Below are positions 1 through 64,000 of a DNA stretch of 64,000 nt, in pieces. The stretch's first letter is position 1. Every line of letters starts with the position of its first letter. The position numbers and the translations under genes were made by a program. This DNA is from an uncultured Bacilli bacterium (GTDB lineage: Bacteria; Bacillota_I; Bacilli_A; RF39; UBA660). Under the pieces are notes generated by a model. That model was given only the letters and a program-made list of their open reading frames with translations. It searched no databases and was not told the DNA's origin. The stretch is from assembly GCA_947588685.1 (NCBI GenBank), contig CANPYM010000001.1, positions 64,479 through 128,478 of the forward strand, in the 5' to 3' direction.

Positions 1-604
1 ATTTATCCTTTAAAGACATTTTAGGATCTAATAATTTAGCAAATTCGACAAAATCTTTAGCTTCTAAAGCTTTATTGTCGACACCCATCGCTGCTAATTC
101 TTTTCTTGATTGTTCTTGCTTTCGATATTCAGCCAATTTCATAAATGTTAAGTTTTCTCGTTTAGATCTTTCTTTATTCGCTAAACGATCTACCTCACGA
201 ACAACTTCATCGAAACCATCTTCAATTATGTCCTTAGCATCTTTTTCAGCTAAAACATCAAGATCATCATCATTTTGTGATGATTCATAATTTGGGATAT
301 CTATGCCTTTCTTTGCATAAAAATCCTTAAATTGGTCAGCTAGTTGATTTAAATCATCAACTCCTGTTCCTTTTTTTAGTACAGATTCTAAATTTCCATA
401 CTTTGAATCATATTCCTTCCTAATTTTCGCCTCTCGACGACGAATCCTTTTATCAAGGATTTCATTTAATTCCTCGGAAGTATATAATTTCTCTGGCATT
501 TTTTCTTCTAGTGTGCTCTCACTATCATCCGTTTCTTCTGTAGTTGGCTCTTCTACATTTTCAGTATTATTTTCTAATACAGATTCTTCGTTTTCTTCAA
601 ACAT
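1..604 (-). CDS. Phage scaffolding-like protein (partial, runs off the left edge)
   Basis: Reverse-strand reading frame from ATG at 604-602 preceded by GGAGG: MFEENEESVLENNTENVEEPTTEETDDSE...; acidic, coiled, gene order after portal. Absent from the ORF track because it lacks an in-window stop. Confidence 0.7.
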   Translation of the reverse strand, partial: MFEENEESVLENNTENVEEPTTEETDDSESTLEEKMPEKLYTSEELNEILDKRIRRREAKIRKEYDSKYGNLESVLKKGTGVDDLNQLADQFKDFYAKKGIDIPNYESSQNDDDLDVLAEKDAKDIIEDGFDEVVREVDRLANKERSKRENLTFMKLAEYRKQEQSRKELAAMGVDNKALEAKDFVEFAKLLDPKMSLKDK

Positions 605-683
605 AAATCCTCCTATTTTTTTATTGTGGGCTTGCTTCCCAACTCCACATCTTTTTTGATAAGGTCATAAGGCTTGGACCAAT

Positions 684-707
684 AAAAAACTCGATAAAAA
701 TATCGAG
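684..707 (-). terminator. Intrinsic terminator of the structured RNA
   Basis: Minus strand CTCGATA-TTTT-TATCGAG-TTTTTT. Confidence 0.85.
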
Positions 708-996
708 TTAATAATCATTGTTTACTGGCACAACAATTAAAGCCTCTATAAATCCCTTACTATAAGTAAAGGACTACAGCTACCGATAAATCGGTGCTAG
801 GACATATCCTACACTTGGTAGGTATGTTTAGTGCCTTTTATAAGCACTGTGAAGATAATAGGACTCCAACCTATACTAGGATAGTTTAACTCTCTATCCC
901 ACCCTTATGTCTAAATCCATAAGTTTCGAGAGGGTGTCAGCCTCCTGTTCTATCGCTATTGAACATATATCTTCACACTACCTATAAAGTAGTGTT
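684..996 (-). ncRNA. Large structured RNA candidate with many hairpins and a terminal intrinsic terminator
   Basis: No ORF. Helices include 975-981/989-995, long-range 848-857/968-977, 947-950/961-964, 904-909/918-923, 879-884/894-899, 830-834/844-848, 802-812/818-827, 782-787/790-795, 755-760/766-772; terminator 690-696/701-707 followed by a U-run on the minus strand. Confidence 0.75.
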
Positions 997-1323
997 TTTA
1001 AAATAGTTTTCAACTATTTCATGAATAATATCATGAGAACATGCACTAATATCACATAAGTTTTCAAGATTTAATGTTTCTAGTTCAAACAAATAATTAT
1101 ATATATAGCAATGCATTAGTTCATGAAGCAAAGTTTGACGTTTCTGGTCTCTATGCATATCTTTATCAAGATATATTACTTGATTTTTCGTAAAAGTAGA
1201 TCCAAAATATTGCCCATAATTTTCAACTTTGCCGTCATAATCTTTTAATATTTTTTTCATTTCATCTTGACTTATTTCTAATATTTTCCATTCACGATTA
1301 TTCATTCTAAATGAATAAGGCAT
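982..1323 (-). CDS. Small phage protein with HExxH zinc-metallopeptidase-like motif
   Basis: LLHELMHCY motif in a 113-aa ORF that overlaps the portal stop. Confidence 0.7.
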   Translation of the reverse strand: MPYSFRMNNREWKILEISQDEMKKILKDYDGKVENYGQYFGSTFTKNQVIYLDKDMHRDQKRQTLLHELMHCYIYNYLFELETLNLENLCDISACSHDIIHEIVENYFKNTTL

Positions 1324-3065
1324 TAAACTTCCTCCATTTCTTCATCTGGTAATTGATTATCTGATTCTGAATTAATTGCCTCTGCTTGTATAGCATCAGC
1401 AATTTGACCAGTTTGTGACTTCAAATCGCTATTAATAAATTGACTTGCTCTTTGTTGCATCAACTGAGCTTTACTATTAATAATTGCAATTTTTTGTTGC
1501 TCTTCTTCCATTAATTTGACAGCTTGTTCAAGTTTTTTCTTTGGCATTGTTGATGTATCATCCAACAAATTAACATATATTTTTAATTCAGATAATTTTT
1601 GAATATTAAACATACCAGCTCTTAGCATATTTTCAATACTTAATTCCTGTGCATATCTATCATATGGACTTCTTGGCGTTATATCGATTTTTACTGATGC
1701 TTGCAAAGCCTCAAGTTCAGTTTTAGATACTTTCTCTAAAACAACTTTTTCTTCACCAGTATTTTCATCTTTAACGACATTTTCTAAAGTTAATTCATCA
1801 TTATTTGCCTTTAAAATATCCAACCAAATACGAGCTAAATCCTCAAGAAAGTTTTTATAACTTTCTTTTTGTTCCGTCATTGGGCTTTGAGCTGCATTTT
1901 GAATAGCTAATATTGCCTTGCCTGATGCAGTTTCTGGATTAACCTGACCAGTCGCGATATCACCTGCTCCGGCTAAATCTCTTGTAACTTGAATCAAATC
2001 ATCTTGCAATTGTTTTACATCTGGTGACATTTGTGACGGTGGAATACGATATAAAACTTTAGCTACATCATCAACGCCCATTCCTGCATCAACTTTAATC
2101 AAACCTCCAACACGATTAATTGCATCTAAGTTTTTAATTTTAGTGACATCTGCAATCGTTTGTGGATATGCTTGATTCTTAACTGTCATAACTCTTCGCA
2201 TTTCAGTTCTATTGACTTCTATTTGATTTGGAATTAAATATCTAACTTCGCATTCGCCTCGTGAAGAGCCTTCTTTTTCTTCCCACAAATAATGAGCTAC
2301 AGGATATAATGAAGTTCCATTATCGGCTTCTTCTTTTATCGTTACATATCTTGATGCAACGCTATAATGAACAGTTCCGTCTTTCTTATACATTTTAATC
2401 AAGATAGTGACACGATCATTTATTTCTTCCTTTGCTTCTTTTGATGAAGTGTCAAATGTATCATTATCACCAATAATCATATCCAATTTATCTTCTTGTA
2501 AGCCTAATGATTTTGCATAAGCTCTTGCATTAGAGATACTCATTCTTTTCCTAATGATGATATAAGGTTGAGACTGGATATCGTCATTATTTTCATCGCC
2601 ATAATAAATATCTACCTTTTTAATAATTTCATTTTCCGGCATTTGTGTCAAAGGATTATAACTAACATAAATAATTCCCTCATCGTTAATGGCTGCATCC
2701 TTAGTAGCTCTTCTGCCCTTATAATCCATTTTGTCTTTTTCCCATATTGCTGATGCTTTTCTGTTTAGCATCTCACAAATCTTCTCAGCGCGAGGACGGA
2801 AGTCTATATTTTCAAAGTTTTGACTAGAATAAACAATTGAATACAAATTGTCATGAATTATTCCGACTTTATAACGAACTATTGGCTTTATAAAGTTTTT
2901 TTGAACAGGTTCAATATCTCCTAACTTAGCATGATCCCACTGATTCCCATTATAAAAACGATAATTTTTTTCGGCATCACTATAAACATGCCAAAGATGA
3001 AAAAAGTTTCTTCCTTTTTCATAAAGCTCCCATATTGGTGTTTCTTTTATTTGTTCAATATCCAT
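1323..3065 (-). CDS. Phage portal protein
   Basis: 580 aa; portal-like N-terminus (YRFYNGNQW...KNFIKPIVRYKVGII), position downstream of large terminase. Confidence 0.85.
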   Translation of the reverse strand: MDIEQIKETPIWELYEKGRNFFHLWHVYSDAEKNYRFYNGNQWDHAKLGDIEPVQKNFIKPIVRYKVGIIHDNLYSIVYSSQNFENIDFRPRAEKICEMLNRKASAIWEKDKMDYKGRRATKDAAINDEGIIYVSYNPLTQMPENEIIKKVDIYYGDENNDDIQSQPYIIIRKRMSISNARAYAKSLGLQEDKLDMIIGDNDTFDTSSKEAKEEINDRVTILIKMYKKDGTVHYSVASRYVTIKEEADNGTSLYPVAHYLWEEKEGSSRGECEVRYLIPNQIEVNRTEMRRVMTVKNQAYPQTIADVTKIKNLDAINRVGGLIKVDAGMGVDDVAKVLYRIPPSQMSPDVKQLQDDLIQVTRDLAGAGDIATGQVNPETASGKAILAIQNAAQSPMTEQKESYKNFLEDLARIWLDILKANNDELTLENVVKDENTGEEKVVLEKVSKTELEALQASVKIDITPRSPYDRYAQELSIENMLRAGMFNIQKLSELKIYVNLLDDTSTMPKKKLEQAVKLMEEEQQKIAIINSKAQLMQQRASQFINSDLKSQTGQIADAIQAEAINSESDNQLPDEEMEEV

Positions 3066-3077
3066 AATTCACCTTCT

Positions 3078-3341
3078 TTATTCAACATCTTTTTGATTTG
3101 CTCCAGTTCCATCATAGTTTTCTATATTTTGCATAATAATACTCGATTTTCTAAGTTCTTCAGCTTGCTGATGCTGTGCAACCTTATTTGAATGAATCTT
3201 AATTGGATTAAGTGTTGGGATTTTCATCTTAGGTCCTTCTATTGACTGATTAGTTAATAATTTTTGTGCCAATCTACACGCAATAAAAAAGCATATCAAA
3301 TTAGACATGCTTACTATTAAAACAATTAAAATAATTTCCAT
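3078..3341 (-). CDS. Small membrane phage protein
   Basis: 87 aa with N-terminal TM segment, between terminase and portal genes. Confidence 0.5.
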   Translation of the reverse strand: MEIILIVLIVSMSNLICFFIACRLAQKLLTNQSIEGPKMKIPTLNPIKIHSNKVAQHQQAEELRKSSIIMQNIENYDGTGANQKDVE

Positions 3342-3350
3342 TGGTTCCTC

Positions 3351-5153
3351 CTAAACAATTGTCATTTCTTCACCATAATCATAACTTTCAGCATTTGAAC
3401 GTTCTGTATTAAATCTAAATGTTGGATTACTTATAATCGGCTCCTCGTTAAATATAACTTGATCTTTAATGTGATGAGCAATTGCAAGTCCCATCATTTG
3501 ATCATCATGTCCACCCTCTGGAGCTTCTATCCTATTATTCTCATTTTTTATAATTGATAGCAGTTCTTCCAAGGTATCTAAATCATTAATTAACTCTGGA
3601 TGATTTCTAACAATTTCAACAAGCCTACTAAGTATAACAGGTCTTGTTATTTGTGTCGTTTTAAATCCAAATTTCTTTTCTTTTTTCTTTGTATAATAAT
3701 CAGTATGTTCTCGAACATATTGATTATAATAACCTAGTTCTTGAAGTTTTATTACTGGATATGTATCAAAATTAGTTTCAATTCCAATTAAGGCATTGTT
3801 ATAATACTTTCCTAAACAATACATTTGCTTTGTATACAGATCAGGATCAAATTGATGCTTTAATACAGCTGCTTGATTTCCAGTTCTTGCATCTAACACA
3901 TGCCCTGTATAATAATCAGATCCATCACCAGCTGTATCGCCACCAATACAATATTTTGTAATATGTGGTGTATCTGGTAATTGATATATCTTTATAAATC
4001 CGTTTCTATCATTAACCCATCTAATATTTGATATTTGATAGCCATAAGGTTTAGTTTCATCATAGTCATATTCAAAATATCCAATTTTAAGTGGTTTACT
4101 TAAACTTGATATTCTGTTTGCAATAGTTTCACTATCAAAGGCTGGATTTCCACTCATCAAAAAGGCTTCTTTTGGAAAACATGGATATTCTTGTTTGATT
4201 AAATCTTTATCGATATATCCTTCATATTTTTTAAAGTACCAATAAAGCTGTTCTGGAATTAATTTATATGAATCTTTCAATAATCTTAGTCTTTCCCAAA
4301 TCCACTCATTTTTTAATTCTATTTTCTTGAGAAAAGATTCTTTTTCTGCTTCTGATGGAAAATCTAAACGATACTCTGTTGTTTTCCACCATTCAAAGAA
4401 AACATTTATGTAAGATCCACTGTCCCATAATTTTTGATAATCATTATAACCATTGGCTGTTGTTTCATAAAACTCTAGGCAACCTTTTGTAAAAGCTTCA
4501 CCTATTGCTGCTAAAATTGATGACATACCATTCTTCCAGAAAGCACATTCGCTACCGTGAAAAAAGTTTATTGTTCTTGAACGTCCTACATTATCAGTAG
4601 CTGTATCAACTTCCCAACTAGAGTTTAAAACTTCAAACATAAATTGTTTTTTATTATTAAACTTTTCTGTTGGCTTCAATTTTTCTGGTAACTGAGAAAA
4701 AGGATATTTGGCCTTATTTTGAAATATAACTTCTGCGTTCTTTGCAACATCAGCAAGTGTAAATCCTGAAAAGTTTGGATTTAATAAAGAACAACTTAAT
4801 TGATAAGCTGTTAAAAATGATGTTATTCCTTGTTGACGACCCTTTAAAATTAAAAAGGCGAGTCTTGTAATTAACCCATCTTTATATTTTTGCTTATTAT
4901 CGTTAATTATTTCGCATAAAGCTTTCTGAACTTCATTCAAGAAAAAAGGAACAACATTTTGTTCCTTATCAACAATAACAAATTCAAGTTCAATGAATTT
5001 TTCTGGATATAATCTGATTTCATCTAACAATTCTTTATGGTCATAAATCTCATTGGCAATAGCTGAACGGAGCTTATTATCAAACTCTAAGTCCTTATCC
5101 TGCTTCCACTTCTCTTTTCGGATGTTGATAAGTTCATCAATCGTATAACTCAT
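3351..5153 (-). CDS. Phage terminase large subunit
   Basis: 600 aa; terminase-like ATPase/nuclease features (FLILKGRQQGITSFLTAYQLSCSLL; GGDTAGDGSDYYTGHVLDARTG; GGHDDQMMGLAIA). Confidence 0.9.
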   Translation of the reverse strand: MSYTIDELINIRKEKWKQDKDLEFDNKLRSAIANEIYDHKELLDEIRLYPEKFIELEFVIVDKEQNVVPFFLNEVQKALCEIINDNKQKYKDGLITRLAFLILKGRQQGITSFLTAYQLSCSLLNPNFSGFTLADVAKNAEVIFQNKAKYPFSQLPEKLKPTEKFNNKKQFMFEVLNSSWEVDTATDNVGRSRTINFFHGSECAFWKNGMSSILAAIGEAFTKGCLEFYETTANGYNDYQKLWDSGSYINVFFEWWKTTEYRLDFPSEAEKESFLKKIELKNEWIWERLRLLKDSYKLIPEQLYWYFKKYEGYIDKDLIKQEYPCFPKEAFLMSGNPAFDSETIANRISSLSKPLKIGYFEYDYDETKPYGYQISNIRWVNDRNGFIKIYQLPDTPHITKYCIGGDTAGDGSDYYTGHVLDARTGNQAAVLKHQFDPDLYTKQMYCLGKYYNNALIGIETNFDTYPVIKLQELGYYNQYVREHTDYYTKKKEKKFGFKTTQITRPVILSRLVEIVRNHPELINDLDTLEELLSIIKNENNRIEAPEGGHDDQMMGLAIAHHIKDQVIFNEEPIISNPTFRFNTERSNAESYDYGEEMTIV

Positions 5154-5500
5154 TTAATATCTTTCAATAAGTCCTCTAACTTGCAATCAGCGTTAGCAAC
5201 TTTTTCAATAGGTTTCTCGCCAATTGTATCTCTTATTGTGATAAAGGCATAAGTGTCACCCTTAGCTGCTTTTTTAACTAGAGCTGTACTAATTCGTTTA
5301 TTATAATTCTTAGAAGATAGGATAGCAATAAGCTCGTTGGCTAGAGTTTTTCGTTCTCTTGCTTTGGCTTGTGAGGCCTTTCCAGCTTTAGAAGCCCATT
5401 CTCGACGTTGTTCCGGAGTCGTATTTTGATATTGAACAAGGTTTTGAATATTCCCTTTTCGTTTACCTTTTTTCTTTGTTTTACTTGCCATTTTTAACAC
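5150..5500 (-). CDS. Terminase small subunit-like protein
   Basis: 116 aa, basic N-terminus, directly upstream of and overlapping the large terminase; likely start at MASK (5491) after AGGAAG. Confidence 0.65.
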   Translation of the reverse strand: MLKMASKTKKKGKRKGNIQNLVQYQNTTPEQRREWASKAGKASQAKARERKTLANELIAILSSKNYNKRISTALVKKAAKGDTYAFITIRDTIGEKPIEKVANADCKLEDLLKDIK

Positions 5501-5513
5501 TTCCTATTTCATC

Positions 5514-5537
5514 AAAAAAAGCCCTAATTTCGGACTT
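5514..5537 (-). terminator. Leader terminator between a late promoter and the terminase genes
   Basis: Minus strand AAGTCC-GAAATTA-GGGCTT-TTTTT. Confidence 0.7.
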
Positions 5538-5591
5538 TATTTTTTTGACATATAACTTTTCGAATTATTTTTTTTAAACTCTTACGCTTAC

Positions 5592-5620
5592 AATATACCA
5601 CAAATTGAAAGTATCATCAA
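5592..5620 (-). promoter_or_regulatory. Putative phage late promoter
   Basis: Minus strand TTGATG (5620-5615), N17, TATATT (5597-5592); the -35 lies inside a 10-bp repeat array. Confidence 0.55.
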
Positions 5621-5650
5621 GTATCATTTGGTATCATTTGGTATCATCTT
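5611..5650. repeat. Four tandem 10-bp direct repeats (GTATCATYWR)
   Basis: gtatcatcaa gtatcatttg gtatcatttg gtatcatctt at 5611, 5621, 5631, 5641. Confidence 0.85.
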
Positions 5651-6067
5651 TTGCAAAAATTCAATTTCGGAAGTTTTTTTTAATCGTTTGGTGTGCGCAA
5701 TTGAAAAAGATAATGCCTTTGCGACCTTTGAAATTGGCATGAAGTCTAAATAATAAAATTGAATTATTTTTCTACTTCTTTTTTTTGAAAGACGTTCTAT
5801 TTCTTTCATATGAGTTTCTCGAAGATGATTTTTCTCTAACTCTTTTTTTTCAATTTTTCTTTCTAACTTGAATATTTCATCAAGATGATCTTCAATGCCA
5901 ACATGATGAGAAGAAGACTTAATAAAATCTTCATATGTTTGTCCAGAAATATCGTACAGCTTATCTTTTTTAAATTGTAGTTCGAAAAACATTGATTTTA
6001 TATCTTCGCAAACTTCAAAATATTTTTTAAAATGATTTTTTAATATATTTTCTTCATTCATAACCAC
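5624..6067 (-). CDS. Sigma-70 region 4-like / ArpU-like late transcription regulator
   Basis: C-terminal helix-turn-helix RKIIQFYYLDFMPISKVAKALSFSIAHTKRLKK; upstream of the terminase operon. Confidence 0.7.
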   Translation of the reverse strand: MVMNEENILKNHFKKYFEVCEDIKSMFFELQFKKDKLYDISGQTYEDFIKSSSHHVGIEDHLDEIFKLERKIEKKELEKNHLRETHMKEIERLSKKRSRKIIQFYYLDFMPISKVAKALSFSIAHTKRLKKTSEIEFLQKMIPNDTK

Positions 6068-6317
6068 ACCTCTTTCTATTCAAAATCATTCCTTAAAATC
6101 GTTTTTTTCTCTTTCTTGATAATCTTATATTATCAATAATCAAAAATTTTTTAATAAAGTCTTTAATTTTAAAGGCTAAAATTATATTTTTTATAAGAAA
6201 ATAGTTTTTATACTTTTTTAATGTTTTTTTGCTCAACTTTTTAAAGGTTTTTTAAATAACATTTTTTCTAAAATGATCATTTCAAATTAGACTTTATTAT
6301 TGCACAATTCGAAGCAA

Positions 6318-6524
6318 TCAGTTAACCTCTAAAATAAGTCTATCAGCTAAAATATTTCTATATTCAATCATGCAATCTCTTTGGTTCAACAGTAATTCTT
6401 TTTTTCGCTCTAATTTTTCATTTTCTTCTTTTGTTTTTGGCATGTTATCCAAAAGATCATTTAATCTACCAATTTTTTCTGACAAGTCTATTAATTCTTC
6501 TATCATTCTCTCTTTATAATTCAT
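6318..6524 (-). CDS. Small phage protein
   Basis: 68-aa coiled-coil ORF with RBS in early gene cluster. Confidence 0.5.
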   Translation of the reverse strand: MNYKERMIEELIDLSEKIGRLNDLLDNMPKTKEENEKLERKKELLLNQRDCMIEYRNILADRLILEVN

Positions 6525-6535
6525 ATAAATACCTC

Positions 6536-6748
6536 CTATTCATGATAATTTATTCCTTTATCATCATCATCTAAGCAAACTAAAACTTTATAATTTCCAA
6601 TACGAGATTTTGACATTTTCTTTAAATGTGCTGGTGTTTGATAGTAAAGCACCGTTTTTTTTGTAACACCTAGATATTTAGCAATTTCCGTTATTGTGCC
6701 GATAATTAATAATTTTTCTCCTTTATACATTGCATATTCTTTAGCCAT
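6536..6748 (-). CDS. Small phage DNA-binding protein
   Basis: HTH-like EIAKYLGVTKKTVLYYQTPAHLKK. Confidence 0.6.
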   Translation of the reverse strand: MAKEYAMYKGEKLLIIGTITEIAKYLGVTKKTVLYYQTPAHLKKMSKSRIGNYKVLVCLDDDDKGINYHE

Positions 6749-7016
6749 AAAATCCCGACTCCTTACATTGCTGAATTATCGCCTCTAACTGATTCAAAGG
6801 GATACTCTTTGGATAAAAAGTATAATCATGATGTAAATTGAAATAATCATCATAACATCCAATACGAACTTCTCTCTTAACAATCCAAAATTCATAATAT
6901 GAATAAACATTTCTAGACTTTTTCTTAACATACTCAATAAGATAAATATCATCTTTATCATTTTTGTAAATGATTTGTTTATATCCACACTTAGAAAACA
7001 TTTCTTTAGCATTCAT
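6741..7016 (-). CDS. Phage hypothetical protein
   Basis: 91-aa ORF, overlapping gene organisation. Confidence 0.5.
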   Translation of the reverse strand: MNAKEMFSKCGYKQIIYKNDKDDIYLIEYVKKKSRNVYSYYEFWIVKREVRIGCYDDYFNLHHDYTFYPKSIPLNQLEAIIQQCKESGFYG

Positions 7017-7022
7017 TATTCA

Positions 7023-7304
7023 TTATTCCTTTGGCATTTCATAAACCGTAGTATTTTCTACTAAACATGGATACCCATCACTATCCCATTGAAGTATATT
7101 ATTTTCTAATTTGTTTTGTATATTATTTAGTACTTCCAACGCTCTTTCTTTTGAACTGTAAGCGCCTAATGTAAAAGATGTATTCATTTTAAAAGTAAAC
7201 AATCTTCTTGCTTCATTTATTTTTCCATCATTTTCACAACCTAAACTAATATTATCAATTTTCATTAAAAACTCTCTATCTTGACTTCGTATCCATAAAT
7301 TCAT
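7023..7304 (-). CDS. Phage hypothetical protein
   Basis: 93-aa ORF in tightly packed cluster. Confidence 0.5.
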   Translation of the reverse strand: MNLWIRSQDREFLMKIDNISLGCENDGKINEARRLFTFKMNTSFTLGAYSSKERALEVLNNIQNKLENNILQWDSDGYPCLVENTTVYEMPKE

Positions 7305-7306
7305 AG

Positions 7307-7714
7307 CTAATTATTCACCACCTTATAACAATAGTTTTCAAATTGTTCTTTAGTTAATATTGTTTCAATTTCAGAATCAAAATATATATGTTCATCTACT
7401 GTTTCAATTCCATCATCTACTTCATTAACACCAGTATCTGCATCATCATCAATATACTCAAAATTACAATTAATTTTTTCTACTCTGCTGCCGTTAACAT
7501 AATCTCCAACTTCAATTAAATCGATAATACAAGGACTTGCTTTTAAAACAACATCTTCAATTTCACAATCAAAAACAACATCTGCTATATCACCAGTCCA
7601 TAACTCACCATCCAACTTATCAAATTCATGGAGATTGTTAACGTTATCATAATTTCCTAAATATTTTGAAATGCCTAATGGTGTCCTAACATACATGCCA
7701 GATTTTAATTTCAT
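7307..7714 (-). CDS. Phage hypothetical protein
   Basis: Internal start MKLKSGMYVRTPLGI after a GGAG RBS is preferred over the longer ORF starting at 7795. Confidence 0.6.
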   Translation of the reverse strand: MKLKSGMYVRTPLGISKYLGNYDNVNNLHEFDKLDGELWTGDIADVVFDCEIEDVVLKASPCIIDLIEVGDYVNGSRVEKINCNFEYIDDDADTGVNEVDDGIETVDEHIYFDSEIETILTKEQFENYCYKVVNN

Positions 7715-7757
7715 TTTGCGTCTCCTTTCACATAGTCTAGAACTACTTGAAAATCCA

Positions 7758-7988
7758 CTATTGTTTTTTAAAAAATGAAATTTCCCAACCATCATTAGTT
7801 GTTTTTCTTATTTCACATATTTTACCTTTACATTGTTTTATCTTATCTTCCAAAAGAGAAATAAGTTGTTGTTTTTCACATTGTAGTTTATATATTTCTT
7901 CAACAAAATGTATTCTTCTATATTGTTCTGTTCTTTTATAAATTTGTTCTATATCTTCTACCATTTTATTTTTCCTCCAAACGTTCAA
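7758..7988 (-). CDS. Phage hypothetical coiled-coil protein
   Basis: 76-aa ORF. Confidence 0.45.
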   Translation of the reverse strand: MNVWRKNKMVEDIEQIYKRTEQYRRIHFVEEIYKLQCEKQQLISLLEDKIKQCKGKICEIRKTTNDGWEISFFKKQ

Positions 7989-8208
7989 CTATTTTTTTAA
8001 TTAAGTTTAATTCTTTTGCATCAAAACCACCATCAATGCGAATATATTTTCTTCTATAATAAATATGAATATACTTTATTAAAAAACCATCTCCACTTAC
8101 CGAGTTACATAATTGGAATAAATGGCTACTAGGATAATAATCGCAATCGTACCCTAATTTTTTAAACTCTTTTATAATATCTTCAAATTCTTTAACCATT
8201 TTCATCAA
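7966..8208 (-). CDS. Phage hypothetical protein
   Basis: 80-aa ORF overlapping its neighbours. Confidence 0.45.
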   Translation of the reverse strand: MMKMVKEFEDIIKEFKKLGYDCDYYPSSHLFQLCNSVSGDGFLIKYIHIYYRRKYIRIDGGFDAKELNLIKKIVERLEEK

Positions 8209-8419
8209 CCTTTTCTTTTAAGTATTTTTGATTTTTGATAAGTTGATTAAGTGTTTCAAAAATAATTTTTTCTCTTGAAGTTATTGTATAAATATGTTTC
8301 CCACTTTCATTGTTATATTTTAAAAATATTTGCCCTTTTATTTTTTCTTTTCTTTCACTTCTAATTTTTCTATATTTTTTCTTATCTGTTTTAAAATATT
8401 TGACATACTCTACCTCCAA
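8192..8419 (-). CDS. Phage hypothetical protein
   Basis: 75-aa ORF. Confidence 0.45.
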   Translation of the reverse strand: MEVEYVKYFKTDKKKYRKIRSERKEKIKGQIFLKYNNESGKHIYTITSREKIIFETLNQLIKNQKYLKEKVDENG

Positions 8420-8691
8420 TAAAATCTACTTAATATCCAATAACCTATTCTTCTAACAAAGCCTTCATTTGATGACAAATCACAATCTTTGCATCGGCTT
8501 TTAAATAAACCTAGCCGATATAATCGATTATGAGCTATCCATTCGTTTAAGCAAGATGTGATGGAACGATCTATTAATTCTAAATCTAATTTTGCTAAAA
8601 ATCTTATCATTTCATCTTTTGATAGAACAAAATATGAATTTTGTATTTTAATATTATTTGTTTTAGGATTAAAACTTGATGTTACGATCAT
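8410..8691 (-). CDS. Phage hypothetical protein
   Basis: 93-aa ORF. Confidence 0.45.
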   Translation of the reverse strand: MIVTSSFNPKTNNIKIQNSYFVLSKDEMIRFLAKLDLELIDRSITSCLNEWIAHNRLYRLGLFKSRCKDCDLSSNEGFVRRIGYWILSRFYWR

Positions 8692-8750
8692 CTAAATCAG
8701 CCTCCTTTTTTGTTTATCATTATTACGATAATAATTTAAAAAAATATGAA

Positions 8751-9593
8751 TTAAAACTTAACTTCCTTAAGTTTGTCTTGTTTTTGATCTATTCCTAATC
8801 TGGTATAAAGCTTTGTAGTTTCTAAACTAGAATGACCTAAATAATCAGCCAGTGTGGTAACTTCTCCAGGATATGCTTCTAAAAATCTAACTGCAAAATA
8901 ATGTCTAAATGCATGAGGATGAACTTTAGAAAGTTTAATCTTCGAATATCCAGCTACTTTTTTTAAAGCCTTTCTAATAGAATCTGGTTTTAATGGTTGA
9001 TGATTTTTTCCTTGGAAAATATATCCTGAATAAATATGATTTTCTCGTGCAAAACGTCTTAAATCAGCTAGCAAAGATTTATTTATTATGATAATTCTCT
9101 CTTTATTTTTAAACCTTATTGAAAGATTAGATTTTAAATCCTCAACTTTAAAAAATCTTAATTCACCAACTCTAATGCCTGTTTCCCCTAAAACTCTTAA
9201 TATCATATAATTTCTTATATCGCCTTTAGATTTAGCACACCTAAGTAATCGATGATAATCAGAATATGAAATATATTCCTCTATATAATTTTTTCTTTGT
9301 GTCTTATATAATTTGACTTTAAGATCATCATAACCAATAAAGCTTAAAAACTTATTTATAGAAACAATATAATTATTAGCTGTTGTCGAGCTGTATTTAT
9401 CTATCTCTATAATTTTTTTCTTATATTCTTTAACAGTGTCTTTTGATATACCTTTCTGATCAACGAAAGAAATAAAAGAGATGATATTTATTTTGTACCT
9501 TTTAATCGTGTTTAAAGACAATTCTTCTTCACTTAATTTTTTTAGCCAATCAGTTAATTGTCTATTTAATTCATCACTTTTAAAAGTTTTCAT
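8751..9593 (-). CDS. Tyrosine recombinase (XerC/D-like), internal to the prophage
   Basis: Catalytic motifs TGIRVGEL, HAFRHYFA, GHSS, TTKLYTR. Confidence 0.9.
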   Translation of the reverse strand: MKTFKSDELNRQLTDWLKKLSEEELSLNTIKRYKINIISFISFVDQKGISKDTVKEYKKKIIEIDKYSSTTANNYIVSINKFLSFIGYDDLKVKLYKTQRKNYIEEYISYSDYHRLLRCAKSKGDIRNYMILRVLGETGIRVGELRFFKVEDLKSNLSIRFKNKERIIIINKSLLADLRRFARENHIYSGYIFQGKNHQPLKPDSIRKALKKVAGYSKIKLSKVHPHAFRHYFAVRFLEAYPGEVTTLADYLGHSSLETTKLYTRLGIDQKQDKLKEVKF

Positions 9594-9651
9594 AAAATCA
9601 TCCCTTAAATATCTTCTTCCATTAATTGTTTAAGTATAAGATTATGCCCAA

Positions 9652-9759
9652 CTATTTCATACTTTTTTCACCTAATTTACTAAAGCATTCCAAATACCCT
9701 CCGGCTGTTTGAGTAAGATAAAACCTATCATATTCTTTAACTATCTTGTATTTTTTCAT
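9652..9759 (-). CDS. Small phage protein, 35 aa (not in ORF track)
   Basis: MKKYKIVKEYDRFYLTQTAGGYLECFSKLGEKSMK*; start overlaps the stop of the upstream gene. Confidence 0.55.
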   Translation of the reverse strand: MKKYKIVKEYDRFYLTQTAGGYLECFSKLGEKSMK

Positions 9760-10289
9760 TATTTCTTCTTTCCATGAAATAATTTATCTTTTTTTAACTC
9801 TTCAATTGTTGGAGGATTAGGTTTAGATTTTGTCTTTTTTAATTCATCATTAATTTTTTGAATCAAATCATTTTGTTCTTTGATAGTTTGTTTATTCTTT
9901 TCTAATTCTTCAGTATTTTCTGAAACCTTTTTATTTAAGCTTCCTATCATCTTTTCAGATTCAGTAGAATATTTGTTATACTCATCTAGCATAACTTTAT
10001 ACTTTTGATCTTGCTTTTTTAACTCTTTTTCTAAATTATTAATCCTTGAAATATATCCACCTTTAGCACTATTTAAACTATGAATTATTTTTTCAGCTGC
10101 TTCAAGTTTATTTTCTAATTCAGTGATTTCTTTTTGATCGTTGGCAAAAAGCTCATTAATTGGAATGGCAGTTCTATGAAGATCAGTTACCTTCACTGAC
10201 ATCTTTGAAATATTGTTATTGCTATCTTTTAAAATATCTTTAATTTCCTCTAAAAATAAATCTAACTTACTTTTTCTTTTAAAATTCAT
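9759..10289 (-). CDS. Coiled-coil phage protein
   Basis: 176 aa, heptad-rich. Confidence 0.55.
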   Translation of the reverse strand: MNFKRKSKLDLFLEEIKDILKDSNNNISKMSVKVTDLHRTAIPINELFANDQKEITELENKLEAAEKIIHSLNSAKGGYISRINNLEKELKKQDQKYKVMLDEYNKYSTESEKMIGSLNKKVSENTEELEKNKQTIKEQNDLIQKINDELKKTKSKPNPPTIEELKKDKLFHGKKK

Positions 10290-10606
10290 TAATACATTTC
10301 CCCTTCCTTAGAATCAAATAAGTTTAATTGTTTTTTTTGTTTAATATTTATAAATTTGCATGACTCATAAAATAAGCTAATTTTATCTGGATTCTTTTTA
10401 TCAATCGCCATTTTACAAGTAACAGAAACAATATCATCATGATGAAATCTTTTTTTAAAATAATTAATATAAAAATCGTTATTATAACTTTCATCAAAAT
10501 TAATATTAATAATTTTCTTTCTATTATCATCATCTATTTGAATTGATAATTTTCTTTGGTATGGATTATAGCATTTGATTCGTCCGAAAACTAATGCTCT
10601 ATTCAT
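10289..10606 (-). CDS. Phage hypothetical protein, possibly an OB-fold/SSB-like protein
   Basis: MNRALVFGRIKCYNPYQRKLSIQID...SVTCKMAIDKKNP resembles SSB layout only loosely. Confidence 0.4.
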   Translation of the reverse strand: MNRALVFGRIKCYNPYQRKLSIQIDDDNRKKIININFDESYNNDFYINYFKKRFHHDDIVSVTCKMAIDKKNPDKISLFYESCKFINIKQKKQLNLFDSKEGEMY

Positions 10607-10717
10607 AAATCCTCCTATAAATTTTCTAATTAATTAAATAAGTAATAATAAATAATATATATTATTAAATTTTATTATTAATAAATTTATATATATTATA
10701 TATATATATTTAATGTA

Positions 10718-10779
10718 TTGATTTTTTCGTCAATACCCCTTGACTTTTTAATCAATATCCATTGATTTTTTTGTCAATA
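10718..10779. repeat. Three 18-bp iterons at 22-bp periodicity (candidate phage origin)
   Basis: TTGATTTTTTCGTCAATA (10718), TTGACTTTTTAATCAATA (10740), TTGATTTTTTTGTCAATA (10762); flanked by an AT-only tract ~10620-10715. Confidence 0.85.
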
Positions 10780-10786
10780 AGTCTTT

Positions 10787-11227
10787 TTAGTGTCTTTCTA
10801 AACTATTTTTTATTATTTCTTCAAGTTCTGCAATTTCTTCAGGTGTGGCTAAATCAGCCGTAATTTCTTTGTTAAACCAGTCAGGAACTGGAGTAGTATA
10901 CTTATTGGGTAAAAATGTTCTTGCACGCTTTATAATTGGTGTACCATTGATCATAATAGCTCTTTTTAATGTCGTGCCATGCTGCTGTTGATAATCGTTG
11001 ATAATTTTAATATATTTTTTATCTTTTAGATTTTTTAACCATCTTGATACTGTCAACTTGTCGACATTATATAGTTGTGCAAAATAATTATTTGTTGCGA
11101 AACAAACCCCTGTTTTATTTGCCAGAGCTGTAATTTCGCTATATAACAATTTTTCATTAGGCTTTAAATCTTTATCATATCTAATAGTGGCAGGAATTAT
11201 GGCATAATAATTAGGGTTTTCTTTCAT
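10787..11227 (-). CDS. Phage replication initiator / replisome organiser N-terminal helix-turn-helix protein
   Basis: YYAIIPATIRYDKDLKPNEKLLYSEITALANKTGVCFATNNYFAQLYNVDKLTVSRWLKNLKDKKYIKI. Confidence 0.8.
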   Translation of the reverse strand: MKENPNYYAIIPATIRYDKDLKPNEKLLYSEITALANKTGVCFATNNYFAQLYNVDKLTVSRWLKNLKDKKYIKIINDYQQQHGTTLKRAIMINGTPIIKRARTFLPNKYTTPVPDWFNKEITADLATPEEIAELEEIIKNSLERH

Positions 11228-11280
11228 AAATCCTCCAGTTTGCTTTATTGGTCAAAAAGTTGTAAAATTAAATTGTAAAA

Positions 11281-11535
11281 TTATTTAATTTTATGTGATT
11301 TAGCAAGGTCCATTTTATTTGCTAAATCTTTTTTATATAGTAAATAATCCCATGCATTAAAGAGCATCCATATAGATATCATATTAATTCCAAAACCTAG
11401 CCATGTTAAAGAATATTGCTGTTCAGTAATCCACCCATAAATTGTTATTTTAAATAAACTATAAGAAATAATTCCTATACTGATAAATAGTAATATTGCA
11501 GCAACTATTGCACTTTTATCAATTTTTCTTTTCAT
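11281..11535 (-). CDS. Small membrane phage protein
   Basis: Two TM-like segments. Confidence 0.45.
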   Translation of the reverse strand: MKRKIDKSAIVAAILLFISIGIISYSLFKITIYGWITEQQYSLTWLGFGINMISIWMLFNAWDYLLYKKDLANKMDLAKSHKIK

Positions 11536-11549
11536 TTAAACCCTCCTTT

Positions 11550-12086
11550 CTATTCTTCTATATACTTATCAAAATCACAATAAGCCAAATTTTTTATAGC
11601 AAGTGCTTGATACCTTCTTTTTGTTAAAGAAGTGTTGAATCTAAAACTATTAATAACTTCTTTTGATAAAGTTATATCAATAGTTTTTTTGATGTTCTTA
11701 GCTGCAAAACAAATTTTACAAACAATATTGTCTCTATGTTCTCTAATATCTTTAATCATAACGATTCGTTTTTTTAAATCATTAATTGCTTTAATTGAAA
11801 TATTTTTTAAATAAGAATAATTAACTTCTGAAACTAAATTCATATCTGTAAAATAATATAGGCAATCAGGATTAATATTAGAATTAGGATAATTACCTAT
11901 CAAATCAGATCCTGTAATAATCTGATTAAATTGCTTTTCAAACGAATAATTTTGTTCTTTGTCAGCATATTCATAAAATGCATTTTTTAAAGAATTATAA
12001 TGATCTATAACAGATCTATTTTTTTTATACTTATAGTTTATGCCCATAACTTTTCGTTCTAATTTTTTCAATATATCTTTTTTCAT
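11550..12086 (-). CDS. Phage hypothetical protein
   Basis: 178-aa ORF, good RBS. Confidence 0.5.
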   Translation of the reverse strand: MKKDILKKLERKVMGINYKYKKNRSVIDHYNSLKNAFYEYADKEQNYSFEKQFNQIITGSDLIGNYPNSNINPDCLYYFTDMNLVSEVNYSYLKNISIKAINDLKKRIVMIKDIREHRDNIVCKICFAAKNIKKTIDITLSKEVINSFRFNTSLTKRRYQALAIKNLAYCDFDKYIEE

Positions 12087-12226
12087 ATGGCCTCCTTCCT
12101 ACAATTTTCAACATTTGAATTAAATTGAATCTTTATAATTTTGTTTAAATCTTCTATCATTTTCTTTGCTTTTTCATTTGATGGTGGATTTACGACTCTA
12201 ACTTTAAGTTTGGTAGCTTTTTTCAT
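12083..12226 (-). CDS. Small phage protein, 47 aa (not in ORF track)
   Basis: MKKATKLKVRVVNPPSNEKAKKMIEDLNKIIKIQFNSNVENCRKEAI*; ATGA overlap with the next gene. Confidence 0.65.
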   Translation of the reverse strand: MKKATKLKVRVVNPPSNEKAKKMIEDLNKIIKIQFNSNVENCRKEAI

Positions 12227-12244
12227 TTGACTAATACCTTTCTA

Positions 12245-12384
12245 TTCAGACATCTAATTTTGGGGAGCTCGAGAAGGTTAGAACTTTAATACCTTTAATG
12301 TCATAGATTAATTAAAGATTTGGATGTGATTTAAGATAAGATAGTTTATTAATTTATATAACTCCCCAAGATTAGATGTCTGAA
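12245..12384. repeat. 23-bp inverted repeat flanking 94 bp
   Basis: TTCAGACATCTAATTTTGGGGAG (12245-12267) and CTCCCCAAGATTAGATGTCTGAA (12362-12384), one mismatch. Confidence 0.9.
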
Positions 12385-12456
12385 ATATTTAGCTGTGAGG
12401 CTTAATTTGATTATTTTGTATTACTAGTGTAATTTGATTTTCGATAAGGGTTAATA

Positions 12457-12492
12457 AGAAATCATTTTCAGTTTGAAGACTGAATGATTTCT
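12457..12492 (+). terminator. Hairpin/possible terminator upstream of the early operon
   Basis: AGAAATCAT/ATGATTTCT and CAGT/ACTG arms followed by TTTTATT. Confidence 0.45.
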
Positions 12493-12577
12493 TTTATTCT
12501 GTTTAAATCCAAATAAATTAGATATCATATTTTTCCTATCTCCTGAATATTTTGATAATAAAATGCATATAATCACC

Positions 12578-12808
12578 CTATTCTTTTAAATCGTGCATAT
12601 ATTCACATACATTTTGAAAAAAAATAAATCTATCCACTCTGTAATAAGCTAATAATTCCTCTAATCTCTCAACTGATAAGCCTGATGAATTTTTCTCATA
12701 GCGTCTTAAAGTTTCTTTGTTTAAATTAAAGTCTTTGGCAACTTTTTCAATGCTTAAATCCTTTTTTAAACGTGTAACTTTTAATTCTTTACCAATTGCA
12801 TCTAGCAT
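12578..12808 (-). CDS. Cro-like HTH regulator
   Basis: HTH: LKKDLSIEKVAKDFNLNKETLRRYEKN; divergent from the repressor gene. Confidence 0.8.
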   Translation of the reverse strand: MLDAIGKELKVTRLKKDLSIEKVAKDFNLNKETLRRYEKNSSGLSVERLEELLAYYRVDRFIFFQNVCEYMHDLKE

Positions 12809-12838
12809 GATATTACCTCCTATCTACAACCATTATAC

Positions 12839-12884
12839 GTGCATATTTGCACGTTGTCAATATAAAATGTGCATTTTTTCACAA
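12839..12884. promoter_or_regulatory. Repressor/Cro operator pair
   Basis: CGTGCAtattTGCACG (12839-12854) and TGTGCAttttttCACA (12869-12884) in the divergent intergenic region. Confidence 0.65.
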
Positions 12885-12941
12885 GAGAAGTTGTTTTTTA
12901 CATTTTTTATGATATAATTATCTTGTTAGGAGGTATTTTAA

Positions 12942-13586
12942 ATGGCCGAATATCTTAATAAAAATATAAAATATATTAGAGCAAATAATAAAATGTCACA
13001 GCAAGATCTAGCTGATAAAGTTGGAATAGATAGATCAACTATTTCAAGGATTGAAAACAACGAGGTTGAAACAACTATAGATAATGCAATAAAGATTTCG
13101 CAAGCCTTAAATGTTCCTCTAGCTGACTTGATAAGTAAAGATTTACAATTCGATAATGCCACTCAAGTCGACATCTCCTCTGACATAATAAAAATACCTG
13201 TATACGGAACAATTAAAGCTGGTATACCTATTGAATCACAAGAGGACATTATTGAATACGTAGATATTCCTGCTGAATGGACCAAAGGTGATAAAAAATT
13301 CTTTGGCATAAAAATAAGTGGTGACAGTATGTCACCAAAATATGATGAAAATGACATCGTTATATTTGAACAAAATAACGATTTAGAGATGTATAATGGA
13401 AAAGACTGCGCTATTATGATTAATGGAACCGAATCAACATTTAAAAAACTATTGGTAAATGACAATGGTATTGTATTACAGCCTTATAATACAGCCTATG
13501 ATATTATGATGTATTCCAAAGAACTAGTTGAGCAATTGCCTATTCGAGTTATAGGTATTGCACGAGAAAAAAGGACGAGAGTATGA
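12942..13586 (+). CDS. CI/LexA-type phage repressor (HTH + S24 peptidase)
   Basis: HTH MSQQDLADKVGIDRSTISRIENN; Ala-Gly cleavage site IKAGIP; catalytic SGDSMSP and TFKKL. Confidence 0.92.
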   Translation: MAEYLNKNIKYIRANNKMSQQDLADKVGIDRSTISRIENNEVETTIDNAIKISQALNVPLADLISKDLQFDNATQVDISSDIIKIPVYGTIKAGIPIESQEDIIEYVDIPAEWTKGDKKFFGIKISGDSMSPKYDENDIVIFEQNNDLEMYNGKDCAIMINGTESTFKKLLVNDNGIVLQPYNTAYDIMMYSKELVEQLPIRVIGIAREKRTRV

Positions 13587-14311
13587 AGATAAAAAAAAGA
13601 GCTAGATTAATAAGAAATATTTATTGCGATGAGAGTTGCTATTTAGAACATGATCATAAAAATTATATGGTTTTAGGTGCCTTGATGTGCAATAAGAGTT
13701 CTAGAAAACAAATTTGTCAACATATTAGGGAAATAAAGTTAAAGCATGGAATTAATAAGTTTCAAGAAATAAAGTGGACCAAAATATCAATGCAAAAATA
13801 TCCATTATATGAAGAGTTAATTCGCTATTTTTTTAATAATAATTGCCTAAAATTTAGAGCAATTATTGTAAACAAAGAAAAAATTAATCATAAGAATTTT
13901 AATCAAACACATGACACATTTTATTATAAGGTTTATTATCAATTATTATGTAGGGCAATATCTACAAAAGATGAAAATTATATTTATTTAGATATAAAAG
14001 ATACAAAAAGTGCAAGAAAAATTAGAAAACTGCAAGAATGTTTAAAAAACGGGATTTATGATTTTAATATGAACCATATTAAAAGGATTCAGAATATTAA
14101 CTCTAAAGAAAGTGAACTACTTCAATTATGTGACATTTTAATTGGTGCAATTGGATATCTTAATAGAGGCGATATTTTAAAAGAAAACCATAACATAGCT
14201 AAAGAAAAAATAGTAAATCTTATAATCAAAGAAAGTGGGTATAACTTAAGAAAAACAACTTTTTTATCGGAGGAAAAATTTAATTTGTTTTTTATGGAGT
14301 TACAAAAATGA
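13583..14311 (+). CDS. DUF3800-family protein
   Basis: N-terminal NIYCDESCYLEHDHKNYMVLGALM and C-terminal LLQLCDILIGAIGYLNRG typical of DUF3800; overlaps the repressor stop by 4 nt. Confidence 0.75.
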   Translation: MKIKKRARLIRNIYCDESCYLEHDHKNYMVLGALMCNKSSRKQICQHIREIKLKHGINKFQEIKWTKISMQKYPLYEELIRYFFNNNCLKFRAIIVNKEKINHKNFNQTHDTFYYKVYYQLLCRAISTKDENYIYLDIKDTKSARKIRKLQECLKNGIYDFNMNHIKRIQNINSKESELLQLCDILIGAIGYLNRGDILKENHNIAKEKIVNLIIKESGYNLRKTTFLSEEKFNLFFMELQK

Positions 14312-14844
14312 TAGAAGATATCTGCCTATGGTTACCAAAAATAATCACATTAGAAGAGTTTAATGGTAACTGGGCCGCATATAATGATGCTATATATAAA
14401 ATTTTCATAAATGATTTTATAAAAAATAAATTATACTTTCGAAATAAAAAAGTTGAAATTAGAATTAACCCAAAAGAGAATAATTATGAGCATGCATTCA
14501 TTCACTTAACAAGTAAAGAAGTAAATCAGCCAGTAGATGTAAATGATAGAATAGCCGATTTAAGAAGATGTGAAAGAATTGCTTGGAATAGAAAAATTAT
14601 TGAAAATTATGAATGTAAAAATAGTTGTCCTAATTGTAGAAAAATCTTATATTATGAGGAGTATTATAAAAACAACATTAGAATTAACTTATTGTTTGCC
14701 GATGTCAATTTTAAAGTTATCCTTGAAAAAAGGAAAAATTATTATTTATTAATTACAGGCTATTACATCTACTACAAACATAAGATGAAAAAAGAACTAA
14801 AAAAGGTAACTACATATTTGCAACAGAAAACGCCACTTGATTAG
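14308..14844 (+). CDS. Uncharacterised protein paired with DUF3800; possible BECR-fold nuclease
   Basis: C-terminal FADVNFKVILEKRKNYYLLITGYYI and upstream conserved-looking His (YEHAFIHLT); overlaps DUF3800 by 4 nt. Confidence 0.5.
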   Translation: MIEDICLWLPKIITLEEFNGNWAAYNDAIYKIFINDFIKNKLYFRNKKVEIRINPKENNYEHAFIHLTSKEVNQPVDVNDRIADLRRCERIAWNRKIIENYECKNSCPNCRKILYYEEYYKNNIRINLLFADVNFKVILEKRKNYYLLITGYYIYYKHKMKKELKKVTTYLQQKTPLD

Positions 14845-14943
14845 TTCAAGTGACGCTTCCAGAATCTCCTTTTACCATAGGTAAATGAGAAAATAGAGCA
14901 TTCAAATAGCTCATCCACCATGACGAAGCATATCGCTTCCGGT
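14827..14943 (-). ncRNA. Small RNA candidate with promoter and terminator
   Basis: Minus strand promoter TTGACA-N17-TATATT (14978-14950), hairpins GAAGC/GCTTC, GAGC/GCTC, TTTACC/GGTAAA; terminator 14827-14856 (GCGTCACTTGA/TCAAGTGGCGTTTT). Confidence 0.75.
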
Positions 14944-14949
14944 ACAAAT

Positions 14950-14978
14950 AATATATCAAAAAATACATTATTTGTCAA
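14950..14978 (-). promoter_or_regulatory. Sigma-A-type promoter of the ~117-nt RNA
   Basis: TTGACA, 17-nt spacer, TATATT on the minus strand. Confidence 0.8.
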
Positions 14979-15055
14979 TTTTATTATATGCTATAAAACA
15001 AAATTTATGCTTTTTAAATAATTTTATATCGTTATAAAACTATTTAAAGGCATTT

Positions 15056-15152
15056 AAAAAGACCAGTGCTGGAACACTAGTCAAATGAAAACCCTATTAA
15101 GCTACCAAACTTAAAGTACAGTTGAACTCTGTGCAAATGTATGAGGTTTTCT
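15056..15152 (-). ncRNA. Second small RNA candidate with extended -10 promoter and terminator
   Basis: TGCTATAAT at 15066-15158 region (TATAAT = 15163-15158); closing stem GAAAACCU/AGGGUUUUC; hairpins ACAG/CUGU and UUAAG/CUUAA; terminator GACTAGTG-TTCCAG-CACTGGTC-TTTTT (15056-15082). Confidence 0.7.
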
Positions 15153-15202
15153 CATACATTATAGCACAAATATTTTTTAAAATCTATAAAGGAAGTGTTA
15201 TA

Positions 15203-16723
15203 ATGAATTTTTTAAAACAAAATTTGTCAACTGAAGAAGCTTATAATTATTATTTAAAAGAGGCTGATGAGGACTGGAAAAAAGGGGCACTATATATCAG
15301 AGTGTCAACAAATGATCAAGTTGAATATTCCCCTGCTTCTCAAATAAAAATTGGATTAAAATATGCAATAGAAAATCAGATCTTTATATCTCATGAACAT
15401 ATATTTCAAGATGATGGTATTTCTGGAAGACAAACTGATAAAAGATTAGATTTTATGAAAATGATTACTTTAGCAAAATCAAAAAGTCACCCTTTCGATG
15501 TTATATTAGTTTATTCATTTAGTCGCTTTGCCCGTAATAGAGAGGATTCCATTGTTTACAAAAGTATGTTAAGAAAAAAATGTGGAGTGGATGTCATTAG
15601 CATCACACAGCCACTATCTGAAGGCAAAGAATCTATTATATTAGAATCGATCTATGAAGCAATGGATGAATATTATTCATTAGACTTATCAGAAAATTCT
15701 CGTCGAGGAAAGCAAGAAAAAGCAACTCGAGGTGAATGGCAAGGAAATCCACCATATGGATACATCTATGACAAAAACACTAAACAATTAATTATTGACG
15801 AAGAAAAAGCAAAAATTGTAAATATGATTTATAACGATTATGTAAATGGAATGAGCATCAAAGGAATAGCAAACAAACTTGCAAAAAAAGGATTGAAATC
15901 AACCCGAGGAGGATTTTTCACTGATCGAGTTCTAAAAAGAATCTTGTATAATCCAGCTTATATTGGAAAAGTTAGATTTTGTGTTGGTGGATTTAAAAGA
16001 AACTATTCCAATCCAAATATTCAAATATTTGATGGTAAACATCAACCAATTATCGACAAGGAGCTATTTGACAAAGCGCAGGCTATAAATGCGCAAAAAG
16101 AAGAATTAAGTTTCAAATATAAAAAACCACAACCTAAACATGAACATTGGCTTCGTGGACTTCTCAAATGTGGTGATTGTGGAAAGTTTATGGTTAAAAT
16201 CAAGGTGCATAATAGAACAAATGCGTATTTTCAATGCAACGGATATATAAAGGGAATATGTTTTAGATCTCATCATATTTTAGAATCGAAAGTTGTCGGG
16301 TTAATTCTAAACCAATTAAAACAAGATTTTACTGATAAGCTAAATATTAATATATCATTGTCAAACTATGAAAATGAGTCAGAATTAGATATGATAAATA
16401 TCAAAATAAAAAAATTGCTACAAAAAGAGAAAAAAATTAAAGAGGCTTTTTATTCTGGAATTGATACACTTAACGAATATAAGGAAAACAAAGAAGCTGT
16501 TGAAAAAGAAATTAAAAAATTAAAGAAAGAATATAATTCATTAAAACTTATGTCTTCCAAACAATCAAAGTTGGAACAAATATACGCAAAGTCTGAAAAG
16601 GCATATAAGATCCTTTCGGACGATACTGCACCCGATGAACTAAAAAGCACAATTGCACATACTCTTTTTGAAAAAATTGTATATGATAAGGATAATGAAG
16701 AGTTAATAATCTATTATAAATAA
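15203..16723 (+). CDS. Large serine recombinase (phage integrase)
   Basis: Resolvase domain ALYIRVSTNDQ...VYSFSRFARN; recombinase domain; zinc ribbon LLKCGDCGKFM; ATG at 15203 has RBS AAAGGAAG (ORF track start 15122 is probably too long). Confidence 0.93.
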   Translation: MNFLKQNLSTEEAYNYYLKEADEDWKKGALYIRVSTNDQVEYSPASQIKIGLKYAIENQIFISHEHIFQDDGISGRQTDKRLDFMKMITLAKSKSHPFDVILVYSFSRFARNREDSIVYKSMLRKKCGVDVISITQPLSEGKESIILESIYEAMDEYYSLDLSENSRRGKQEKATRGEWQGNPPYGYIYDKNTKQLIIDEEKAKIVNMIYNDYVNGMSIKGIANKLAKKGLKSTRGGFFTDRVLKRILYNPAYIGKVRFCVGGFKRNYSNPNIQIFDGKHQPIIDKELFDKAQAINAQKEELSFKYKKPQPKHEHWLRGLLKCGDCGKFMVKIKVHNRTNAYFQCNGYIKGICFRSHHILESKVVGLILNQLKQDFTDKLNINISLSNYENESELDMINIKIKKLLQKEKKIKEAFYSGIDTLNEYKENKEAVEKEIKKLKKEYNSLKLMSSKQSKLEQIYAKSEKAYKILSDDTAPDELKSTIAHTLFEKIVYDKDNEELIIYYK

Positions 16724-16973
16724 AGACTTTTTTTATTGTATACCTAATGACTTTATCCCCAACGAGATCGCCCTTTTTACAATATTCAACCGTACTTTCT
16801 GCTACGCCCTTCCATAAGACACAAGAAATAAAATCGGTTTCATATTCGCCACTCGCATTTTTAAAAGAACGTGGTACGGCAAGGGTCACATTGGCAATTT
16901 TATTTCCATTTTCCGTTTCTCTTAATTCTGGATCTTGTACAATCCGTCCTACTAATACAGCTTGATTTAACAT
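16548..16973 (-). pseudogene. ssb: ssb (single-stranded DNA-binding protein), truncated by prophage integration; 3' part replaced by antisense integrase sequence
   Basis: MLNQAVLVGRIVQDPELRETENGNKIANVTLAVPRSF...YCKKGDLVG then non-SSB residues. Confidence 0.85.
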
Positions 16974-17134
16974 ATTTTCCTCCTTTCTTAAGGCATCTTA
17001 TCATAGGCTATTTGAAAATGTAAAAGACATGTTTTTGAAAAAATGCCCATCTATTTTTAAAGGTATTAAAATATATCTATACCATAATTTAATTATGACC
17101 TTTTTAAAGCTACAAAAAAACAGTCTTACGACTG

Positions 17135-18457
17135 TTAAAAATAATTTTTTAAAAGAGAGTTTAACTCAACCGCATATTCCATTGGTAACTCTTCTCTAAA
17201 GCGATCAATAAAGCCCATAATAATTAACTCTTTAGCTTTTTCTTCACTAATACCCCGACTCATTAAATAAAATAATTTATCTTTACTAATTTTCGCAACC
17301 GTTGCTTCGTGGTTTAAGTTAGAAGTATTATTCTCTACAATATTTTTAGGGATTGTATCGCTTTTAGATATCTCATCTAAAATAATGGTATCACATTTAA
17401 CAGTGGCATTAGCGTGGTGAGCGTCTTTGGTAATGCGTACGGTACCCCGGTAATCAGCTTCGCCACCATTAGCAGCAATCGATTTACTGATAATTTCACT
17501 CGTTGTATGGGGCGCTAGATGAATCATTTTGGCCCCTGTATCTTGTGTTTGTCCTTTAGTTGCAACAGCGATAGAAATACATCTACCTAAAGCATATGGA
17601 CCCGACAAGATACAAGATGGATACTTCATATTAACACAGGAACCGATATTACCATCAATCCATTCCATCACGCCACCTTCTTCGACCATTGCCCTTTTTG
17701 TAACAAGATTATATAAGTTATTAGACCAATTTTGAATAGTTGTATAACGGCATTTAGCGCCTTTTTTAACATAGATTTCAACGACAGCGGCGTGGAGAGA
17801 CTCAGATGAATAAGTTGGAGCGGTACATCCTTCCATATAGTGAAGTTCAGCTCCTTCATCAACAATGATAATCGTTCTTTCAAATTGTCCCATCTTCTCA
17901 CTATTAAGACGGAAGTAACTTTGTAAAGGACGATCTAATTTCGTATGCGGTGGGATATAAATAAATGTTCCCCCACTCCAAACAGCGCCATTTAATGCCG
18001 TATATTTATTTTCATCATATTTAACTAAATTATTAAAATATTCCTTGAAAAGATCAGGGTATTTTTTTAAAGCTGTGTCGGTATCACAAAAGATAATATT
18101 TTTTTCTTCTAATTTTTTAATCATATTGTGATAGACAACTTCGCTTTCATATTGGGCACCAATACCTGCTAAATATTTCTTTTCGGCATCAGGTAAACCT
18201 AGTTTATCAAAAGTATCACGGATATCCTGTGGAACATCATCCCAACTATTTTTGACCTCATCTGTCATTCTTCTAAAATAAGTAATATTATCAAAATCAA
18301 GACGAAGTTCTGGCCCAAAAGATGGTTCACTAAAAGTTGCAAAAGTCTTATATGCTTGCACACGAAAATCTTGCATCCATTTAGGTTCATTCTTTAGTTT
18401 CGATATTTGTCTTACTTTTTTTTCATTAATACCTTTGATAACCATTGATATCACCAT
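17135..18457 (-). CDS. sufB: Fe-S cluster assembly protein SufB
   Basis: SufB signature regions ([44 protein letters not shown]). Confidence 0.93.
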
Positions 18458-18495
18458 CTAATATTATACTAAAAACACCAAATAAAAAAAAGAAC

Positions 18496-18933
18496 TTATG
18501 ATTCTTTTTTTGTTTTTTGATAAATCGCACAAAAGTCAATAACCGTAGGCCCCGCTTCCGTTTTTGGCTTGCTTAACTCTTGATGAAGAAGACGGGCTTC
18601 TTCAATTCGGGGATTTAAATAGGTATCTTTATCCTCTGGAATACCAAAAACATCTTTAACACTATCCCACATATTTTCAAAAGGATACATATCATAAACG
18701 TATTTAACATTAGTTGTTAAACTATTTAATTCAAATTCGGGAATAACATAATCTTCCATATCGATAATGTGATACCGCTTACCGCGTTCTTGTAAATCAT
18801 ATGCCCAATCATCAAAAGCTACTACGAGTCGGTAGCATTCACTTTCAAAAGGCATATCAATTTCGCCACTAGAAGTAATAATATGAAACCTTTCAAAGGT
18901 AACAATATGCGCTAAAAAAACTTTACCGTCCAT
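18496..18933 (-). CDS. Hypothetical protein between sufU and sufB
   Basis: 145 aa, no motif recognised. Confidence 0.6.
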   Translation of the reverse strand: MDGKVFLAHIVTFERFHIITSSGEIDMPFESECYRLVVAFDDWAYDLQERGKRYHIIDMEDYVIPEFELNSLTTNVKYVYDMYPFENMWDSVKDVFGIPEDKDTYLNPRIEEARLLHQELSKPKTEAGPTVIDFCAIYQKTKKES

Positions 18934-19375
18934 TTTTCTCTAATTCCTCTAAAGCTTTTTCAATTCCCCACCAAGGAAGTAAAACACATTTTTTCCGGTT
19001 GGGTTGCCGATAAACATCATCGTAGACAACAGCTTGTTCTAAAACATCAGGGTCATATTCTTTTTCATCAATCATATGGCTATAATTAATCAAGATATTT
19101 TTTACTTCATCAACATTTTTACCAATTAAAGTTTCAACCATAATGGAAGCTGATGACGTACACATCGCACACGCTTCCCCATCAAAGCGAACATCTTTAA
19201 CAATGCCATCTTCCACTTTAATTTGAACATTAACTTCATCAATGCAAGATGTATTATTCATATTTTCAGTTATATAAGATGGATCATCTGTTAAACTTTT
19301 ATGACGAGGATTTTGATAGTGGTCTAAAATAATGCTTCTTTTTAAATTTGGTTCCATAGATATCACCACTTGCAT
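18923..19375 (-). CDS. sufU: Fe-S assembly sulfur-transfer protein SufU
   Basis: ILDHYQNPRHK; GEACAMCTSSASIM; RKKCVLLPWWGIEKAL. Confidence 0.9.
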   Translation of the reverse strand: MQVVISMEPNLKRSIILDHYQNPRHKSLTDDPSYITENMNNTSCIDEVNVQIKVEDGIVKDVRFDGEACAMCTSSASIMVETLIGKNVDEVKNILINYSHMIDEKEYDPDVLEQAVVYDDVYRQPNRKKCVLLPWWGIEKALEELEKNGR

Positions 19376-19416
19376 TATACTCTAATACCAAAAAAAAAAC
19401 AATAAAAGTTATTCTT

Positions 19417-21795
19417 TTATTGTTTAACTATTTTAATATAACCTAAATTACCATCAGCTTCTAAAAGGTCACCATCACTAATTTTTTTACTGCAACCTTT
19501 TAAAATAATACAAGGTACATCTAATTCTCTAATTAAAGTTTTAACATTGTGATTAAGATATTGATCCGATATAATGATACCTTCAATCTTCGGTAATTTA
19601 AAAATGATATTAGGACTTAGCGTTTTAGTAACTAAAATGTCTTTACTTCTTAAATTACGTAAATCATTAATACTTTTAACAATAACGGCTCTTCCCATCA
19701 TTTTTCCTTTAGATAAACCGATACCTTTTAAAGCTGTTTTCAAAGTTTCTTTATCCTCACCAAGAAAATTAGGCGCTAAAAAATTAGCATAAGCATTATA
19801 ATATAGTTTTTGCCTTGTACTTTCTTTTAAAAGGCTTTCAGATGCCACCTCACCATCAATATATTTATTAATAGTATTAATATCTAAATGCCAAATATCA
19901 TTTTCATTGGTAATAATTTTCTTATTTAAATAGTATTTAGCTAACATTTTGGTATAACGTTTAACAACAAAATTAAACTTTGATAAATAGTCTTTTAGAT
20001 AGTTTTTAGCAATTAATAATTCTTGTAGTTGTTCTATCTTTTCGTTGATATCGTTATAGTCTTTAGTTTCTAAACTATCATTTAGTATTTTCTTAATCGA
20101 AGAAGAACTTGCATTATTAGGATATGACGTAAAATGGGCAAGTAGCTTCTTTATTTTTCTAATCACAATTTCAACATCTTCAACGTAGCAAACAGAAGAC
20201 AAGTCCGTCTCATCATCACTTAAATAGCCATAAGCATCAATAAAATAACGAAATAAAGGATGATAGAAAGAGGAACTGGATTTTTCATAATCACTAATAA
20301 TTTTATAAGTTGGCGTCGCATACCAATAATGGTAACTTTCCTTATCAGAATTAATCTTAGAAACTAAATCATATAGTATTTTTTGAATTCGTTCTTTTGG
20401 ATACTTATCCTTAACCGTAATTAAGTCTTCAAACTGTTTGACACTGATAATATCTTTTAAAGAATTATAGACAAGTAATTTATCAATATCGATTAAAAGT
20501 TCTAATTCAAGATAGTGTTTAGCTAAGGCGTAATAATCACTAAATACTAATTTAAGCCAGTAATTTTCGACATTGGCACCATTAGTTCTTGGCATATTAT
20601 GACAATATGTATTATAACTTTTGTGAGCTTCTTCACACCATTTAGAAGCATTTTTCATCATTAAGTGAATTCTTTGTTCAATCTGTTTTACATTAGCTCG
20701 TCTTATTCTTTTAAGTTTAAAAGAGACTTTAACATCACCCTTAGGACTAATGCCATATAAATATTTAAAATAATTAGCATCATAATCCATTATTTTCATA
20801 AATAAGTTTTCATAAAATGATATATCACAATATACACCATTAAAAAGAAGTGATAACGTCTTTCCACTAACATCATAAGTATCCATATATTTAGATATAA
20901 CATCATCATAACTATATTTATATAGACTATACATAAACGCTTTAGGAACTAACGGCATTTTCTTTAACTTACCCTGATAATTATCAAAGATAATCTTATC
21001 AATCATCTTACCCTGCAACACATATATTTCATCATGACTTATAGCTAGTTCTATTTCTAAAGGATATCCAAAATTATTTTGAAGTTGATGCGCCAAACTA
21101 AGCGTTTTCGAAATCATATCTGAACTAATTAGTTTATACTTATCCTCATATAGATATTTAGATGTATTGTAGTCATAGATATATTGTTCAAATTGATCTT
21201 CTTTTTGAACATCAATGGTCATTTCACTACTTTTTAAATGAACAGGATTCATTGTTACAATTGATATATATTTACTAGTTTCTAATTCTTTTTGAACAAT
21301 AACCGCCATTAATAATTCTTTATAATCAATTTTCTTTTTATAAATATAAGACAAAGTATTATAAGAGAATAATTCTTTATAACAATTAATAATACCTTTT
21401 AAAACATTATTTTTATTAATACCTTTTCTAACTGGTAATAATCCGGCAAAGGAAAAAGCAGAATCAATACTTGAACGAATAATATAATTATCACCATCGC
21501 TAACAAAAGAAATTATTTTCTCACTAGCTTCTTCGGATAACGTAACTTGATCAAATAAAGTATTAATTTCTTTTGAAATAGTAACAATATTATCAATACT
21601 AAGTCTTTGCATTAAAGTATCTATTTTATCCTTAATCGGACGAATAGCAACTAAATATTCATTCGTATCAATTGCAATACTTCTAGGTGTTTTATAGCCA
21701 AAACGATTAGCATCTACTAAAAAGCGAGCTTTAGCGCCAATATTTTTAGCTCCCATAAAACTATTTAATTCAACAACCATACTATCACCAAACAA
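19417..21795 (-). CDS. PEP synthase/rifampin-phosphotransferase-like protein with atypical swivel domain
   Basis: N-terminal FMGAKNIGAKARFLVDANRFGYKTPRSIAI, EIELAISHDEIYVLQGKM; C-terminal PEP-utilising mobile domain. Confidence 0.65.
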   Translation of the reverse strand: MFGDSMVVELNSFMGAKNIGAKARFLVDANRFGYKTPRSIAIDTNEYLVAIRPIKDKIDTLMQRLSIDNIVTISKEINTLFDQVTLSEEASEKIISFVSDGDNYIIRSSIDSAFSFAGLLPVRKGINKNNVLKGIINCYKELFSYNTLSYIYKKKIDYKELLMAVIVQKELETSKYISIVTMNPVHLKSSEMTIDVQKEDQFEQYIYDYNTSKYLYEDKYKLISSDMISKTLSLAHQLQNNFGYPLEIELAISHDEIYVLQGKMIDKIIFDNYQGKLKKMPLVPKAFMYSLYKYSYDDVISKYMDTYDVSGKTLSLLFNGVYCDISFYENLFMKIMDYDANYFKYLYGISPKGDVKVSFKLKRIRRANVKQIEQRIHLMMKNASKWCEEAHKSYNTYCHNMPRTNGANVENYWLKLVFSDYYALAKHYLELELLIDIDKLLVYNSLKDIISVKQFEDLITVKDKYPKERIQKILYDLVSKINSDKESYHYWYATPTYKIISDYEKSSSSFYHPLFRYFIDAYGYLSDDETDLSSVCYVEDVEIVIRKIKKLLAHFTSYPNNASSSSIKKILNDSLETKDYNDINEKIEQLQELLIAKNYLKDYLSKFNFVVKRYTKMLAKYYLNKKIITNENDIWHLDINTINKYIDGEVASESLLKESTRQKLYYNAYANFLAPNFLGEDKETLKTALKGIGLSKGKMMGRAVIVKSINDLRNLRSKDILVTKTLSPNIIFKLPKIEGIIISDQYLNHNVKTLIRELDVPCIILKGCSKKISDGDLLEADGNLGYIKIVKQ

Positions 21796-21868
21796 CTTCA
21801 GAGTAACTATTACCCATTATAACATAAAAAAAGTAAATTGCTACAATTTACTTTTCGTATTCTATAAG

Positions 21869-22129
21869 TTATCTTGCTTCCACAATTAATTTGATAGCTG
21901 TTCTTTCCTCACCATCAATAACAATATCGGTAAAAGCGGGAATGCAGACGAGATTTTTTCCTGATGGAGCGACAAATCCTCTAGCAATCGCAATTGCCTT
22001 AATAGCTTGATTTAAAGCTCCTGCTCCAATAGCTTGGATTTCAACCTCACCTTTTTCGCGAAAAACATTTGCAAGCGCTCCCGCTACGGAATTAGGATTA
22101 GACTTTGTTCCTACTTTAAGTGTTTCCAT
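21869..22129 (-). CDS. spoVS: Stage V sporulation protein S
   Basis: METLKVGTKSNPNSVAGALANVFREKGEVEIQAIGAGALNQAIKAIAIARGFVAPSG. Confidence 0.92.
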   Translation of the reverse strand: METLKVGTKSNPNSVAGALANVFREKGEVEIQAIGAGALNQAIKAIAIARGFVAPSGKNLVCIPAFTDIVIDGEERTAIKLIVEAR

Positions 22130-22209
22130 TATTATCTTCCTTTCTACATTAACTATATGATTTTAACCATTATTTATGAGTATATAAAAAAAAGAATGTT
22201 ACCATTCTT

Positions 22210-23235
22210 TTACATATTAGGATCAACTAAGATTTTAATTGCTGCATCAGTTCCAGAAGTTAATCTTTCGTATGATGCTTGAACATCTTCAAGACGTACT
22301 AAATCATCTTTGAACTTTAAGACATCGATTTGTTTATTAGACATTAAATCAATACATTCTTGGAATTCTTTCTTTGTATAAGCAATGGCTCCTTGAAGAT
22401 CTAATTCCTTTGTAACAGCTAAAGCGGTTGGAATCGTTATCGCATCAAGTGATACACCAGCTAAAACAACTCTACCACCAGGTTTAACAACTAAGATGGC
22501 TGATGTTACAGCTGGGGCATTACCACAACATTCAATAACTTTATCAAAGCCACCATTAGTTTTAGCTAACATATTAGGAACCATATCTTGGCTTCTAGCA
22601 TCAACCCATTCATCAGCAACGCCTAAACTTACGGCTTTGTTTCCTCTTGCTTCGTTGGTCTCAGATACAACAACTAAACTTGCACCTTCCATTTTAGCAA
22701 ACATTGCTGATACTAAACCGATAATACCGCCACCAACAACTAATACTTTATCACCAACTTTAATATCAGCTAAGTGAATAGCATGTAAACCAACAGCCGT
22801 AGGTTCAACCATAGCTACTTCTTCATCAGTAATATTATCAGGTACTTTAATAACCATATCAGGACGAATGGCCATCTTTGGAGCATAAGCTCCTGGATAA
22901 GTTAAAGATAAACCCGTCGCATTAGTCCAAGTCTCTGGACAATATTGTGGGTTACCCGTAAGACAAGCTTCACAATGACCACAAGGTGAGATTGGAAGAG
23001 CTGTTACTCGATCTCCTACCTTTAAGTCTTCACGAGCTCCAACATCAGTTACAATACCACAATATTCATGGCCCATAACAAGACCAGCAGGCGCACCAGC
23101 TACCCAGTAATGAATATCTGATCCACAAATACCTGCTTTTTTAACATCAATTAAAACATCTTTACCATTAGGAACCGGTTCAGCCATTTCCTTTACTTCA
23201 AATTCTCTTGCTCCTTTAATCGCTACACATTTCAT
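22210..23235 (-). CDS. Zinc-dependent alcohol/polyol dehydrogenase (MDR family)
   Basis: GICGSDIHYW; GHEYCGIV; CGHCEACLTGNPQYC; VVGGGIIGL. Confidence 0.88.
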   Translation of the reverse strand: MKCVAIKGAREFEVKEMAEPVPNGKDVLIDVKKAGICGSDIHYWVAGAPAGLVMGHEYCGIVTDVGAREDLKVGDRVTALPISPCGHCEACLTGNPQYCPETWTNATGLSLTYPGAYAPKMAIRPDMVIKVPDNITDEEVAMVEPTAVGLHAIHLADIKVGDKVLVVGGGIIGLVSAMFAKMEGASLVVVSETNEARGNKAVSLGVADEWVDARSQDMVPNMLAKTNGGFDKVIECCGNAPAVTSAILVVKPGGRVVLAGVSLDAITIPTALAVTKELDLQGAIAYTKKEFQECIDLMSNKQIDVLKFKDDLVRLEDVQASYERLTSGTDAAIKILVDPNM

Positions 23236-23383
23236 AATTTTCCTCCTATCTTCTACTTATATTATACCCTACCCCTTTTTATTTATCAATCAAAATTATT
23301 TTATTAGACACATTAAAGTGTCAAGTAATTATTTTTCTTTCAAAAAGAAATGTGATAAAATGGTTATGGTAAGTAGGTGAACT

Positions 23384-24256
23384 ATGAAAAGAAGATTGTT
23401 TAAAGACCGCAAAGATGGAAGAAGAATTGACCATCTATCAGGAATGGGTCAAATAATATTAGATTTAAAACCTAAAAGATGTGATAGTTATGTTTTTATC
23501 AATCAAGAAATGGATTTAACTACCTTAACGGAATATATCAAAAAGAAAAAAGAAAATGGCGAGGAGCTAACTTTCTTTCATGCCTTTGTAACCGCGATTG
23601 GTAAAACTTTCTATAACCGGCCAAAGTTAAATTATTTCGTAGCTAATAGACATCTTTATGAACATAATGATATCGTTGTTTCTTTTGTAGCTAAAGTAGC
23701 CTTTGATGATCATAGTGAAGAGATGATGATTATGATTCCGATTCTTCCTAATGATAATATCTATACGATTAGTAAAAGGATTAAAGAGAAAGTTAAGGCC
23801 ATTCGGGATAATAGCGCTAAAAAAGAAGGCGCTAATAGTGCGATTGATATCTTAGGGCGTCTACCTAATATCATAAGAGTACCTCTTGTAGGAATATTTA
23901 AATGGTTAGATAGAAAAGGTCATTTACCTAATTCCTTAATTAAAGATAATCTATATTATAGTAGTATTATTGTTTCTAATCTAGGATCAATTCATTGTGG
24001 GGCTATCCACCACAACATTACGGATTTTGGCTCCTGTTCATCTTTAGCAACAATGGGTGAAATTAAAGATGAAGAAAAAATCATCGATGGTAAAAAAGTG
24101 ATTCTTAAAATATGTGATTTCGGTATTAATTTTGATGAAAGAGTTGCCGATGGCTATTATTTTGCTAAATCAATTAAATTAATTCAATATCTTTTCCTTC
24201 ATCCTGAAGAATTAGAAAGCGATGTCAGTGAAAAAATTGATGTACCATTAAAATAG
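23384..24256 (+). CDS. Stand-alone 2-oxoacid dehydrogenase acyltransferase (CAT-like) domain protein
   Basis: C-terminal DFGINFDERVADGYYFAKS; no lipoyl or E3-binding domain. Confidence 0.7.
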   Translation: MKRRLFKDRKDGRRIDHLSGMGQIILDLKPKRCDSYVFINQEMDLTTLTEYIKKKKENGEELTFFHAFVTAIGKTFYNRPKLNYFVANRHLYEHNDIVVSFVAKVAFDDHSEEMMIMIPILPNDNIYTISKRIKEKVKAIRDNSAKKEGANSAIDILGRLPNIIRVPLVGIFKWLDRKGHLPNSLIKDNLYYSSIIVSNLGSIHCGAIHHNITDFGSCSSLATMGEIKDEEKIIDGKKVILKICDFGINFDERVADGYYFAKSIKLIQYLFLHPEELESDVSEKIDVPLK

Positions 24257-24272
24257 AAGAGAAACTAATTAT

Positions 24273-24299
24273 TGAACTGAACCCCAAGAGTTGGACAGT
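24273..24299. mobile_element. Possible solo IS3-family (IS150-like) terminal repeat remnant
   Basis: tTGAACTGAACCCCAAGAGTTGGACAGT resembles IS150-group ends; no transposase adjacent. Confidence 0.4.
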
Positions 24300-24959
24300 T
24301 TAATTATTTAGTCTCTCTTTTTTGATAGCTTTTTGCCACTTAATGATACCAAAAATATTGATAATAGTATAACCTATAGATACTAAAAGTAACATAATGG
24401 CGCCATCGCCATGATTAATAACGGCAAAAGTCCAAAGGAACAAATCAAGGATGTTATTAGCAAGCCATACCCACCAACATTCTTTATAACGAAGATTCAT
24501 TAAAACAACGCCACAAAAATTAATACATTGAGAAGTTGCATCTAAAAAGGCTAATTGAACAGTTGGAATAAAGTTTAAAAAGTAACCAGTAATAAAACCA
24601 CCACTAATACATATTAAAGTTACTAAAACAGATACTTTGGGAGTAAAGGTGCGAACAATAACTTTTTTATTGACTAACTTTTTTCGCCACATAATAAATC
24701 CTATGACTTGAAGAGGAGAAAAGATTAAATAGTATGATATGACTGTTCCAAAAAAATGATTTTTATAGGCAACATAGCCCATTAAAAGATAATTAATGAA
24801 TCCTAAGATGTAATTAACTCTTTTTCCTTCTGTCGCAAAATAAGAACAAAGTAGTCCCGTAAAAAGGGTTAAGCCGCCGATTAAAAGATCGTGAGTTAAA
24901 AGGCCTGATACCACTGAAACAATGGCACTTATAGTAATTAAAATAATATCTTTTTTCAT
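24300..24959 (-). CDS. pnuC: PnuC-family nicotinamide riboside transporter
   Basis: Multi-TM, YILGFINYLLMGYVAYKNHFFG, NLRYKECWWVWLANNILDLFLW. Confidence 0.8.
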   Translation of the reverse strand: MKKDIILITISAIVSVVSGLLTHDLLIGGLTLFTGLLCSYFATEGKRVNYILGFINYLLMGYVAYKNHFFGTVISYYLIFSPLQVIGFIMWRKKLVNKKVIVRTFTPKVSVLVTLICISGGFITGYFLNFIPTVQLAFLDATSQCINFCGVVLMNLRYKECWWVWLANNILDLFLWTFAVINHGDGAIMLLLVSIGYTIINIFGIIKWQKAIKKERLNN

Positions 24960-24963
24960 AGAT

Positions 24964-26391
24964 TTAATTGTTAACCCGGTGGTGAACTTCTTTCGTAGCC
25001 ATCGTCAAGGCAGCAAAGGTGTATCCATTTTCTTTTCCATATGTAATAATATCTTCTAAGGCATCCCTAGTTGGTACTTTAATATCATGCATTAAAACGA
25101 CATTAGGACGCGTCCTTGATAATGATTTGATAACATTTTGATATACTTCTTCTTTCGTTTTTGCTCCCCCGGCATCATTACTATCAATATTCCAATCAAA
25201 ATAATGATATCCTCTTGCCTCAACTTCTTTAGTTAGAGTGGTCATAATCCCTTTTTGATAATTACGGCTAACTGTATTACTACTACCACCTGGGAATCTA
25301 ATAATTCTAGCGTCTATACCGGTTAGTTTATAAACCCTAGTATGAACTTTTTCCAAATCTTCAAAGTAAGCATCAATAGAAGCATACACTTTCGCATAAT
25401 TATGACTAGCCGTATGAAGCGCTACAGTATGTCCTTCATTATGTTCCCTCTTAATTAAATCATCCGGTCCATTATTAGTAACAAAGAATGTTGCTTTAAC
25501 ACCTTCTTTTTTTAAAATATCTAAAATCGTCGCCGTCGTCTTAGCGCTAGGACCATCGTCGAATGTTAAATAAATAACGCCACCCGTTGGTTTTTCGGTA
25601 ACTTTAACTTCTCTTTTAATAGATGCTTTATGACCCTCTTTATCTTCAACTTCATAAATAACTTCATAAGTACCTAAAACTTTATTATTGATTTTATTGG
25701 TAACAACAACTTTATTAGTTAAATCATTACCGCAATCATCGTAAGCTTTATAGCCAATTTCATGATATGGATTCCCTTGATACATACTAACAGTACTAGA
25801 GCCAGATAAAGTTATCGTTGGTTTTACGAGTTCTTTCTTAACAATCGTTCTTTCAGCTAAAGCTTTATTACCGCTTCGATCTGTTACTTCATAAGTAATT
25901 TTACCATCTTCAATATGGGTTATAACCTTCTTTGAAAGATCACCATCCACGTCATCATAAACTTTATATCCTAGTTCTTTATATTCGGTATTTTCACATA
26001 CATAGACCACATCATCACCAATTAATTCTATGACGGGTCCTTTAATATCTTGAACAATGACAGTTCTTTTAACTTCTTTTTCGATAAGGCCTTTATCGAT
26101 TTTATAGATGACCTCGTAAGTTCCTACTTTAGATGTATCAACGTTACTCTCCGTTTTAATATCTTGGTTAACTTTATGGCCTTGATAAATGGCTTTAGCG
26201 CCAGCATCAACATATTTACTGTTAACGCCAATTTTTATTTCTTCCTCACCATTTAAGGATAGTTTCGGCACTAAAAAGAAAGAAAAAGCCAAACCTAAAA
26301 GAACTGCCCCAAGAAAAAGAGTTAAGACGATTAAGGTTTGCTTTCCATATTTTATTTTTTTATTTTTTGTTGTTAAATCTTTCTCTTCCAT
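24964..26391 (-). CDS. Secreted/membrane polysaccharide deacetylase with Ig-like DUF5011 repeats
   Basis: YLTFDDGPSAKTTATILDILKKEGVKATFFV; three Ig-like ITLSGSSTV.../VIELIGDD... repeats. Confidence 0.88.
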   Translation of the reverse strand: MEEKDLTTKNKKIKYGKQTLIVLTLFLGAVLLGLAFSFFLVPKLSLNGEEEIKIGVNSKYVDAGAKAIYQGHKVNQDIKTESNVDTSKVGTYEVIYKIDKGLIEKEVKRTVIVQDIKGPVIELIGDDVVYVCENTEYKELGYKVYDDVDGDLSKKVITHIEDGKITYEVTDRSGNKALAERTIVKKELVKPTITLSGSSTVSMYQGNPYHEIGYKAYDDCGNDLTNKVVVTNKINNKVLGTYEVIYEVEDKEGHKASIKREVKVTEKPTGGVIYLTFDDGPSAKTTATILDILKKEGVKATFFVTNNGPDDLIKREHNEGHTVALHTASHNYAKVYASIDAYFEDLEKVHTRVYKLTGIDARIIRFPGGSSNTVSRNYQKGIMTTLTKEVEARGYHYFDWNIDSNDAGGAKTKEEVYQNVIKSLSRTRPNVVLMHDIKVPTRDALEDIITYGKENGYTFAALTMATKEVHHRVNN

Positions 26392-26455
26392 ACTTCTCGC
26401 CTACTAACATTATTATAGTATAAAGATAATGGGGGTGCAAGAAAATAGTTATTGT

Positions 26456-26500
26456 TGCATAAAAAAATAGTAGCTTAAATAGCCACTATTTTTTTATGCA
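26456..26500. terminator. Long terminator-like inverted repeat
   Basis: TGCATAAAAAAATAGTaGC...GCcACTATTTTTTTATGCA. Confidence 0.75.
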
Positions 26501-27780
26501 TCTAAAACTTTTTTAGCGCAAACACTAGCCATAGCTAATAAGATAACACTCATAATAGATAAAGCAACATATAAAGTAATATTATCTAAAGTATTAGGAT
26601 TACCAATAGCTAATTTGAATGTTACAGTTACTGTAACATCTTCACTAGGCATAGTGAAGATGGCTTTCCCATCTTCGATTCTTACAGGAATAATTTTTCC
26701 AGATGTTGTTTTAACAACAACCTTATCTAAAGCATAATCTTTATCAGCAATTGGGGTAATGGTAATTTCATCATCCTCATATGGATTTTCAGCGGAAACA
26801 TCAGCTTTACCATGTTGTAATTTTCCTAAAGTAACCGTATGTTTATGAACTACTTTACCACTTTCCGTTTGCGTTGTATTATCTGGATCTGCATAGTATG
26901 TTGAAACATCAAGCTCCTCCCCAGTCGTTTTACTAAATGTTCCTTCATATACTTCGATAGGATTATCTCCATTACCAACGCTACTGAATACTAAATCACT
27001 TGTAAAATTACCACCATTTATATCTAGATCGGCGCCACCGCCATCAGTTTTTTGATTAGTAATTAAAGCGTTGTGACCGCTACTACCCTCGGCTTTAAAC
27101 TCACCATCTTCAATGGTCATTGTTCCAGAGTTTTGAATAACTGAATAATCATACTTTTGAACGAACACACCACCACCAATGGTAGCGTTTCCAGCATTCG
27201 TAAGTCCCCAAGATCCTTGAACGCCTGTTTCAATAGTACCATCATTGAATTCTAACGTTGCTCCTGATGCATTATGAATAGCAGCCGCATTCTTAGCTCC
27301 TGATTTGAATGTACCATCATCAATAATTAGAGTCTTATTGTTATAAATAGTTGATACGCCCTCATTAACTCCTTCAGCCTCAAAAGTACCACCTTTAATA
27401 ATTAAAGTACCCTCATTAACAATTGTAGAAACAGTTTTTGTTTGTTTAGCTGTATTAGCCGCAACAACACCGCGACCATCACTATCCATAATTGTTAATT
27501 TAGCATCTGCTGCCTGGATATGAATAGCAACGGATGGGCAATTTCCACTAGCTGGGCAATAATTAGTTATTTTATGACCAGCTAAATCAAGTATTATATC
27601 TTGACCTGACGTTACTTCAAGACCGGTATCAACGTCTGTTAATAAAGTAATTTTATTTCCTTCAACCTTGAACTCCGTTGTTCTTTCAGCTGCTGCATCT
27701 AATGTAACTGCATTAACACGAATGACACTAAAACTTAACATAGCCATAATCGTTAATGCCATAAAACTTATCTTTTTCAT
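26494..27780 (-). CDS. Surface protein with pectate-lyase-like repeats and C-terminal TM anchor
   Basis: Signal peptide, repetitive NEGTLIIKGGTFE/NNKTLIIDDGTFK/NSGTMTIEDGEFK, C-terminal hydrophobic helix. Confidence 0.75.
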   Translation of the reverse strand: MKKISFMALTIMAMLSFSVIRVNAVTLDAAAERTTEFKVEGNKITLLTDVDTGLEVTSGQDIILDLAGHKITNYCPASGNCPSVAIHIQAADAKLTIMDSDGRGVVAANTAKQTKTVSTIVNEGTLIIKGGTFEAEGVNEGVSTIYNNKTLIIDDGTFKSGAKNAAAIHNASGATLEFNDGTIETGVQGSWGLTNAGNATIGGGVFVQKYDYSVIQNSGTMTIEDGEFKAEGSSGHNALITNQKTDGGGADLDINGGNFTSDLVFSSVGNGDNPIEVYEGTFSKTTGEELDVSTYYADPDNTTQTESGKVVHKHTVTLGKLQHGKADVSAENPYEDDEITITPIADKDYALDKVVVKTTSGKIIPVRIEDGKAIFTMPSEDVTVTVTFKLAIGNPNTLDNITLYVALSIMSVILLAMASVCAKKVLDA

Positions 27781-27976
27781 ATATTCTCCTTTCGTACCAG
27801 TTATTATAACATATTAATAATTATTTGCAAGACAAATTTTTAAAAAAGACTTCTATTTGACACAAAGATGTCTATATTTAATTATAGGTAAGAAAAGATG
27901 AGATATACACTAAAATAATAATTTGCATTTTGTTTTTAATTGTAGTAAAATAAATCCGCTTTATGAGGTGATGGTA

Positions 27977-30900
27977 ATGAAGAAAATAACTAATTTTATT
28001 GTTGATCATCGTTATGTCGTTTTTAGCTTCGTCCTTATTCTAACTATAATCTGTCTTTTCTTGGCTAGAGAAGTTAATATTAATAGGGATATTATCGATT
28101 ACCTACCTAAAAACTCCGATACGAAAAAAGGCACTAGTATTATGGAAGATGAGTTTACCGGCATCGATGATGGCACTTTAAATATAATGTTTAAAGGTTT
28201 AAAAGATGATGAAAAAGAAACCATCTTAAAAAAACTTACCGCCACACCAGGCGTTAGTAAAGTTACCTATGAAAATAATGCTGACTATAATAAAGATGAT
28301 TACACTTTATATGTCATAACTTCCGAAAATCCTAAAGAAGATAAGGAATCGGAAAAATTATATAAACAGATTAAAGAAGACTATCAAGACTATACATTCT
28401 ACACGAGTGGCGATATCGAAGATGAGTATAAGACCATTCTTCCCCTTTGGATTGTCGCTTTAGCGATTGCTTCGGCGTTAGTTATTCTAATTATTATGTG
28501 TGATTCTTATATTGAACCATTCCTTTTCCTTTTTGCGATTGGATTAGGTGTTTTCTTAAATAAAGGCACCAATATTTTCCTTGGTACTATCTCATCAATA
28601 ACAGATTCGATTGCTGCTATCTTACAGTTAGCTCTATCGATGGATTATTCAATTATGTTAATGAATCGTTACCGAATTGAGAAAGAAAAGGAAAAAGATA
28701 AAGTTAAAGCAATGAAGAAAGCTTTACTTGATTCTTTTAAAGCGATATCTAGTAGTTCGGTTACAACGATTGTTGGATTATTAGCGTTAGTATTTATGAG
28801 CTTTACCATTGGAAGAGACTTGGGTATTGTTCTAGCTAAAGGTGTTATGTTTAGTTTAATAACCATTTTTACTTGTCTTCCTGCTCTTATTTTAATGTTT
28901 GATAATTTAATTAATAAAACAACTAAAAGAAAACCGCATATCGATTTAAAGTTTCTAGGTAATTTTGCCTATAAAGCAAGACACTTAGGTATCGTTTTCT
29001 TCCTTATTGTTTTCTTAATCAGTTACTTTTTAAAAAATCAATTAGGAATACTATATACAGTTTCAGAAATTGATGAAGTTGGAAAAGTTTTTAAGACGAA
29101 TAATCAAATAGCTATTGTCTATGATAATAAATATGAAGATACTATTACAAAATATTGTAAAGAATTAGAAAATGATCAAAAAATTGATGACGTATTATGT
29201 TATGGTAATACCATTAATGAAAAATTAACTTATGATGTAATGAATAAAAAATTAAGTGATTTAGGTTCCGATGTTAATATCGATGACTATCTACTAAAAA
29301 TCCTTTACTATCATTATTATAATAAAGATGAAGATAATAAAGTTACATTTAATGATCTTATCACTTTCATTAAAAATAATGTTTATCAAAATGACGATTT
29401 AAATAAACACGTTGATGATGAGATGAAAAAGAATATCGATAAACTCGAAAAGTTTACGACGAAAGAGGAAATGGATAAGAAAAGAAGTTCTAAAGATATT
29501 CAAACTTTATTCGAAATTGATGAGGATGAAATGGATAAACTGATAACTTATTATTATTCTTTAAAAGGAAATGATAAGTTAACTATAAGTGAGTTTATCA
29601 CGTTTATGAATGATTATCTTTTAAAAAGTGAATACGCCAAGGAACTAGATGAAGCATCGAAAGAAAAACTAGCTTTCATCACACCATTTACAAATAAAAC
29701 TACGCTAAACAAAAATATGACATCTAAAGAAATGGCTTCCCTTTTTCAAATGAATAGTGATGATGTTAATAATATCTATCTATATTACTTAAGTCTAGGT
29801 GAGATAGATACCAAATTATCTTTTAATGATTTTTCTAATGTGGCAAGTAATTATAGTGATACTCTAGAGAAGGAAACTAAAGAAAAATTAGCTATCCTAG
29901 AAAGCTTTAGCAATAAAGATATCATCACAACTAAAATAGAAGCTAAAGATATGGCCAAATTATTAGGCACAGATGAACTTATGGTAAGTTATGTCTATAT
30001 CCAACATCAACATTTAACAAGTAGTTCGGATAATCCTTATACGATGTCCCCTTATGATTTTGTAAATTATGCGCTTACCATAAGCTTGCCTTCGAAAGAC
30101 TTAGAAGATAACCTTAAGCTATTAAAATTAATTATGGATAGCACGATAAACAATGTAACTTATACATACACGGAACTTGCTCAAGCGCTTAATCTAGATG
30201 AGGAAATGGTTAAAAATGCTTATATAATGTATACTTTCCAAGCTAAAGAAGTTAAGATGCAACCCTTAACATTTGTTAACTTTATCCTTAAACATCAAAC
30301 TGATGATGTCTTAAAAGGTAAACTAGATAAAGAAACTATAGCTAATTTAGAAACCGTTCAAAAGATTATAGAAAATGTCTTAAAAGATACTAAATATAGT
30401 TATAAAAATCTTGCTAAGCTTCTTAACATCGATGAAAATAAAATGAAATTACTTTTCTCTTTATATCAGACATCATATAAAAAGAAAAAGATTAACTTGT
30501 CCTACCGGGAATTTGTTACTTTCTTAATTAAAGATGTTATGACAAATAAAGATTATCAAAACCAATTAACAGAAGATAAAAAAGAAAAAATTAAGGTAAT
30601 CGATGAAATAATGACAAGTAGTCTTCAAAATAAAAAATATCTAAAAGATGATTTATATCACCTTACTTCAAAATTAAGTGATAATCTTGATAAAGACCTT
30701 ATTGATCTAATATATATCTATTATGGTAGTGAGAAGGAATATGATAACGCGTCAGCCTTAACCATTGAAGAGTTCATCAATTTTGTTAATGATGACGTTC
30801 TAAAAGACGAACGTTTTGATGATTTTATTGATAAAAAGATGAAAGATGATGTTAAAGATGGTGTCAAGTTAACTCGTGATGCTCATCAAAAATTAGTTGG

Positions 30901-31564
30901 TGAAAATTATTCTCGAGCTTTATTAAATACAACTTACGCTGAAGAGAACGATGAAACTTATGCCTTTATTCAAAAACTTGATGATGATATTGGATCAATT
31001 GATGGCGTATATCTTGTCGGTAATTCACCAATGGGTTTTGAAATGAGCAAAACATTCCAGGGCGAACTTAATTTTATGACAATTCTAACCATTATCTTTA
31101 TCTTCGTCGTTGTTTTAGTTACTTTTAAATCTTTGATTATTCCAATTATTTTAGTAGGATTAATTCAAACTGCTGTCTACCTTACAATGGGTATTAACTA
31201 TTTAGAAGGTGGATCCGTTTACTTCATTGCTCTTTTGATTGTTCAAAGTATCTTGATGGGGGCGACGATTGATTATGCCATTTTATATACATCCTACTAT
31301 CAGGAATATCGAGCTAAATTAGATATTAAAGAAACAATTATAAACGCTTATAATCGTTCTATTCATACTATTTTAACTAGTGCGACCATCCTTGTTTTAG
31401 TAACCCTTATTGTCGGTCACTTTAGTGCGGCGATTACGGCTAAAATTTGTATGACAATCTCCCAGGGAACGCTTTGTTCAACTATCCTCATTTTGTTATT
31501 ACTTCCAGAACTTATTGCTACTTTTGATAAGTTTATCGTTAAACACAAACATAAAAAAATGTAG
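27977..31564 (+). CDS. MMPL/RND-family exporter with a long repetitive extracytoplasmic insert
   Basis: Start MKKITNFIVDHRYVV after GAGGTG; two MMPL halves flank ~600 aa of repeats. Confidence 0.85.
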   Translation: MKKITNFIVDHRYVVFSFVLILTIICLFLAREVNINRDIIDYLPKNSDTKKGTSIMEDEFTGIDDGTLNIMFKGLKDDEKETILKKLTATPGVSKVTYENNADYNKDDYTLYVITSENPKEDKESEKLYKQIKEDYQDYTFYTSGDIEDEYKTILPLWIVALAIASALVILIIMCDSYIEPFLFLFAIGLGVFLNKGTNIFLGTISSITDSIAAILQLALSMDYSIMLMNRYRIEKEKEKDKVKAMKKALLDSFKAISSSSVTTIVGLLALVFMSFTIGRDLGIVLAKGVMFSLITIFTCLPALILMFDNLINKTTKRKPHIDLKFLGNFAYKARHLGIVFFLIVFLISYFLKNQLGILYTVSEIDEVGKVFKTNNQIAIVYDNKYEDTITKYCKELENDQKIDDVLCYGNTINEKLTYDVMNKKLSDLGSDVNIDDYLLKILYYHYYNKDEDNKVTFNDLITFIKNNVYQNDDLNKHVDDEMKKNIDKLEKFTTKEEMDKKRSSKDIQTLFEIDEDEMDKLITYYYSLKGNDKLTISEFITFMNDYLLKSEYAKELDEASKEKLAFITPFTNKTTLNKNMTSKEMASLFQMNSDDVNNIYLYYLSLGEIDTKLSFNDFSNVASNYSDTLEKETKEKLAILESFSNKDIITTKIEAKDMAKLLGTDELMVSYVYIQHQHLTSSSDNPYTMSPYDFVNYALTISLPSKDLEDNLKLLKLIMDSTINNVTYTYTELAQALNLDEEMVKNAYIMYTFQAKEVKMQPLTFVNFILKHQTDDVLKGKLDKETIANLETVQKIIENVLKDTKYSYKNLAKLLNIDENKMKLLFSLYQTSYKKKKINLSYREFVTFLIKDVMTNKDYQNQLTEDKKEKIKVIDEIMTSSLQNKKYLKDDLYHLTSKLSDNLDKDLIDLIYIYYGSEKEYDNASALTIEEFINFVNDDVLKDERFDDFIDKKMKDDVKDGVKLTRDAHQKLVGENYSRALLNTTYAEENDETYAFIQKLDDDIGSIDGVYLVGNSPMGFEMSKTFQGELNFMTILTIIFIFVVVLVTFKSLIIPIILVGLIQTAVYLTMGINYLEGGSVYFIALLIVQSILMGATIDYAILYTSYYQEYRAKLDIKETIINAYNRSIHTILTSATILVLVTLIVGHFSAAITAKICMTISQGTLCSTILILLLLPELIATFDKFIVKHKHKKM

Positions 31565-31654
31565 ATTATCTACATTTTTTTGTTATCCCCTATCATTGAT
31601 TAATGTTACTTTTTATACTATAATTTTATTAATATTAATGAAAGAAGTGATAAT

Positions 31655-32836
31655 ATGATTTTTCCACTTAAAGTATGCAAATTAAACTCTGATGAGGTGG
31701 ACGTTTTCAATAAAAACTATGCAACCAATGGATCATTTACTTTTGAAGGGGTTTGGTTTAGAAGTCAAAATGAAGTTAATAAAAATCTTTCCCTTTGGAA
31801 AGATGAAACATCAAACAGAAGAAGAACAATTCACTTTCGTCATACTTTTGAAGTTCGGGATAATGAACTTTTAATGACATCTTCATATTTATATTTAAGT
31901 GTTCGCTTAGAAAATGCTGATTTAGATAAATATTTAAATAAAATTAAAGAAGCCCTAGTTAACAATAACTACACATTAAATGGAAAGATATATGAAAAAG
32001 ATAATTTAAAGATTAAGATTACGGAATATCCTCACCATCCTAAAGAACCTTTTATCGAAGGATATAAGACGGTCGATATTACCATCTATAGTGATAATGA
32101 GAATAATCTTAATAAATATTATGAACAAGTATGGAACTTACAAGTTAAAGGTATTCGAGAAAAAGATAAACGTGGTAACCCTACTTACATTGATAATATT
32201 GATGAATTAAAAGCTTACTTGCCAGCGCAAATTGAACTAGGATGTGGTCCATCTATTGAAGCTGGTATTAACCCTTTATATCATCTTCATGAAATCTATA
32301 AAGTTCAACGCCATAGCGATTCAAGATTTTACTTTGCCGAAGATGATGATCTCGTTTTACAAATTATTAATAAAGATCAAGATAAATATTTGGAGTTTGC
32401 TTTAATAATTCAAAACTGCCTTCATGCTAAACCAACTTTATTTCATCACACCTTAAAGAAAATGTATGACGCTAATATGTTTGTTGGTACCCTTTTAAAT
32501 AACAATTTTGATCACTTATCAACTGTTTGTGGCATCGATGAGAAAACTCTTCGCGTTTACCGAATTGAAGATTATTTTCCTAAAATAACTTTTCATCCGG
32601 ATGCGAAATCTCTAATTTGTATAGGAACGCATGCCGACCGGCGGTTTATTCAAAAACAAGCTCGAGCGAAAGGACTTAAAATTATCTATATTGATCCTGA
32701 AGGTTTTGAAACGAACGATGGATTTGAAGAGTATCCCATTGAAGGAGCAACTGATGGTGATATCGTATGGAGTCTTAAAGCTCTTAATTTTGCCAAGGAA
32801 TGTGAAAAGCTTTTAGTTGATAACAAGAAAAATTAA
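31655..32836 (+). CDS. Sirtuin (SIR2)-like protein with N-terminal extension
   Basis: LGCGPSIEAGINPL; GTLLNNNFDHLSTVCGID; CIGTHADRRFIQKQARAKGLKIIYID. Confidence 0.6.
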   Translation: MIFPLKVCKLNSDEVDVFNKNYATNGSFTFEGVWFRSQNEVNKNLSLWKDETSNRRRTIHFRHTFEVRDNELLMTSSYLYLSVRLENADLDKYLNKIKEALVNNNYTLNGKIYEKDNLKIKITEYPHHPKEPFIEGYKTVDITIYSDNENNLNKYYEQVWNLQVKGIREKDKRGNPTYIDNIDELKAYLPAQIELGCGPSIEAGINPLYHLHEIYKVQRHSDSRFYFAEDDDLVLQIINKDQDKYLEFALIIQNCLHAKPTLFHHTLKKMYDANMFVGTLLNNNFDHLSTVCGIDEKTLRVYRIEDYFPKITFHPDAKSLICIGTHADRRFIQKQARAKGLKIIYIDPEGFETNDGFEEYPIEGATDGDIVWSLKALNFAKECEKLLVDNKKN

Positions 32837-32892
32837 ATCAAACATAAAGAAAATCATCATTTGATGATTTTCTTTTTTTATGCCATAATACC

Positions 32893-33771
32893 CTATTCAA
32901 GAAGTTCTTTATAAATATAACAATTATGCTGATCAAAACTATAGAATGTATCACAATAAACTAGTACTTTAACATTATATATAATAGCAAAATTAATTAA
33001 ATCATTAATATTATCTAGGTAAATAATATTTAAGTTATTGATGTCGGGGGCAGTTTGGAGTTTAACAATTATATCAGCATATCTTTTTAAGACATAAGAA
33101 ACACTATTTTTAGGATGCATATATTTTTTAAGGAGGATAAGAAGAAATATAGTCATTATCAAGTAACCGCCAATAAATAATAGTTTATAGGTGTTATTTC
33201 TTTTTTTAGTTAAATGATTATCAAATTCATTTATGGTTACGTAAGTTACTTTATCATCAATAGGTATCGTAACTTCCATGAGTGGATAAATCTTTTTATC
33301 TTTAGATATGGCTTTCAAACTGACGATTACTTTAGCTTCTAACGGGATGTCATAAGTATTTTTAAAATCTTTAAATAAGCTTTGATAAGTATCATAATCG
33401 ATAACTACTTTTTTCTTTAACTTTTGATCAAAATGGCCGGTTAAATGAGGATACTCTTGTTGCCATACTTCATCACTATTAACATATCCTTTTGAAGTGG
33501 TTGTAATATCATAGTCATAAGAATCATCTAAAGTAAGGTCAAAAGTTATATTAACTTTATCAATTAATTTAGCGATGTAATAATGATTAGATGAAATAGT
33601 TTTAGAGGCAAAGAAAGGATTATCTTTTAAAGTAACATCATAATCAGTTTTATTGATAAAAAGATTTTCTTTTTCATTTAGTTGATGGATTTTAAGATAA
33701 GCACCAAAAAATAGTAAGATAAGGCCTAGTGTTAAAGAGAAGATGGCTATGGCTCTACTCTTTTTAAACAT
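32893..33771 (-). CDS. DUF5305-like membrane protein
   Basis: N- and C-terminal TM with beta-rich extracellular part; directly downstream of the signal peptidase. Confidence 0.55.
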   Translation of the reverse strand: MFKKSRAIAIFSLTLGLILLFFGAYLKIHQLNEKENLFINKTDYDVTLKDNPFFASKTISSNHYYIAKLIDKVNITFDLTLDDSYDYDITTTSKGYVNSDEVWQQEYPHLTGHFDQKLKKKVVIDYDTYQSLFKDFKNTYDIPLEAKVIVSLKAISKDKKIYPLMEVTIPIDDKVTYVTINEFDNHLTKKRNNTYKLLFIGGYLIMTIFLLILLKKYMHPKNSVSYVLKRYADIIVKLQTAPDINNLNIIYLDNINDLINFAIIYNVKVLVYCDTFYSFDQHNCYIYKELLE

Positions 33772-33772
33772 T

Positions 33773-34861
33773 TTATTTCTCTCCTTTTAATAATTCATTT
33801 AACCATATAACCGGATAGCCTAAATATTTAATATGAAAGCAATATATGCCTTTAATATTTTCTTTTTTAACTTTAATGGTATCAGCTTTTAGATTGTTAT
33901 CCCCTTTTGTTTCATAACTATTTACTTCCTTATTAATAACGCGGTGAATGATATACGTTTGATCTATTTTATAAACAATAATAGAATCCTTTTTGAGGTC
34001 CTTTAAATCTTTTTTATAGATGACGATATCACCCCTACTAAAGGTTGGCTGCATACTATTAGACATAACTGCTATTGCTTCATATTTAAATAGTCCTAAC
34101 ATAAAGCATATAAGAATGATAATAAATTGATAAATAATAAAGTATGAAGTTTTACAATGAGATTGTTTAGGTGGATTAGTAAGAAAAGAATAATATATAA
34201 AGCCATACTTTATTAAATAAAAACTACCAATCATAAACCAGTTCATATTAGGTAAAATAAAACAAGAAAGAAAAACTAGTTTCTCAGTCACACTAATTAC
34301 TATGGGTAAATAATAATTATATTTTAAAGAAAGTAAAGTAAATAATATATTACGAAAAATAATTTGCACAAACATAACGAAAAAATAATAAAACATTTTT
34401 AAACTAGATAAGTTAATTAAGTAATTGATATTTAAATCGTTAAGGATAAAAGTTATAGTCAAAAAATAAAGCAAAGAAATATTCTTGGAATTGCTCTTAA
34501 TTAAAATATAGCGTACACACTCTATACCAATAATTGGAATAATTGTTGTAAAAATATTCTCTAATAAATTAGTGATTTGATGATTCATAGGATTTCTAAT
34601 AAAACCACTTAAATAACCTAACGAAAAATAGATGATGTCAAAAACAAAAATGATGATAAAAAGTTTAATGAGGGGTTCTTTAGTTTGGTGGATAAAATAA
34701 TTACCTTTAGTACTTATAAGAAAAGTTAAAATAATTAACCAAAAAATAGCGTTAAGATAGTTAATAAAGAGATTTAAACCATATAGTTTAAAAGGAAAAC
34801 TAATTATGAAATAGCCCAATATTAGATAAAATAATCTTTTATTATTCATTTTTATTAACAT
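33773..34861 (-). CDS. Signal peptidase I (S26B/SipW-type) with N-terminal multi-TM domain
   Basis: AVMSNSMQPTFSRGDIVIYKK...YIIHRVINKE..YETKGDNN. Confidence 0.85.
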   Translation of the reverse strand: MLIKMNNKRLFYLILGYFIISFPFKLYGLNLFINYLNAIFWLIILTFLISTKGNYFIHQTKEPLIKLFIIIFVFDIIYFSLGYLSGFIRNPMNHQITNLLENIFTTIIPIIGIECVRYILIKSNSKNISLLYFLTITFILNDLNINYLINLSSLKMFYYFFVMFVQIIFRNILFTLLSLKYNYYLPIVISVTEKLVFLSCFILPNMNWFMIGSFYLIKYGFIYYSFLTNPPKQSHCKTSYFIIYQFIIILICFMLGLFKYEAIAVMSNSMQPTFSRGDIVIYKKDLKDLKKDSIIVYKIDQTYIIHRVINKEVNSYETKGDNNLKADTIKVKKENIKGIYCFHIKYLGYPVIWLNELLKGEK

Positions 34862-34933
34862 TTTCGTAGCAATTTAGGACTATTATCATAACTTATTAAT
34901 AGAGATAATTTTCTTAAATGACGTCTTAGTACG

Positions 34934-35425
34934 TTATTTTTGAACATATTCAATCATCCCTGTTAAACTTTTAGTTGTATCCGTTGGGGGAATATCAACA
35001 TCTTCATAAGTGACAATGATAAAAAAACTTGTCTCTTCGTTAACTGCTAAATCATTTGCTAAATTAGTCGTTGTATAATTTATAGCGTCACTACCTTCCC
35101 CTTCGGTAAAAATGACATTATTTAAAGTAGCGTCAATCGTGCCCTTGTTAGCTACTGTTACTTTATATGTAATTTCATCACCCGGTTTATTTAATTTAGC
35201 ATCAAAACTTAAGGTTGTGTTAGTAAAAGTTGGTGTTCCTGCGTCACACCCTGTAGATACACTTTCAACTTCAACATCCGTAATTAAGACATTCCACTCC
35301 CCAACAATCTCGGCATTACCATTAATATCTAACTCACTAGCAAAACGTGAGTACCCTACCGCCATTAGAATCGTAATAATAAGCATACTTAAGATAATAC
35401 GTTTAGACATAATAACTCCTTTCAA
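34934..35425 (-). CDS. SipW-dependent TasA/CalY-like secreted protein
   Basis: Signal ILSMLIITILMAVGYSRFASELDINGNAEIVGEWNVLITDV. Confidence 0.75.
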   Translation of the reverse strand: MKGVIMSKRIILSMLIITILMAVGYSRFASELDINGNAEIVGEWNVLITDVEVESVSTGCDAGTPTFTNTTLSFDAKLNKPGDEITYKVTVANKGTIDATLNNVIFTEGEGSDAINYTTTNLANDLAVNEETSFFIIVTYEDVDIPPTDTTKSLTGMIEYVQK

Positions 35426-35551
35426 GATTAACTTTTAAGCTATCCTATTTCTAGATTATGTAAGATGAAAATAGTTGTCTAATTTAAACATCTTAAAATT
35501 AAAACATATCTTGAAATTAAAGTATGATATAATAAATAGCCAGGTGGTATT

Positions 35552-36079
35552 ATGGCTACTTTAAAAATGTCTTGCGAGGAAATAAGACAAGCTATTAGTA
35601 TTAAAGAAGATGACTGGGAATACACGCAAGATACAAATTGTTATGCGTTTGCTTTAGGATTAGATATTAAAGAAAATGATATTGTAAAAGGCGCCTATCA
35701 ACTAGGAGTTATCGGAGCCATAATAAATAATATAAGTATTGATGAACTTAAAAAAATGTCTTTAGAAGAAAGATTATTGATGGATTTAAAGGCTCTTAAA
35801 ATCCATTGTGAGGATAGTTTAGAAAGTGCCACTTCAGATTTAAGAGTTGGTCAAAAATATAGTGATTTATGGTGGATTATTTCTTTACTAACTGATGGGA
35901 AAAGATTTCATTTTATGAGAAAAAGCTATAGTGGTATTTGGTATCAAAAATGGGGTTATCTAGCGCCCGTTATCAATTATGATTTTGATAGAAAAGTTAT
36001 TACCAATCCAAGCAAAGCCAATCTAGGAGATTATAAAGTTGTCAAAACATATCGTTTAAGTTACCGAGAAAAATATTAA
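35552..36079 (+). CDS. Papain-fold-like Cys/His protein
   Basis: NCYAFALG; FHFMRKSYSGIWYQKWGYLAPVINYDFDRKVITNP. Confidence 0.5.
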   Translation: MATLKMSCEEIRQAISIKEDDWEYTQDTNCYAFALGLDIKENDIVKGAYQLGVIGAIINNISIDELKKMSLEERLLMDLKALKIHCEDSLESATSDLRVGQKYSDLWWIISLLTDGKRFHFMRKSYSGIWYQKWGYLAPVINYDFDRKVITNPSKANLGDYKVVKTYRLSYREKY

Positions 36080-36161
36080 ATAACTTACAATTTTATAACA
36101 AACTTGACTTAACAAAAATGATACCTTATAATAGCTCATCAAGAAAAGGAAGAGTTATCAT

Positions 36162-37076
36162 ATGAATAATTTTCATACAACTTCTTATAAACTATATAAT
36201 CCTAAAGTTCAAAGGCAAATTAACTTTAGTGTCATTAGTGATCTTCATTTTAGTTATACTGTATCAAGCAAAAAACTAGCAGCCATACTAAATAAATTAG
36301 CAAGTCTAGAGCCTGATTATATTTTGTTCCCCGGCGATTTAATTGATTCAGTAGATATGGTTGAAGATACTAAAGAAAGAATGCGACTAATATCTTGGCT
36401 TCATAATCTTAAGGATATTGCGCCTACTCTAATATCTTTAGGTAGTCATGATTACTATAAAAAAACACCAAATGGTGCTTGGGAATATCATCCTAATGAA
36501 GATTTCTTAGAAGAGATTAATTCTATTCCACGAATAACGTTACTAGATAATGCATCATATAATGATGATAATATTTTTGTTACCGGAATAACACAAAGCT
36601 TTGCTTTTTATCATCAGACAAAGAAAAAACACGACGAAGATAAAGACACGTTAATTAAAGATATAAAAGATAATCTCCCCCAAATTATTCCTAATGATAA
36701 ATTAACTATTTTACTACTTCACTCTCCTGTTCATTTAGCTGATCAAGATACTTTAGCAATGCTTCAAAGTTTTGATTTAATCATTTGCGGCCATATGCAT
36801 AATGGCTGTGTCCCACCAATACTATATGAACTATGGCCTTCAACAAGGGGTCTTATCTCACCTAAGAAAGCTTTCTTTCCTAAATATGAAAGAAATACAT
36901 TGCGAAAGAAAAATGATAAAATCTTAGTCAATGGTCCGCTAACAATGTTTCAAGAATGTACAGGCCATTTACAACTAGCTAATATTATGTATCCCATATA
37001 CAATAGTTTTGTTACATTTTCTAGTGACTCTACCTATGATACTGAAAAAGTAAAAGTTAAAAAACATTATCGATAA
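36162..37076 (+). CDS. Calcineurin-like metallophosphoesterase
   Basis: VISDLHFS; FPGDLIDS; LGSHDYY; LLLHSPV; ICGHMHNG. Confidence 0.85.
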   Translation: MNNFHTTSYKLYNPKVQRQINFSVISDLHFSYTVSSKKLAAILNKLASLEPDYILFPGDLIDSVDMVEDTKERMRLISWLHNLKDIAPTLISLGSHDYYKKTPNGAWEYHPNEDFLEEINSIPRITLLDNASYNDDNIFVTGITQSFAFYHQTKKKHDEDKDTLIKDIKDNLPQIIPNDKLTILLLHSPVHLADQDTLAMLQSFDLIICGHMHNGCVPPILYELWPSTRGLISPKKAFFPKYERNTLRKKNDKILVNGPLTMFQECTGHLQLANIMYPIYNSFVTFSSDSTYDTEKVKVKKHYR

Positions 37077-37435
37077 AAACAAAAGCCTTGTAAATCAAGG
37101 CTTTTTTAATGTAATTTATAAAACTAACAGAATAAAAAACTATAATATATAATTTGGCAAGCTAGCAAAAAGTAATCAACTATTACATTTTATATAAAAG
37201 ATGTTATTAGAACCAATTGATAAAATTAGAATGCGCAACGCAAACGATATGATTGTTAATTTAAAGAAACAATTAAATTAATTATAATAAGGTTTTAGAA
37301 ACCTTTACTAGGAAAGTACTAGGAAAAATGATATAATGAATTTAGTAATAATATGGGTGGATATATTATCATTTTCAACAATTAATCATAGCAAAATAAG
37401 TATTAGATATATTGTTTGATAAAATTTAAGGTGAA

Positions 37436-38803
37436 GTGATTATGTTAAAGAAAGATATTTTAGATTTAATAGACAGTTTTGAAAGAGAAACTTGGAAGTA
37501 TACGTATAACGATAATTTAAATGATGATATGGATTACATTTATTCTCTTGAAAATGAAATAAAAAATGCTGATGAAGCAAATTTAAAACCAATATATGAC
37601 AAGCTAATCGCCCTAATGGGAATAATTAGATTTAAATATGGCTTTGAAAGTATACTAATAAACAGTAATCCAGAACTTGAAAATCTAAAAAAAATAATTG
37701 AAAACATTTCACTAGATAGTAGTGATATAATTAATCAATATAATTATGTTTCTACTATGTATAATGATTGTATGAGTAAAACTACAAATGTCGATTTTAT
37801 CGAAAATAAATATAAAGATATTCAAGAAAAAGAAGGATTATATTTAGCTATTGAATCATTAAAATCACTAATTAGCAATGAAAACTATAGGCAACTATTA
37901 GATCAAAACCAAATTAATGAAATAATTATCGATTGTATTAAATTAAATAATAACGCCGTAAGTTTAGAAAAAATCGAACTAAAATATAAAGATATTATAA
38001 AACGAATATGGGAATATTCATTATCAGATAAGATAGATGAAAGTGGTATCTTTAGAATTCTATTTTCAAATATTTCTGGTGGTACTATAAAACAGCAATC
38101 TGATATGTTAATTAATAGACCAGATCAATCATCTTGTAGTATGATTAGTTCTAACTTTATAGCAACTTATGGATCAGCAACTAGAAAAATAGGTTTTATT
38201 TATCCAAGCAATTCAGAAATAATTACATTTGGTGCATCTGATCTTGGCTCTAATGTTTTTGGAACTGGTTTAGTTAACAAGGAAAAGGGAACGTTGCTTG
38301 CTACGCCACAAGTTCTTGAAAGAATGGGAATGGTAAGAGCTATTAAAAATGGTGAAGATATATATTCATCAAGTTGTTATAATGAGATACTTGTTAATGC
38401 TAAGCCTTGTGGAATTGTAGTTTTAGACTTGGGCGAAAAAGATTTGAATATTGACTATCAAGAAGCAAAAATGCTTTCTTTACAAATGCATTTACCACTA
38501 TATTATATAGATACTATGCAATATAAAAAGGATTTATCAGAAGCTGATAAATATTATATAGCCTTTCATTCAATAATGTCTTATTTAGGAATGTCTAGAG
38601 ATGAATTATTAAAGGAAATAGAACAAAATAATGGCTATTCTAAAATAGATGAGCTCATTAATATTTATAAAGATCAAATTGCGGAAATCTTTTTGATTTT
38701 AAAAAGGAAAGGAAATTTAAGTAAAGAAAATATGTGTCAAATATTGGGTAATATAATAGACGTTTCTAAAACAATGCCAAAAGTAGATGGTATAACTAAA
38801 TAG
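37436..38803 (+). CDS. Uncharacterised protein
   Basis: 455 aa, complete ORF with GGTGAAGTG RBS; C-terminal part SSCSMISSNFIATYG...YNEILVNAKPCGIVVLDLG. Confidence 0.65.
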   Translation: MIMLKKDILDLIDSFERETWKYTYNDNLNDDMDYIYSLENEIKNADEANLKPIYDKLIALMGIIRFKYGFESILINSNPELENLKKIIENISLDSSDIINQYNYVSTMYNDCMSKTTNVDFIENKYKDIQEKEGLYLAIESLKSLISNENYRQLLDQNQINEIIIDCIKLNNNAVSLEKIELKYKDIIKRIWEYSLSDKIDESGIFRILFSNISGGTIKQQSDMLINRPDQSSCSMISSNFIATYGSATRKIGFIYPSNSEIITFGASDLGSNVFGTGLVNKEKGTLLATPQVLERMGMVRAIKNGEDIYSSSCYNEILVNAKPCGIVVLDLGEKDLNIDYQEAKMLSLQMHLPLYYIDTMQYKKDLSEADKYYIAFHSIMSYLGMSRDELLKEIEQNNGYSKIDELINIYKDQIAEIFLILKRKGNLSKENMCQILGNIIDVSKTMPKVDGITK

Positions 38804-38993
38804 GACATAGATTTATAATGTAAAGACCTTAGCAAACATATAAATTAAATACATTAATTGTATTCAGTAGTTATAGAAGAATTAAGAAGAAAAGAAAAAA
38901 TGTGAAAGACAAGAACGAGTAAAAAAATAGTTCAGCACCTTCTTAATAAAACAAATGATTGTGGAATAAGTAAACATAAAAGTATTCATATGT

Positions 38994-39025
38994 AAAAACG
39001 ATGACTTAAATATGTCATCGTTTTT
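38994..39025. terminator. Intrinsic terminator
   Basis: AAAAACGATGACTTAAATATGTCATCGTTTTT. Confidence 0.8.
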
Positions 39026-39240
39026 ACATATATTTCATTAATCTTTTCTAAAACCATTCTAGATTGTTAAAATTTCATTTTAGTATAGTGTGTTTACTGT
39101 ACAACAAAAAAGTAGATGTTTAAATGATAATCCACAATATGTACTAAAAAATATTCAAAATGATGAACTTAGTATCTTCCACCTAATGATGTTAAATATA
39201 AAAACTAGTCTTTATACAAGGACTAGTCTATTTACAAAAA

Positions 39241-39314
39241 TGGAGCGGGTGATGGGAATCGGACCCACGTTATCAGCTTGGAAGGCTGGAGTTCTACCAT
39301 TGAACTACACCCGC
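39241..39314 (-). tRNA. tRNA-Gly (anticodon TCC), CCA encoded
   Basis: GCGGGTGTAGTTCAATGGTAGAACTCCAGCCTTCCAAGCTGATAACGTGGGTCCGATTCCCATCACCCGCTCCA. Confidence 0.95.
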
Positions 39315-39361
39315 ATAACTCCACTGACATTTAACATTATAAATGATAAATGCCAGTTTTG

Positions 39362-39823
39362 TCAATATATTTTATTATTTTTATCTAAAAAGGTATATAA
39401 GGCTAAGCATCCTTTACAGATTTCCTCATAGGCAACCTCAAAGTCATGTGTATACCATGGATCGGCAATATTACAATTATTACCAATAAAGTATAATAAC
39501 TTATATATTTTATTATTCGTGTTAAGAAGACGATTTAACATCCGCACATCGTCATCATCCATAGCAATAATATAATCGTATGCATGATACTCCCTCTCGG
39601 TTATTTGTTTAGCGCGATGTGGTTCGATTAAAATATCTTTTTCATCTAGTTTTTTAAAAGCTAAAGGATATAATGGTTCCCCTTCTTCTTCATCACTAAC
39701 ACCTCTAGAATTGATGATAAACTTATCAGCGCATCCTTTTTTACGAACAATATCTTTCATAATAAACTCGGCCATTGGTGAGCGACATATATTACCATGA
39801 CAAACAAACAATATCTTAATCAT
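39362..39823 (-). CDS. Low molecular weight protein tyrosine phosphatase
   Basis: ILFVCHGNICRSPMAE; DPWYTHDFEVAYEEI. Confidence 0.93.
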   Translation of the reverse strand: MIKILFVCHGNICRSPMAEFIMKDIVRKKGCADKFIINSRGVSDEEEGEPLYPLAFKKLDEKDILIEPHRAKQITEREYHAYDYIIAMDDDDVRMLNRLLNTNNKIYKLLYFIGNNCNIADPWYTHDFEVAYEEICKGCLALYTFLDKNNKIY

Positions 39824-40476
39824 TATTTCGCCTCCATTTGATTAATAATCCACTTTAAATCTTCAAGAGCTTTATCAATGTTGAAAGAACCGTTACCAAC
39901 AGGATAATAAACGGGATAAACCGGATACTCTTGATTATCAACAATTAATGTAAAACCTTTTTTACGACACTGTGAGACCGCTATTTTTTCATTCAAAATA
40001 ATAGAACTTACCTGATTACCAAAAGTAATTATCTTTTTAGGCCGAATAATAGCAATTTCTTTTAAAAGCAAATCTAAATATTGACGGTAGACCTCGTTAG
40101 GTAATGGTCTAGCATCAACTTGCGTACATTTACCAAGATTTGTAATAAAGACTTTATGTTTTTTAATATTCGCATAAACTTGTTTGGCAAATAAAGGTGT
40201 CCAGTCACTACCTTTTTTATTTTTAATGGCAAGATAAATATCTTCATCTAATAATCCCACTTGATATAATACAGCCCAAATATTTTTAGTTCCAATCCAA
40301 GGCGAATGAATCCCCTTCCAATCTTTTGCGGAAGCAATATTGCGGCCTGTAGGATTCATAAATATTAAACATAGATTAGGTTTTTTAGTGCATCCCCCAT
40401 TATATATAGAATGCAGTTCTTTCGCGCCATATTTAAGTTGTAATCGATCATATTCTTGATTTAATTCTTCAAGCAT
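39823..40476 (-). CDS. Uracil-DNA glycosylase superfamily protein
   Basis: LCLIFMNPTGRNIA; VFITNLGKC; IITFGNQVS; YPVYYPVGNGS. Confidence 0.7.
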   Translation of the reverse strand: MLEELNQEYDRLQLKYGAKELHSIYNGGCTKKPNLCLIFMNPTGRNIASAKDWKGIHSPWIGTKNIWAVLYQVGLLDEDIYLAIKNKKGSDWTPLFAKQVYANIKKHKVFITNLGKCTQVDARPLPNEVYRQYLDLLLKEIAIIRPKKIITFGNQVSSIILNEKIAVSQCRKKGFTLIVDNQEYPVYPVYYPVGNGSFNIDKALEDLKWIINQMEAK

Positions 40477-40546
40477 CTAACCACCATCTTTATTATAACA
40501 CATAAACAAGAAAGAAAACCGAATATAATTTTTTTTGAGATAACTC

Positions 40547-40612
40547 TTTACATCACTTTTTTAAGAGTGATATAATTAAAGAGAGCCTAGGGAGTTCTCT
40601 TTAGGTTTTTTT
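40547..40612 (+). promoter_or_regulatory. pyrG promoter and leader attenuator
   Basis: TTTACA-N18-TATAAT, then CCTAGGGAG/CTCTTTAGG hairpin and T7 before the RBS. Confidence 0.6.
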
Positions 40613-40631
40613 GTATTTAGGAGGGTTATGT

Positions 40632-42239
40632 ATGGCAAAATATGTATTTGTAACAGGTGGTGTTTGTTCAGGACTAGGTAAAGGTATTACAGCATCATCA
40701 ATCGCTTTATTACTTAAAGGAAAAGGATATAAGGTCTTTATGCAAAAGTTTGATCCTTATATGAATGTTGATCCAGGAACGATGTCCCCTATTCAACATG
40801 GTGAGGTATTTGTCACAGCTGATGGTTGTGAGACTGATCTAGACTTAGGACACTATGAACGTTTCATCGATGAAGAGTTAAATTACACTTCTAATATAAC
40901 AAATGGAAAGATCTATTCCAGCGTCATTGAAAAAGAACGCCGTGGTGATTATTTAGGCGCAACAATTCAAATTGTTCCTCATATTTCTAATGAGATTAAA
41001 AATAAAATATATGAAGCTGGGGCTAGTAGCGGCGCTGATATTGTCATCACCGAAATTGGTGGAACTGTTGGTGATATCGAAGGTAGTGTAATGATGGAGT
41101 CCTTAAGGCAATTTAAGATGGAACAAGGAAGCGCGAATACTTTCTTTGTCCATACGACGCTTGTGCCATACATATTTGGTTCTAATGAATTAAAAACTAA
41201 ACCGACACAAAGTAGTATTATCGAACTTAGACGGCTTGGTATCCAACCGGATGTTATCGTTACTAGATCCAATATCGAACTAGGCGATGCGATTAAAAGC
41301 AAAATATCTTTATTTGGTAACATTCCTAAACAAAATATTATTGAAGCCGTTGATGTCAATAATATCTATCAAATCCCTATTAATTTTCATAGACAACATA
41401 TTGAAGATATTATTCTTGAACAGTTTGGTCTTCCTATCACTGATAGTCATTTAAAATACTGGGAAGATTTAATAAATACCGTTGATAATCTTAAAAATGA
41501 AATTGAAATATCCCTTGTTGGCAAATATATCGAGCTTCATGATGCTTACCTTTCAGTTATGGAAGCATTAAAACATGCGGGATATAAACACAATTTAAAA
41601 ATACATATTAACTGGGTAGATTCAGAATCTTTAGAAAAAGAAAATTGCGATTTAAATGCCATCTTTAAAAACTCCAAAGGTATTCTTGTCCCTGGTGGCT
41701 TCGGTCATCGTGGGGTGGAAGGAAAAATTAAAGCCTGTGAATATGCTAGAACCCACAAAATACCATATCTTGGATTATGCCTAGGTATGCAAGTTGCCGT
41801 TATTGAGTTTGCTCGTAATGTTTGTCATATTGAAGATGCCTCATCAAGAGAGTTTAATGAAACTTGTAAAAATCCGGTAATTGATCTTATGGCGGAACAA
41901 AAGACCATCATCAATATGGGTGGAACGCTTAGATTAGGTAACTATGAATGTACAATTAAAAAAGGTACACTAACCCATAAAATATACGATGCAGATAAGA
42001 TTTTAGAAAGACATCGGCATCGTTATGAGTTTAATAATAAATATAAAGAAGAGTTAGAAAATAAAGGTTTAGTCTTTTCCGGTATCAATGAACCAAGTAA
42101 TCTTGTTGAAATAATTGAATATCCACGTCATCCTTTCTTCGTTGCTTGTCAGTTCCATCCGGAGTTTAAATCACGGCCAACAAGACCTCATCCTTTATTT
42201 GATGCCTTTATTGGAGCAGCTAAAAAATACAAAAAATAA
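40632..42239 (+). CDS. pyrG: CTP synthase
   Basis: MAKYVFVTGGVCSGLGKGITASSIALLLK; GLCLGMQ glutaminase motif. Confidence 0.97.
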   Translation: MAKYVFVTGGVCSGLGKGITASSIALLLKGKGYKVFMQKFDPYMNVDPGTMSPIQHGEVFVTADGCETDLDLGHYERFIDEELNYTSNITNGKIYSSVIEKERRGDYLGATIQIVPHISNEIKNKIYEAGASSGADIVITEIGGTVGDIEGSVMMESLRQFKMEQGSANTFFVHTTLVPYIFGSNELKTKPTQSSIIELRRLGIQPDVIVTRSNIELGDAIKSKISLFGNIPKQNIIEAVDVNNIYQIPINFHRQHIEDIILEQFGLPITDSHLKYWEDLINTVDNLKNEIEISLVGKYIELHDAYLSVMEALKHAGYKHNLKIHINWVDSESLEKENCDLNAIFKNSKGILVPGGFGHRGVEGKIKACEYARTHKIPYLGLCLGMQVAVIEFARNVCHIEDASSREFNETCKNPVIDLMAEQKTIINMGGTLRLGNYECTIKKGTLTHKIYDADKILERHRHRYEFNNKYKEELENKGLVFSGINEPSNLVEIIEYPRHPFFVACQFHPEFKSRPTRPHPLFDAFIGAAKKYKK

Positions 42240-42261
42240 AAGCTATTTTAAAATAGCTTTT

Positions 42262-44025
42262 TTATTGTTCAAATTTAGGTTTCATCGTCCCTAATGTTTT
42301 TTGTTTATCAGGAGCTAACGTAGATGTTGATGTTTCACTTTCCATACTAACTTGAAGTTTTCGTTTATTCATATTAGAAATATTTTGAGCTTCTAGTTCA
42401 ATATATTCCAAAGTCTTACAAGCATAAAAATGAACGTAGGCGTCGGTAAGCTTCTTTATATTCTCTGCTTCATCCACACTAAAGTCTACTTCTGATAGAC
42501 TTGCCGCCATACCAACATATTGGAAAAGTTCACCAGCAATCTTATTCATTTTTGATGCTTTAGCATTAACATATCGATCATATTCAGCACATAAGTTTCT
42601 TAAATCGTGGATATATTCACTTATGTCATCGAATGTCGTATCAAAGGCGATTTGATTAGTTTCCGTATTAACGCTACCACTTTCATCAAAATCAACAGAG
42701 ATGCGCTCTAAACCATGATCTGGAGAAAAAGTCCAATACCAATCGATAATCTGATCATACAAGCGATTTCGTTCGCCAACTAATTCTTCGTGCAAATCTT
42801 GAATCTTCTCCATATCAGAAGCATTCTTAAACCATTTCTTACATAACTTACGATAATGGCTTAATATATCCTCAATATGAAGTCTACTTTTTGAATCAGA
42901 TGCTATCTTATCAATATTATCATAAAGAAATGGTAGATTAACAAAGGCTTTCATATCATCATAATTTCCTAAACTAGGGCTAATATAAGGATTCTTATAA
43001 TGCTTTACAAGTGGCGCTAATTTTTCATCTGACAGTTCTTGTAAGAAAGTATCTCTAAGTTCTTTTAACTTATCTAAAGCATCTTGAGCAATATTTAAAG
43101 CTAGGTGGGGATTAGTTGTATGTTCCTTATCATCATCATACACGCCACCTTCTTCAAAGGCTCTTTTTAGTAAGCTTGGTATGTTGACCTGACATGGAAG
43201 TTCAAATGTTTTCGTGTCTGCTCTTAAGGTTGCATATTGCGCCATTAATGGTAAACAGGCAAATAATCTTTTCTCATCAGCCGCAATTGTCGCCAAAAAA
43301 GCTTCAGCCATACTTATTGGTGATATTTTATCAAACGTTCTAAACTGTTCATTTCCTAAATAATCATGGCGCATTTTATCTAATATGTCTTCTCTTGTCA
43401 TCGCCTGAACTTCTTCATATCTTCGTTCTAGTTTTTCCTTTTCATCAGCATTTTTAACTAAAGGATTTTGACAATCACGAAGATAATATTTAGCTAATCC
43501 TTCAAGAAGTTCGCCACCCGTTTTATTGAAAGTATAAGAATTTGATAATTTATTCATATCATCAATATATTCATCTATTTGATTAAATGTATAAGAATTA
43601 GATAGCTTTTCCATACCCTCAAATAATTCGGCTAATTGTCTCTCTAAATCTTCTTTTAAAGCAGTATCTTGCTCTAGTTGTTGAGTAACTTCATTGATGG
43701 AATATGTTAATGAAGTAAGCATATCTTGACGGTAGTCTTCCATCTCCAAATTAGATGAAGTATGAAGAAGACAATATAAAGGATATCTTTTATACAAACC
43801 TAAGGTTTCTAATAACTGCTTATCAATATCCCTTTTTATTTGGGCCCATCTATATTGCGGAAAGGTACTAATATCTAAATGATGGGGTTCAGCCATAGTC
43901 TGAAAGAAAGTTATCGTTTTACTTTGAAGCGCTAAATCCTTTTGAAAATGAAAAATCTGTCCATCAATGTGACCTAAAAATTTTCTTAAGTGTTCACCTT
44001 CTTCGGGTGTTGATACTAAACTCAT
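42262..44025 (-). CDS. Uncharacterised large helical protein
   Basis: 587 aa, coiled; contains duplicated KLSNSYTFN segment. Confidence 0.65.
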   Translation of the reverse strand: MSLVSTPEEGEHLRKFLGHIDGQIFHFQKDLALQSKTITFFQTMAEPHHLDISTFPQYRWAQIKRDIDKQLLETLGLYKRYPLYCLLHTSSNLEMEDYRQDMLTSLTYSINEVTQQLEQDTALKEDLERQLAELFEGMEKLSNSYTFNQIDEYIDDMNKLSNSYTFNKTGGELLEGLAKYYLRDCQNPLVKNADEKEKLERRYEEVQAMTREDILDKMRHDYLGNEQFRTFDKISPISMAEAFLATIAADEKRLFACLPLMAQYATLRADTKTFELPCQVNIPSLLKRAFEEGGVYDDDKEHTTNPHLALNIAQDALDKLKELRDTFLQELSDEKLAPLVKHYKNPYISPSLGNYDDMKAFVNLPFLYDNIDKIASDSKSRLHIEDILSHYRKLCKKWFKNASDMEKIQDLHEELVGERNRLYDQIIDWYWTFSPDHGLERISVDFDESGSVNTETNQIAFDTTFDDISEYIHDLRNLCAEYDRYVNAKASKMNKIAGELFQYVGMAASLSEVDFSVDEAENIKKLTDAYVHFYACKTLEYIELEAQNISNMNKRKLQVSMESETSTSTLAPDKQKTLGTMKPKFEQ

Positions 44026-44111
44026 ACTATCACTCCTATAAATATGAGTAATATTTTAACAAATATCTATATTGCTGTCAATAAAAGACAAAGGAATATC
44101 CTTTGTCTTTT

Positions 44112-44570
44112 CTATTTTTTGGCTAATACTTTAGGAGATGATAAACTTTTTTGCTTGATACTATTATTTTGAAGACGAAGCTTATTAAGTTGCTTATGAT
44201 TATGTTCTAAACATTCCTTTAAATCACCAGTTTGTAATAATGATAACTGATTATAATTATTTTTAAATTGTAAGGGGCTAATACCCGTCAATCTATAGAA
44301 TATCTCACTATAGTATTCTAAAGAATGATAACCATGATCAAGAGCTATTTTAAGTATCCGATGATCAGTCTTTAACAAATCATTAATACTTTTAACAATC
44401 TTTCGTTCATTAAGATATTCCATAATTGTTAGACCAGTCGCATTTTTAAAGCCACGCATAATGGTAAAGCGATTAAAATGAAACTGGTTAGCAATATCAT
44501 CAACAGTCGGATTATCATAAAGATGTTCTTCAAGATACTCTAGTATATTAGCAATTAGTTTATCTTCCAT
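44112..44570 (-). CDS. AraC-type transcription regulator
   Basis: Double HTH: TVDDIANQFHFNRFTIMRGFKNATGLTIMEYLNERK; ILKIALDHGYHSLEYYSEIFYRLTGISPLQFK. Confidence 0.85.
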   Translation of the reverse strand: MEDKLIANILEYLEEHLYDNPTVDDIANQFHFNRFTIMRGFKNATGLTIMEYLNERKIVKSINDLLKTDHRILKIALDHGYHSLEYYSEIFYRLTGISPLQFKNNYNQLSLLQTGDLKECLEHNHKQLNKLRLQNNSIKQKSLSSPKVLAKK

Positions 44571-44573
44571 TTT

Positions 44574-45980
44574 TTACTCCATAAAATATTTATTTAAATC
44601 AAATACTTTGACTTCTTGTTCAGCACGTTTTTCTAATTTTGTATGACCTTTAGCAAATGAGATTTCCATTTGATAGAAAGGAACTAATTTAGTTGGGTAT
44701 GGCATTAAACGATTTTTAATTAAAATACCTGCCCACATTGGCATTCTTTTTAAAGCATCAACACTAACTAATGGTTGGTGTGCTTCTTTCATACCACATT
44801 CCTCACTAATGCTTCTTGCGGTTGCATCATCACTAGTTAATAAATATAGAACATTAGAGATAGCTTGTTTAGCTTGATCTAAAGTTAAAGGGCCATATAA
44901 GTCTTTGATTTTAAGATAGCTTTTAACCATAAAAGTAAATCTAATCTTATTACCACGACCTAATTCTAGCATATCAACTAAATTAGGTAAAGCGACACCA
45001 TTGTCATCAAAACCATCAAGAAGATAATTGAAAATGCCTTCCCTATTACTTTTAGAAATTAAATAATAAGTTTGACGAATAAAGATATTGATTAGTGTAT
45101 CAATCTCTTTTGATGAAGTATCACTTATAAGATAAATAATCATCTTCTTATGAGGCATATCAATAAAGTCAAAATCTGTTCTACTTAACATATTACTTAA
45201 ACTATTCATATTAGTATAATTAGCAAGGTTTTGATTTAAAACAGATAAAATACTACTTTTTGTTTCTGGTGGGGCTAAATGCGTACTAGCAATATTATGA
45301 TAAATAGTACCATTTTTATCTAAACTATTAAAGTAAGTATCAAGTAAATCTTTTTCTTCATCATCATTAGTCATAGTTAATTTACTAATACTATTTAAGT
45401 TAACCTCATCTTCAGTACCCTTTTCCATAAGACTAAGAGCTAAACCTGTTAAATATGATGATGCGGTATTTTGCCAGAATGGATCTCCAGCATTTTTCTC
45501 AAAATTAATCATCTTTGATAATTCTGATACCTGTCTTAAAGCTTCATCATCTTCGCCATTATCATGTAAATGTTTTGGCAAAGTTAATGGGTTCCAACTA
45601 TTACCTAAAGTTGGTTCACTAAAGTCTAGGGCAATGACCTCATAACCAGCTTGTTTAAAATCTTCAGCAGTTGTTTCATATAGTTCGCCTTTGATGTCTC
45701 TAACAATTGCTGATTCCCCTACTTCTTTAATTGTATATAGTAGTGGTAAACTAACAGTTTGTGTCTTGCCAGAACCAGTTGAGCCAATAATAAGGTTATG
45801 ATCTGAACCAATCGCTAAAATAGCCTTATCATTGATGGTACCCACAGGTATACCAGATGCTGTAATACTATTAGGACCTACAACATCAATTTGTCCTTTT
45901 ACTTTTAAAAGTTCATCAGTGCTTAAAAAACGAGCATAATAATTGTCTTCCAAGGTGCTAATTAAATTTTCATTTTGCAT
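44574..45980 (-). CDS. VirD4/TraG-like coupling ATPase
   Basis: Walker A LIIGSTGSGKTQTVSLPLL; IVRDIKGELYETTA; AGDPFWQNTASSYLTG. Confidence 0.8.
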   Translation of the reverse strand: MQNENLISTLEDNYYARFLSTDELLKVKGQIDVVGPNSITASGIPVGTINDKAILAIGSDHNLIIGSTGSGKTQTVSLPLLYTIKEVGESAIVRDIKGELYETTAEDFKQAGYEVIALDFSEPTLGNSWNPLTLPKHLHDNGEDDEALRQVSELSKMINFEKNAGDPFWQNTASSYLTGLALSLMEKGTEDEVNLNSISKLTMTNDDEEKDLLDTYFNSLDKNGTIYHNIASTHLAPPETKSSILSVLNQNLANYTNMNSLSNMLSRTDFDFIDMPHKKMIIYLISDTSSKEIDTLINIFIRQTYYLISKSNREGIFNYLLDGFDDNGVALPNLVDMLELGRGNKIRFTFMVKSYLKIKDLYGPLTLDQAKQAISNVLYLLTSDDATARSISEECGMKEAHQPLVSVDALKRMPMWAGILIKNRLMPYPTKLVPFYQMEISFAKGHTKLEKRAEQEVKVFDLNKYFME

Positions 45981-46046
45981 AATATTCCTCCTTCATTACG
46001 CCAATAATATAACATACCTTTTTAAACATTTTTTAAACAAAAGTGA

Positions 46047-47312
46047 CTACTTTGCAATAACGTAAGGATAATCTATTTCTTTTAGTGTTACATTGACATC
46101 TTGATGTAATAAGTCACTTGAACCAGCATATTTAACTAATAAATAATTACCCGTATGGCCAATTAAATAGCCATCGCGGTAAACTTCCGGAATAAAGCTT
46201 ACTTTTTTATCTAAAAACTTTTCCATATATGCTATTTCTAATTCCTTACTTTTACTAATTAATCTTTTAACCCGGTCCTTTTTGGTCTTTTCATCTAAAT
46301 GATTAGGCAATTCTTCCGCTTTCGTTCCCTTTCTTAAAGAGAATGGAAACACGTGAATTTTCGCAAACTTTATTGTATCGACAGTATCTAGAGTTTCTTC
46401 GAACAATTCTTCTGTCTCACCCGGAAAACCCACAATAATATCAGTCGTTATTGATATATCTGGTCTAATTTGTCTAATATGATTAATTTTATCAATAAAA
46501 TATTGTTTATCATATTTACGATTCATCAATTTTAAAATAGTATCTGATCCACTTTGAAGGGGAACATGAAGATGCGAAACAATTACATCATTATTTTTTA
46601 TAACATCTAAAACTTCATCATCTAACTCGGTTATTTCAATTGATGAAATACGTAAACGTTCTAATCCTTCTATTTTAACGATATCTTTTAAAAGCCCTGC
46701 AAAGGTGTAATCTTTTAAATCAGCTCCATAGTGTCCCGTATGAATACCTGTTAAGACAATTTCATGATGGCCGTTATTAACTAAGTTTGTAATTTCCTTT
46801 ATAACTTCATCTTTGTCTTTACTCCTAACTTTACCGCGAGCATAAGGAATAATACAATAAGAGCAATAATTTTCACAACCATCTTCAATTTTAACAAAGG
46901 CTCTTGTCCGGTTAAAATTATTTAACTGCATTTTTTCAAATGGCGCTTCCATAATATTTTCAATGCGCACAATTTTCTTGTGATCTTTTAAATATTCTTG
47001 AATTAAAGATGGAATATGACTTTTATCTTTATTTCCTAAAATAATATCGGCATCAATATTTTCAATACCAGCCCGAACTTGACTCATACAGCCACAGACA
47101 ATAACTATACTATTAGGATGTTCTCTTCGAACACGTCTTAATTCTTTTAACGATTTATTATCACTCGTATTAGTTACAGTACAAGTATTAATGATATAAA
47201 TATCGGCTTCATCATTTTCCACATAACCATTATTAATTAAATGATCACGAATAACATTGGATTCATAGGTATTAACTTTACATCCTAAAGTAATTATTTT
47301 AAATGTCATCAA
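46047..47312 (-). CDS. mtaB: tRNA t6A37 methylthiotransferase
   Basis: TLGCKVNTYES; ENYCSYCIIPYARG radical-SAM motif; LTGIHTGHYG. Confidence 0.92.
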   Translation of the reverse strand: MMTFKIITLGCKVNTYESNVIRDHLINNGYVENDEADIYIINTCTVTNTSDNKSLKELRRVRREHPNSIVIVCGCMSQVRAGIENIDADIILGNKDKSHIPSLIQEYLKDHKKIVRIENIMEAPFEKMQLNNFNRTRAFVKIEDGCENYCSYCIIPYARGKVRSKDKDEVIKEITNLVNNGHHEIVLTGIHTGHYGADLKDYTFAGLLKDIVKIEGLERLRISSIEITELDDEVLDVIKNNDVIVSHLHVPLQSGSDTILKLMNRKYDKQYFIDKINHIRQIRPDISITTDIIVGFPGETEELFEETLDTVDTIKFAKIHVFPFSLRKGTKAEELPNHLDEKTKKDRVKRLISKSKELEIAYMEKFLDKKVSFIPEVYRDGYLIGHTGNYLLVKYAGSSDLLHQDVNVTLKEIDYPYVIAK

Positions 47313-47353
47313 ATCACTTCCTACTAAAAAAACAAGTCTATTATAGCATAGAC

Positions 47354-48304
47354 TTATAATTTTTTACGAAAATCTTTTAGTGTTTGTAAAAACTCTTCAT
47401 TTTTAGTTAAATCTTCTAAAGCTGAAGTTTGTTCCAAACTCTTATCTAAATCTTCTGCCATCTTGGAATATATATCATCTAAAGATGGTTCGTCATCAAA
47501 AGATTCTTCAACTTCACGTGAAGGCGTATCTTCTTTAGATGGCGCTTGCGTGTCAATGCGACCATAGATTGGTGAGATAACTTCAGTTTGATGGAATCTT
47601 TTTTCCTCGACTTCTTCTTTTTTAGATACTTTATCATCTACTTCTGTTCTTAAAGGCCTTTTATCTTCTTCTTTATCTTCTTTTAAAGATTCTTCAATAC
47701 TCTGTTTTTCACGAATAAAATCAGATACGGTTTTTAATGGTTTTGATTCTAATTCATCTTCATAATATTCATCTTTACGATCTCTTACAGCCGCTACCAA
47801 TTCTTGATAACTAATGATTGATTGAGCCTCTTGTTCTCTTTCAAACTGTTCAACAATATCTTCGGGTGACAATTTAGAAGTTTGTTCAAGCTCTTTAACT
47901 AACTTTTCTATTTCTGTACTTGGATTATCTTCTAATATTTCTTCAGCTTCTTTTTCACTTTCGGCATCATATCGTTCTTCTATTTCTTCTTCGGTAACCG
48001 TTTCTAATTCTTCTAAAGAAGGTAGTTCATCTTCTTCCTCTTCGACATCATCATAAATATCCTCATAGTCATCAGGTGTGTCAATAATATCCTCTTTCTT
48101 GATATGTTTTACTTTTTTGATGTCTTCATCTTCTAATTCTTCTTCATAGATATTAATCTTTTTACCATCACGCATTGAACGAATAATTAAGATAATAAGC
48201 GTTATCAAAACAGCGCATAAAAAGATAATAATTCCAGCAAAAAGAGCATTATTATCAATTATCTTATTAATTATATCCCGCATATCATCACTCCATAAAC
48301 TCAT
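47354..48304 (-). CDS. Acidic single-TM protein of unknown function
   Basis: N-terminal TM, Glu/Asp-rich disordered remainder. Confidence 0.6.
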   Translation of the reverse strand: MSLWSDDMRDIINKIIDNNALFAGIIIFLCAVLITLIILIIRSMRDGKKINIYEEELEDEDIKKVKHIKKEDIIDTPDDYEDIYDDVEEEEDELPSLEELETVTEEEIEERYDAESEKEAEEILEDNPSTEIEKLVKELEQTSKLSPEDIVEQFEREQEAQSIISYQELVAAVRDRKDEYYEDELESKPLKTVSDFIREKQSIEESLKEDKEEDKRPLRTEVDDKVSKKEEVEEKRFHQTEVISPIYGRIDTQAPSKEDTPSREVEESFDDEPSLDDIYSKMAEDLDKSLEQTSALEDLTKNEEFLQTLKDFRKKL

Positions 48305-48998
48305 ACTTAATCACACTAGTTAAGAAAAGTGGGACCGTCTCAACCCGCATAATTTGTTGCCCCAAAGAGACTTTTGTAAAATCCATTTCTTCTAGATTAG
48401 CTTCCTCATTAGGTGTTATACCACCTTCCGGCCCTACTACTAGTATAATTTTATCATAGCTATAAGCATTTTTCAAAGCGGACTTAATCGAAAGTTTTTT
48501 CTCACTCGTACTACAAATCAATTTTAAACCGGTTAGTTCTTTCGTAAATGACATATCTTTTTCTAAGCATATAAAAGGAATATCGACTCTTAAAGATTGT
48601 TCACTAGCTTCTTTACATATCTTTTGCCAACGTTCTAATTTGACTTTTGCTTTACGCTCATCAATGCTGACAACCGACCGACTAAAAGGCACAACATAAA
48701 AACCATTAACGCCCATTTCTGTTCCCTTTTGTAAAATTAAATCCATCTTTGGTTCTTTTAAAGTTGGAATTATTAAAACAATGTTAGGTCCAGGTGCCTG
48801 TTCAGTTACTAGTTCCTTAACTATTTTAATCCTTATATTGTCTAAATCAACAATTTCAGCTTGATATAATTTTCCCTCATAAACAGCTTCAATGAAATCA
48901 CCTTTTTGCATCCGCATAACATGACGGATATGATGTTCATCTGCTGGTTCTAAGACAATTTCGTCAGCTTTTTTATCTTTCGCAAAATATCGTTGCAT
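48288..48998 (-). CDS. rsmE: 16S rRNA m3U1498 methyltransferase
   Basis: HHIRHVMRMQKGD; LVVGPEGGITPNEE; SLGQQIMRVETVPL. Confidence 0.93.
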   Translation of the reverse strand: MQRYFAKDKKADEIVLEPADEHHIRHVMRMQKGDFIEAVYEGKLYQAEIVDLDNIRIKIVKELVTEQAPGPNIVLIIPTLKEPKMDLILQKGTEMGVNGFYVVPFSRSVVSIDERKAKVKLERWQKICKEASEQSLRVDIPFICLEKDMSFTKELTGLKLICSTSEKKLSIKSALKNAYSYDKIILVVGPEGGITPNEEANLEEMDFTKVSLGQQIMRVETVPLFLTSVIKYEFME

Positions 48999-49007
48999 AC
49001 CCTTTTC

Positions 49008-49706
49008 CTATTCAACAACCTTTTTAGGAATCTTACCTTGCGCTACCAAACGATCAACATTTTCTTGATTGATAACTTCTTTTTCCACTAAAAGTTTTAA
49101 GATTTGACGATCTAACTCAGTTTTATCCGCATCAGCTTCATACTGATCTTTCAAATCATCGATTTTTTCAAAGGCTTCTAATGTATCATGACAGATATTA
49201 GATAAAATAGGTGTTCCCATCAACATCCGGTGTCCTAAATTAGATTCTTGAACAAAAGTAAATCCGAATGTTGGAATACTTAAAAAGTAGATAGCAATAA
49301 AAGCAATCACATAGTTTTCAATAATACCAAATATTCCACCTAGTATTTTAGAAGGAATACCTAAAATAATCGTAGCTTTTAAAGCTTTCTCAAATAAAGA
49401 CGTTGCTTTAACAATAATCCTAAATATAGCCATAAATAAACTAAACATAATAATGAACGCTAAAAACTCGTATAAAAGAATATTAATACTGCTAACGCCC
49501 GATACTTTCCCACCGAAATCAAAAAATGGTAGATAAGTATAAAAAATAGTTGACACGAAGTTTTTAGTTACATAGGCTAAAGCTACTACAACTAAAAAGC
49601 CCACTGTTGAAACAACTTGTTTCATAAAGCCACTTTTATAGCCAATTAAAAAGCCAAATAATAAGAATATAATTATAAGTATGTCTACAATAATCATTTT
49701 TCCCAC
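49008..49706 (-). CDS. cvpA: CvpA family membrane protein
   Basis: IIVDILIIIFLLFGFLIGYKSGFMKQ. Confidence 0.8.
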   Translation of the reverse strand: MGKMIIVDILIIIFLLFGFLIGYKSGFMKQVVSTVGFLVVVALAYVTKNFVSTIFYTYLPFFDFGGKVSGVSSINILLYEFLAFIIMFSLFMAIFRIIVKATSLFEKALKATIILGIPSKILGGIFGIIENYVIAFIAIYFLSIPTFGFTFVQESNLGHRMLMGTPILSNICHDTLEAFEKIDDLKDQYEADADKTELDRQILKLLVEKEVINQENVDRLVAQGKIPKKVVE

Positions 49707-49759
49707 CTCATTATAATAATTATAACATATATTGAAAGAAATATGTTAAAATATATTTA

Positions 49760-50716
49760 GTGGGTGATAACGTGACAATTACAGTAAAAGTTAGTGATAA
49801 TACAATGCAAGAAATGGAAGAGTTTTTTGAAGACTTTAAACGTCCTAAAACTCCGGCTTATGCTCGCTTTCAAGCCGATGATGCCGATTGCGTTGTAACG
49901 CTTTATGATTCCGGTAAAGCTGTCTTTCAAGGAATGAGTGCAGATATTTCCGCCCAGATGTGGATTGAAAGAGAAAGACATTTAAATCCAACTAAAAAAG
50001 TTGAGGTTAAAAATAGTGAACAAAAAGAGAAGAAAGAAAAACAAGATGTAAAAATTGACCCTAAAATTTATTATGCTAATACAATCGGCTCCGATGAAGT
50101 TGGTACAGGTGATTATTTTGGACCTATTGTTGTAACAAGTGCCTATGTAAATAAAGAAAATATTAAATGGTTAGAAGAATTAGGCGTTAAAGACTCTAAA
50201 AAATTAACCGACGATAAAATATTAGAAATAGTTCCGGAAATTATCAAAAAGATACCTTATAAAAGCATTATATTAACTAATAAAGAATATAATGAGCGCT
50301 ATAATGCTAATACCAATATGAATAAATTAAAAGCTATTCTTCACAACAACGTCTTAATTAAATTGACAAACGAAATTAAAGACTATGATTATGTCGTTGT
50401 CGATGAGTTTGCCAAAAAGTTTGTCTATTTTAACTATTTAAAAGAATCACCTAACGTTTTTAGGAATATTACTTTTATGACAAAAGGTGAAGATAAATGC
50501 TTATCTGTTGCTTGTGCTTCAATGATTAGTCGTTTTATCTTTATTAAAGAGTTTGATAAATTAGGAGAAAAAGTTGATACCTTTCTTCCTAAAGGAGCTA
50601 GTGATATAGTTACCAAAACAGGTAAAGAGCTTGTCGATAAGTATGGTGTTAATATCCTAAAAGAAATTGCTAAACTTAATTTTAAAAATACAGATAAAAT
50701 ATTAGAAAAGGAATAA
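49760..50716 (+). CDS. rnhC: Ribonuclease HIII
   Basis: NTIGSDEVGTGDYFGPIVV; VACASMISR. Confidence 0.93.
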   Translation: MGDNVTITVKVSDNTMQEMEEFFEDFKRPKTPAYARFQADDADCVVTLYDSGKAVFQGMSADISAQMWIERERHLNPTKKVEVKNSEQKEKKEKQDVKIDPKIYYANTIGSDEVGTGDYFGPIVVTSAYVNKENIKWLEELGVKDSKKLTDDKILEIVPEIIKKIPYKSIILTNKEYNERYNANTNMNKLKAILHNNVLIKLTNEIKDYDYVVVDEFAKKFVYFNYLKESPNVFRNITFMTKGEDKCLSVACASMISRFIFIKEFDKLGEKVDTFLPKGASDIVTKTGKELVDKYGVNILKEIAKLNFKNTDKILEKE

Positions 50717-50724
50717 TCAAATGA

Positions 50725-51471
50725 TTATTCCTTTTTTTGATAACTACTATTTTCTTCTTCCGCTACTCTTTTTAAAGCATCATTAATTTCATCAGTGCTA
50801 TAAAACCAAGTCGCATAATATTGGTGTGATGTTGTATCCATAGCTGTGCTAATAATCCAATCTTGAAAATCGGTTAGGCCATATAAAAATAATATGATTG
50901 TAGCGCAAAAAATACCATAAGTAAGCATTGCAATATAGTAAAATGAGTAACAAAAGCGTGGTAGTTTCATCTCTAATCTAATATTTATGTTTTTAATAAA
51001 TAAAATGCTACCCAAAAAGAGCATAATTAAACATACCGCCAAGCCAACTTTTAGTGTTGCTAATACATCCATTGTTACTAATTCATTACTATGATGACCA
51101 ATCATAATAAATAAAATTAAGGCTGGTAAAAAGATTAAGGCAACAACTATAAGTAATAGACCAAACCGTTTTTTCACTTGGCGCTGTTTTAAGCTCATCT
51201 CTAGTTCATTACTAATATTATCGTATTGTTCTTGCTTGATAACTTCATTTAATGTATCCATGGCTGTCGTTTTATCAAACTTTATCGTTTTATCTTCTTC
51301 AACGTCACTTAAAACAAGCGTTTTATTTTCTAAATCGGCTATTTTTTTATTGATTTTAACTTTAGGTGATAGATCCTCTAAATCCTTAGGATCTTCTTCA
51401 TCAGCAATACGCGATTTAAAATTCTTTAAAGCATCGGTTGTTTTTTCTAATTCTTCAAGTTCTTCTTTCAT
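50725..51471 (-). CDS. Membrane protein of unknown function
   Basis: Three TM-like segments after an acidic N-terminus. Confidence 0.6.
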   Translation of the reverse strand: MKEELEELEKTTDALKNFKSRIADEEDPKDLEDLSPKVKINKKIADLENKTLVLSDVEEDKTIKFDKTTAMDTLNEVIKQEQYDNISNELEMSLKQRQVKKRFGLLLIVVALIFLPALILFIMIGHHSNELVTMDVLATLKVGLAVCLIMLFLGSILFIKNINIRLEMKLPRFCYSFYYIAMLTYGIFCATIILFLYGLTDFQDWIISTAMDTTSHQYYATWFYSTDEINDALKRVAEEENSSYQKKE

Positions 51472-51494
51472 ACTTCCTCCGCACTATTATAATC

Positions 51495-51806
51495 TTAAAA
51501 GAATTGATGATATCTAATAAAACGTAGACCATAAACAATGATACAACTCAAAATAAAGACAATACTTAAAGCACAAAAAGTCATACTTAAGATATCTGTT
51601 TTAGTTTTTTTCTTAATTACTTTAGGTGGTTCTTGAGAATATATTGATTGATTAGATGAATTAAGCTTACTAATCGCATCAGCGATACTACTATCAAGTA
51701 ATACTGGTGTCGCGCTAGCTTCAATACTTATCCGCGGTTTAAAAGCTTTTAACAAATCTGTTGTCTTATCTAAATCATCAAGAAAGGCACTGTCCTTATC
51801 TTTCAT
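51495..51806 (-). CDS. Small membrane protein related to its neighbour
   Basis: N-terminal LDKTTDLLKAFKPRI resembles neighbour's LEKTTDALKNFKSRI. Confidence 0.6.
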   Translation of the reverse strand: MKDKDSAFLDDLDKTTDLLKAFKPRISIEASATPVLLDSSIADAISKLNSSNQSIYSQEPPKVIKKKTKTDILSMTFCALSIVFILSCIIVYGLRFIRYHQFF

Positions 51807-51856
51807 CCTACCACCCTATTATGAATTATACCACAAAATAAAAAAAGATAAATATT

Positions 51857-53194
51857 TTATTTATCTTCTTCTTTTGGAATATTTAATTTTTCCCTTAGTT
51901 TTTGTTCATACTCTTCTTCTAAAAGATATATTTCCTTACTACTCATAAATAGGATAACAGCATTTTCATATTCTAACAATTTATCAGCCATACCCTGTTC
52001 AATGTAATCACCATTATCAAGGCCATTAATAATGGTATAAGCATCAACTCCTGGATAATCTTCTGGGCTTTCCCGGTCATAATTAATATCCATAACATAA
52101 GCTTTATCAGCTAAGTTTAAAGAACGAACAAACTCATCTTTAAAATCTTGAACCCGTGAAAAAGTATGAGGTTTAAATACTGCAATAACTTGTTTGTCAG
52201 GATATTTTTGGCGGGCTGATTTAATGGTTACCGCCACCTCTGTTGGGTGGTGAGCATAATCATCAATAAGAACATTATCTCCGATAAATGTCTCTTTAAA
52301 ACGTCTTTCAGCACCTTCAAAAGTTTTTAATAATTTTGAAACATCTTTAGCTTCATAGCGTTCGTAGTAACAAACACCAATTGCTGCCAAAGCATTTAGG
52401 AGCATATGTTTACCAAATAATGGTAAATCAAAATGACCATAATATTCATCTTCAATAAAGACGTCAAAACTTGTGCCATCATTGCGATACTCAATGTTTC
52501 TAGCTTGAATATCATTATCTTCAGCAATACCATAGTAATAAACAGGTTTAGAAAGTTCTAATGAATGGGTATAAGGATTATCTCCACAAATAATATCCAT
52601 TTTTGATGCTTTATTAGCAAACTCTTGGTAAGCGCTAATAACATCATCAATATCTTTAAAGTAATCCATATGATCTAATTCAATATTAGTTATAATAACA
52701 TATTCAGGTTCATATTCTAAGAAATGTCTTCGATATTCACATGACTCTAAAATAAACTTTTTATTTTCTAGATTAGCGTGACCCCGGCCATCACCAATCA
52801 AATAGTTACAACCATCAATATTATTGATGATATGGCTTAACATCGCCGTTGTTGTCGTCTTACCATGACAACCAGCAATAGAAACAGTCTCCCATTTTTT
52901 AGTTAATTTACCTAGCATTTCGTGATACTCATAGATTCGAAGATCTAACTCATGCGCTTTAACTAATTCGTGATGATCACTTCTTATAGCTGATGAAAAG
53001 ACAACAATTGTATCTTTATCTAAAGCGTCATTTGCTTCTGTATAAATCTTAATATTGCGTTCAAGTAACTTATCTTCAGTAAAACGATGTTCACTCGCAT
53101 CATCATAACCAATTACTTCATAGCCTAAATCATCTAAGATCATAGCTAGAGCACTCATACCAGCACCTTTTATACCTATCAAGTAATATTTCAT
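51857..53194 (-). CDS. murC: UDP-N-acetylmuramate-L-alanine ligase
   Basis: IGIKGAGMSALA; AGCHGKTTTTAML; DDYAHHPTEV. Confidence 0.96.
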   Translation of the reverse strand: MKYYLIGIKGAGMSALAMILDDLGYEVIGYDDASEHRFTEDKLLERNIKIYTEANDALDKDTIVVFSSAIRSDHHELVKAHELDLRIYEYHEMLGKLTKKWETVSIAGCHGKTTTTAMLSHIINNIDGCNYLIGDGRGHANLENKKFILESCEYRRHFLEYEPEYVIITNIELDHMDYFKDIDDVISAYQEFANKASKMDIICGDNPYTHSLELSKPVYYYGIAEDNDIQARNIEYRNDGTSFDVFIEDEYYGHFDLPLFGKHMLLNALAAIGVCYYERYEAKDVSKLLKTFEGAERRFKETFIGDNVLIDDYAHHPTEVAVTIKSARQKYPDKQVIAVFKPHTFSRVQDFKDEFVRSLNLADKAYVMDINYDRESPEDYPGVDAYTIINGLDNGDYIEQGMADKLLEYENAVILFMSSKEIYLLEEEYEQKLREKLNIPKEEDK

Positions 53195-53267
53195 AATATC
53201 CTCTCCTAAAGTCCTTTTTATACTACCAATATAATTATATCAAAAGTTAAAAAAAAAATATACATAA

Positions 53268-54161
53268 TTATATTTTCTTTTTTATTTTTGGTGTCTTAAC
53301 GGGAACGACAATTTCACTAGCGACACTGACACCCTTTAGTAATGGTAAATGTCTAACAACTAATTCATCAGTATAACCATCGCTATCTTGAATAAAAGTA
53401 ATATCTAAAAAGCCCGTACTAATAACATCTTCATGGAAACGACTATTAAGTAAGGCAGGAACACCAATAATATTATCGTGAATGTCAAATAGATGACTAT
53501 GTCCTTTTAAAATAATTCTAGCATCGCGAATAATTTCTGGCTGTTTGACAAAAACAAGATCGTGCTGTAACCAAAGAAGATCTTTACCTAATTGAACTTT
53601 CCCAATACCATAGCCTAAGTTGATGAAATCAGGTCGAACCGCTAATCGTTTTTGAATGTCAAAATGTTGACTTTCCATAATTGATAAATCATGATTTCCA
53701 TATAACATTAGAAAAACCATATTAGAGTTGTATGGCCAATTTTTAAGAAGTCTTGTTACCTGTTCTTCTAAGGTTGAACATGTAAGTGGTCTTCGGTAAA
53801 CTAACCCTTCAAAAATATCACCTAAAACGAAAACGATATGAATGTCATTTCTAATCGCATAGTTAATAACATCATCAATAACATTCATTCCATCATTTAA
53901 AACACCAACATGGATATCAGCAATAGCTAAAGCCCTTAAAGATTGACTAGTTGGCATAATCGTCAAAGGTTTTTCCTCAAGGTTTTTCGTAAAGTAATAA
54001 TGAATAGCTCCTAAATCATTAACAAAGCGACGAATAACATAGCCTTCATTTTCAAGCATTCTTAAAACAACGCCAACTTTTTTTTCACTTTGATTGGTTA
54101 ACGCTGACAGTTTTTGTAATGTTGTTCCATGGTTTATTTCATTCAAAATTACTTCTTTCAT
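53268..54161 (-). CDS. Winged-HTH fused to calcineurin-like phosphoesterase
   Basis: HTH TTLQKLSALTNQSEKKVGVVLRMLENEGYV; IADIHVG, VLGDIFEG, YGNHD, KGHSH. Confidence 0.75.
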   Translation of the reverse strand: MKEVILNEINHGTTLQKLSALTNQSEKKVGVVLRMLENEGYVIRRFVNDLGAIHYYFTKNLEEKPLTIMPTSQSLRALAIADIHVGVLNDGMNVIDDVINYAIRNDIHIVFVLGDIFEGLVYRRPLTCSTLEEQVTRLLKNWPYNSNMVFLMLYGNHDLSIMESQHFDIQKRLAVRPDFINLGYGIGKVQLGKDLLWLQHDLVFVKQPEIIRDARIILKGHSHLFDIHDNIIGVPALLNSRFHEDVISTGFLDITFIQDSDGYTDELVVRHLPLLKGVSVASEIVVPVKTPKIKKKI

Positions 54162-54176
54162 ATCTACTCCTAAAGA

Positions 54177-54205
54177 AAAAGGACTACGTATGGCAATAGT
54201 CCTCC
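54177..54205 (-). terminator. Terminator downstream of the WXG100-like cluster
   Basis: Minus strand GGACTA-TTGCCATACG-TAGTCC-TTTTTC. Confidence 0.8.
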
Positions 54206-54246
54206 CCCTTAATTAAATTGTCTCATCGCTCCGTGTGCTATATATG

Positions 54247-54615
54247 TTACTCATTATTGTCCTCTTTGTCAAGAGTTAATGGGACAAAAATTCTTGAATC
54301 ACTATAGTCTGGTACGGTTAGATTTAAATTAGCTAAAATATCATTTTGAATTTTTTCATCTAAATATTTATAACCATCAGTTACATCCGTAATAAATAAT
54401 ATAGCTCGTTCTAATTCTTCATATATTTGATTAAAATTATCTTTTAATTTTTCATACTGGTTAAGAACATAAATTGATCCTTCACCAGCCCATACTTCAT
54501 CGCTTGATAGTTTTATCATTTCGCTTGATACATTATCTAAAATATCTTTTAATTCTTCCGTTAACGAATACATTTTAATAACATTTTCTTCAATGGCTGG
54601 ATAGGATAGTTTCAT
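54247..54615 (-). CDS. WXG100-like small helical protein
   Basis: 122 aa helical with central WAG (SDEVWAGEGS). Confidence 0.55.
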   Translation of the reverse strand: MKLSYPAIEENVIKMYSLTEELKDILDNVSSEMIKLSSDEVWAGEGSIYVLNQYEKLKDNFNQIYEELERAILFITDVTDGYKYLDEKIQNDILANLNLTVPDYSDSRIFVPLTLDKEDNNE

Positions 54616-54926
54616 TCTGTATGACCCCCATTATAATGCTCAAGCGTACTACTTTCTAAAAGAGCATAAATGTTGGCGGCATCTTTAATATAAAGACCAT
54701 AAGCATTAATAATTTTAGCTAGTTCTGGTAAATGTGATATATAATTTTCTTTTAAAAGAGTAATATATCTTGTCGCATCGGCACCCTGCCAATCGTTGAT
54801 AATTTCATCAATTTGATTTTCTAGTTCTTTTGCTCTATTAGCAAACTCTGATGCGTTGTTCATGATGTTATCACCAATAATTTTCATTCTTGAACTATCA
54901 GCTTTAACTTTCACGTGTCTCACCAA
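54612..54926 (-). CDS. WXG100-like small helical protein
   Basis: 104 aa helical hairpin with central WQG (INDWQGADATRY). Confidence 0.7.
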   Translation of the reverse strand: MVRHVKVKADSSRMKIIGDNIMNNASEFANRAKELENQIDEIINDWQGADATRYITLLKENYISHLPELAKIINAYGLYIKDAANIYALLESSTLEHYNGGHTE

Positions 54927-56409
54927 CCTTAAAATTATCCTTATTAGAATAGTAATCTTCCATTAAAACAATTCCATCATAGCGATGATTATGAACAAAA
55001 TCTTCCATATTTTCCTTCGTTACAACTAATCCCTCTTTTAAATTACGTTCTTCAGCTACGGTTATAGTTTCTTTATCCTTATCGATATTGGTAATAATTG
55101 CCATATGGTTTTTACCAGCATAAAGAAGATCACCGGCTTTAACAAAGGCACTTAATAAGTTTTTCTTTGTAAACTTTAAAACATCGCCTAATGGCTTTAG
55201 TGATGAGACATTATCTAAAGAAGCATTATAGCCACCATTATTTAATGACCATTCAACAAAACCGGTTGCATCCAAGCCATAAGGGTGAAAAGAACCATTT
55301 GGTTGATCTTTACTTCCTTTAGCCTCAATTTTTTGCGCACTACCCCAATCACTATTGACGCCTAATTCTTTACTCTTACCGCCAAAGAAATAAGGAACAT
55401 TACCTAATTCAGCTAAATAGGTAGCTGCCGCTACAACGGCTTCACGGTGTCCTACCCCACCACTTTTATCAATCGTCATTCGTAATTTTTTATTTTTATT
55501 TTCTTTAGTTGAAGAATCTAAACTAATATTTTTTTCTCTTTGTAAATTATGATTAGCAACATTCATAAGCCGTGTATAAGAAGCATTATATTCATCTAAA
55601 TCCGGTAGTTTATTTAAAATAGTTAAGATGGCGCTACTATGAATAACACTAGGTTTAATATGTAACGCTAAAGCCCGCTCTAAAGAAGTACTATCATTGA
55701 TATATAATTCTAAACTACTATCCATTCTTTTAAAACATGATAAAACCTCATCATATGCTCGGTCCGTTTGATAAGCATAACCTTCAAAGAGCTCTGTTAA
55801 ATCACTATTAATATAAACATCTCTTGCTTCTCTTTTAAACTTATCTTCCATATATTTAACAAAATTACGAGCCGATTCTAGTGACAAGGTATCGACTTCT
55901 AATGTTGTATAGTAATTGATTGTATATGGAATTCTTTTATTACCTTCTGGTACCCGATAAGTTGTAAAAGCACTTTTCATATTTTCAATAATGATGTGGC
56001 TTGATGATATATCTTGTTTTAACTGATTTACTTGCGTTGTTTCTTCTTTAATTTTTCCTTGAATTGTGACATCTAATTCTATCGCGCCATTAGCTTCTAA
56101 GTTAGCAGCTAACGCCATATCTTCAGCTAAAGTTTTTTCTAAAGTCTCAAGTCGTAAATCTTTCTCTAAAACGTCTTGCTCCCGTTCAAGAATCTTAATT
56201 TGATAAATAAGAATCCTTTTTAAGAAATCGATTAGCTCATCAATATTACTTATCTCTTGTAAAATAATATTTCGTAAAATAGAACTACATGTGTAGCAAT
56301 TTAAAACGATATCCTTTAAATCTGATAAGTCATAGTCATCTAACGCAATATAACAATTATTAGCTTTAATTCGTAAGTTTTCAACAATTTGACGATTCTT
56401 GATATACAT
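54904..56409 (-). CDS. Large helical protein with C-terminal NlpC/P60-like (inactive?) domain
   Basis: Likely start MYIKNRQIVENLRIKANN at 56409; C-terminal YGLDATGFVEWSLNNGG...LLYAGKNHMAIITNID. Confidence 0.65.
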   Translation of the reverse strand: MYIKNRQIVENLRIKANNCYIALDDYDLSDLKDIVLNCYTCSSILRNIILQEISNIDELIDFLKRILIYQIKILEREQDVLEKDLRLETLEKTLAEDMALAANLEANGAIELDVTIQGKIKEETTQVNQLKQDISSSHIIIENMKSAFTTYRVPEGNKRIPYTINYYTTLEVDTLSLESARNFVKYMEDKFKREARDVYINSDLTELFEGYAYQTDRAYDEVLSCFKRMDSSLELYINDSTSLERALALHIKPSVIHSSAILTILNKLPDLDEYNASYTRLMNVANHNLQREKNISLDSSTKENKNKKLRMTIDKSGGVGHREAVVAAATYLAELGNVPYFFGGKSKELGVNSDWGSAQKIEAKGSKDQPNGSFHPYGLDATGFVEWSLNNGGYNASLDNVSSLKPLGDVLKFTKKNLLSAFVKAGDLLYAGKNHMAIITNIDKDKETITVAEERNLKEGLVVTKENMEDFVHNHRYDGIVLMEDYYSNKDNFKVGETRES

Positions 56410-56464
56410 AAGAGCCACTCCTCTATTATCAATTATAAATAAAAAAAGAGAAAATAGCAATCTA

Positions 56465-57280
56465 TTAACTCTTAAAACGATTAAGTCGAAGACGTGGAAT
56501 AAAGTTTTCGGCAAAACGATAATCATCACGATTTTTAATATATAAATAACCAATAATGGAAAAAACACTAGCGCCAATAAAGTTGACTAACAAGTCTTTC
56601 ATCGTATCTCTTAAGCCAATATCTAAATATCCGCCATCAATTTTAACATCTTTGGTCTTTGTTACAACTACCGTATATTCAATATCCTTAACTTCAATTG
56701 GAACATTTTCGCCAGTTTCATTTAATTTAACCGAATTAAAACTTTGAATAATACGATCTTTTTGCATATCTTTAGCTAAAAGCATATCAGCGCCATATTC
56801 AAAGAACTCCCATAAAACACCGATTGTCATCGAAAAGCAAAATGAGACTAACACCACAAAAGATGGTGTTAAATTAATATGAAAGCGTTCCGTTTGATTT
56901 AAAATATCAATCAAAGAAAAACCAATCGCGCCACATAAAAAACCATTAATGGTATGAAGCATCGTATCCCATTCTGCAAATAAGCCATAAAAGTTTTGAA
57001 CTTCCCCTAGTATTTCTGCACTAAAAATAAATAGATAGACAATCGTCTCTAAAAGATTAGGTAGTTCAATCTTTAACTTTTGATTGACAAAAGCCGGTAT
57101 TAAGAAAAGAATCAATGTTAATATACATAAAAATGCATTACCATAATTACCTTTAATAAATTGCATAACCATTGAAATAATGACAAGCAATCTAAGTAAG
57201 ACATAGACTGTCAATTTTGTTTTACTGGTTTCTTTAATAGCCTTTTTTATTTTTCGTTTAACTTGTTTTTTCTGTTTCAT
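56465..57280 (-). CDS. Integral membrane protein (DUF2238-like)
   Basis: Multi-TM, WDTMLHTINGFLCGAIGFSL...WEFFEYGADM. Confidence 0.65.
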   Translation of the reverse strand: MKQKKQVKRKIKKAIKETSKTKLTVYVLLRLLVIISMVMQFIKGNYGNAFLCILTLILFLIPAFVNQKLKIELPNLLETIVYLFIFSAEILGEVQNFYGLFAEWDTMLHTINGFLCGAIGFSLIDILNQTERFHINLTPSFVVLVSFCFSMTIGVLWEFFEYGADMLLAKDMQKDRIIQSFNSVKLNETGENVPIEVKDIEYTVVVTKTKDVKIDGGYLDIGLRDTMKDLLVNFIGASVFSIIGYLYIKNRDDYRFAENFIPRLRLNRFKS

Positions 57281-57295
57281 AACTCACCAACTTAA

Positions 57296-57787
57296 TTATT
57301 CCTTATTACTAAGACTAACGCCTAAAATAGCTGCTCCTGCAGCAATAGCAACACCAACAATAGCACCCTTATATTTAGCAATAGATTTTAAGAAAGTTTT
57401 ATGTTCATTATCATGTAAAGCCATTTTATCAACAATTTCAATCATTTGTTTATTTATCCTATCTTTATTTTTGGCTGTTAATGACTTATCATTTAACTGC
57501 TTTTCTAAAGATTTTAAAACTTCTTGATAAGAAGCAATCACTTCCTTTGTTGTTCCGGTTGCCTCACTAATAGCTTTATCGCATGTCAAACTTAAACTTT
57601 TAACCATCGAAATAGCCATATCAGCATAATCAGGAAACTTACTAATAATAGCAAGAGCTACTTCCTTACTCATCTTGGGAATTAAAGAGACAAACTCAAC
57701 AATTTTATCTTTTGATAAAGAACGAAAATCAGTAATATTAAGTATTTCCTTAACTTTATCCTCAGTTAACAATTCATTTTTCTTCAT
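57296..57787 (-). CDS. Hypothetical protein with C-terminal TM
   Basis: 163-aa helical ORF ending in a hydrophobic helix. Confidence 0.55.
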   Translation of the reverse strand: MKKNELLTEDKVKEILNITDFRSLSKDKIVEFVSLIPKMSKEVALAIISKFPDYADMAISMVKSLSLTCDKAISEATGTTKEVIASYQEVLKSLEKQLNDKSLTAKNKDRINKQMIEIVDKMALHDNEHKTFLKSIAKYKGAIVGVAIAAGAAILGVSLSNKE

Positions 57788-57922
57788 ACTTACTCCTAAC
57801 TATTAAGTATTATACCATAAATAACTTTTAAAGTTAAAAGAGTTAGTGAAATAAGCACAAATGGACATTTTTATTAAGATATAGTAAAATAATCGATATA
57901 AGTAATAGTTAAGAAAGGTGAT

Positions 57923-58459
57923 TTGATGATGGTTGTTGAAGTAGGATTAAAATTAGATAAAGCACTTATATATTATCATGATATGTTAATAAAACATGGA
58001 CTTAAGCCTTATTTTGCGTGTGTTACACACGACATTTATTATACGGATAAAGACTTAAATGGTAAATCTGAAAAAGAGATGAAAGATAGCTGTATAAGAT
58101 TAAGATTTTGTGATGGCATAAATAAAGATAGTATGGATAATGAAGGACTTAAAAAGGAAGAAGACGAGCTTATCAAGAAAGGTTATAAAAAAGTTTTTGA
58201 TACCATTAAGTTTGATTTTCAATATGATCATGAGACAATGAAAAGCAAAGTACAACTTCAGGATATTAAAGATGTTGGTCTATTAGTTTATTATGATAAT
58301 CCTGATTATTATGACCTACCTTTAGATGAACAAAGAAAAAAATTAATTGATGAATTAAATAGTTATGGTTTTAATTTTACTTATGATACCCCAGGAGTAG
58401 ATAAATTAAGAACACTTTATTATCAAGAAGAAATGTATAGTGAAAATCAAAATGCATAA
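57923..58459 (+). CDS. Hypothetical protein, possibly CYTH-like
   Basis: EVGLKLDKAL...THDIYYTDKDLNG...CIRLRF. Confidence 0.45.
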   Translation: MMMVVEVGLKLDKALIYYHDMLIKHGLKPYFACVTHDIYYTDKDLNGKSEKEMKDSCIRLRFCDGINKDSMDNEGLKKEEDELIKKGYKKVFDTIKFDFQYDHETMKSKVQLQDIKDVGLLVYYDNPDYYDLPLDEQRKKLIDELNSYGFNFTYDTPGVDKLRTLYYQEEMYSENQNA

Positions 58460-58485
58460 AAAAAGGTTGATTATTCAACCTTTTT

Positions 58486-58974
58486 TTAAATTTCAATTAA
58501 TTCGTATTCTCTAGAACCAATACCTAACTCACTAGCCGCTTCAATCGTATGAACACCATGTCTAGAATTAATTCTTTCAAGTAGATGATCACGGCCTGGG
58601 TCATCTGAATTAGTTACTAAATCAATACAAGCTTGATCAATCGCTACAGGATCTAAACTAGCTAAAATGCCGATATCTTGCATACAAGGATCTTCAGCAA
58701 CATTACAGCAATCGCAATCAACACTCATATTAGCCATAACATTAATATAAGCAATATTATCTTTAAAGTGATTAACAACACTAGATGCAGCATCAGCCAT
58801 TGCTTCTAAGAAAGAATCTTGATCTTGACTAAACATATCTTCATAAGATCCTTCATGGCCACAGCAGTGGATAACTCTTTTACCATGACCAGATGCAACA
58901 CCGATAGAAAGTTGCTTTAAAGCTCCTCCGTATCCTCCCAGGTGAATACTTTTTATGCAAATTGGTTCTATCAT
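58486..58974 (-). pseudogene. Truncated duplicate of the DUF362 protein at 60724-61596
   Basis: Nearly identical C-terminal ~155 aa from GGYGGALKQLSIGVAS to YELIEI; N-terminal half missing. Confidence 0.75.
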
Positions 58975-59159
58975 ATAATCCCTTTATTGTTGTACCATAC
59001 TTTCGTGTGATTTTATGTAGTTAATAACTTTTACAAAGTCATCATTATATTTAAATTCAATTTTAATATTTCCACTCTCTTTCATGTAAATATTTTTTAC
59101 TAAACTAATTAATATCTTACAATTTAAATTTTATATATTTTTATTTTTTGAATTAATTG

Positions 59160-60599
59160 TCAAACTCTGTTGTAGTCTTCTTCTTCCGAGCTAATTTCCT
59201 CATCAATATCCAACATTTTTATTAATTTCTTTTGCAATCTCTTTCCAACATAGCATATATAATAATTATCACGCTTAACCAAATTAAACATGATTTCCTC
59301 ATCGTTCTTATAAGCATTAATTAATCTATTATTATAAAAATTGCAATATAGAGGGGCATCTTCAATTACATTTATAATATATTCTCTATCATTAAATAAC
59401 TCATCACTCAAATAATCTATTGCCTCATCATTTTTATATATTTCTTTTTTCATAACATCTTTATCTTTAGAATATTTATGAATTGTTTCACTATTAGTAT
59501 AAACAATTGAAAAATCATATTTTAAATATAATTCTTCCATGTATCTAGAATCGTTTTTTATTTCATCTTCTAAATACTGGGCTACATCTTTTTTGACACT
59601 TAATACTTTTTCTATCATATTTTTATCATTTTTATATTTTGGGGGTAAAAATTTATAATCATCGATATTGCATTTTAAAGCTTTTTTTATTATTCCGGGA
59701 TCATTTTTTAATCTATCACTAACATATTCAAGAAAGCCATAATCAACTGCAAGAATAATTTCTTTTATTTCTGTTGTTTTTGCTTTTTTGCTTCTTTTTC
59801 CTTCTTTTATTTTTTCTTCTAATGTTTTTAAAACTATTTCTTTATCATCTTTAAACTTTTCATCTAAACAGTAAAATAAATTTGGGGCTTTTGTCATTAA
59901 TTTTAAAATAAAATTTTTATTATGTTTTAATTCCTCACTAATATATTTATACTCAAATCTATCTATATTTTCTAATATAAAATTTTCATCATTTCGTAAA
60001 TCTTTACCTATTAAAGATGGAAACTCTTTAACTTTAATTTTCGCAAAATAATCCTTATCATTTCTTACTTCATCAGATACATATTCTAACACATCACAAA
60101 AGATTTCATCTTCATCTATATACCATTCATCACTATGTAGTGAATATTTAAAATTCATACCTAACTTTAATAGTTGATTAACAAATTCTGGTACTTTAAA
60201 ATAATCTAAACTACAATCATCTAGTATAAAATCTTCTTCCATAAAATTATCAATATCTTTTAAATTTTCTTCATCATATTCAATATAATTAGCGTATATA
60301 GTTGTAAATGTATCAAAATCAATATCTCCATCAAATATACTTTCACTTTTACCATATCTTAGTACCATTTCACTAACAAACTCATCATCATTTAAATTAG
60401 ATAATTCATACTTCTTTTTTAATAAATCCATTAAAGATTTATAAACATTATATCTAGTATACTTTTCTTCCGTTATTAAAAAATTTTGTATAGTCTCATT
60501 TAGTTCTCCATCATCTTCATTATCTTTATTTTCCATAAGATAGGTTTTAAAATCTAAATATTTTTCTAATAATAGTTCATATAAATTTATTGATAACAT
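59160..60599 (-). CDS. DUF4116-like repeat protein
   Basis: Repeated units such as KNDKNMIEKVLSVKKDVAQYLEDEIKND / KDDKEIVLKTLEE. Confidence 0.65.
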   Translation of the reverse strand: MLSINLYELLLEKYLDFKTYLMENKDNEDDGELNETIQNFLITEEKYTRYNVYKSLMDLLKKKYELSNLNDDEFVSEMVLRYGKSESIFDGDIDFDTFTTIYANYIEYDEENLKDIDNFMEEDFILDDCSLDYFKVPEFVNQLLKLGMNFKYSLHSDEWYIDEDEIFCDVLEYVSDEVRNDKDYFAKIKVKEFPSLIGKDLRNDENFILENIDRFEYKYISEELKHNKNFILKLMTKAPNLFYCLDEKFKDDKEIVLKTLEEKIKEGKRSKKAKTTEIKEIILAVDYGFLEYVSDRLKNDPGIIKKALKCNIDDYKFLPPKYKNDKNMIEKVLSVKKDVAQYLEDEIKNDSRYMEELYLKYDFSIVYTNSETIHKYSKDKDVMKKEIYKNDEAIDYLSDELFNDREYIINVIEDAPLYCNFYNNRLINAYKNDEEIMFNLVKRDNYYICYVGKRLQKKLIKMLDIDEEISSEEEDYNRV

Positions 60600-60723
60600 A
60601 TTTATATCTCCTTCTTTATTAGATAATTAATTCATCATCTGAAAATAATTCAAATGATTTTTCCTTTAAATCAGCTTAATAAACTTTGATTAATGCAGAA
60701 AAATCATTGATTTCTCAATGATT

Positions 60724-61596
60724 TTATATTTCGATTAATTCGTATTCTTTAGTACCGATACCTAATTCAGCAGCAGCATCAATTGTAAGAGTACCATGAC
60801 GAGAATTAATTCTTTCTAGTAGATGGTCACGACCTGGATCATCTGAAGATTTAACCAAATCAATACAAGCTTGGTCAATAGCTACAGGATCTAGTGAAGC
60901 TAGAATACCAATATCTTTCATACAAGGATCTTCTGCTACATTACAGCAATCGCAATCTACTGACATATTACACATAATATTTATATAGGCAATATTATCT
61001 TTAAAGTGATTAACTACTGATGAAGCTGCATCAGCCATTGATTCTAAGAATTTATCTTGATCTTGATGGAACATATCTTCATAAGAACCATTACTACCAC
61101 AACAATGAATAAATCTTTTCCCTTTACTTGAAGCTACTCCGATAGATAGTTGTTTTAGAGCTCCGCCATATCCTCCCATAGGATGTCCTTTAAAATGTGA
61201 TAGGACAAGCATTGAATCATAATTTTCAATATTCTTACCAACATAGTTTTTCTTTAACACTTTACCATTTGGAATATCAAAAGCTATTTCTTCTTCGCTA
61301 TCCATAATATCAACATTAAAATATTTAGACCATTCATGATCAGCCATTAACTTTAAATGTTTTTCGGTTGTATCTCTAGCGCCATCATAAGCTGTATTAC
61401 ATTCAACAATCGTACCATTTACATATTCAACCATTGGTTTCATAAACTCAGGGCGAAGATAATTTTGATTACCCTCTTCACCAGAATGAACTTTAACAGC
61501 TACTTTACCTTTTAATTCTCTACCTAAAGCTTGATACATCTTAACGACACTTTCAGGACTTAAATCCCTTGTAAAATAAACTTTAGTTTTTTCCAT
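60724..61596 (-). CDS. DUF362-family protein
   Basis: VAVKVHSGEEGNQNYLRPEFM; CDCCNVAEDPCMKDIGILASLDPVAIDQA. Confidence 0.8.
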   Translation of the reverse strand: MEKTKVYFTRDLSPESVVKMYQALGRELKGKVAVKVHSGEEGNQNYLRPEFMKPMVEYVNGTIVECNTAYDGARDTTEKHLKLMADHEWSKYFNVDIMDSEEEIAFDIPNGKVLKKNYVGKNIENYDSMLVLSHFKGHPMGGYGGALKQLSIGVASSKGKRFIHCCGSNGSYEDMFHQDQDKFLESMADAASSVVNHFKDNIAYINIMCNMSVDCDCCNVAEDPCMKDIGILASLDPVAIDQACIDLVKSSDDPGRDHLLERINSRHGTLTIDAAAELGIGTKEYELIEI

Positions 61597-61605
61597 TTTT
61601 CCTCC

Positions 61606-62844
<1,239 letters not shown>

Positions 62845-62925
62845 CTACTATGGACCTAATTATATTATATCAAGTTTTAAACTTCTTTCCTATACCTTTT
62901 AAACTTTTTTCAAAATAAAACCCGC

Positions 62926-63369
62926 TTATGCGGGATCATTTATTTTAACAATTTGCCATTTACCTTTAATACGTCTTATTTTAGCTGTAACAGGAATATC
63001 TACAGAGCCATAAATAATACCGCCATCTTTATAACACATCTTAGTATAAGTAAACCAAATATAACCACTAAAGAAGCCATGAATCTTAATCCGATCATTT
63101 ACCTTAACTAAAATATTATCACGGATATCATTATAATCGTTTTCCGTTAGAACTTTTTTGTCGCTAACATACTTACTGCTACACTCTCCGTATTCTTGAA
63201 TTAGAGGAGTATCTTTTAGGTCTTCATAATATACTGGATTTTCTTTTAAGGCTTCAGTAAACTCTTTTTTTATTTTACTAGTATTACCAAAAATAGAGTT
63301 TAAAACAATATTCAGAATTAACAATAAAATAATGATTAAAACATATATCTTAATTCTTTTCTTTTTCAT
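62926..63369 (-). CDS. Hypothetical secreted/membrane-anchored protein
   Basis: N-terminal TM, 147 aa. Confidence 0.6.
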   Translation of the reverse strand: MKKKRIKIYVLIIILLLILNIVLNSIFGNTSKIKKEFTEALKENPVYYEDLKDTPLIQEYGECSSKYVSDKKVLTENDYNDIRDNILVKVNDRIKIHGFFSGYIWFTYTKMCYKDGGIIYGSVDIPVTAKIRRIKGKWQIVKINDPA

Positions 63370-63513
63370 ATAACTATCATCCTATCAATAATTATAGCAT
63401 TCAACTTAGGGGTTGTAAATATATAGTTATCTTAACAGTTTTTTGATATATTCATAAGTACCTATTGTAATAATTAGACTACTCCCCATAGTCTAAGAAA
63501 GGTAGTATAACTT

Positions 63514-63612
63514 CTATAGCGTTACAACTTTATCTTCTAATGTGTTAATCGAGAAAGTTTTACTACCACTTTTAATTAAATTAAAAGGTTCATCATGTAA
63601 ATGTATGTGCAT
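63514..63612 (-). pseudogene. Possible ASCH-domain gene remnant
   Basis: MHIHLHDEPFNLIKSGSKTFSINTLEDKVVTL* resembles the N-terminus of ASCH proteins, prematurely stopped. Confidence 0.4.
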
Positions 63613-63633
63613 ATAAATATTCTTAATATTACT

Positions 63634-63861
63634 CTAATGGTTCTTAGCTCTTTCTTTTATACCTTCACCAAAACAATCTTGATATAAATTTGTTTCTTCA
63701 ATTGGTATATTGTTTTTAAGAGCCTCAGCTATTATCTCTGTCTTTAACTTATAATTATGACTAGAGTACCAGTCAATAGGAAATACATCCTTCTTCTCAT
63801 TATATTTTTCTTTATAACGTAATTCTGCAATAGTATATAAATTATAATCTAATTCATCCAT
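63634..63861 (-). CDS. Hypothetical protein
   Basis: 75-aa ORF with RBS. Confidence 0.45.
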   Translation of the reverse strand: MDELDYNLYTIAELRYKEKYNEKKDVFPIDWYSSHNYKLKTEIIAEALKNNIPIEETNLYQDCFGEGIKERAKNH

Positions 63862-63870
63862 AAATTCCTC

Positions 63871-64000
63871 CTATAAATTAACTTTTTTACTATCTTCATA
63901 AGTAGGTAGTTTAAGTATCTTTTCCTTATAAAAATCATCTAATAAATCAACTAATTCATCACCAACAATAGCTCTTAAAATTTGAAGAGCTTCTTCACTT
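63871..64000 (-). CDS. Hypothetical protein C-terminus (partial at window edge)
   Basis: Reverse frame ...SEEALQILRAIVGDELVDLLDDFYKEKILKLPTYEDSKKVNL*. Confidence 0.5.
   Translation of the reverse strand, partial: SEEALQILRAIVGDELVDLLDDFYKEKILKLPTYEDSKKVNL

Follow-up and report, generated by a model that had tools for sequence, protein, structure and literature searches.

A DUF3800 gene pair of a Bacilli prophage, the structured RNA encoded at its end and orphan relatives of that RNA in other phages

Two overlapping genes of a prophage in an uncultured Bacilli bacterium, here called A and B, are accompanied by a small structured RNA (RNA1) that is encoded at the end of B. The same arrangement is found in phage P1, where the pair is named rlfA-rlfB. 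The RNA occurs in two classes that follow the clades of the proteins, and relatives of it are present in other phages where A and B are missing. Judged by analogy with RNA antitoxins of other systems, RNA1 most likely inhibits A and B, and the orphan RNAs would then be antidotes carried by phages. The pair was already known as a candidate (PADLOC PDC-M04). As far as the open-licence literature shows, three things are new: the RNA that belongs to the rlfAB/PDC-M04 pair, its correspondence with the protein clades and the orphan arrays.

The gene pair and its relatives

The window (the whole analysed stretch of 64,000 nt) is part of a 1.16-Mb genome assembly in 30 contigs. In its prophage the CI repressor is followed by A, B, a gap of about 360 nt and a serine recombinase with Resolvase, Recombinase and Zn ribbon domains. 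The ATGA at 13583-13586 is common to the repressor and A, and that at 14308-14311 is common to A and B. Both 4-nt junctions had been described in the earlier note and agree with the coordinates; the gene order likewise confirms the slot between repressor and recombinase to which it assigned the pair. The features of the locus are the following.

12942-13586 (+): CI-type repressor (HTH_3 and Peptidase_S24 by Pfam), heading the run of overlapping genes
13583-14311 (+): A, DUF3800/PDC-M04A/RlfA-like protein of 242 aa with an RNase H2-like model
14308-14844 (+): B, PDC-M04B/RlfB-like protein of 178 aa (PADLOC) with a RelE/BECR-like AF2 model
14824-14943 (-): RNA1, small RNA convergent to A-B (folding z-score -4.61; 48.1 bits with covariance model R1 at 14815-14891, as a training member; covariation in its hairpin P1)
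14890-14943 (-): RNA1 leader
14866-14889 (-): RNA1 hairpin P1 (the 5' hairpin)
14824-14859 (-): RNA1 terminator hairpin P2 with U-rich end
14950-14978 (-): promoter-like site of RNA1 (TTGACA, 17 nt, TATATT)
15056-15157 (-): RNA2, structured small RNA with complementarity to an early prophage mRNA

Past the recombinase, the start of an ssb-like ORF (16548-16973, minus strand, located by eye) overlaps the recombinase end, as if the prophage had integrated in ssb.

Protein A belongs to DUF3800 (PF12686), with a Pfam E-value of 6.9e-15 and 56.5 bits against a curated cut-off of 21, and matches PADLOC PDC-M04A at 7.3e-85. Its AF2 model, built on a 15-sequence alignment (pLDDT 87.1), is matched to RNase HII (1eke) by VIA with Z 13.1 over 170 residues at 3.5 Å and to 3p83 (RNase HII/H2) by Foldseek at 5.9e-6. 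This match stands clear of unrelated rows; the PIWI domains of Argonautes also appear among the VIA rows, at Z of about 6-8. The acidic active site of RNase H2 consists of an Asp-Glu pair and two further Asp. In A, D16 and E17 are conserved in 98% of 62 sequences, and E62, K64, W65, D137, S174, Q181 and D184 in all 62. The earlier assignment of A to DUF3800 with a predicted RNase H-like fold is thus upheld by both the Pfam and the VIA match.

For B, for which the earlier note had guessed a BECR/RelE-like nuclease, the prediction is less certain. No Pfam or NCBIfam family scored above cut-off, and B matches ten PADLOC PDC-M04B models (best 6.6e-55). With a model from a 17-sequence alignment (pLDDT 87.2), the VIA list is headed, at modest Z scores of 4.5-5.6, by toxins of the RelE/BECR group: a CDI toxin, one of RelE type, BrnT, HigB1 and colicin D (CdiA toxin 8ey4 and 7vd7, both 5.6; BrnT, 4.8; HigB1, 4.6; colicin D, 4.5), and ToxN-type toxins of type III systems are absent among the VIA matches listed. 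The kind of toxin that heads the rows speaks for the guess, though the scores are modest and a Foldseek search of the B model gave no match below E 0.16. H66 is conserved in 98% and R87 in 100% of 56 sequences. Searching PDB sequences with the A and B profiles gave weak matches to unrelated proteins (best E 0.025).

A and B are not a chance pair, since B is adjacent on the same strand at 64 of the 74 ORFs that match an A profile. Among the remaining ten, two run to the end of their contig, one A is truncated, and behind two others the raw sequence directly shows a B-like frame. Within the family, 17 of 193 genomes contain PDC-M04B; in the phylum sample, 5 of 392 do. A search of the IMG/VR viral contigs with the A alignment found 59 loci, although the single A and B proteins of the window found no relatives there. 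Among 50,697 phage records, 17 match A, as do 116 among 72,556 plasmids. As read from the loci, the neighbours are in many cases integrases, restriction-modification-like or host genes, not replication genes. Two loci (L030 and L031) hold B-like ORFs with no recognised A; L031 retains RNA1, and its upstream ORF of 309 aa looks unrelated.

Named relatives, which are absent from the earlier note, include RlfA/RlfB of P1 and P7 (P7 rapA), those of a Bifidobacterium phage and others, besides PDC-M04A/B. In P1 the pair has the same order, with 45% identity for A, and RNA1 follows directly after rlfB (R1 46.7 bits, L224 5145-5217, record 52905-52977, minus strand). P1 differs in that rlf was named after lytic replication, in that no RNA is annotated there and in that its annotation places a C1 operator, Orlf, before rlfA. 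Because of Orlf, expression of the pair in the lysogen, as the earlier note assumed from the repressor overlap, may not be general. The P1-type A-B-RNA stretch is carried, over at least 80% of its length, by 117 of 5,426 E. coli genomes. The proposal that A and B form a candidate defence pair stands in so far as PADLOC catalogues them as such, with both of its proteins matching adjacent A and B; the pair alone is incomplete, with RNA1 as a third part. The PADLOC models comprise proteins only, and no text on PDC-M04 was found in the open-licence literature.

The structured RNA and its two classes

Downstream of B the loci have a small RNA in common, together with a promoter-like site, and in most cases both lie on the strand opposite to A-B. 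The 5' hairpin of class I RNAs consists of CUC, a single unpaired base, five base pairs closed by a short loop, then two unpaired bases and GAG. It is followed by a linker and a terminator-like hairpin. RNAalifold recovered the 5' hairpin unaided from 33 aligned RNAs, with two-sided changes in 7 of its 8 pairs. In the alignment 98.1% of the hairpin cells are paired, compared with 42-57% in slid controls, and none of 500 shuffles matched it in any of five measures. The strand follows from the excess of G-U cells (24) over C-A cells (4).

The promoter-like site was scored within 75 nt for each of 35 RNAs, a set that includes six near-copies. The mean was 10.1 against 8.49 for shuffled sequences (Wilcoxon 2e-8), and in 23 of the 35 the -10 element ends 4-6 nt before the hairpin start. 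For RNA1 of the window these 75 nt score below the shuffles; its own site (14950-14978) lies outside them owing to the longer leader.

The covariance model R1 gives RNA matches in 39 of 69 loci, its 33 training sequences included. When positions were compared by hand, 40 of 41 R1 matches fell at the 3' end of B, be it a gene or a fragment. One copy is found in 38 of the 39 class I loci and two in L074, if the weak match at 762-828 of the window is set apart. RNA1 is rare in the phylum sample, where at E 1e-4 R1 matches 2 of 392 genomes. Seven R1 matches, spread over six genomes of the family, have no intact A-B nearby: two are probable false positives, in one case B is decayed, another match falls among phage head genes, and the other three are unexplained.

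Other A-B loci carry a different RNA of similar plan (class II; alignment A4, model R2). R2 matches 11 of 50 A-B-type loci, and R1 matches none of those 11. The class II structure is less sure than that of class I, because the model was built on 10 sequences and RNAalifold, which gives 12 pairs for it with two-sided changes in 3, omits the 5' hairpin seen by eye.

The two classes correspond to two protein clades. Trees were made of 44 proteins each for A and B; L082 and L084 are omitted, as their B had not been called. Both trees split class I (35) from class II (9) at 100/100. L089 and L054 have long branches and meet in the B tree, which leaves the class split unaffected. This agreement between RNA class and protein clade indicates that the RNA and the proteins belong together. 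The orientation of the RNA is not fixed: at L038 (class I) and at L079, L080, L083, L087 and L095 (class II) it reads in the same direction as A and B. This argues for action in trans, and an antisense role in cis is not the feature shared by the loci.

The earlier note had named two small RNAs in the test that it proposed for the pair. Both are indeed structured stretches, yet they are mutually unrelated and RNA2 lies outside the A-B unit. Two stretches of RNA2 (15099-15116 and 15078-15091; 32 nt in total) are perfectly complementary to the region around the start codon of the early ORF 12083-12226 (target 12201-12233, minus strand; predicted duplex -57.7 kcal/mol). In this RNA2 resembles a prophage immunity RNA of the antisense kind. 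As a second RNA of the A-B system it was rejected on account of the same 32 nt and since it has no clear relative near A-B, where mostly short AT-rich matches were obtained.

Orphan RNAs in phages

The 24-nt hairpin pattern of class I matched 100 IMG/VR stretches, 80 of which became loci. A or B is found within 2.5 kb in 14 of these and is missing from that range in 66; one of the latter, L144, is part of the L073 contig, whose A-B lies outside the fetched stretch. No DUF3800 was present in any of 50 orphan-RNA records that were searched whole. Orphan RNAs occur in SPbeta-type prophages and in large phages with tRNA clusters, and tRNA genes were found in 25 of 50 orphan loci examined. In four large phage contigs (L147, L150, L157 and L184) an orphan RNA1, a ROOL RNA and tRNA genes share one locus.

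In 21 records of SPbeta-type prophages, the gap between yonN and yonK holds two class I RNAs and one class II RNA in succession. A DUF3800-VIII RNA joins this row in six loci; in SPbeta the four RNAs lie within about 250 nt. In SPBc2 this gap (L226 2660-4335) spans 1.7 kb with no annotated genes and seemingly contains many structured RNAs, four of which were identified. The R2 matches in the window and in L226 are training members; those in L120 and in other SPbeta-type prophages are not. In L120 a class II and a class I RNA lie together upstream of a putative scaffold gene. An assignment of the contigs of 120-130 kb with the tandem RNA pair to T5-like phages was rejected, as they are Bacillus SPbeta-type phages. 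In the 121-kb phage contig L133, an abiF RNA is found about 140 nt upstream of RNA1, and the record has no Abi_2 protein; like DUF3800-VIII in the SPbeta row, this neighbour is an RNA of antitoxin type.

Chromosomal copies were also observed. Besides the genomes with the larger part of the P1-type stretch, 47 E. coli records match it at 80-90% identity; among the matches listed (six of the 47), the match is chromosomal and covers the RNA1 stretch only, in one case beside an antiterminator Q gene. A strong chromosomal orphan RNA1 (L117 4047-4125, 47.6 bits) has no A-B nearby and adjoins an unassigned ORF of 152 aa.

The window prophage itself probably carries orphan copies in tandem on the minus strand (985-640). 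They lie between an M78 peptidase-like ORF (982-1323) and, by reading, a scaffold-like gene that starts near 600; the region 640-985 was also placed between portal-like and scaffold-like genes.

762-828 (-): weak orphan class I-like RNA, with another helix sequence in the same architecture (R1 21.9 bits; E 0.073 in 0.6 Mb, 7e-5 in 601 nt)
704-778 (-): orphan class II RNA with a terminator at its end (alignment A4; R2 71.3 bits; folding z-score of 680-778, -5.36)

The prophage thus seems to carry one A-B unit together with RNAs of other units. Directly upstream of the class I-like RNA, 840-985 (minus strand) forms a branched stable fold (-48.3 kcal/mol, z-score -4.88).

Proposed function and relation to known systems

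The reading that we prefer, and on which we remain evenly divided, is that A, B and RNA1 form a defence unit, a nuclease pair that is neutralised by its RNA, and that the orphan RNAs are antidotes borne by phages. A would be an RNase H2-like nuclease, B a RelE/BECR-like ribonuclease, either of which might be the toxic component, and the separately transcribed RNA1 would join them in one RNA-protein unit. Its 5' hairpin would bind the proteins and keep them inactive. An incoming phage might then disturb the supply or turnover of RNA, upon which the level of the short-lived RNA1 would fall. The released nuclease pair would cut RNA or RNA-DNA hybrids, and the infection would be stopped. RNAs found without A-B in other phages would protect these against A-B-type units. 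The roles of inhibitor and antidote are suggested by two precedents: the abiF RNA RCd22, an antitoxin that acts by direct binding according to experiments (PMC12373285), and the phage-borne copy of ToxI that protects phage PhiTE, a precedent for antitoxin mimics (PMC3475682). A cargo role would also suit P1, whose rlfA and rlfB were scored nonessential (PMC10695390), and the P1-like plasmids, some of which have the rlf genes deleted (PMC6906374). Several points count against the preferred reading. The fold match of B is modest, RNA1 does not form repeats in front of a toxin gene as the RNAs of type III systems do, and the seven R1 matches in the family have no intact A-B nearby. The orphan RNAs may also have an older job of their own, for example in tRNA clusters.

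RNA1 could alternatively be a required cofactor or guide, with A, B and RNA1 as an active RNP nuclease whose RNA aids substrate recognition. This appears unlikely, if still worth serious attention. It would suit the RNase H2-like fold of A with its conserved D16, E17, D137 and D184, the matches to Argonaute PIWI domains and the presence of DUF3800 beside Cas12a2-type loci (PMC10910872) and VI-F/V-A2 loci (PMC12669027). However, no variable spacer is obvious in RNA1, in which a near-constant 5' hairpin is followed by linker and terminator. Orphan phage copies would moreover be harder to explain, unless they also served as competitors.

We consider it improbable that A and B make up a toxin-antitoxin or nuclease pair of two proteins for which RNA1 serves only as a cis antisense regulator of the 3' end of the B mRNA (type I-like). 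The convergent RNA1 does overlap the end of B (21 nt in the window, 4 nt in P1), but the six loci with the RNA on the A-B strand, the secondary structure conserved beyond the needs of antisense pairing and the existence of orphan copies argue against it. Least credible of all, and very improbable in our judgement, is a service of A and B in phage replication with RNA1 as regulator. The label 'replication protein' of PHROG 16230 and the P1 annotation of the rlf genes ('possibly associated with lytic replication') point that way; the neighbours found in many loci, the nonessential score and the deletions in P1-like plasmids do not.

Returning to the preferred reading, the orphan arrays suggest an extension towards which we are slightly more sceptical than accepting. 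From several RNA-controlled defence units, unrelated to each other or diverged, phages may gather the antitoxin RNAs but not the proteins and so obtain a polyvalent RNA antidote kit. The yonK-yonN gap of SPbeta and 640-985 of the window would be examples, and A-B-RNA1 (including P1 rlfAB) would be a matching unit. If these readings hold, a function would be gained for a gene pair of the textbook phage P1, the RNAs linked to DUF3800 would be joined to a defined protein pair and the unannotated gap in B. subtilis prophage SPbeta would become a testable anti-defence region.

Structured RNAs tied to DUF3800 genes are already a known kind (PMC10910872). The Rfam DUF3800 RNAs (DUF3800-I, -VIII, -IX and others) resemble RNA1 in this tie, and DUF3800-VIII shares the SPbeta array with the class I and class II RNAs. 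In the loci covered by an Rfam scan, RNA1 and the class II RNA matched no family at the gathering score; a weak DUF3800-I match in L041 (29.5 of 44.2 bits) lies about 300 nt past B and not at RNA1. The type III toxin-antitoxin systems AbiF-RCd22 and ToxIN are similar in that a protein is combined with a structured RNA on mobile elements, and for ToxIN the phage mimics of its RNA mentioned above are known. In type III systems a tandem-repeat RNA is located upstream of the toxin and co-transcribed with it. Compared with AbiF-RCd22 and ToxIN, the A-B unit is distinguished by two proteins of other folds and by an RNA that lies downstream, has its own promoter-like site and is usually present in one copy.

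What the first reader, a model, noticed from the sequence alone, without database searches (positions are those of the whole stretch)
14827..14978. Stand-alone ~117-nt small RNA convergent with the DUF3800/putative nuclease pair
On the minus strand there is a textbook promoter (TTGACA-N17-TATATT), three or four hairpins and an 11-bp terminator (two G-U pairs that only form on this strand) with TTTT. The RNA ends inside the stop region of the 14308-14844 gene. It is presumably expressed in the lysogen. It has the general look of RNAs found beside abortive-infection (Abi) genes, but no Abi_2/AbiF gene is present here, so it is either orphaned or serves the neighbouring proteins.
Basis: partly seen in the sequence, partly recalled or inferred. 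Interest (0 to 1): 0.72.

Follow-up and report, generated by a model that had tools for sequence, protein, structure and literature searches.

The report
Small RNA partner of RlfAB proteins
A short RNA gene in this prophage belongs to a mobile module of two proteins plus one RNA (the unexplained rlfA-rlfB genes of phage P1), and stray copies of the same RNA sit in many other phages, often among their tRNA genes, which suggests that phages carry it to switch off a nuclease-based defence.

Summary
The RNA is real. On the minus strand, about 14943 to 14826, it has a near-perfect promoter, four hairpins and a terminator abutting the stop of the 14308-14844 gene. The two convergent genes are a known but unexplained pair: DUF3800 plus a small protein, PADLOC candidate PDC-M04, homologous to rlfA-rlfB of phage P1. 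The window RNA carries a conserved core, CUC-A-[stem]-loop-[stem]-AG-GAG plus terminator, found next to the pair in 47 of 51 complete loci from four bacterial phyla, P1 included (34 of them trained the model). Eight base pairs are kept in 99.2% of cells; six covary. In one locus the RNA gene is inverted, so it is neither antisense nor merely a terminator. Rfam has no model for it; Rfam's DUF3800-I RNAs sit likewise beside other DUF3800 genes, so this is a new class of a known kind. Unexpectedly, a motif-first scan of viral contigs found mostly copies without the pair: in phage tRNA clusters, head-gene operons and SPbeta (two copies plus a DUF3800-VIII RNA, no such protein). Best reading: the RNA restrains a nuclease effector, and phages carry mimics as counter-defence. 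The association is firm; the mechanism is inferred.

The parts
14950..14978 (-). Promoter of the RNA, TTGACA-N17-TATATT, extended -10
   Evidence: similar sites of at least 10/12 in 30 of 41 related loci
14826..14943 (-). Predicted small RNA, about 118 nt
   Evidence: Fold z -4.5 to -4.8; covariance model R1 matches 14822-14895, E 2.7e-13 (the window is one of the training sequences)
14896..14942 (-). 5' extension with two hairpins, absent from the closest relative L002; L090 also has a 5' extension
14866..14889 (-). Conserved core CUC A (UUUACC)UAU(GGUAAA) AG GAG
   Evidence: Covariation in 32 sequences
14826..14860 (-). Terminator hairpin, up to 15 pairs, overlapping the stop of B
   Evidence: terminator at the same place in relatives
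13583..14311 (+). RlfA homologue, DUF3800, PDC-M04A, RNase HII-like fold
14308..14844 (+). RlfB homologue, PDC-M04B; possibly RelE-like, not significant
12942..13586 (+). CI-like repressor (S24 peptidase plus HTH) whose end overlaps the start of A; probably heads the operon (inference)

Best explanation
The RNA is the third component of a mobile RlfA-RlfB-RNA module. It is made from its own strong promoter, folds into a short bipartite hairpin with a conserved A/AG internal loop, and most likely binds the RlfA and/or RlfB protein. In the lysogen this would hold an RNA-degrading effector (RNase HII-like RlfA, possibly RelE-like RlfB) in check, as an RNA antitoxin does. When an infecting phage shuts down transcription or destroys RNA, the short RNA would run out and the effector would act against the infection. 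Phages carry solitary copies of the RNA core, expressed with their tRNAs or late genes, to keep the effector inhibited. Shown here: existence and covariation of the RNA, its co-occurrence with A and B, its own promoter, the RNase HII-like fold of A, and orphan copies in phages that lack A. Inferred: binding, inhibition, trigger and counter-defence.
For: Core next to A+B in 47 of 51 non-duplicate complete loci (34 are training sequences; most held-out hits are close relatives, L017, L030, L031 and L087 more distant). 99.2% of cells paired, 6 of 8 pairs with double changes, 27 such cells against 4.1 in shuffles, score 0.421 against at most 0.115 in slid controls. Own promoter-like site in 30 of 41 loci, 4.9 expected. 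Inverted RNA gene in L030, so it acts as an RNA, not as antisense or terminator. No hit in DUF3800-like loci without B (L036, L037, L098, L100, L104, L105). A is RNase HII-like with invariant acidic residues. The RNA persists beside decayed B genes (L128, L130, L145, L146), as expected for the harmless part of a toxin-antitoxin set. 59 distinct orphan copies in viral contigs, 31 with at least 1.4 kb on both sides; no A and one possible B remnant in all. 17 lie within 500 nt of a tRNA gene (9.5 expected, 1 of 2000), 20 of 20 within 1 kb on the strand of the nearest tRNA. Six whole orphan-bearing phages have no RlfA while P1 and Bbif-1 ring. Precedents: phage pseudo-ToxI RNA defeating ToxIN (PMC3475682) and an RNA neutralising AbiF in a prophage (PMC12373285).
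Against: No toxicity, binding or defence has been tested. PADLOC lists the pair only as a candidate. RlfB's match to RelE-type toxins is not significant. An RNA antitoxin from a separate convergent gene is unlike ToxIN, where it is co-transcribed upstream. CRISPRi in P1 shows only that lytic growth does not need rlfA or rlfB (PMC10695390). Four loci with divergent pairs lack a model hit: L024 and L095 have a different RNA there, L032 another promoter-plus-terminator unit, L094 a covarying variant seen by eye.
Confidence: 0.55

Rival explanations
1. The RNA is an activating or scaffolding cofactor: RlfA/RlfB need it to act, as a nuclease needs a guide or an assembly RNA. Orphan copies in phages would be decoys that form dead complexes, or relics.
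For: Strict co-occurrence with the pair is equally expected; DUF3800 proteins accompany some type V and VI CRISPR effectors (PMC10910872, PMC12669027).
Against: The RNA has no variable guide segment: core and terminator are all there is in most loci. Survival of the RNA where B decays and its spread in phages fit an inhibitor better.
Confidence: 0.2
2. The RNA is primarily a phage RNA with a job of its own (for example in translation or tRNA processing), and RlfAB senses, processes or uses it; the copy beside rlfAB is a private version.
For: Orphans outnumber pair-linked copies in the motif-first scan and sit with tRNA genes on the same strand.
Against: Orphan contexts are very diverse (tRNA clusters, head genes, SPbeta gap, E. 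coli elements) without a common gene; a copy beside the sensor with a strong promoter would trigger it constantly.
Confidence: 0.15
3. RlfAB and the RNA serve lytic replication or superinfection control of the phage itself, as the P1 gene names suggest.
For: P1 annotation places rlfAB next to repL and an operator of the C1 repressor; in the window they follow the repressor gene.
Against: Knockdown of rlfA or rlfB leaves P1 growth intact (PMC10695390); P1-like plasmids replace the genes by other cargo, including a toxin (PMC6906374); the pair occurs in unrelated phages.
Confidence: 0.06
4. The feature is only the terminator of the A-B operon, or an antisense RNA to B.
For: It lies at the 3' end of B and its terminator hairpin overlaps the stop codon.
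Against: Conserved core with covariation outside B, strong own promoter, inverted copy in L030, many copies away from B.
Confidence: 0.02

Closest known systems
Rfam DUF3800 RNAs (DUF3800-I RF02969, -VIII RF03075, -IX RF02968)
   Same: Small RNAs next to DUF3800 genes; in the same host order DUF3800-I lies just downstream of a DUF3800 gene in most loci, usually convergent. SPbeta carries a DUF3800-VIII RNA beside two copies of this RNA.
   Different: No Rfam model matches this RNA. The DUF3800-I partners are a different DUF3800 branch (no hit with the A or B profile).
Phage P1 rlfA-rlfB / P7 rapA-rapB
   Same: Same two proteins in the same order; the same RNA core lies, unannotated, at 52906-52981 of P1, convergent with rlfB.
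   Different: P1's pair is next to repL, not between repressor and integrase; its RNA lacks the long 5' extension.
PADLOC candidate PDC-M04
   Same: A and B match PDC-M04A and PDC-M04B strongly.
   Different: The PADLOC models cover the proteins; the RNA is not part of them.
ToxIN and other type III toxin-antitoxin systems
   Same: Proposed working: a short structured RNA restrains an RNase; phage-borne mimic RNAs are known (PMC3475682).
   Different: No antitoxin repeats upstream of the toxin, no ToxN homologue, separate convergent promoter, two proteins.
AbiF with its RNA (RCd22)
   Same: Prophage-borne small RNA beside a toxic protein, neutralising it by direct binding (PMC12373285).
   Different: No Abi_2 protein here; no abiF RNA match.

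Membership tests
PDC-M04 / RlfA-RlfB gene pair | DUF3800 protein of the M04A family followed at once by M04B | tested here: met
   E 7.3e-85 and 6.6e-55, genes overlap by 4 nt
PDC-M04 / RlfA-RlfB gene pair | Protects against phage | not testable with these tools
   Candidate status only in PADLOC; no experiment found
Rfam DUF3800 RNA families | Score above the gathering cut-off of one of the families | tested here: not met
   No match for the window nor for relatives' copies
DUF3800-associated RNAs as a kind | Structured RNA tied to a DUF3800 gene | tested here: met
   same layout for DUF3800-I in this order
abiF RNA | Match to the Rfam model and an Abi_2 protein next door | tested here: not met
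Type III toxin-antitoxin | RNA neutralises an endoribonuclease by binding | not testable with these tools
   Proposed mechanism only
Type III toxin-antitoxin | Antitoxin repeats upstream of and co-transcribed with the toxin | tested here: not met
   Single core, own convergent promoter
RNase H-like nuclease (A) | RNase H fold with carboxylate active site | tested here: met
   Foldseek RNase HII E 2.3e-6, prob 1.00; D16, E17, D137, D184 invariant; activity untested
RelE/BECR-type RNase (B) | Significant structural match to a RelE/BECR nuclease | tested here: inconclusive
   HigB1 is top, E 0.13, prob 0.57; no PDB match below 0.001; no convincing sequence match

The most novel reading that the evidence does not exclude
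Phages of many lineages (SPbeta-like, tRNA-rich large phages, gut prophages, E. coli chromosomal elements) carry natural RNA mimics of an RNA-regulated defence, some beside mimics of other DUF3800 RNAs, so that noncoding stretches in phage tRNA clusters are in part an RNA counter-defence arsenal.
Probability: 0.45. Interest if true: 0.9.

Novelty: new variant of a known kind. Interest (0 to 1): 0.8.

Why it matters
It gives the unexplained rlfA-rlfB genes of phage P1, one of the best-studied phages, a third component that is not annotated in the P1 record. It turns a protein-only defence candidate into a testable protein-RNA module. It offers a reason why phages keep small structured RNAs among their tRNAs: counter-defence by RNA mimicry, for which pseudo-ToxI is the precedent. 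The parts exist in laboratory systems (P1 in E. coli K-12, SPbeta in B. subtilis 168), so the idea can be tested soon.

Tried and rejected
Rfam at curated and relaxed thresholds: no family for the RNA; mir-1175 and similar weak hits are chance. A single-protein pattern scan with B found no viral relative; the B alignment was too divergent for that tool. B-profile searches over class and phylum samples added few loci. A second motif variant had no exact match in viral contigs. Antisense or terminator-only reading rejected (L030, orphans). abiF membership rejected. DUF3800-VIII was absent from 192 genomes of the phylum sample and rang only in the B. subtilis control. A search for RlfA in the whole contigs behind most orphan loci could not be run because those records are not held; only six annotated phages could be checked, with P1 and Bbif-1 as positive controls. 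Weak RNA-model hits in bacterial genomes (L139-L144, E about 1e-4 or worse) are not trusted. The RelE-like reading of B is kept only as a possibility. A replication function of Rlf was considered and rated low.

Full report
1. What is there. The minus strand has TTGACA-N17-TATATT with TG before the -10 box at 14978-14950. From about 14943 it can give an RNA of about 118 nt that ends in a terminator at 14826, overlapping the stop codon of the 14308-14844 gene. The RNA folds at -40.5 to -41.6 kcal/mol, z -4.5 to -4.8; the plus strand folds at -28.7. No transcript data exist here.

2. The neighbours. The 13583-14311 gene is DUF3800 (Pfam E 6.9e-15) and PADLOC PDC-M04A (E 7.3e-85); the 14308-14844 gene is PDC-M04B (E 6.6e-55). 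They are homologues of P1 RlfA (45% identity over 94% of the protein, E 2e-56) and RlfB (35% over 53%, E 3e-9). The repressor, A and B genes overlap by 4 nt each, so they are probably one operon expressed in the lysogen (inference). An AlphaFold model of A (pLDDT 91.2) matches RNase HII (E 2.3e-6, prob 1.00), and D16, E17, D137 and D184 are invariant in 24 sequences. The model of B (pLDDT 89.6) has no significant PDB match; the best is the HigB1 toxin (E 0.13).

3. A conserved RNA. In 288 genomes of the host order, 22 have a B match. Reading the stretch downstream of B showed, on the opposite strand, a promoter, a short hairpin core and a terminator ending near the B stop. The same arrangement is in phage P1, Bifidobacterium phage Bbif-1 and a gut phage whose promoter looks like the Bacteroidota type (the promoter type is my reading). 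Scans of viral contigs with RlfA queries gave further loci. The consensus is CUC A (UCUAC)CAUGU(GUAGA) AG GAG. Over 32 distinct cores, 99.2% of base-pair cells are paired, 6 of 8 pairs have changes on both sides, 27 cells carry such double changes against 4.1 in shuffles, and the covariation score is 0.421 against at most 0.115 in slid controls. The structure was read off these same sequences, so the percentage paired is partly built in; the double changes are the stronger evidence.

4. Co-occurrence. Covariance model R1 (34 sequences) hits 47 of 51 non-duplicate loci that have A and B and enough sequence beyond B (my count, one of them with a frame-shifted B). Most held-out hits are near relatives of training sequences; L017, L030, L031 and L087 are more distant. 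The exceptions are L024 and L095 (a different RNA in a more divergent pair), L032, and L094, where the core is present by eye with AUC/GAU in place of CUC/GAG. DUF3800-like loci without B have no hit. In L030 the RNA gene is turned round, with its own TTGACA-N17-TATAAT and terminator. L093 has two copies. Promoter-like sites of at least 10/12 lie upstream in 30 of 41 loci, 4.9 expected.

5. RNA without the proteins, in bacterial genomes. R1 matches 34 of 288 genomes of the order. Beyond the A+B loci, some copies stand beside B fragments (L128, L130, L145, L146) or alone (L127, L129, L132, L136). Four lie in prophage head-gene operons next to portal, minor head or major head genes (L131, L133, L135, L137).

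6. RNA without the proteins, in phages. Fourteen have A and/or B next door. After removal of duplicates 59 orphan loci remain, 31 with at least 1.4 kb on both sides; a sensitive search found no A and one possible B remnant (L177). Seventeen are within 500 nt of a tRNA gene (9.5 expected by random placement in the same loci, 1 of 2000), and all 20 within 1 kb are on the strand of the nearest tRNA. Orphans rarely have their own promoter-like site (7 of 60), so most look co-transcribed with their neighbours. Named carriers include SPbeta and phi3T and Vibrio, Rhizobium, Mammaliicoccus, Streptococcus and Geobacillus phages. Six of these genomes searched whole have no RlfA, while P1 and Bbif-1 ring. 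In SPbeta the 1.7 kb gap between yonK and yonN holds two copies of this RNA, a DUF3800-VIII RNA above its cut-off and a sub-threshold skipping-rope RNA. Diverged copies also lie on E. coli chromosomes, without A or B, in what look like degenerate elements.

7. Reading. The tie between RNA and pair, the structure and the trans-acting nature are well supported. That the RNA inhibits the pair is inferred from three things: the nuclease-like fold of A, survival of the RNA where the pair decays, and the many phage copies, which make most sense as mimics that switch the effector off. ToxIN with the phage pseudo-ToxI (PMC3475682) and AbiF with its RNA (PMC12373285) are precedents for how it would work, not families to which it belongs. 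In P1 the genes are not needed for lytic growth (PMC10695390), and P1-like plasmids swap them for other cargo (PMC6906374), as expected for a defence or addiction cassette.

8. Novelty. Rfam's DUF3800 RNAs already show that DUF3800 genes go with small RNAs; in the same host order DUF3800-I lies beside a DUF3800 gene in most loci. This RNA matches no Rfam model and goes with a different, two-gene branch, hence a new variant of a known kind. I found no paper describing it, but the paper library is partial, and the original report of the DUF3800 RNAs (known to me from memory and through PMC10910872) could not be read.

9. Limits. Viral loci are fragments, so a distant A/B pair in the same phage cannot be excluded for most orphans. 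The tRNA statistic uses loci chosen around the RNA. The motif scan was cut off and uses a fixed sequence, so it undersamples variants. No function has been measured.

Noticed in passing
window 16548-16973 (minus) and 15203-16723 (plus): An ssb-like reading frame is intact only for its first part and runs into phage sequence near 16750, next to a large serine recombinase: the prophage seems to have integrated within ssb.
   Followed up: no
L266 1640-3340 (SPbeta 59139-60839): A 1.7 kb noncoding stretch of SPbeta holds at least four structured RNA elements (two copies of this RNA, DUF3800-VIII, a skipping-rope-like element) and further hairpins: an RNA array.
   Followed up: partly
L016 2537-2586: An Rfam ssNA-helicase RNA (44.5 bits, above cut-off) about 0.6 kb downstream of the A-B pair.
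   Followed up: no
L024 1875-1960 and L095 3672-4000: A divergent PDC-M04B branch has another RNA at the same place, with a stem like AGUCC/GGGACU followed by AUAGAGGCU or AUCGAGGCU.
   Followed up: partly
L033 2707-2790 and other copies: The conserved 3' tail GCUUUUU can pair with AAAGAGC or AAGGAG of the core, an alternative to the CUC/GAG stem; it may be a switch or a closed form of the RNA.
   Followed up: no
L014 1495-1995: An RlfB-like gene without RlfA, in a different neighbourhood, with no RNA next to it.
   Followed up: partly
L153 1600-2195; L214 871-1049: Orphan copies lie close to a ROOL RNA and to a manA-like RNA (just below cut-off), both known companions of phage tRNA clusters.
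   Followed up: no
L268 1139-1392: Y RNA-like (YrlA) elements below cut-off, beside a TROVE-domain gene and an orphan copy in a Rhizobium phage tRNA cluster.
   Followed up: no
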